IMG/VR virus record: IMGVR_UViG_3300023184_000586
Location: 1-21,471 of that record
Reading direction: 5' to 3' (one strand)
From: a virus
DNA: 21,471 nt
In this document: piece after piece, positions 1 through 21,471 of the stretch
Position numbering within the stretch: the first letter of the stretch is position 1
Layout of the letters: the number at the start of each line of letters is the position of its first letter
Translations under genes and position numbers: made by a program
The notes under the pieces: model-generated
Told to the model about the DNA's origin: nothing
The model's database searches: none
What the model saw: the letters and a program-made list of their open reading frames with translations, nothing else

Positions 1-26
1 CGTTGCTTGATTGCATTAATGTTCAT
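1..26 (-). CDS. Start of a gene running off the left edge (8 codons)
   Basis: An ATG on the minus strand at 26-24 opens a frame reading MNINAIKQ and then leaves the window. It lies downstream of a promoter-like motif at 94-103 and of a leader containing an 18-bp direct repeat, which fits a real gene start. No Shine-Dalgarno sequence is visible. Eight residues are too few to identify the product. A short N-terminal helix of this kind precedes the core of some T4-like single-stranded DNA-binding proteins, but that is only a guess. Confidence 0.4.
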
Positions 27-31
27 GCTGT

Positions 32-70
32 TTTGTTTTTAAGTTTTAAAAATTTGTTTTTAAGTTTTAA
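32..70. repeat. Two-copy 18-bp direct repeat in a leader
   Basis: TTTGTTTTTAAGTTTTAA occurs at 32-49 and again, identically, at 53-70, a period of 21 bp. Read on the coding (minus) strand it gives repeated TTAAAACTTAAAAACAAA, which ends a few bases before the ATG at 26. It would form an unstructured A-rich leader of the gene leaving the window. It could be a protein-binding operator or simply AT-rich drift. Confidence 0.6.
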
Positions 71-93
71 GATTATCGCGATTTAATCTCACG

Positions 94-103
94 TATAAAT
101 ATC
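94..103 (-). promoter_or_regulatory. Late-promoter-like motif GATATTTATA
   Basis: The coding strand reads CGATATTTATACG, the same core that precedes several structural genes in this window. It lies in the gap after the DUF3310 gene and 67 nt before the ATG at 26. A TTG lies 19 nt upstream of the box, the spacing seen in Bacteroidota promoters. Its role is inferred from recurrence and position. Confidence 0.45.
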
Positions 104-157
104 GATTTTCTTAATTCCTATACAATAAAGATAGGTTATTTTTTTGGAACTACCAAA

Positions 158-421
158 TTATTTAGATAGATTTTCTAAATTGTAGATTTTTCTATTAAGA
201 TAAAATGCGGCTTTCTTTAAATCTTCTAATTCCTTTTGTGGGTCTTTTTTGCCGGCTCTTGCTATGTATTTAGCTACATTGAATAGGTATGCATCTTTAT
301 CTAAGTCCCATGCTTCACATACCTTAATTACTTCATATGGGTTATCAACACCACCATAATAGGCTGGGTTCTTTACTGCTTCTTTAAATTCGTCTTTTCT
401 TATGTTTGGTTTTGCTGGCAT
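158..421 (-). CDS. DUF3310 family protein
   Basis: An 87-residue protein with the DUF3310 pattern: a YYGG motif near residue 22, a PYEVIKVCEAW helix, then FNVAKYIARAGKK followed by a charged helix (KELEDLKKAAFYLNRKI). DUF3310 proteins are small, common in phages and thought to relate to the all-alpha MazG/nucleotide-handling fold, but their reaction is not established. It is the last gene of the 5564-158 group and starts 5 nt after the DUF2061 gene. Its length is close to that of a stand-alone domain, so it looks complete. Family assignment rests on motif recognition; function is unknown. Confidence 0.8.
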   Translation of the reverse strand: MPAKPNIRKDEFKEAVKNPAYYGGVDNPYEVIKVCEAWDLDKDAYLFNVAKYIARAGKKDPQKELEDLKKAAFYLNRKIYNLENLSK

Positions 422-426
422 ATAAC

Positions 427-639
427 TTATTTATCTTTTTTCAATCCGTACTTAATCCATTTATACCAAACTCTTTCATGTAGATAATACTGAATAGGTT
501 TGTATATCAATTCTGCTACCCCAAATGCTGCTCCAACTTTAATTGAACCACTTATCCACCACATTAATAAAAAACCAATTAAGGTACTTATAATACGATA
601 TGAGATGGTTTTAGCAATGTGTCTCTTAATCAACGGCAT
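427..639 (-). CDS. DUF2061 small membrane protein
   Basis: A 70-residue protein matching DUF2061: an N-terminal RHIAKTISYRIIST, a hydrophobic stretch (about residues 17-32), a second weakly hydrophobic stretch, a conserved E and K, then YYLHERVW near residues 51-58 and a basic tail. It is probably an inner-membrane protein with two short membrane segments. Its start overlaps the end of the nucleotidyltransferase gene by 14 bp, suggesting translational coupling. From memory, bacterial DUF2061 genes often lie near sulfate-activation genes such as APS kinase. The same neighbourhood here suggests a shared process, but no biochemical function is known. Confidence 0.82.
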   Translation of the reverse strand: MPLIKRHIAKTISYRIISTLIGFLLMWWISGSIKVGAAFGVAELIYKPIQYYLHERVWYKWIKYGLKKDK

Positions 640-1000
640 ATTCTATAACATCTCCTTCGGTGTCCATATAACCTTTTCTAATTTTAGTTCCACTTATTAA
701 TTCAATATCAGCAGGTGGTGGATGATTAATAACCTCATAACCTACACCTCTACCATAGTTTACACTTTCAATATCTGGTATGATTGATAATAAAATCTTA
801 TTAAAATTATTAGTAAAGAATGGTTCGTTTGATAATTCTTTTAAAACCTGTTGTGCAGTTTTAGGATTGTTCTCATTTATTTGTACATCTCTAATTGCTA
901 CCCAAACATCTTTTCCTTTATTTAATTGTTGTGATATTAACCACTCATGTCCTGCGTGCCATGTTTGCCATCTTCCGATGAATAATGCGTATTTTTTCAT
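626..1000 (-). CDS. HxGH-type nucleotidyltransferase (cytidylyltransferase-like)
   Basis: A 124-residue protein with the hallmarks of the HxGH nucleotidyltransferase superfamily: N-terminal ALFIGRWQTWHAGH (H15 and H18 form HAGH), a VAIRD strand near residues 34-38, and a C-terminal ISGTKIR (102-108) equivalent to the ISSTxxR/SGTxIR motif that binds the nucleotide triphosphate. Such enzymes transfer AMP or CMP to a phosphate-bearing acceptor; archaeal NMN adenylyltransferases are close in motif layout and size. The acceptor cannot be read from sequence. The APS kinase gene ends 24 nt before this start, which makes sulfate, nicotinamide mononucleotide or a sugar/lipid phosphate all possible. 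It is short but contains both catalytic ends. Confidence 0.75.
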   Translation of the reverse strand: MKKYALFIGRWQTWHAGHEWLISQQLNKGKDVWVAIRDVQINENNPKTAQQVLKELSNEPFFTNNFNKILLSIIPDIESVNYGRGVGYEVINHPPPADIELISGTKIRKGYMDTEGDVIEYAVD

Positions 1001-1024
1001 ATACTCTAATATACAATTTAATTA

Positions 1025-1462
1025 TTATATTCCCAAATTTTTGCGGAGTTTTTTGAAAGTATCTAATTCTCTTTCATTTGTAGTATCTAAATCAATATAA
1101 AATTCAGTAGGTGCTTCGTAATTAGAAACATGAAATCCTTCTCTACCTCTTTCATTTTTAGTATGAACGTAAATTTCTATTAGGTTTTCACCCATTTCTG
1201 CTTTGAATTTATCTCTTTGGTCTTTGTAGGGTGAAACCAATGATACCACTACATTGTAACCTTTGTGTTGTAAGAACTTAGCCAATGTTTGTGCATTAGT
1301 TATATTCTTTCTACGACCTTCTTCTGAGTAATCTTTGTTTTGAAATACATCTCTAATATCATCACCATCAATAGTGATAACTTTATGTATTAAATGTGCT
1401 TCCATCCAATTAGCCATAGTAGTTTTTCCACTACCTGGTTGTCCTGTAAACCAATATATCAT
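1025..1462 (-). CDS. cysC: Adenylylsulfate (APS) kinase
   Basis: A 145-residue P-loop kinase that should phosphorylate adenylyl sulfate with ATP to give PAPS, the universal sulfate donor. Visible motifs are the Walker A GQPGSGKT (7-14), DGDDIR (32-37) at the APS-binding edge, SEEGRRKNI (46-54) corresponding to the family's FSxxDRxxNI, a VSPY segment (76-79) corresponding to the conserved ISPY, and YEAP (115-118). It is shorter than typical bacterial CysC (about 180-200 residues), mainly in the loops and the C-terminal end, but no core motif is missing. The first motif is close to residue 1, as expected for a true start. It sits in a tight run with the HxGH nucleotidyltransferase and the DUF2061 gene. 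Confidence 0.88.
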   Translation of the reverse strand: MIYWFTGQPGSGKTTMANWMEAHLIHKVITIDGDDIRDVFQNKDYSEEGRRKNITNAQTLAKFLQHKGYNVVVSLVSPYKDQRDKFKAEMGENLIEIYVHTKNERGREGFHVSNYEAPTEFYIDLDTTNERELDTFKKLRKNLGI

Positions 1463-1469
1463 AACCTAT

Positions 1470-1868
1470 TTATTTTGTTAAATCTATCACATCAAATACT
1501 CTAGTGTATATTTTTTTAACACCTTCTGTATTCGTAACCAATATACAATTTCTATATTTTTCCCAATCAACTTCAAATTTATTATCTAATTGTCCACCGG
1601 TAGCTTCCATAATAACATTGTTCAATGCATTGATTGTATATAATGTATTACTTTGTTTTTTTCTATGAACCAAAATAGTTTTCATTTCTAAGTTTGGTTG
1701 TTCATTTTCTACTACCACATTATATGTCACAAATAATTCATTTGGAATGTTTTTGTTTTGAAGAACATAGATGTAGTTATAAGCTAATGTATAATTGCTT
1801 TTAATTAATTCTAAGTGATTTTCTACATCTATTTTTGTACTAAAAGTACAAAGTAATTGTGTCTTCAT
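1470..1868 (-). CDS. Hypothetical phage protein, 132 aa
   Basis: I do not recognise this family. The protein is soluble-looking, without signal peptide or membrane segment. It begins MKTQLLCTFSTKIDVENHLE, a strand-helix pattern, and continues with alternating short strands and charged loops. Its ATG overlaps the stop codon of the upstream 787-aa gene as TAATG (1866-1870), so translation is likely coupled. APS kinase begins 7 nt after its stop. The context, between a large probable virion protein and metabolic genes, does not settle its role. Confidence 0.7.
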   Translation of the reverse strand: MKTQLLCTFSTKIDVENHLELIKSNYTLAYNYIYVLQNKNIPNELFVTYNVVVENEQPNLEMKTILVHRKKQSNTLYTINALNNVIMEATGGQLDNKFEVDWEKYRNCILVTNTEGVKKIYTRVFDVIDLTK

Positions 1869-4231
1869 TATTGTCTCTTAGGTGCATTATGAAATCTACC
1901 GGCACCAGGGTTTTTACTTTTACCATCCAATGTGAATCCAATGTTAAATTCAGGTTGTGGATAAGCTAATACATCAATACCATTTGAACTATCAATTGCA
2001 ATTTCACCTGCTTTTACTAATTTTCCACCACCTCTATCTTCTTTTTGTGATAAAACTGAATCGTTTGCAAAATCTTGTACATCTACATTTTGATTATATG
2101 CTTCATGTGCTAAGTTAGTATAGATATAATATGATTCTAAACGCATTTTAATTTTAGCTAATGTATCCTTATCAACTGGTAATCCGGCTCTACTTCTTTC
2201 TAATGCAATACCACCCAATGCAGATGCTATTTTTTTAGCCGCTCTACCACCTGGTTTCATTTCTGCTTCCATTTGTTTAATAAATGCAGGATTTACATTT
2301 AATTCTAATGCTTTCTTTTTAATTTCAGATTGGTATGTATCGTTTAATTTTTTATGGTCTGCTGCTGGTTTATCCATAGCTAATCCATATGGTACATTGT
2401 GTGATTCTGATAATGCGATTACACCCTTTTTAATCAATCCTTTCGGGTCATTTTTGTATGTAGATTTTCTTGTTTTTGAAGTCAATGCACTTGCACCACC
2501 TACACCTTTTTTAACACTTCTACCATCTAATGTTACAATTCTATTTGTTCCTAAACCATCACTAACCGTAATTACATCTACTGTTTCTAATGTTTGTGAT
2601 TGTGGTAATAACGCACATTTACCATGTTCTGTTCCGTTACCATTATCTTGCATTTCTTTGATTGCTACAAATATTTCTGCGTAGTTTGCCCATCCTTCTC
2701 TTAACGATGGTTCACCTTCATGATTAGCTACCTTAGATAAAATATGTTCAAAATCTTTCAACCATTCTTTTGGATTTTTATTAGGGTCTCTTTTACTAAA
2801 ATTATCTAATACCGTAATTAATGCTAATGTTTCTTTATCAGCAATCATTGCCTTATCTGCTAATACTTTAAAACGATTTGCCATACCACTAATAGCATTT
2901 TGAATTACTATTACTCTATTTTTAGGAGAATCAGGAACTACACCTTTATCCATGTCAATAAAGTCCATATCATTCGCTTCAATCTTAGCAGAATATTCTT
3001 CTAAATTTCTATTATTTCTTTCTCTTAATTTCTTTTCGTTTGGTTTAATTCCTTTCTCATTCGGGTCTAATCGTATGATATTTAATCCCCCAATCTTAAC
3101 TGATTGCACTACACCATTTTTATCTTTATTTACTTTTGCTGCACCTTTTAATAATCTAGTATTTCCTTTATCATCTGTAAATGTTTGATTAGCTGTTGTT
3201 TTCTTTCCACCAAATGTCGATGTTGATAATTCAGGAATACCATTTTTAGTTGCCCATTGTCTAAATGCTCCGATTATTGGAGTTGATTTATCTTTTGCAC
3301 CAACATATACTCTACTTCTTTTATCTTGTCCAGCTGTTTTGAATACACCAGGTTGACGGGCGATATATATTTTACATGCGTTTGGATTTGCATCGGTTGG
3401 TTCTGCTACTCTAACATATTGTGCTAATAATTTTTTCTCACTTGCACTTAATGGAGTTCCACTAAATAATTTTTGCAAAGATGCTTTTACTGCGATATGT
3501 GCTTTTTGATTAGGATTTTTTTTATCTTTAATAAATTTATCCACTTCCGTATACACACTTTTAATTGCAGTTACTACGTTATCTTTACTTGTCTTAGTAT
3601 TTTTATTATCTTCAAATCTACCAAATACATCCTTCAATGAACCACTTAAATTAACATTAACAGGTTGTTGAACCGGTGCTGATTTTTTAGTTGGTGCTGC
3701 AGTTGGAGTTTGTGGTTGTGCTTTTTGTTGCGGTTGTGGTTTTGATACTACTTTAGATTGTGGAGTAACTTGTGGTTTTGGTTTAGCATAGTATTGTGGT
3801 TCTTCCGGATTAGGGTCATCTATCATATCCACATTTTTTTCACTATAACCTGCTCCTTTTAACATTGCAGCTGCTGCGTGATATGCTGACCTTGCACCAC
3901 TACCTTTTTGGTCTTTGTAATTTAAAGCTGATGCAACTGTTACTTCTCGACCTGTATCTGAATTTTTTACTTTCTTTTTTAAGATTGCTGCTAACTTAGG
4001 GTCAGTACCATCTTTCTTAGGTCCTTCTAATGTAAATTTCTTTGGTGCTAAACTAATAGCTTCCATCAATTCAATATCCGTAAATGCTTCTGCACCGAAT
4101 TGTTCTAATACTGAACGTAAATGTTCTAATTGTTCTTTGTTATCAAAGTTTGGAATTGGATATGTAACACAAAATTCTGTTAAAACCTCATCAATAATTT
4201 CACTAAGATTGTCTAAATTAAAGTTCATCAT
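1868..4231 (-). CDS. Large hypothetical protein, 787 aa, probable virion-associated
   Basis: I cannot assign a family. Residues 1-60 look helical and acidic. Residues 72-138 are lysine-rich and include GSGARSAYHAAAAMLKGAGY. Residues about 138-192 form a low-complexity linker rich in P, Q and K. The remaining 590 residues are globular-looking with K/N-rich charged patches, including one basic helical segment PGGRAAKKIASALGG, and end in GRFHNAPKRQ. There is no signal peptide or transmembrane segment. Two consecutive ATG codons open the frame (4231 and 4228). The start overlaps the polymerase-like gene by 14 bp. Its size and linker suit a structural or ejected virion protein, but an enzyme with a disordered arm is possible. 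A motif resembling the late promoter (4303-4312) lies 71 nt upstream. Confidence 0.72.
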   Translation of the reverse strand: MMNFNLDNLSEIIDEVLTEFCVTYPIPNFDNKEQLEHLRSVLEQFGAEAFTDIELMEAISLAPKKFTLEGPKKDGTDPKLAAILKKKVKNSDTGREVTVASALNYKDQKGSGARSAYHAAAAMLKGAGYSEKNVDMIDDPNPEEPQYYAKPKPQVTPQSKVVSKPQPQQKAQPQTPTAAPTKKSAPVQQPVNVNLSGSLKDVFGRFEDNKNTKTSKDNVVTAIKSVYTEVDKFIKDKKNPNQKAHIAVKASLQKLFSGTPLSASEKKLLAQYVRVAEPTDANPNACKIYIARQPGVFKTAGQDKRSRVYVGAKDKSTPIIGAFRQWATKNGIPELSTSTFGGKKTTANQTFTDDKGNTRLLKGAAKVNKDKNGVVQSVKIGGLNIIRLDPNEKGIKPNEKKLRERNNRNLEEYSAKIEANDMDFIDMDKGVVPDSPKNRVIVIQNAISGMANRFKVLADKAMIADKETLALITVLDNFSKRDPNKNPKEWLKDFEHILSKVANHEGEPSLREGWANYAEIFVAIKEMQDNGNGTEHGKCALLPQSQTLETVDVITVSDGLGTNRIVTLDGRSVKKGVGGASALTSKTRKSTYKNDPKGLIKKGVIALSESHNVPYGLAMDKPAADHKKLNDTYQSEIKKKALELNVNPAFIKQMEAEMKPGGRAAKKIASALGGIALERSRAGLPVDKDTLAKIKMRLESYYIYTNLAHEAYNQNVDVQDFANDSVLSQKEDRGGGKLVKAGEIAIDSSNGIDVLAYPQPEFNIGFTLDGKSKNPGAGRFHNAPKRQ

Positions 4232-5564
4232 AATTTTTACCGGTGGTTGTTTTTATTTGATATCTACCATGTCCACCTTTTAATATAGGTATTATATCAC
4301 TATATAAATATTGTTTTTCTGTCGGATAAACATCAAATACAAATGCATCGTAAGTATATAATATCAATTTTGTTTGTTTTCCTTCTAATTTCTCTTTTAT
4401 TTTTAATATTTTTTTTATATTTCTTTCAGTTTCGTATGCTTGGATATAATAATTAAGAACTTTTGCGGGAGTTATAGGTTCTAATCTTTCAATACCAAAC
4501 TGAATATGATATGAATGCGTAAAGATTGCTTTGTTTTTTACCATTGTTTCTGATAATAAGTCAGTAAGATGTTGTATCTCTTTAAAATATTGAATATCTA
4601 ATAACTCACTTCTAATCCCACCATATAAATTTTGGAATATTAAAGTTTTTACTTCGTTTCTATCATCAATACCAATTTGATTTCCAATCCATGTATAAAA
4701 ATCTAACCCACTACCATAGAAATCTTTCATCCATTGCATTTCTTTTACATTTGCAGTTGAATTAAGTTTCATTTGGTAAATAATATCCATCAATAATCTC
4801 GGATGATACGCTTCATAATCACAACTAATCAATTCACCACCATCAAATCTACTTATAAATGCTTTTCTTTCACCGGTATCTTTTTTAAGTGCAGCATAGT
4901 TTACACCCCCATAACGATTCGATGGTCGGAGTGTAGATGTCATTAGGTTGTATTGAGTGTAAACCATATTATCCTTCGTTAAATGAACTGGATTGTAGTT
5001 TAAAACGTAATCCGGATCTACCTTTAATCCACTACTTTCAATATAACTAAATGCCTTTGTTACATCATCTATATATTTAATTGAATTTTTGTTTACATTA
5101 AGTGAAAACTTAGAAACATATTGTTGTATAAGTTCTATTTGTTTAACCATTGGAATACTATCATTCAAATATGGTTCACCTTTAAACTTTGATTTGTAAA
5201 ATTGATTTAATTGGTTATCACCCAATTCAATATCGTGATAACCATACTCAATAAATTTAGCTAAATCTACATCAAACCCTTTGGTAAAATTTAATATTTG
5301 TGAAATTGCTTTGTAATTAAAAATTAATTGAGGATGTATTGTATCTAATAATTGATGTAATGCTTCTACTTTAATTCCTAACCCATCACCATTGTTTACA
5401 TTTATAACCCACTCATTCGTTTTTGATTTGACATAAATAAAAGATATACGATTGTTCATCACATGCTTTTCATCATCTGATAATCTAACATATATTAAAT
5501 TAGTATGTTTTCTATATTCAATTAAGAAACTTTGAAATTCGAATTTATCTTCTACAAATATCAT
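4218..5564 (-). CDS. Divergent family A DNA polymerase-like protein
   Basis: A 448-residue protein with the palm/fingers motifs of family A DNA polymerases. TLRPSNRYGGVNY (211-223) matches the TxRLSSxxPNLQN template-binding segment. Motif A is CDYEAYHPRLL, with catalytic D249 and R256. Motif B is RNEVKTLIFQNLYG with R302, K306, F310 and Y314 in the exact R-x3-K-x3-F-x3-YG spacing. Motif C is YTYDAFVFD with D406. Two usual residues differ: the position of E. coli Pol I Glu710 (steric gate) is H254, and the Glu after the motif C Asp is A407. The first 180 residues are where a 3'-5' exonuclease would lie, but no DxE motif is seen, so this part looks degenerate or unrelated. It is smaller than Pol I. 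It may be an active specialised polymerase or a derived protein. Confidence 0.75.
   Translation of the reverse strand: MIFVEDKFEFQSFLIEYRKHTNLIYVRLSDDEKHVMNNRISFIYVKSKTNEWVINVNNGDGLGIKVEALHQLLDTIHPQLIFNYKAISQILNFTKGFDVDLAKFIEYGYHDIELGDNQLNQFYKSKFKGEPYLNDSIPMVKQIELIQQYVSKFSLNVNKNSIKYIDDVTKAFSYIESSGLKVDPDYVLNYNPVHLTKDNMVYTQYNLMTSTLRPSNRYGGVNYAALKKDTGERKAFISRFDGGELISCDYEAYHPRLLMDIIYQMKLNSTANVKEMQWMKDFYGSGLDFYTWIGNQIGIDDRNEVKTLIFQNLYGGIRSELLDIQYFKEIQHLTDLLSETMVKNKAIFTHSYHIQFGIERLEPITPAKVLNYYIQAYETERNIKKILKIKEKLEGKQTKLILYTYDAFVFDVYPTEKQYLYSDIIPILKGGHGRYQIKTTTGKNYDEL
4303..4312 (-). promoter_or_regulatory. Possible late-promoter-like motif inside the polymerase gene
   Basis: The coding strand reads AATATTTATA, close to the recurring (G/T)ATATTTATA element. 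It lies within the 3' end of the polymerase-like gene, 71 nt before the 787-aa gene. Chance occurrence is quite possible in such AT-rich DNA. Confidence 0.25.
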
Positions 5565-5569
5565 ATATC

Positions 5570-5604
5570 CAAAGATAATACATTTTGGTTATAATACAAA
5601 ATAA
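5570..5604 (-). promoter_or_regulatory. Bacteroidota-type promoter candidate before the polymerase gene
   Basis: On the coding strand, TTTG is followed by 19 nt and then TATCTTTG, matching the Bacteroidota vegetative pattern TTTG-N19-TAnnTTTG. The TATCTTTG box ends only 5 nt before the ATG at 5564, so the transcript would be nearly leaderless or would initiate translation further in. This gene lacks the ATATTTATA motif seen before the tail genes, which would suit a different expression class. It is a single match. Confidence 0.35.
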
Positions 5605-5630
5605 AAAGGAGAGTAATTAAACTCTCCTTT
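5605..5630 (-). terminator. Rho-independent terminator after the PhyH gene
   Basis: A perfect 10-bp stem (coding strand AAAGGAGAGT / ACTCTCCTTT) with a 6-nt TTAATT loop is followed by TTATTTTG, so the stem arm plus tail gives a run of five T. It starts 6 nt after the stop codon of the dioxygenase gene at 5637. It separates that transcript from the polymerase group. Confidence 0.88.
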
Positions 5631-5636
5631 ATAATT

Positions 5637-6419
5637 CTATTCACCCCAATGTTTGATGCGTAATTCTTTCATATCGATTGGCTCTCGTTTCATATGCCCA
5701 CCTTTTGAAAAATTAGCGCCTCTCTTTAAGTAACCACCTAATAGATTTCTTCTCATTCTATTAGATGTATTTGTCTCGGAACCATGAACGTTATGTGAAT
5801 GTAATAACACCACTTGTCCTTTTTTTAATATTCCTTCTAACTTTCTGAAATCATGTCCTTCAGGCATAACACATGGTTTACCTCGTTCATTACTCCAAAA
5901 TGCTGGATTTGTTTTTGTTCTTTCATCATCAACTTCAATTGGTAAAATTGGTAATCTATGTGTTCCTTCGTAAACCCATACTGAACCATTACCCGCATCA
6001 TGATTATCTAATGCTAACGCAGTGTTGATAATTTCATTGTGACCACATTTAGTATAAAATGCATTTTGATGTTGGTCTCTACCTAATTGTCCTGGTGGTT
6101 TAAAGTAACACCAATCTTGCATACCATCAATTTCACCACCCATTAGATATTCTACTGCTTCCAAAATCTTTGGATGTGCAAAATACTTTTCTAACATTGG
6201 TGAAAGTTTATGTGGATATGCAAATGGGTCCCATTCACCCCAAATTTTACCATCAGGTGCAACTGTTCCCGTTCTTTCATTTCTTAAACGGTCTAACTCG
6301 TCGTTAATCACATCACACTCTTCTTCGGTAAGTAATTCTAAAACGGTAAATCCTTTGTATCGCCAATCAAACGTAATTTGTTGGACTTCTTCTTCGCTAA
6401 GATGTTTTAACTTTGCCAT
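5637..6419 (-). CDS. Phytanoyl-CoA dioxygenase (PhyH) family protein with H-x-N metal site
   Basis: A 260-residue member of the PhyH group of Fe(II)/2-oxoglutarate oxygenases. Recognisable parts are DWCYFKPPG (102-110), the first metal-ligand segment QHQNAFY (116-122), the strand INTALALDNHDAGNGSVWVYEGTH (131-154, equivalent to the family's D-x-G-x-L-x-V-x-PGSH), then VVLLHSHNVHGSETNTS with the second metal histidine, probably H212, and R221-R224 as candidates for binding the 2-oxoglutarate carboxylate. The usual ligand triad is H-x-D...H. Here the carboxylate position is N119, codon AAT, one base away from GAT. The protein has no signal peptide. It is monocistronic, with a promoter-like motif upstream and a terminator downstream. 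Substrate is unknown. Phage PhyH proteins are common in aquatic T4-like phages. Confidence 0.85.
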   Translation of the reverse strand: MAKLKHLSEEEVQQITFDWRYKGFTVLELLTEEECDVINDELDRLRNERTGTVAPDGKIWGEWDPFAYPHKLSPMLEKYFAHPKILEAVEYLMGGEIDGMQDWCYFKPPGQLGRDQHQNAFYTKCGHNEIINTALALDNHDAGNGSVWVYEGTHRLPILPIEVDDERTKTNPAFWSNERGKPCVMPEGHDFRKLEGILKKGQVVLLHSHNVHGSETNTSNRMRRNLLGGYLKRGANFSKGGHMKREPIDMKELRIKHWGE

Positions 6420-6437
6420 ATAACTTGTTTTATTTAT

Positions 6438-6447
6438 TATAAATATA
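6438..6447 (-). promoter_or_regulatory. Late-promoter-like motif TATATTTATA before PhyH
   Basis: The coding strand reads TTATATTTATAAT, 18 nt before the ATG at 6419. A TTTG lies 20 nt upstream of the TATATTTA box. The position matches the copies before the tail genes. Confidence 0.6.
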
Positions 6448-6488
6448 ATCTATTATTTTTTACTAACCAAATAAAAATATGACTTTTA

Positions 6489-6854
6489 TCACATTTTAGA
6501 AAACAACGTAAGATTTTTCAAATAGGTATCTAAATTAGAAATATCTAATTTTCCTAAATTAATTGATTTTCTATTTGCAGTTTCTATTTCGTATTGTTCA
6601 CCGCTTACTTTCCATCTAATACGAGTTATTATAAATAATGGGTCATTTTTATATTTTGTATGTGTATCTATATTGATTTCAAATATAGTTCCATTTACTT
6701 CATTTCTTTTTCTAATAAAGTATCTATAAATAAATCCAATCTGATAATCTTTTTCTATTAATTTTGGCTCATATGGTGATAATACTGGTTGCTTATACAC
6801 CTTTTTTTTATTTATAGTATTATATCTATCTATTATAGTTTGATTAATTTGCAT
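6489..6854 (-). CDS. Hypothetical protein, 121 aa, end of tail operon
   Basis: I do not recognise a family. The protein is basic and mixed alpha/beta, with no membrane or signal segment. It is the last gene of the tail operon, and its ATG overlaps the stop of the hub-like gene as TAATG (6852-6856). A GGAGGGG sequence lies just before the ATG as a strong ribosome site. Position at the end of the baseplate cluster suggests a small baseplate or tail-assembly protein, which is an inference from context only. Confidence 0.7.
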   Translation of the reverse strand: MQINQTIIDRYNTINKKKVYKQPVLSPYEPKLIEKDYQIGFIYRYFIRKRNEVNGTIFEINIDTHTKYKNDPLFIITRIRWKVSGEQYEIETANRKSINLGKLDISNLDTYLKNLTLFSKM

Positions 6855-8932
6855 TATTCCCCTCCTCTTTTTACTCTAAATCTTAATTCAACATCTATTT
6901 CCCATTTTGAATCATCTATTTTTTGAGTGATATCAGTTATTTGCCAATATCCTTTATCAGGTGTCAACCAAGGTATTTCATTTATTTTTACACTTTTACC
7001 AATTACAAATCCACCCACACCCAATGTTGTAAATGTTAATTTAGTTGGTAACAATACATCCGATGCTTTCCCTCCACTCTCTGGGAAATATAAATTCTTT
7101 ACTATACCTGCATCTTTTACTACTACAAAATAACTACTTTCACTACCACTATAATAAGGTGCTGAATTTAATTTAACTCTAAGTTCTCCGGGTGCATTTA
7201 ACATTCCCGAAAGTGCTGCCATTGCTTGTTGTGCCACATATGCCGCACCATCTGCAACCGCACCAACCGCTCCTTTTACACCATCTACCGCCGCGTTCCA
7301 CAATAAACCTACTTTGTCACTAAACGTTAATTCTGCCGGGGCTGCGGGTGTACCACTATTTTCAGTTGCTGCACCATGTGCTGGTTTATAGTTCGCCGGC
7401 GGAGTTTTTAATGCACCAGTTACTGCATCAGGTGCTGATGTTTTAAATAGAAAATCTCCTACTGGATGAGTTGATGATTGTACTTTTGATGTTTTACCCT
7501 CATCACCTAGCATTGCTTGCCCCGCTACTTCCTTTGGCATATCTGCATTTAAATCTATATTTGTAATTGTAGAGGATTCAGAAAATAAATTCAATGAAGG
7601 AATTGCATCATTTTCATTTGATAAATTATAATCAACAATTGTATATTGCATAAATCCATGAGGTCCTTCTATATCTCTTAAGCCAAGATTCCATAATCCA
7701 GCACCTGCTACATTCAATTCTGCAATAATTTTTTCTAAAAACTCTTTATTGTTGTCAATCCCTCTTGCTGCTTCTTTTAAAAAATCTGCTGATAAAAATA
7801 AATTTCGTATATGACCATGTTCATTTCCTTTTAATGTCACCCCACTATATAATGTAGTATCAGTTGGTGTTGGAAATTGAAATGGTTCTGCTAAATTAAA
7901 TGGACCAAATGTTATTGGATTTGCGGTATCTAATCTTACTGTTTTTATAGTTGATTCACCAAATGTTATAGTTTTAGTATCATCTGTTTTGGGTATTTGT
8001 GCAGCTGGTATAATTACATTTTCTGAACAACTAATCATCATAGGTCTAGCACATGCAACTGCATCATCAATTTGAACATCTACTGGCATTCCACCATTCA
8101 TTGTACTATCTTTTCCTTTATTACATACAGTTTTTATAACAAATCCAAGTTGCATATATGCCGAGTCAGTATTTCCATATGTCCAATCTAAAATTTCAGT
8201 TTCAATGTTTATTGTATATCCTTTTAATGCAGTAAAAATAGCAGCATCACTTGTATCTGGATCTATTTTGGCTGCTTGTGTTGCCATAATAGTTGCTTTT
8301 GCTTTTTTATCATCTGAACTATCTGCTACTGATTCATTTTTTTTACTTAATGCCAAAAACGCCGGAACATCTGATGGCGATGATAATTCTACTTGAACAT
8401 CTACTGTAAGATTTGCATTTACTTTAATATCAAAATTAGTTAAAATTCCAGCAAAAATATCAAAATCTTTTCCTGTTACAAATTTATTATGTTGTAGTAT
8501 GTTTATTGCTTTAAGTGCCGTATTCATTCCGGTTTCTACATATGTTTGTGTTCCCCGTCTATTTTTTGCCCATCCCCACACTAATAATTGTGTTTTTCCA
8601 ATAAATAGAAACCCTCTATTTGCCTTAACCTCATCCATATCGGAAAATTGGATTGTAGCGGTTGCCATTTTAATCGCCCCCATATTACCGGTTGTCTTTA
8701 CCTCAATTGATTTTAGCATTGGAGGTATTTTTTTAATAAGACCATTTACATTATGTGAAATATTAAATTTTGTATACGATTCATTACCAATAATACCACC
8801 AACATTATTTTCTCCCATAAAACATTGTAAAAATGCAAATGCTTTAGTACCCGAAAATAAAGTTTTATTCGTATTAGTAATTGCACTAACAATACTATCC
8901 TCTAGTCCTGATACAAATGGAAACCTACTCAT
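6854..8932 (-). CDS. Baseplate hub-like structural protein
   Basis: A 692-residue probable virion protein. The segment from about residue 75 to 195 has the strand-rich pattern of tail hub proteins: repeated beta strands (SIEVKTTG, ATATIQFSD, KTQLLVWGWA), then FAGILTNFDIKVNANLTVDVQVELSS, which recalls the region of gpD/gp27-type hubs where strands end in an I-x-V/V-x-L pairing. A central A/G-rich, low-complexity stretch (about 535-590) precedes a C-terminal beta region ending in KIDDSKWEIDVELRFRVKRGGE. It directly follows the LysM protein with a TAATG overlap, the same relative place as gpD after gpX in P2-type tails. The name rests mostly on order and fold-like patterns, not on a firm family match. 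Confidence 0.6.
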   Translation of the reverse strand: MSRFPFVSGLEDSIVSAITNTNKTLFSGTKAFAFLQCFMGENNVGGIIGNESYTKFNISHNVNGLIKKIPPMLKSIEVKTTGNMGAIKMATATIQFSDMDEVKANRGFLFIGKTQLLVWGWAKNRRGTQTYVETGMNTALKAINILQHNKFVTGKDFDIFAGILTNFDIKVNANLTVDVQVELSSPSDVPAFLALSKKNESVADSSDDKKAKATIMATQAAKIDPDTSDAAIFTALKGYTINIETEILDWTYGNTDSAYMQLGFVIKTVCNKGKDSTMNGGMPVDVQIDDAVACARPMMISCSENVIIPAAQIPKTDDTKTITFGESTIKTVRLDTANPITFGPFNLAEPFQFPTPTDTTLYSGVTLKGNEHGHIRNLFLSADFLKEAARGIDNNKEFLEKIIAELNVAGAGLWNLGLRDIEGPHGFMQYTIVDYNLSNENDAIPSLNLFSESSTITNIDLNADMPKEVAGQAMLGDEGKTSKVQSSTHPVGDFLFKTSAPDAVTGALKTPPANYKPAHGAATENSGTPAAPAELTFSDKVGLLWNAAVDGVKGAVGAVADGAAYVAQQAMAALSGMLNAPGELRVKLNSAPYYSGSESSYFVVVKDAGIVKNLYFPESGGKASDVLLPTKLTFTTLGVGGFVIGKSVKINEIPWLTPDKGYWQITDITQKIDDSKWEIDVELRFRVKRGGE

Positions 8933-9225
8933 TATTTAATTGAATTTTTAAGTTCTGCTGCTTCTTGTGTACTTGGTATTCTAAGTTTAATACCACCTTG
9001 CATCGTTAAATCAATATCAGTTAGGTTATTTTTTAATGCAATAACCCACCACATTGTACTATCACTATAATATTCATTTGCTAATAAATCTAATCTATCA
9101 CCCATTGTAGTTAATATAACAATATCAGTATCGGTTGGTTCTACATATGATAATAATGTAGAATCATATACTTTACCTTTGCCTGTTTTTAATATTGTTT
9201 TTATATTTTCGTATCTATTATCCAT
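8932..9225 (-). CDS. LysM-domain tail/baseplate protein (gpX/gp53-like)
   Basis: A 97-residue protein. The C-terminal half carries a LysM-like module: ILTTMGDRLDLLANEYYSDSTMWWVIALKNNLTDIDLTMQGGIKLRIPS, with the GDxLxxLAxxYYxDxxxWWxIAxxN core and the LRIP end. In contractile tails this module (P2 gpX, contractile-injection-system Afp7, T4 gp53) binds near the hub and links tube to baseplate. It lies between the 738-aa baseplate protein and the hub-like protein, as in P2-type order. Its start is 2 nt after the upstream stop, and its own stop overlaps the next start. Confidence 0.82.
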   Translation of the reverse strand: MDNRYENIKTILKTGKGKVYDSTLLSYVEPTDTDIVILTTMGDRLDLLANEYYSDSTMWWVIALKNNLTDIDLTMQGGIKLRIPSTQEAAELKNSIK

Positions 9226-9227
9226 TA

Positions 9228-11444
9228 CTATGCTTTTAATGTATTATAAAATGAATAATCACCTTGACCATTTGTAACTACTTTAAATGATATACTAATT
9301 GAACATATCATTGGTGCTTGTGACCCTTTTGTAATTTCCCATGGGGTTGTATCATCTACACTCATTGTTATATCACTTAAAAATCCTTGTGCTGATATTA
9401 AATCACCAATTTGTAAACCAATAATTCTACCAAATACTCCCTGTACTTTATTAGTTGTTTTTCCTTTTGTATATAAAGATAACGATTCCACTTTTTTCCA
9501 TATTTGGTTTAATTGTGTTTTGTTTTCTGCATATAATTTTAAATCAAATGATATATCTCTTTCCCAAACGTTAAATAAATAAAAATTAACACCCGAACCA
9601 ATTGGTTTTACACTATCCCAACTTGCTGCACTTTTGTCTGATAAGTTTGTTATAGTTGATAAAAAATTAATTCCACCTATATTCACCTTAACTATGCCAT
9701 CTTCTACATTATCTTTTAATACATCTCGTTTGTTATGTAAATATGGATTTATATTTAAAGAAGTATTGTTTTGTGTTTGAAGTGCTGTATTTAAAAAATT
9801 AGTATCATTATCTGTTATTGTTTTAACGTTATCACTAAACTTAGCATCTTTGGTATTCCACCTAGCAACCGTATCCATTTGTCCTATTGTTCTAAATGGA
9901 TACTTATATTCTTCTGGTTTTTTAGTATCAATATCTACTGCTATAAATGCATTTCCAAATAGTTGTCCTACCTGGGTTTCTACATTTTGAGCACCCATTC
10001 CTTTTATTAATTTAGATTCACCTAAATCAGCTATACCACCATCTATGAATCTACTTTGTTCATCGGTAGTTAATGTGTCAATTTTTAATTCACTCTTTGT
10101 ATATTCATATTCTTCGCCACCTTTCATATTTCCAATAAAGGTACTACTACCATCATCGGTTGATATATCAAATGTATAATCGTTATCACCTTTAACTATT
10201 TTTATTAAATTAATAGGTGAATCAGGTGCACCATATATTTGTGATAAACTTGCACCTTTATCTATAAGATTTTCTTGTTGAAATCCATCGGCATCCTTTG
10301 GCCCTGGATAAGTATATGCATTACCATCTTTATCTACTAATTTAGAATAATTTTGTACTCTATCATCTAATGCTCTACCACTTGCATCTTTCTTTTTAAT
10401 TTGTTGATATTTTCCAGTATTATTTTTAGTATCAATATTTTCTAATCTTGCAAAAATAGGAAAACTATTTTTTACCATATTAGCAGATACTATTACATTT
10501 CCTAAATTTGTTGTTTGTGGTGTGTTATTTGCATATACACTAGCATAGTAATCACTTAATGTATGTTCACTATCTTTTCCAATCGCTGGGATTTTTGAAG
10601 AATCTAATGTAGGAGAAAGATATTGCATTATTTCATCTGCACTACTTTTTAGGTAGTCCATACCTGAAATTTTCATTTTATGTGCTCTTAATCTACTATA
10701 ACTACGATACGATACCCCATCTTTAACCCCTGAATTTATTACTAAACTAGATGGGAAAAATGGTATTTTATTTTTATCTATTAGTCCAAATCCAGTTGCT
10801 GGTTTTGCTTTTGGTTTATCTGGTGCCGGTCCTGATTTTCCTTTCTTTTTTCCTTTTGAAAATAATTTACTTAACCCTAATCCAATACCAGCAACTGCTA
10901 ATCCAACCGCTGCAGATTTTAATGCGGGAACAATTGCGTTTGCTGCTTGGTCAGGTGTTTTATTTGCACTTAAAAAATTTCCTAATTTAGTTTTACTATT
11001 GTTATGATATGGATTATATCTTTTTCCAAATGCATAATCACCATTTATTAATCCATTATAAAAATTCTTTTCCATTCCAGTTGGTGAACCATCTTCACCT
11101 ACCGTCCAATCATCCGGAAATTTAGGATGAAACGCGGTTGCACCTGCGAGAGCACCTGCTGCAAATAAACCAACTATACCTGTTCCTGCCAATGCACCAC
11201 CTAATTTATCTGCCCCTTTTTTAATTGCTTTCTTTGTTTCATGTGGGTCCGTTGAGGTTGTAATACGAATTAAATCTGTACCATAAACCTTTGGCATTTT
11301 TTTTACAAAATCTAATGCTTGTTTATTATCGTTTGTAAATTTATTATCCGGTTCGGGTTTAAGCATACCCGCTTTTTGGCTATTTGGATTTAGTTTGTCT
11401 GGCGTAGGCCATGTTTCTAATAATTCTAATAATGTTTTTCCCAT
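9228..11444 (-). CDS. Tail/baseplate structural protein, 738 aa
   Basis: Not assigned to a named family. Residues about 80-104 and 170-195 are A/G-rich hydrophobic, followed by a K/G/P-rich linker (about 196-218). The long middle part is polar. The C-terminal 150 residues (from FNVWERDISFDLKLYAENKTQLNQIWKKVESLSLYTKG to the end) are beta-rich and hold GRIIGLQIGDLISAQGFLSDITMSVDDTTPWEI, resembling tail-tube-capping or DNA-circularisation/baseplate proteins that follow the tape measure in Mu and P2. It starts in a TAATG overlap with the tape measure stop, preceded by GGAGG. Placement between tape measure and LysM protein suggests a baseplate element at the end of the tube. Two hydrophobic segments in such a protein are unusual. 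Confidence 0.62.
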   Translation of the reverse strand: MGKTLLELLETWPTPDKLNPNSQKAGMLKPEPDNKFTNDNKQALDFVKKMPKVYGTDLIRITTSTDPHETKKAIKKGADKLGGALAGTGIVGLFAAGALAGATAFHPKFPDDWTVGEDGSPTGMEKNFYNGLINGDYAFGKRYNPYHNNSKTKLGNFLSANKTPDQAANAIVPALKSAAVGLAVAGIGLGLSKLFSKGKKKGKSGPAPDKPKAKPATGFGLIDKNKIPFFPSSLVINSGVKDGVSYRSYSRLRAHKMKISGMDYLKSSADEIMQYLSPTLDSSKIPAIGKDSEHTLSDYYASVYANNTPQTTNLGNVIVSANMVKNSFPIFARLENIDTKNNTGKYQQIKKKDASGRALDDRVQNYSKLVDKDGNAYTYPGPKDADGFQQENLIDKGASLSQIYGAPDSPINLIKIVKGDNDYTFDISTDDGSSTFIGNMKGGEEYEYTKSELKIDTLTTDEQSRFIDGGIADLGESKLIKGMGAQNVETQVGQLFGNAFIAVDIDTKKPEEYKYPFRTIGQMDTVARWNTKDAKFSDNVKTITDNDTNFLNTALQTQNNTSLNINPYLHNKRDVLKDNVEDGIVKVNIGGINFLSTITNLSDKSAASWDSVKPIGSGVNFYLFNVWERDISFDLKLYAENKTQLNQIWKKVESLSLYTKGKTTNKVQGVFGRIIGLQIGDLISAQGFLSDITMSVDDTTPWEITKGSQAPMICSISISFKVVTNGQGDYSFYNTLKA

Positions 11445-14398
11445 TAGTATTTAGTTCCTCCTGAGTCACCTCTACGTGCTGCTCCATCATTTGAAGCGGC
11501 TGTTACTTTTTTACTATCCATATTAATTGCCGGTGCTCCACCTACTTTACTATCTATTGATTTTAAAATTGCTATCATTTCATCATTACTACTACCACCT
11601 TCACCACCACCAAATAATCCACCAGCAACTGCTCCTAATGCTCCTAATGCTAATAAAACCGGTAGCGCTATCATACCCATTGTTCCTAACATCATTAATG
11701 ATAACGATAATGCCATAATTGCAGCTGCTAATCCAAATATAGGTAATATCATACTAATTAATGGTCCTAAGTTTGCTGCTAATTGTGGTAATACTGCAAC
11801 CATAGAACTTATTCCATCCATTGCTAATTTAATACCCATACCAACCATCATTACACCTGCTCCAAAAAATGCAAATGCTAATCCTAATCCCATTAATATT
11901 GCAACTCCTATTCCTGCTAATGGTGCAGCCACACCCAATGAAGTTAATCCAGCTGTTAATGCTCCAAATCCTAATGTAATTAAAGGTGCCATGGCTCCCA
12001 TTAATGCTAATACTGCCAATCCAGGTAACATAGCTATAAGTGCTATTGATGTTACTAATAAAGAAAATGCTCCTAATAATACATTACCTGTACCCATTGC
12101 ACCTAATCCTAATGCTATATTTTCAAATCCCATTAATACATTTCCAAAATTCATTTTACCCATAAAAAATAATGTAGGTAATCCAGGAAGTAATCCTAAT
12201 AATCCTATACCTACTGGAATTAAGTTTAATGCTCCTATAAATACTTTTCCACTTGCAAAATATTTTAAACCTGCTGCAATATTTTCTGCTTTTGTTTTAA
12301 ACGCAGAACCATCATCTCCTTTTGCTGCTTCGTTTGCCCCCTCTGTTACTTTTTCTGGATTTACTTTATCTTTAATACTATCTACAACCGCATCTTTCTT
12401 TTCCGCTACCATTTCTTCGGCCTTACCACTAAAATCAACTTTATCCATTAATTTATCTTTAAGCCCACCTGCTTTTTCTGCTATAAAATCTTTTGCTTTT
12501 CCTGCTACACCACCGATTGCTGAACCTACTTTTGAATTTGCAATTGCCCCACCGAATTGTTTTAGTTTACCTATTATTTTACTAGGTGCTATCATTGCAA
12601 ATAGATTTTTTAACATTTGCTTTGTTCCTCTTGCCATTCCACCAATTGATGTTCCCATTGCAGACAATCCTTTATTCAATTCTCCTGCCCCAATTATCAA
12701 TCCACCCATTCCTTTGAATATTTTACCAGTTAGGCTATTGCCCATATTCTGTAATATCTCAGATGTTTGACTATATATTTGATTACCCACACCATGCATA
12801 CCATTTAAGGTTTCTTCATGTGCTACCATTTGTTGCATCTCTGCATTTGAAACACCAATTGCTTTAGCAGTTGCTGCTCTTTGATATGGGTCCATTGCAT
12901 TGTAAGCGGCTATACCACCCGCTGCTTCTAACCCTTCTTTTAATGCACCAGCAATATCTCCGTTATAAGCTAATTCTCTTGCTTTACTAAGATTCATATC
13001 TCTACCTAATAAAACCGATGCTTCCATTTCATCTTGTACTGATGATTGATAATCTAATAAATGGTCTGCTACTTTTGCCGCCGTTCCTAATCCTACTCCT
13101 AATTTAGCTGCTGCTACCGCTGCTTCACCAATATTTTTTCCACCATCTTTACTATATAATGCAAAGAATTCGGTATTTTCTGCAATATCGCCCATCACCT
13201 GAGATGGTGCTACCCCATTTGCCATCGCTAATTCCTTAACAAACGCACCCGTATTTTTACCTGTCTCATAACTTTTGCCACTTAATTCACCAAACGCTAC
13301 CGACATGAATGCTGCTTGTTTTCCACTTAAACCATAATTAGCTGCTAATAAACCGGCATCTACTGCCATTGCAGTTGTTAGATGATGCGAATCACCCAAA
13401 TCTTTAGCTAAATCCAACGCAGCCTCACCTGCTTCTTCACCTAATATTGCGCCGACCAATCCTACTTGTGTTTTAAGCCCTATCATTTGTGTCATTCCAA
13501 CACCAATCTTTTTCCCCAGCTCACCAAACTTTTCTGCAATTTCACCTGCACCAAATGATATTAAAGATAACGCACCTCGCCATCCACTAAACAACATAGT
13601 AACACCACTTCTTACTTTTAATAATGTTTTTTGTATACTTTCTAACTCTTCATGTAATTCTTCTTGTATTTGTTTTTGTAATTTAGATTGTGAAGATATT
13701 TCATCTGCTAAATGTAATTCATCTTTTTTACCTTGTATTGTTTCCTGTAATATATCTAATGATTCTTGTGAATATGTACCTGCTTTTTGCATTTGAGCAA
13801 GTTGTTGTTGATGCGCTGCTATTTCATCATTAATTCTAGATTTTAATATTGCTCTTTTTTCTACATCATCAGATGTTAATCCAGCTAATTCGGCTGCTTT
13901 AGTGCTAATAGATGCCATCCCATCTGAAAATTTGGAAATTTGGTTTAAGCCATTTTGTCTTTCTTTAACAGTAAGTGTTTCATTTGATGCAATTGATGAT
14001 GATACATCTTTTAATCTAACACTTTTTAATGCAATTGCTTGTAATTCTTCTTTACTATGTTTATATATTTCACTTAAACTACCCCATGAATCAACTTGAG
14101 ATTCTGCATTTCGTTTAATATTATCTTGTGTAGTGTCTAATTGTTTTGCTACTGCATATAATTCTGTTGCTTTTTGAGCTTGTTTGGTATATGCCGCTTG
14201 TATTCTGCCTAATCTTTTTTCATCATCCGCCGTTATTCTACCTTTTTTAGATAATAATTTATTTTCTTCTTCATGTAACTTATTTCTTAATTCTTGATTT
14301 TTGACATATTCAGCCTGTAATTTAGCGTCCCTACTTGCTAAACTAAAATCCGCATTAGATGATTTTGTTTTACCGAATGTATCTTTTTTTATTCCCAT
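11444..14398 (-). CDS. Tail tape measure protein
   Basis: A 984-residue protein with the usual tape-measure plan: charged, coiled-coil-rich N-terminal region (about 1-265), a middle region with helical A/G-rich segments (GEEAGEAALDLAKDLG, MEASVLLGRDMNLSKARELAYNGD), another K-rich coiled section (about 640-700), and a very hydrophobic stretch at about 708-926 with many membrane-like helices. It ends in a G/S-rich tail. Such proteins set tail length and help DNA pass the membrane. By the common estimate of about 0.15 nm per residue, the tail would be near 150 nm. It is the largest gene in the window and follows the gp26/chaperone pair and a 66-aa gene, as expected. Its stop overlaps the next gene. 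Confidence 0.9.
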   Translation of the reverse strand: MGIKKDTFGKTKSSNADFSLASRDAKLQAEYVKNQELRNKLHEEENKLLSKKGRITADDEKRLGRIQAAYTKQAQKATELYAVAKQLDTTQDNIKRNAESQVDSWGSLSEIYKHSKEELQAIALKSVRLKDVSSSIASNETLTVKERQNGLNQISKFSDGMASISTKAAELAGLTSDDVEKRAILKSRINDEIAAHQQQLAQMQKAGTYSQESLDILQETIQGKKDELHLADEISSQSKLQKQIQEELHEELESIQKTLLKVRSGVTMLFSGWRGALSLISFGAGEIAEKFGELGKKIGVGMTQMIGLKTQVGLVGAILGEEAGEAALDLAKDLGDSHHLTTAMAVDAGLLAANYGLSGKQAAFMSVAFGELSGKSYETGKNTGAFVKELAMANGVAPSQVMGDIAENTEFFALYSKDGGKNIGEAAVAAAKLGVGLGTAAKVADHLLDYQSSVQDEMEASVLLGRDMNLSKARELAYNGDIAGALKEGLEAAGGIAAYNAMDPYQRAATAKAIGVSNAEMQQMVAHEETLNGMHGVGNQIYSQTSEILQNMGNSLTGKIFKGMGGLIIGAGELNKGLSAMGTSIGGMARGTKQMLKNLFAMIAPSKIIGKLKQFGGAIANSKVGSAIGGVAGKAKDFIAEKAGGLKDKLMDKVDFSGKAEEMVAEKKDAVVDSIKDKVNPEKVTEGANEAAKGDDGSAFKTKAENIAAGLKYFASGKVFIGALNLIPVGIGLLGLLPGLPTLFFMGKMNFGNVLMGFENIALGLGAMGTGNVLLGAFSLLVTSIALIAMLPGLAVLALMGAMAPLITLGFGALTAGLTSLGVAAPLAGIGVAILMGLGLAFAFFGAGVMMVGMGIKLAMDGISSMVAVLPQLAANLGPLISMILPIFGLAAAIMALSLSLMMLGTMGMIALPVLLALGALGAVAGGLFGGGEGGSSNDEMIAILKSIDSKVGGAPAINMDSKKVTAASNDGAARRGDSGGTKY

Positions 14399-14412
14399 TA
14401 AACTACCTTATA

Positions 14413-14613
14413 TTAGTATCTACCCGATTCTAAATCTTTTCTGATTTGTTTACTATCTTCAACGTATTTTGCCAAACGTGCTTTTAAACCTTTATCTATA
14501 TCTGATTTACGAATTTGTCTCATTGCTTCATCTTCTTGGTTTTTGTAAATTCTATTAAAAATGTTATTAACCCAATTATCAATGATGTTTTCACTTATTT
14601 TTATTTCTGCCAT
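14413..14613 (-). CDS. Small hypothetical protein before the tape measure, 66 aa
   Basis: A highly charged, helical 66-residue protein (NWVNNIFNRIYKNQEDEAMRQ; GLKARLAKYVEDSKQIRKDLE) without recognised family. It is the first gene after the terminator at 14652-14684 and follows a late-promoter-like motif by 17 nt, so it opens the long tail operon. The tape measure begins 14 nt after its stop. A small tail-assembly partner of the tape measure is a reasonable guess. Confidence 0.72.
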   Translation of the reverse strand: MAEIKISENIIDNWVNNIFNRIYKNQEDEAMRQIRKSDIDKGLKARLAKYVEDSKQIRKDLESGRY

Positions 14614-14630
14614 AATGTATATAGTTTAAT

Positions 14631-14640
14631 TATAAATATC
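14631..14640 (-). promoter_or_regulatory. Late-promoter-like motif GATATTTATA opening the tail operon
   Basis: The coding strand reads GATATTTATAATT, 17 nt before the ATG at 14613 and directly downstream of a terminator. It would drive the operon from 14613 to 6489. No TTTG is seen at the -33 spacing. Confidence 0.6.
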
Positions 14641-14651
14641 ATATAAAACAA

Positions 14652-14684
14652 AAAGTTAGGAGTTTTTTATCTTCTCCTAACTTT
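14652..14684 (-). terminator. Rho-independent terminator overlapping a stop codon
   Basis: An 11-bp perfect stem (coding strand AAAGTTAGGAG / CTCCTAACTTT) with an 11-nt loop is followed by TTGTTTTAT. The TAA stop of the 14667-14909 gene lies in the loop, and the last codons form one arm of the stem. It ends the transcript that carries the gp26-type gene and its partner. Confidence 0.82.
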
Positions 14685-14909
14685 ACTATTTGCTTTTTGT
14701 ATTTGTTCGTTTTCTTTCTTTTTTATATCAATTAACATATTTACATACATTCGTCTGATATGTAGTGGTAAATTGTATACATCACTAAATGTAAATCCAC
14801 CACCTTGAAATACTAAGAAAAATAATTCTTCGTATAATCCTTTTTTATAATCCGGTGGCAGGGTAAAAAAAGTTGATTCCAAAAGGAATATCAAGTGCCT
14901 CCGTTTCAC
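14667..14909 (-). CDS. Tail assembly chaperone-like C-terminal segment in the +1 frame
   Basis: This 80-residue frame (GTG start at 14909, KRRHLIFLLESTFFTLPPDYKKG...) overlaps the last 65 bp of the gp26-type gene, in the +1 frame. The part after the overlap (TLPPDYKKGLYEELFFLVFQGGGFTFSDVYNLPLHIRRMYVNMLIDIKKKENEQ) is a compact helical domain with the F-Y-N-LP-x-HxRRxY pattern that I associate with the second half of T4-like tail assembly/gp26-region proteins. No good Shine-Dalgarno sequence precedes the GTG, and a T7 run at 14865-14871 would allow ribosomes from the upstream gene to slip into this frame. So it may be made only as an extension, giving a product of about 337 residues. A separate start at GTG remains possible. 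Confidence 0.66.
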   Translation of the reverse strand: MKRRHLIFLLESTFFTLPPDYKKGLYEELFFLVFQGGGFTFSDVYNLPLHIRRMYVNMLIDIKKKENEQIQKANSKVRRR

Positions 14910-15681
14910 CCGTCAAATCCGATATGAACTCAAATTTCATATTTAAATCCGGAGATATACTTTTTACATATGCTCTAAATGCTTGAATATCTTTTGCTAA
15001 AAATTGATTAACTACCCAATTGTTTACATAACCTCTATCTGAATTATCATTAACCGATAGTATCATATATTTCAATCTTGTTGTGACTTCTGATGAATTT
15101 GTTTTTCCCTTTGTTAATCTTGCTAATGCATTGATTTCATTGGTAATATCTTTTTCATCTTTATGAGTTAATAATTTAAATATGATTTTAGTTTGAGAAG
15201 GTAATGTAAATGCGTATCTATTTTCAGTATTTAATAAAGAATAATCAATATCTTTAGTTTGAATCTTTGTTAAATCAATTGATACTTTTTGTTTTTCTCC
15301 ACTAAATGGGTCTGTGATTTCTACATCATATTCAGGACCATATCCTAATACTCTTGCTGCTAAGTAAACTGCGTTCTTATCACCTGTAACCAAATCATCT
15401 GCATTAACACCAACTTGAACCACAACTGATTCTAATAATTTATCTAATACCACACCTTTATTAATTAGGTTACTATCTGCTAAAATATCTTCTTCTCTTG
15501 CAGTAAGGTATTTAATTTCTAATGTACCTTTACTAAGTGGATTACTTTCCGCATATACCTTACCTTCTGATGGCAATGATATAACTTGTGTTGGGAAATT
15601 AAATGTTGATGTTGTTGTTTGCTGAGGTTGTTGTGTTTGAACTGGCGTTCCACCTCTTTGAATGTTTATGTTTTCTTCCAT
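14845..15681 (-). CDS. T4 gp26-like baseplate hub/assembly protein
   Basis: A 278-residue protein matching the T4 base plate protein family (PF12322 as I recall): a disordered Q/T-rich start (about 1-28), then ISLPSEGKVYAESNPLSKGTLEIKYLTAREEDIL (34-67), where the LPS-G-x-Y-x3-NPL and the strand IKYLTAREEDIL are typical. NKGVVLDKLLESVVVQVGV follows, then beta segments, a helical domain with LKYMILSVND, and the end DIPFGINFFYPATGL. In T4 and cyanophages this family assists hub assembly. It precedes the tape measure by two small genes, the place of a tail assembly chaperone. The frame overlaps the 80-aa +1 frame through a T-rich stretch. Confidence 0.86.
   Translation of the reverse strand: MEENINIQRGGTPVQTQQPQQTTTSTFNFPTQVISLPSEGKVYAESNPLSKGTLEIKYLTAREEDILADSNLINKGVVLDKLLESVVVQVGVNADDLVTGDKNAVYLAARVLGYGPEYDVEITDPFSGEKQKVSIDLTKIQTKDIDYSLLNTENRYAFTLPSQTKIIFKLLTHKDEKDITNEINALARLTKGKTNSSEVTTRLKYMILSVNDNSDRGYVNNWVVNQFLAKDIQAFRAYVKSISPDLNMKFEFISDLTGETEALDIPFGINFFYPATGL
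14865..14871 (-). promoter_or_regulatory. Candidate programmed frameshift site, T7 run
   Basis: On the coding strand the gp26-type gene reads ATC AAC TTT TTT TAC. The other frame reads TCA ACT TTT TTT ACC. Slipping by +1 (or -2) within seven T residues lets both UUU-decoding tRNAs re-pair perfectly. The zero-frame stop follows 17 nt after the T run. Joining gives about 272 residues of gp26-type sequence plus 65 residues of the second frame. Confidence 0.45.
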
Positions 15682-15702
15682 AATAACTTTTTATTTGTTT
15701 TA

Positions 15703-15712
15703 TATAACTATT
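15703..15712 (-). promoter_or_regulatory. Variant late-promoter-like motif before the gp26-type gene
   Basis: The coding strand reads AATAGTTATATAA, one or two bases from the ATATTTATA core, at 21 nt before the ATG at 15681. The spacing matches the better copies. Weak on its own. Confidence 0.35.
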
Positions 15713-15726
15713 TGTTTTTTAAATTT

Positions 15727-16191
15727 TTATTCTCCACCACCTAAATCAAAATTGTCTTCCCACTCTTTTACCGATTTTGCTTTTCTTTTTTTAAAATTAT
15801 TTTTTTTATGAGTTGTAATATTAGTTGGTTGATAGGTTGTATAACTCCAATTAGAACCACTAGGATATCCATATGCAGTTGATGTACTTCCAAATCCAAA
15901 TGGTGGATTAGCTATTGTAATAGAACCACTTCCAGGTGTTGTTGTAATCGTTGTACCATTAGTATCGCCACAATTTATTTGAAATGGGTTATATGGATTG
16001 TATGGTTGGATAAATGGTAATGTTTGTATTGGTGCAGTATTTGGTGTTCCAAACGGAAATCCGATTGGTGTTTCATCTTTAACTTCCGCTAATTTTTCTT
16101 TTAATAAATCCCATTGCTTTGGAGTAATATTGTATTCATGTACTCCATCCGTAAATCCTTTTAACCAAAGGACAAATTCTTTACTATTCAT
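15727..16191 (-). CDS. Small conserved phage protein with EFVLWLKGF N-terminus
   Basis: A 154-residue protein. The ATG at 16191 (MNSKEFVLWLKGFTDGVHEYNITPKQWDLLKEKL) is preferred over the in-frame ATG at 16242: the longer form would add a hydrophobic stretch encoded across the promoter-like motif and near the terminator region, while the shorter start sits 18 nt after the motif. Residues 1-40 form a helical domain that I have seen in many phage proteins (E-F-V-L-W-L-K-G-F ... KQWDxxKxKL). The rest is rich in G, P, T, N and Y with low complexity, ending in a lysine-rich stretch (HKKNNFKKRKAK). Function is unknown. Position between tube and gp26 suggests a virion or assembly role. Confidence 0.72.
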   Translation of the reverse strand: MNSKEFVLWLKGFTDGVHEYNITPKQWDLLKEKLAEVKDETPIGFPFGTPNTAPIQTLPFIQPYNPYNPFQINCGDTNGTTITTTPGSGSITIANPPFGFGSTSTAYGYPSGSNWSYTTYQPTNITTHKKNNFKKRKAKSVKEWEDNFDLGGGE

Positions 16192-16209
16192 AACATATAT
16201 ATTTGTATA

Positions 16210-16219
16210 TATAAATATA
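16210..16219 (-). promoter_or_regulatory. Late-promoter-like motif TATATTTATA
   Basis: The coding strand reads TTATATTTATATATAC, 18 nt before the ATG at 16191. A TTTG lies exactly 20 nt upstream of the TATATTTA box. It lies just downstream of the tail-tube terminator. Confidence 0.6.
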
Positions 16220-16228
16220 ACGAAAATA

Positions 16229-16259
16229 AAAAAGGGAAACAAATATTGTCTCCCTTTTT
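16229..16259 (-). terminator. Rho-independent terminator after the tail tube gene
   Basis: A 12-bp stem with one G-T wobble (coding strand AAAAAGGGAGAC / GTTTCCCTTTTT) and a 7-nt AATATTT loop is followed by TATTTTCG. The stem's 3' arm plus the following base gives a run of six T. It lies 23 nt after the stop of the tube gene and insulates it from the next gene. Confidence 0.82.
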
Positions 16260-16282
16260 ATTAATTTTTCTCGTTTGGTATA

Positions 16283-16771
16283 TTAGAACTCTAAGATTGC
16301 GTAATCGTAAGTTAAAGTTAATGATATCATAACTGGATCGTTTGAACTCCAATCTACATCACCAAACTCTGCCGAAGAAATCCAAGCACCAACAATTTTC
16401 CATTGTTCTACTTTATCACCAACAGGCCCTAACATATAGAAATCGATATTCTTTTTATAGAAATCTGCATACCCGTCTCTACCAGTGATAGATTCGTGTC
16501 CACTTCTAATCCATTCCATTACTGATTGTGCACCACTTGGTACAATTGGGTCATATAGAGTGATAGTGATATCAGTCCAATTTGATTTACCTTTAATTTT
16601 TCTCTTTAAGTTGATATGGTCTAATTCTACAACTTCACTTTCTAACTTAGGTCTGTTTGCTGTTTTAATCATGAAAGATGGAATACCATCGATTTCCATG
16701 ATGAAACGATTTGCTAACTTTGGTTCAAAGTTTGTATAAAATATCTTATCAAATGATAATACGTCAGCCAT
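16283..16771 (-). CDS. Tail tube protein (T4 gp19-like)
   Basis: A 162-residue protein almost the same length as T4 gp19 (163). It shows the T4-type tube features: N-terminal YTNFEPKLANRFIMEIDGIPSFMIKTANRPKLES, a VELDHINLKRKIKGKSNWTDITITLYDPI core, then IRSGHESITGRDGYADFYKKNIDFYMLGPVGDKVEQWKIVGAWISSAEFGDVDWSSNDPVMISLTLTYDYAIL, the strands forming the hexameric tube. This is one of the safest identifications in the window. AAGGAG lies 13 nt before the ATG. It follows the sheath gene and ends before a terminator, so it can be highly expressed. Confidence 0.95.
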   Translation of the reverse strand: MADVLSFDKIFYTNFEPKLANRFIMEIDGIPSFMIKTANRPKLESEVVELDHINLKRKIKGKSNWTDITITLYDPIVPSGAQSVMEWIRSGHESITGRDGYADFYKKNIDFYMLGPVGDKVEQWKIVGAWISSAEFGDVDWSSNDPVMISLTLTYDYAILEF

Positions 16772-16793
16772 TGTTTATTTCTCCTTTACTTAT

Positions 16794-16803
16794 TATAAGT
16801 ATA
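16794..16803 (-). promoter_or_regulatory. Variant late-promoter-like motif before the tube gene
   Basis: The coding strand reads GATATACTTATAAT, one base away from GATATTTATAAT with a one-base insertion in the spacer. It is 22 nt upstream of the ATG at 16771 and is followed by AAAGGAG. Confidence 0.45.
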
Positions 16804-16814
16804 TCTTTTTTTAA

Positions 16815-19103
16815 TTATGCGTTAAAAGTTGCCCCAGTTGGTAAAACATTGAAATCAATTTGAATGAATTCAGCAGTTTTAGTTGGTTGTAAGAATATTG
16901 CACCTTTTAAGATGTTTCTATCGATTACGTCTGGAGTGTTATTTGTTTCATCCATTACAACTTTGAATGCGTATAAACCTTGTCTTTGTTGAATGTTCTC
17001 TAAATAAGGGTTAACCGTATTTAAGAATTTAGTTCTTGTATCAGTTGTATTTTGTTCGAATATTAAGTATCTACTAGTTGAAGCAATATACTTCTTAACT
17101 GTTATAAGTAATCTTCTAACATTAATTCTATCTAATGCTGATGGTCTAGCTTGTAAGGTTTTTTGTCCAAATGCTACGATACCTTGTCCAGGGAACTGAG
17201 CGATTGGATTTACTTTTCCTTCATATAAAGTATCTCTATCAGAATGCGTTAATCTATCTAACACTGCTACTGCACCAGTGATACCACCTCTATTCAAACC
17301 TGCAGGCGCAAACCATTCAGCCGATGTAGCATCATTTGCTGCATAAACTCTAGGTAATAAAACTGATGGTGGAACTGCAATTAATTTGTTTGTGTTTGTA
17401 TCAATTGTTTTAACCCAAGGATAGTAAACCGCTGCATAGTTAGTATCTAATCCTTCTGCTACACTTACTACCGTTGCGATACCAGCACTTTGTCCTGCTG
17501 CATCCATAATATAGAATGTATCAGCTCTATTCTCACATATATCCATTGCATATTGAGTTACATTACTATGGTCGTTATGATTAACACCAGGTAATACTAA
17601 TAAGTTAATATCCCACTCATCTACATTTGATAATGCATCTAAACATTTTTTATATGCTACTGAACCACTTGCAGCCGAATCAGATAAATTTAATCCTTGA
17701 ACGTTTCCAGAAGTAATATCTGTTCCTTTATTAGAAGTAATTGTTGGGTTTAAACCATCAAAACCACCTTGGAAAGCAATTGTAAATGTTCTATATGATA
17801 CTATATTTGCATTTGCGTTTGCACTTAAAGGTAAACCTACTAATGTATCTAACGAGAATATTGAATTATTTCCATTATATCCTAAAGTTTCAGTTAATGG
17901 CTTTAAGAAAAGAGTATTATCAGCGTTATCTAAATTGATACCACTTGCATAAATAGATGAACTATATGATGCGGTTGTAAATGTTACACCAGGTAAATTA
18001 GCTAATTCAGCAGATGAACCACTTATAAAGTTTTCATATGCAGCGTGTGCGTAAGGTACTGCTGTTACCGGATACAAATCAGAATCTTTTGTTTCAACTC
18101 TAATGTATTTAGATTTATTAATCCAATCACCAATTGTAGTTACTTTACCATAAGAATCAATTGTACTTACTTCATCACCGATTACTCTAGCAATATAGTT
18201 AGTTGAAGTTGGGTCTAATGATAAATTATTATATTGTTCTAAAATGTTTTGTCTTTTATCTGTATCATCAAATTTTCTAACATATAAAGAGAAAGTTCCG
18301 TAATCAGAACCATTGATATCTCCTGCTGCTTTGATGTTACCAATAGTAACTTTAAATCTTGTATTTTCTACGTTACCATCTGCTAAAGTATGTATGCGGA
18401 ATAAATCATATCTTAATCCACCCATATCTTGTGATTTAATCCAAGGTGTAGAAGCGTAAGTTGCATCGTATGTGAAATTTTGGTCACCCAATGTTACATA
18501 ACTTACATTTGCATTACTTGCAGTATTAAAACTTGTGTATGTAGTAGTTGCTGCATCAGAAAAATATCCATATACATACGCTTCTTTTGTTCCTAATGGT
18601 GAAGTACCAAATACGTCATCTACTGATTGTGTTGATGATGGAACTAAGGAAGTTGCATACGAACCACTAAGTGTTAATCCACCTAATGAAAAATTGCCAC
18701 TATTAGCTGTGTTTGAACTTGCACTAAAAGCAGTTGAAAAACCTGCAGTATCCGTATCTGTATTAAATAGTATTGCTACTGATTTAGATACTGATGCTGA
18801 TGATATAGTTAATAACACAGGATTTTGTTCGGTATATCCACCGATACCTGCTACTCTACAAATAGTTACTAAACCAGTCTCTCTTAAATAATTTTGAGCG
18901 GTTAATTCTGTATAATATGTACCATCAGCTGCACCGAAGATATCTTCTAACTCAGATGGTGATGTTACGATTGTTGGTTTAAACGCCGGTCCTTGTTTGA
19001 AAGGTCCTACGATTGCTCCACCAATAGCACCTACTCCTTGAGCTATGAATGATAAATCGTTTTCTCTTGTAAATACGCCCGGCGATACTAATTTTTCAGC
19101 CAT
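16815..19103 (-). CDS. Tail sheath protein (T4 gp18-like)
   Basis: A 762-residue contractile sheath protein. The N-terminus SPGVFTRENDLSFIAQGVGAIGGAIVGPFKQGPAFKPTIVTSPSELEDIFG is the classic sheath start that docks onto its neighbour. The C-terminal third has the conserved sheath core: INLLVLPGVNH, TFYIMDAAG, VAVLDRLTHSDRDTLYEGKVNPIAQFPGQGIVAFGQKTLQ, and INVRRLLITVKKYIASTSRYLIFEQNTTDTRTKFLNTVNPYLENIQQRQGLYAF. Middle residues (about 100-450) form an S/T-rich insertion likely exposed on the outside. It is longer than T4 gp18 (659). An AAGGAG lies 10 nt before the ATG, and a promoter-like motif lies 40 nt upstream. Confidence 0.95.
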   Translation of the reverse strand: MAEKLVSPGVFTRENDLSFIAQGVGAIGGAIVGPFKQGPAFKPTIVTSPSELEDIFGAADGTYYTELTAQNYLRETGLVTICRVAGIGGYTEQNPVLLTISSASVSKSVAILFNTDTDTAGFSTAFSASSNTANSGNFSLGGLTLSGSYATSLVPSSTQSVDDVFGTSPLGTKEAYVYGYFSDAATTTYTSFNTASNANVSYVTLGDQNFTYDATYASTPWIKSQDMGGLRYDLFRIHTLADGNVENTRFKVTIGNIKAAGDINGSDYGTFSLYVRKFDDTDKRQNILEQYNNLSLDPTSTNYIARVIGDEVSTIDSYGKVTTIGDWINKSKYIRVETKDSDLYPVTAVPYAHAAYENFISGSSAELANLPGVTFTTASYSSSIYASGINLDNADNTLFLKPLTETLGYNGNNSIFSLDTLVGLPLSANANANIVSYRTFTIAFQGGFDGLNPTITSNKGTDITSGNVQGLNLSDSAASGSVAYKKCLDALSNVDEWDINLLVLPGVNHNDHSNVTQYAMDICENRADTFYIMDAAGQSAGIATVVSVAEGLDTNYAAVYYPWVKTIDTNTNKLIAVPPSVLLPRVYAANDATSAEWFAPAGLNRGGITGAVAVLDRLTHSDRDTLYEGKVNPIAQFPGQGIVAFGQKTLQARPSALDRINVRRLLITVKKYIASTSRYLIFEQNTTDTRTKFLNTVNPYLENIQQRQGLYAFKVVMDETNNTPDVIDRNILKGAIFLQPTKTAEFIQIDFNVLPTGATFNA

Positions 19104-19143
19104 TTTATTTGTTCTCCTTATAAATTATGTTATAATATTCTAA

Positions 19144-19153
19144 TATAAATATA
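19144..19153 (-). promoter_or_regulatory. Late-promoter-like motif TATATTTATA before the sheath gene
   Basis: The coding strand reads GTATATTTATATTAG, 40 nt before the ATG at 19103, the longest spacing of this set. It is followed by AAGGAG close to the start. The leader between them is AT-rich. Confidence 0.55.
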
Positions 19154-19175
19154 CAAACTTTGTTGTAAAAATATA

Positions 19176-19427
19176 TTATTGTTGTTCTTTTGGTGTAAAT
19201 TCTCCGGTGGTGGTATCTAAATCTCCATCTCCGTATTCTTTTTGAATTTCAGATAAGAAATTTTGTTCTTCTACACCTAATTTTTCAAACTCTTCAAACA
19301 TATTTTCTTCATCAAGTTTTAATTGTTTTTGTTGAATTTGATTTTGTCCTATAATGAAAGTTAATTCATTAAATTTTCCCTTTAGTTCTTTTACTTTTTG
19401 TAACTGCTCTGGTTTGATTTGTGCCAT
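19176..19427 (-). CDS. Small coiled-coil phage protein, 83 aa
   Basis: An 83-residue protein with a heptad-like charged helix (residues about 5-65: VKELKGKFNELTFIIGQNQIQQKQLKLDEENMFEEFEKLGVEEQNFLSEIQKEYG) and a short acidic, threonine-rich tail. I recognise the general type, a small coiled-coil protein often found near structural genes in environmental T4-like phages, but not a named family. It has its own promoter-like motif 25 nt upstream and lies between the Hint-containing protein and the sheath. Virion or assembly role is inferred from position. Confidence 0.75.
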   Translation of the reverse strand: MAQIKPEQLQKVKELKGKFNELTFIIGQNQIQQKQLKLDEENMFEEFEKLGVEEQNFLSEIQKEYGDGDLDTTTGEFTPKEQQ

Positions 19428-19452
19428 AGTTTTTTATTTTATTTGTTCTATA

Positions 19453-19462
19453 TATAAATATA
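19453..19462 (-). promoter_or_regulatory. Late-promoter-like motif TATATTTATA before the 83-aa gene
   Basis: The coding strand reads ATATATATTTATATATAG, 25 nt before the ATG at 19427. The region is very AT-rich, so alignment of the box is not unique. Confidence 0.5.
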
Positions 19463-19483
19463 TATGTTTTTACTCAAACGATA

Positions 19484-21130
19484 TTATAATCCGTATCTAC
19501 CTTTTAAATTGTTCCAAATATATCCTATTTCAGTTGCAGTTAATGCTCTTTGATAGAATAAGAATGAACCTAAATTACCGGTATTGTTTTGCATTAAATA
19601 AATATCAGATGTTCCAGTAGTTGCTGCTGCAGTTGTTGATGCCGTAGCTGCTTCTACATTATTATTATATATTTTTGTTGTACCTGCTCCAGCGGTAACT
19701 GCAATCATATGCCATCCTGTTAAAGTTTGCGATGCTGCTGTTAGGTTTCCGTTTGGTGTTGATGTAAATGCAATATTACCACTTGTTGTTACTTTATAAT
19801 CAGTACCTCTGCTAAATATATCACCTGCACTACCATTCACCCATGCAATAATAGTATATCCATTTCCAGATGTTGTATTAAAGTTTGCATTTCCAGTACC
19901 ACTACTATATGCTTGTTCTTTAATACCATACTTACCACTTGCAAATGTTAATGATTTTGGTGATGTTCCGTTGAATACAGGTGCCGTAACTGCTGGATTT
20001 GCAGTTCCACCGGTTAAGTTAAACCCAGTTGAATATCCTGCTACATCATTAAAGTTTGTAGTTGAAACTGCTGTGTTATAAGATGCTGCAAATTGTGGCT
20101 CTAAATAACATACTAAATTTGTCCAAGGTATTGGTGCAGTTGCTGCTCCTTTATTATGTGAAACAAATCCATTAGCTAAATAAGTATGTGCCGTATCTAC
20201 TGTGATTGTTGCAATTTCTAATGTTTTGTTTAGAAATTCTATTTTTTCTACTAATACATCTTCTACTAATCCACTTTCTACATTATACTTTACAATTTTA
20301 TCACCTTCAACTAAATCTTCTGCTCTTGTAAATTGATAAGTTTCAGTAATATTATCCCATGCAAAGAAGGGATGTGCTCCAGTTACCTTTATTGCACCGA
20401 AATTAATATCAACATACTTATCAATAAATGAATAATATACATTACTAACCGCTGCATCTACGATATCACCATTAGAACCTGTTTCGTTGTACCACCAATA
20501 CCATTCTGCTGGATCATTTTCAGGAAACCATTCTGGCATTCCAGTTGGTACAAATGTTTTAATACTATCACCAATATATAAATCACCTGCTTTTACAGTT
20601 GAACCATTTGCTAATAAAATATCAGTATCAGTTGCTACACATAATACATCTGAATTGATTGAGTTATATGAATCTACTGAATAAATAGTTTTTGTTGATG
20701 TTGTATTGTAATTGGTTGCATTTATATTATATCCATCGGCATAAGTAACTGATAACGTTGTACCATTACTACCACTATATGTTGAACCACCTAAATTATT
20801 TGCCGTAATTGCAGTTGTTGAACTTTTTGTACCAATACTAAAATAGGTTGCATCACTAACTGTAATAGTATAGTTTGCTGCAATATTTTTAATTCTGTTA
20901 TCAAATGCTAAACCTTGTGTAGCAAATGCCACTACAACGTTTTCAGATGTGTTTTCTACTATATAAGTAAATGGTTGAGTTACTGTCAAACTATCAAATG
21001 CAAATGAACTCATAGATACTGATGTACCTGCTAAATTATTTGCTGCATTTAATGAAGATGATACCGCACCTCTTGCTGTACCTGTCCATGCTCTATACAA
21101 TCCACCTAAACTTAAACTTGTCTTTGCCAT
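19484..21130 (-). CDS. Hint-domain virion protein with LamG-like C-terminus
   Basis: A 548-residue protein with three parts. Residues 1-163 are S/T/N/G-rich and beta-like. Residues 164-326 form a Hint (intein-like) domain: C164 VATDTDILLANGSTVKAGDLYIGDSI (block A), VTGAHPFFAWD with T250 and H253 (block B), then VDTAHTYLANGFVSHN ending at H325-N326 (blocks F/G). Residues about 380-548 resemble a LamG/concanavalin A-like carbohydrate-binding jelly roll, with YTIIAWVNG, GWHMIAVTA, TKIYNNN and the helix ALTATEIGYIWNNLKGRYG. The residue after HN is K327, not C, S or T, so normal protein splicing is not expected; self-cleavage is. The gene has an AAAGGA ribosome site 12 nt and a promoter-like motif 23 nt before the ATG. 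It may be a tail or fibre-like receptor-binding component. Confidence 0.84.
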   Translation of the reverse strand: MAKTSLSLGGLYRAWTGTARGAVSSSLNAANNLAGTSVSMSSFAFDSLTVTQPFTYIVENTSENVVVAFATQGLAFDNRIKNIAANYTITVSDATYFSIGTKSSTTAITANNLGGSTYSGSNGTTLSVTYADGYNINATNYNTTSTKTIYSVDSYNSINSDVLCVATDTDILLANGSTVKAGDLYIGDSIKTFVPTGMPEWFPENDPAEWYWWYNETGSNGDIVDAAVSNVYYSFIDKYVDINFGAIKVTGAHPFFAWDNITETYQFTRAEDLVEGDKIVKYNVESGLVEDVLVEKIEFLNKTLEIATITVDTAHTYLANGFVSHNKGAATAPIPWTNLVCYLEPQFAASYNTAVSTTNFNDVAGYSTGFNLTGGTANPAVTAPVFNGTSPKSLTFASGKYGIKEQAYSSGTGNANFNTTSGNGYTIIAWVNGSAGDIFSRGTDYKVTTSGNIAFTSTPNGNLTAASQTLTGWHMIAVTAGAGTTKIYNNNVEAATASTTAAATTGTSDIYLMQNNTGNLGSFLFYQRALTATEIGYIWNNLKGRYGL

Positions 21131-21145
21131 ATTATTGTTTTCCTT

Positions 21146-21471
21146 TTAACTATTATAAATATCTAATAAACTATTAACCCATTTGTTTCTGTCTGAATAC
21201 TCTAACATATATTCTTTTATTTTATTGAACCAATGTTTTTTATATTCGTAATCACTATTTTTAATCCATTGTATTGTTCCTTCAAATTCAGTTTTAGTAT
21301 CTGCTCTAAAAGGATATACCCAATCTTTCATCCAATCTTTACTCAATATAGGTAGTTTTCCATAATCAACCGCTTGAAATATTGAATATCCAAATGGTTC
21401 ATAATTAAAACAACTATGTGAAATTCCCCAATCTAAACGATAAAACCAATCTAACTTACTATAATCAAACA
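21146..21471 (-). CDS. C-terminus of a GT-B-like glycosyltransferase (partial)
   Basis: An open frame enters from the right edge and ends at 21146. About 108 residues are visible, beginning FDYSKLDWFYRLDWGISHS. The segment EPFGYSIFQAVDYGKLPI matches the C-terminal donor-binding motif of GT-B glycosyltransferases (E-P-F-G-x6-A-x2-G-x-P-I), with Q in place of the usual second E. After it comes SKDWMKDWVYPFRADT, then a helical C-terminal end with KIKEYMLEYSDRNKWVNSLLDIY. A TTG at 21346 could look like a start, but the frame continues upstream with clear glycosyltransferase sequence, so it is internal. Substrate is unknown; phage glycosyltransferases modify DNA, tail fibres or host surface sugars. 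Confidence 0.72.
   Translation of the reverse strand, partial: FDYSKLDWFYRLDWGISHSCFNYEPFGYSIFQAVDYGKLPILSKDWMKDWVYPFRADTKTEFEGTIQWIKNSDYEYKKHWFNKIKEYMLEYSDRNKWVNSLLDIYNS
21154..21163 (-). promoter_or_regulatory. Late-promoter-like motif GATATTTATA inside the glycosyltransferase end
   Basis: The coding strand reads GATATTTATAATAG, encoding the final DIYNS of the glycosyltransferase and lying 23 nt before the ATG at 21130. Promoter and upstream gene end overlap. AAAGGA follows before the start codon. Confidence 0.6.

What the first reader, a model, noticed from the sequence alone, without database searches (positions are those of the whole stretch)
19484..21130. Intein-like Hint domain that should cleave, not splice, between two virion-type domains
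Seen: C164 with block A, TxxH block B and a terminal HN are all intact, so the two cleavage half-reactions look possible. The next residue is K327, not the C, S or T needed for transesterification. Established: Hint domains lacking that nucleophile can still cleave at the N- or C-end, as in bacterial intein-like domains and hedgehog proteins. Inference: the protein may process itself into an N-terminal structural part and a C-terminal LamG-like lectin part, perhaps on assembly or host contact. Alternatively the N-terminal thioester could be attacked by another molecule, attaching the first 163 residues to a ligand.
Basis: partly seen in the sequence, partly recalled or inferred. Interest (0 to 1): 0.62.

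Follow-up and report, generated by a model that had tools for sequence, protein, structure and literature searches.

The report
Self-processing phage domain with fixed lysine
A phage tail-module protein carries an intein-like self-processing domain whose catalytic residues, and the lysine directly after it, are identical in about 100 relatives; the lysine therefore looks like part of the chemistry, perhaps letting the protein join its two outer parts instead of merely cutting itself.

Summary
The 548-aa ORF at 19484-21130 (minus) has an Ig-like N part (1-163), a Hint domain (164-326) and a LamG domain, with C164, T250xxH253 and H325-N326 followed by K327. The predicted Hint fold matches solved BIL, intein and hedgehog structures (best 6y75, Z 18.6). 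"Should cleave, not splice" is too strong. In 95 distinct full-length relatives, down to about 34% identity, C164, TxxH and S-H-N-K-G never vary; synonymous changes occur at every one of these codons except C164. K327 is therefore selected, not a lost nucleophile. In scans blind to the +1 residue, viral Hints carry mainly C/S/T (inteins) or K/R. K/R goes with intact C1 and TxxH (33/44 clusters, versus 1/8 lacking them; p about 0.0015). Ten terminal-Hint clusters end exactly at HN-K-stop. BIL2 of Tetrahymena, the nearest fold, is published as splicing onto a lysine side chain. Best explanation: a type-A-BIL-like domain that transfers the N part to Lys+1 and then frees itself by Asn cyclisation (ligation, confidence 0.4). 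Main rival: cleavage at both ends (0.33). No chemistry was tested. Arg at +1 in 8 other clusters argues against a strict amine role.

The parts
19484..21130 (-). whole gene, 548 aa: Ig-like N part + Hint + LamG
   Evidence: ORF; AlphaFold2 model
20642..21130 (-). N-flank (residues 1-163): short N-terminal helices, then an Ig/BIG2-like beta domain at about 42-155
   Evidence: model pLDDT 86; VIA Z 7-8 to phage SU10 tail protein and lambda gpV Ig domain, a middling score
20153..20641 (-). Hint domain, residues 164-326
   Evidence: VIA 6y75_A Z 18.6 rmsd 1.9 over 141; 1mi8 Z 17.9; 6tyy Z 17.8
20639..20641 (-). Cys164, block A first residue
   Evidence: invariant in 95 distinct relatives
20372..20383 (-). 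block B T250-x-x-H253
   Evidence: T and H invariant in 95; 35 and 11 synonymous codon changes
20147..20161 (-). block G end and junction S324-H325-N326 | K327-G328
   Evidence: five consecutive invariant residues; 20, 19, 11, 3 and 20 synonymous changes
20150..20152 (-). Lys327, the +1 residue
   Evidence: K in all 95 distinct relatives
19526..19876 (-). LamG / ConA-like domain core, residues 419-535
   Evidence: Pfam PF13385 above cut-off; model 337-540 vs 5hon Z 19.1
21146..21469 (-). C-terminal part of an unannotated protein (332-334 aa in relatives) encoded just upstream; role unknown
   Evidence: gene order in L026, L003, L040, L042; no Pfam hit
19176..19427 (-). 83-aa ORF between Hint gene and sheath (seen in group 1 only)
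16815..19103 (-). tail sheath, next major gene downstream
   Evidence: Pfam and PHROG
16283..16771 (-). tail tube
   Evidence: Pfam and PHROG

Best explanation
The protein is a precursor with a catalytically intact, type-A-BIL-like Hint domain. Proposed course: C164 takes over the L163 carbonyl as a thioester (block B T250/H253 assisting), an amine of Lys327 accepts the N part, and Asn326 cyclisation cuts N326-K327. This frees the Hint and leaves an Ig-like plus LamG virion protein of about 385 residues joined through Lys, either by the side chain (isopeptide) or by the alpha-amine exposed after Asn cyclisation. Shown: the motifs, their invariance, the fold, and the selected Lys+1. Inferred: every chemical step, the joined product, and its place on the virion.
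For: (1) C164, TxxH, HN and K327-G328 are all invariant in 95 distinct proteins, with synonymous drift at every one of these codons except C164. Conserving both N-side and C-side residues plus +1 is what coupled ligation needs. (2) In scans whose queries stop at HN, viral Hints with intact C1/TxxH/HN have +1 K in 25 and R in 8 of 44 clusters; those lacking C1 or H have K/R in 1 of 8 (Fisher p 0.0015). (3) Ten terminal-Hint clusters (70% identity) end exactly HN-K-stop, never in another single residue; one Lys cannot be a C-terminal domain, so Lys seems to belong to the Hint, and Asn cyclisation is what would release the Hint from a Lys-branched intermediate. (4) The closest solved Hint fold and best profile hit is BIL2 of BUBL1, reported to splice by forming an isopeptide with a lysine side chain (PMC8616854).
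Against: Arg, not a nucleophile at normal pH, occupies +1 in 8 other viral clusters, so a positive charge may be what matters; most of these Arg cases lie between consecutive Hints and 9 of 14 follow a Pro at -1, so they may be impaired on the N side. Jumbo-phage Hints have T, V or A at +1. The primary BIL2 paper was not read. Clusters are not independent lineages. No residue geometry could be inspected.
Confidence: 0.4

Rival explanations
1. Double cleavage: the thioester is hydrolysed and Asn326 cyclises, giving three fragments. Lys+1/Gly+2 are kept because they speed Asn cyclisation or because the new N-terminus matters.
For: BIL domains lacking C/S/T at +1 are reported to give mainly cleaved products (PMC7664689). 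Arg at +1 elsewhere fits a charge role.
Against: Does not explain ORFs that end in a single Lys after HN, nor Lys invariance without Arg in 101 distinct family domains.
Confidence: 0.33
2. Hedgehog-like transfer: the N part is handed from C164 to an amine or other nucleophile on another virion or host molecule, and the Hint-LamG half leaves.
For: Many related Hints sit at the C-terminus of large phage proteins; BIL2 is reported to conjugate its N-flank to other proteins.
Against: Conserved HN and K+1 are not needed for pure N-side transfer; no recognition region follows the Hint.
Confidence: 0.12
3. The Hint domain is no longer active and is a structural spacer.
For: No activity has been shown; two of the related contigs (L043, L256) carry deletions or frameshifts in the Hint.
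Against: C164, T250, H253, H325 and N326 are invariant, with synonymous drift at all but C164.
Confidence: 0.09
4. Ordinary mobile intein that has recently lost its +1 nucleophile.
For: Intein-like motifs and fold.
Against: Lys+1 is old and invariant; no Hint-less allele among the relatives collected; at 163 residues there is no room for a homing endonuclease; the host protein is not a conserved enzyme.
Confidence: 0.04

Closest known systems
BIL2 domain of the Tetrahymena BUBL1 polyubiquitin-like locus (6y75, 6tmm)
   Same: Best Hint structural match (Z 18.6, rmsd 1.9 over 141 residues; tied with inteins within 1 Z) and best profile match (E 0.0016); published to splice through a lysine isopeptide
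   Different: Flanked by ubiquitin-like domains in a ciliate; here an Ig-like part and LamG in a phage; 19% identity over the aligned residues
Type A bacterial intein-like (BIL) domains, e.g. 2lwy of Clostridium thermocellum
   Same: C1, TxxH, terminal His-Asn, no C/S/T at +1
   Different: +1 is fixed as Lys-Gly here; in the bacterial genome set gathered here +1 varies (K, D, A, S, N...)
Hint domains at the C-end of tail/virion proteins of jumbo phages (Phage NCTB, Erwinia phages Yoloswag, Y3, Alexandra; Yersinia phage fHe-Yen9-02)
   Same: Distantly related Hint (about 25% identity) in proteins annotated as virion or tail-fibre proteins
   Different: Hint is terminal, with a collagen-like N part and +1 mostly T, V or A
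Hedgehog autoprocessing domain (1at0, 6tyy)
   Same: Hint fold (Z 17.8), N-side thioester logic
   Different: This protein has HN and a LamG domain after the Hint, no sterol-recognition region

Membership tests
Hint superfamily | Hint fold with block A Cys, block B TxxH and block G | tested here: met
Canonical (class 1) intein | C, S or T at +1 | tested here: not met
   Lys in 95/95
Canonical (class 1) intein | insertion into a host protein known without it | tested here: inconclusive
   no Hint-less homologue among the loci fetched, but each scan returned only its best 80 hits
Type A BIL | intact C1, TxxH and terminal His-Asn | tested here: met
Type A BIL | variable, non-nucleophilic flank at +1 | tested here: not met
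   absence of C/S/T is met, variability is not: +1/+2 are always Lys-Gly
Type A BIL | self-cleavage activity | not testable with these tools
   needs expression
Type B BIL | lacks the terminal His-Asn motif | tested here: not met
   HN invariant
Class 3 intein | no Cys/Ser at position 1; Cys in block F | tested here: not met
   Cys164 present; no Cys in the window's block F stretch 304-323; position 315 is H or D
Hedgehog Hog domain | sterol-recognition region directly after the Hint | tested here: not met
   a LamG domain follows
BUBL | flanking ubiquitin-like domains | tested here: not met
   flanks match Ig-like and LamG folds
Lys-isopeptide splicing (as BIL2) | product joined through a Lys side chain | not testable with these tools
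   needs mass spectrometry or Edman sequencing

The most novel reading that the evidence does not exclude
Phage virion proteins use a widespread class of Hint domains in which Lys at +1 is the dedicated acceptor: the domain splices by joining the N part to the lysine side chain, an ATP-free isopeptide ligation during virion assembly. The same class includes ORFs ending in HN-Lys and arrays of two to four consecutive Hints.
Probability: 0.25. Interest if true: 0.87.

Novelty: new variant of a known kind. Interest (0 to 1): 0.66.

Why it matters
If Lys+1 is the acceptor, phages have a built-in way to make isopeptide-joined virion proteins without ATP or helper enzymes, which in the papers I could read is reported for one ciliate locus only. 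It would give a large natural set of lysine-accepting Hint domains for protein ligation tools, and make the question 'can a Hint domain splice without C, S or T at +1, and why keep it' directly testable in one expression experiment. Even if it only cleaves, the strict Lys and the HN-Lys-stop ORFs define a recognisable subclass that standard annotation misses.

Tried and rejected
(a) Chance resemblance: rejected by family invariance and fold. (b) Recent loss of the +1 nucleophile: rejected, Lys is shared by groups only about 34-38% identical to the window. (c) Mere lack of divergence at K327: rejected, AAA and AAG both occur and the neighbouring codons carry 11-20 synonymous changes. (d) Bias from the motif in the query: the viral scans used peptide patterns elsewhere in the protein or queries truncated at HN. 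(e) Search for Hint-less homologues: none found, but each scan returned only its best 80 loci, so absence is weak. (f) First genome scan with the family Hint found no relative. (g) Search with the L213 protein found no relative. (i) Ruminococcus phage Hints (L598, L599) are Hint modules with unrelated C-terminal domains and were left aside. (j) Papers: nothing held describes Lys+1 Hints or Hint arrays in phages; many subscription papers are not held, and the primary BIL2 and BIL ligation papers were not read. (k) A strict nucleophile model is weakened by Arg at +1 in 8 clusters.

Full report
WHAT IS THERE. The ORF at 19484-21130 (minus) codes for 548 aa. Profile searches with the single protein are weak for the Hint part but clear for LamG. 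An AlphaFold2 model on 76 sequences (mean pLDDT 83) gives two well-defined domains that match solved structures: Hint 164-329 (6y75 BIL2 Z 18.6, rmsd 1.9 over 141 residues; DnaB intein 1mi8 Z 17.9; hedgehog 6tyy Z 17.8) and LamG 337-547 (5hon Z 19.1). The first 163 residues, modelled alone, look Ig/BIG2-like with middling scores (Z 7-8; phage SU10 tail protein, lambda gpV Ig domain).

WHERE IT SITS. The window is a 21,471-base virus record with tail sheath, tail tube and baseplate genes downstream. In four relatives checked, two from each group, the order is the same: fibre-like genes (S74-type tail fibres in the two checked by profile), an unannotated gene of 332-334 aa, the Hint gene, (a small ORF in group 1), sheath, tube. 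The protein is therefore very likely a virion or tail-associated protein; that is inference from position and domains.

THE FAMILY. Scans of viral contigs returned 46, then 80 and 80 loci. They give 95 distinct full-length proteins including the window, all with the three-part architecture. Identity to the window falls to about 34%. Invariant residues include C164, T169, D183, G187, D188, T250, H253, P254, S324, H325, N326, K327, G328, I334 and P335. S-H-N-K-G is a run of five invariant residues. Parsimony on a tree gives codon versus amino-acid changes of 20/0, 19/0, 11/0, 3/0 and 20/0 for these five, 35/0 for T250 and 11/0 for H253; C164 is always TGT. So Lys+1 is under selection. A further scan added 79 loci, all Lys-Gly where the junction is present.

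IS LYS+1 A RULE BEYOND THIS FAMILY? I made queries that end at His-Asn, so that +1 could not bias the search. Generic intein-type G block: 80 viral loci, of which about 77 have C/S/T and 3 have K; those 3 come from two protein families that do not look like enzymes, and the two with a complete N side have C1, a block B His and oligo-glycine before C1. Following those and building a Hint profile over all loci: among viral Hints outside the family with C1, H and HN, +1 is K in 25, R in 8, C in 5, S in 2 and something else in 4 of 44 cluster entries (60% clusters). Where C1 or the block B His is missing, K/R is found in 1 of 8 (Fisher p 0.0015; 0.0002 when C/S/T are left out). Bacterial and archaeal genome Hints are more varied (K 13, D 9, A 7, S 3 of 44).

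THE HN-LYS-STOP ORFS. Seventeen clusters of terminal viral Hints with C1 and TxxH were found (an eighteenth in the list is not a Hint); +1 is Lys in 14, and 10 clusters end exactly after that Lys; no other single residue was seen. Pfam and NCBIfam confirm Hint/intein domains in the two of these proteins that were checked (L379, L439). A single Lys cannot be a functional C-terminal domain. The simplest reading is that Lys belongs to the Hint machinery.

MECHANISM. Conserved C1/TxxH imply thioester formation; conserved HN implies Asn cyclisation. A pure N-side cleaver does not need HN, and a pure C-side cleaver does not need C1. Both plus fixed Lys fit a ligation in which an amine of Lys takes the N part and Asn cyclisation then frees the Hint. 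There is precedent: BIL2, the closest Hint fold here, is reported to form an isopeptide with a lysine side chain (PMC8616854), and a paper title cited in PMC7664689 reports trans-splicing by a BIL domain without nucleophilic side chains. Against it stands Arg at +1 in 8 clusters; most of these lie between tandem Hints and 9 of 14 domains follow Pro at -1, a residue that I would expect to slow the N-side reaction (own knowledge). Double cleavage remains nearly as likely. I give ligation via Lys 0.40, double cleavage 0.33, transfer to another molecule 0.12, inactive 0.09, decayed intein 0.04.

COMPARISON AND NOVELTY. It is a Hint domain by fold and motifs. It resembles type A BIL but the +1 position is fixed rather than variable, so I do not file it as an ordinary type A BIL. 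It is not a class 1 or class 3 intein, type B BIL, Hog or BUBL protein. No held paper that I found describes Lys+1 Hints in phages. I rate it a new variant of a known kind.

LIMITS. No activity, no residue distances from the model, no Hint-less allele search beyond the best 80 loci per scan, clusters are not independent lineages, and the surveys follow relatedness to a few seeds.

Noticed in passing
L439, L442, L444, L445, L447, L470, L474, L486, L497 and others: Large ORFs of uncultured phages carry two to four consecutive Hint domains separated by spacers of mostly 0-10 residues (LPPK, AP, KG, KF, RF); 44 of 76 distinct ORFs in one survey. In several arrays read by eye the first Hint lacks C1 and block B His.
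   Followed up: partly
L379, L380, L439, L440, L447, L470, L471, L474, L497, L513: ORFs end exactly at His-Asn-Lys-stop after a Hint with intact catalytic motifs.
   Followed up: partly
L208 (Phage NCTB) 4960-6941: One Hint at the end of a collagen-like protein is followed directly by a separate ORF that is a lone degenerate Hint ending HN-KVD.
   Followed up: no
L043 1942-3600; L256 2170-4082: Broken copies of the Hint gene: deletion or frameshift inside the Hint splits the reading frame; may be assembly error.
   Followed up: partly
L213 4469-5500 and window 21146-21469: The unannotated gene upstream of the Hint gene has a likely relative (judged by eye) beside a terminal-Hint protein ending HN-KH in a 484-kb phage.
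   Followed up: no
window 626-1462: Adjacent APS-kinase-like and nucleotidyltransferase-like ORFs match two halves of one PHROG family (phrog_10255).
   Followed up: no
window 4218-5564: A 448-aa protein with only partial DNA polymerase A similarity lies inside the tail/baseplate cluster.
   Followed up: no
window 5637-6419: PhyH-type dioxygenase gene inside the baseplate cluster.
   Followed up: no
window 19484-21130, residue 315: Block F residue is His in 26 of 95 relatives and Asp in 69 of 95, a single switch on the tree.
   Followed up: no
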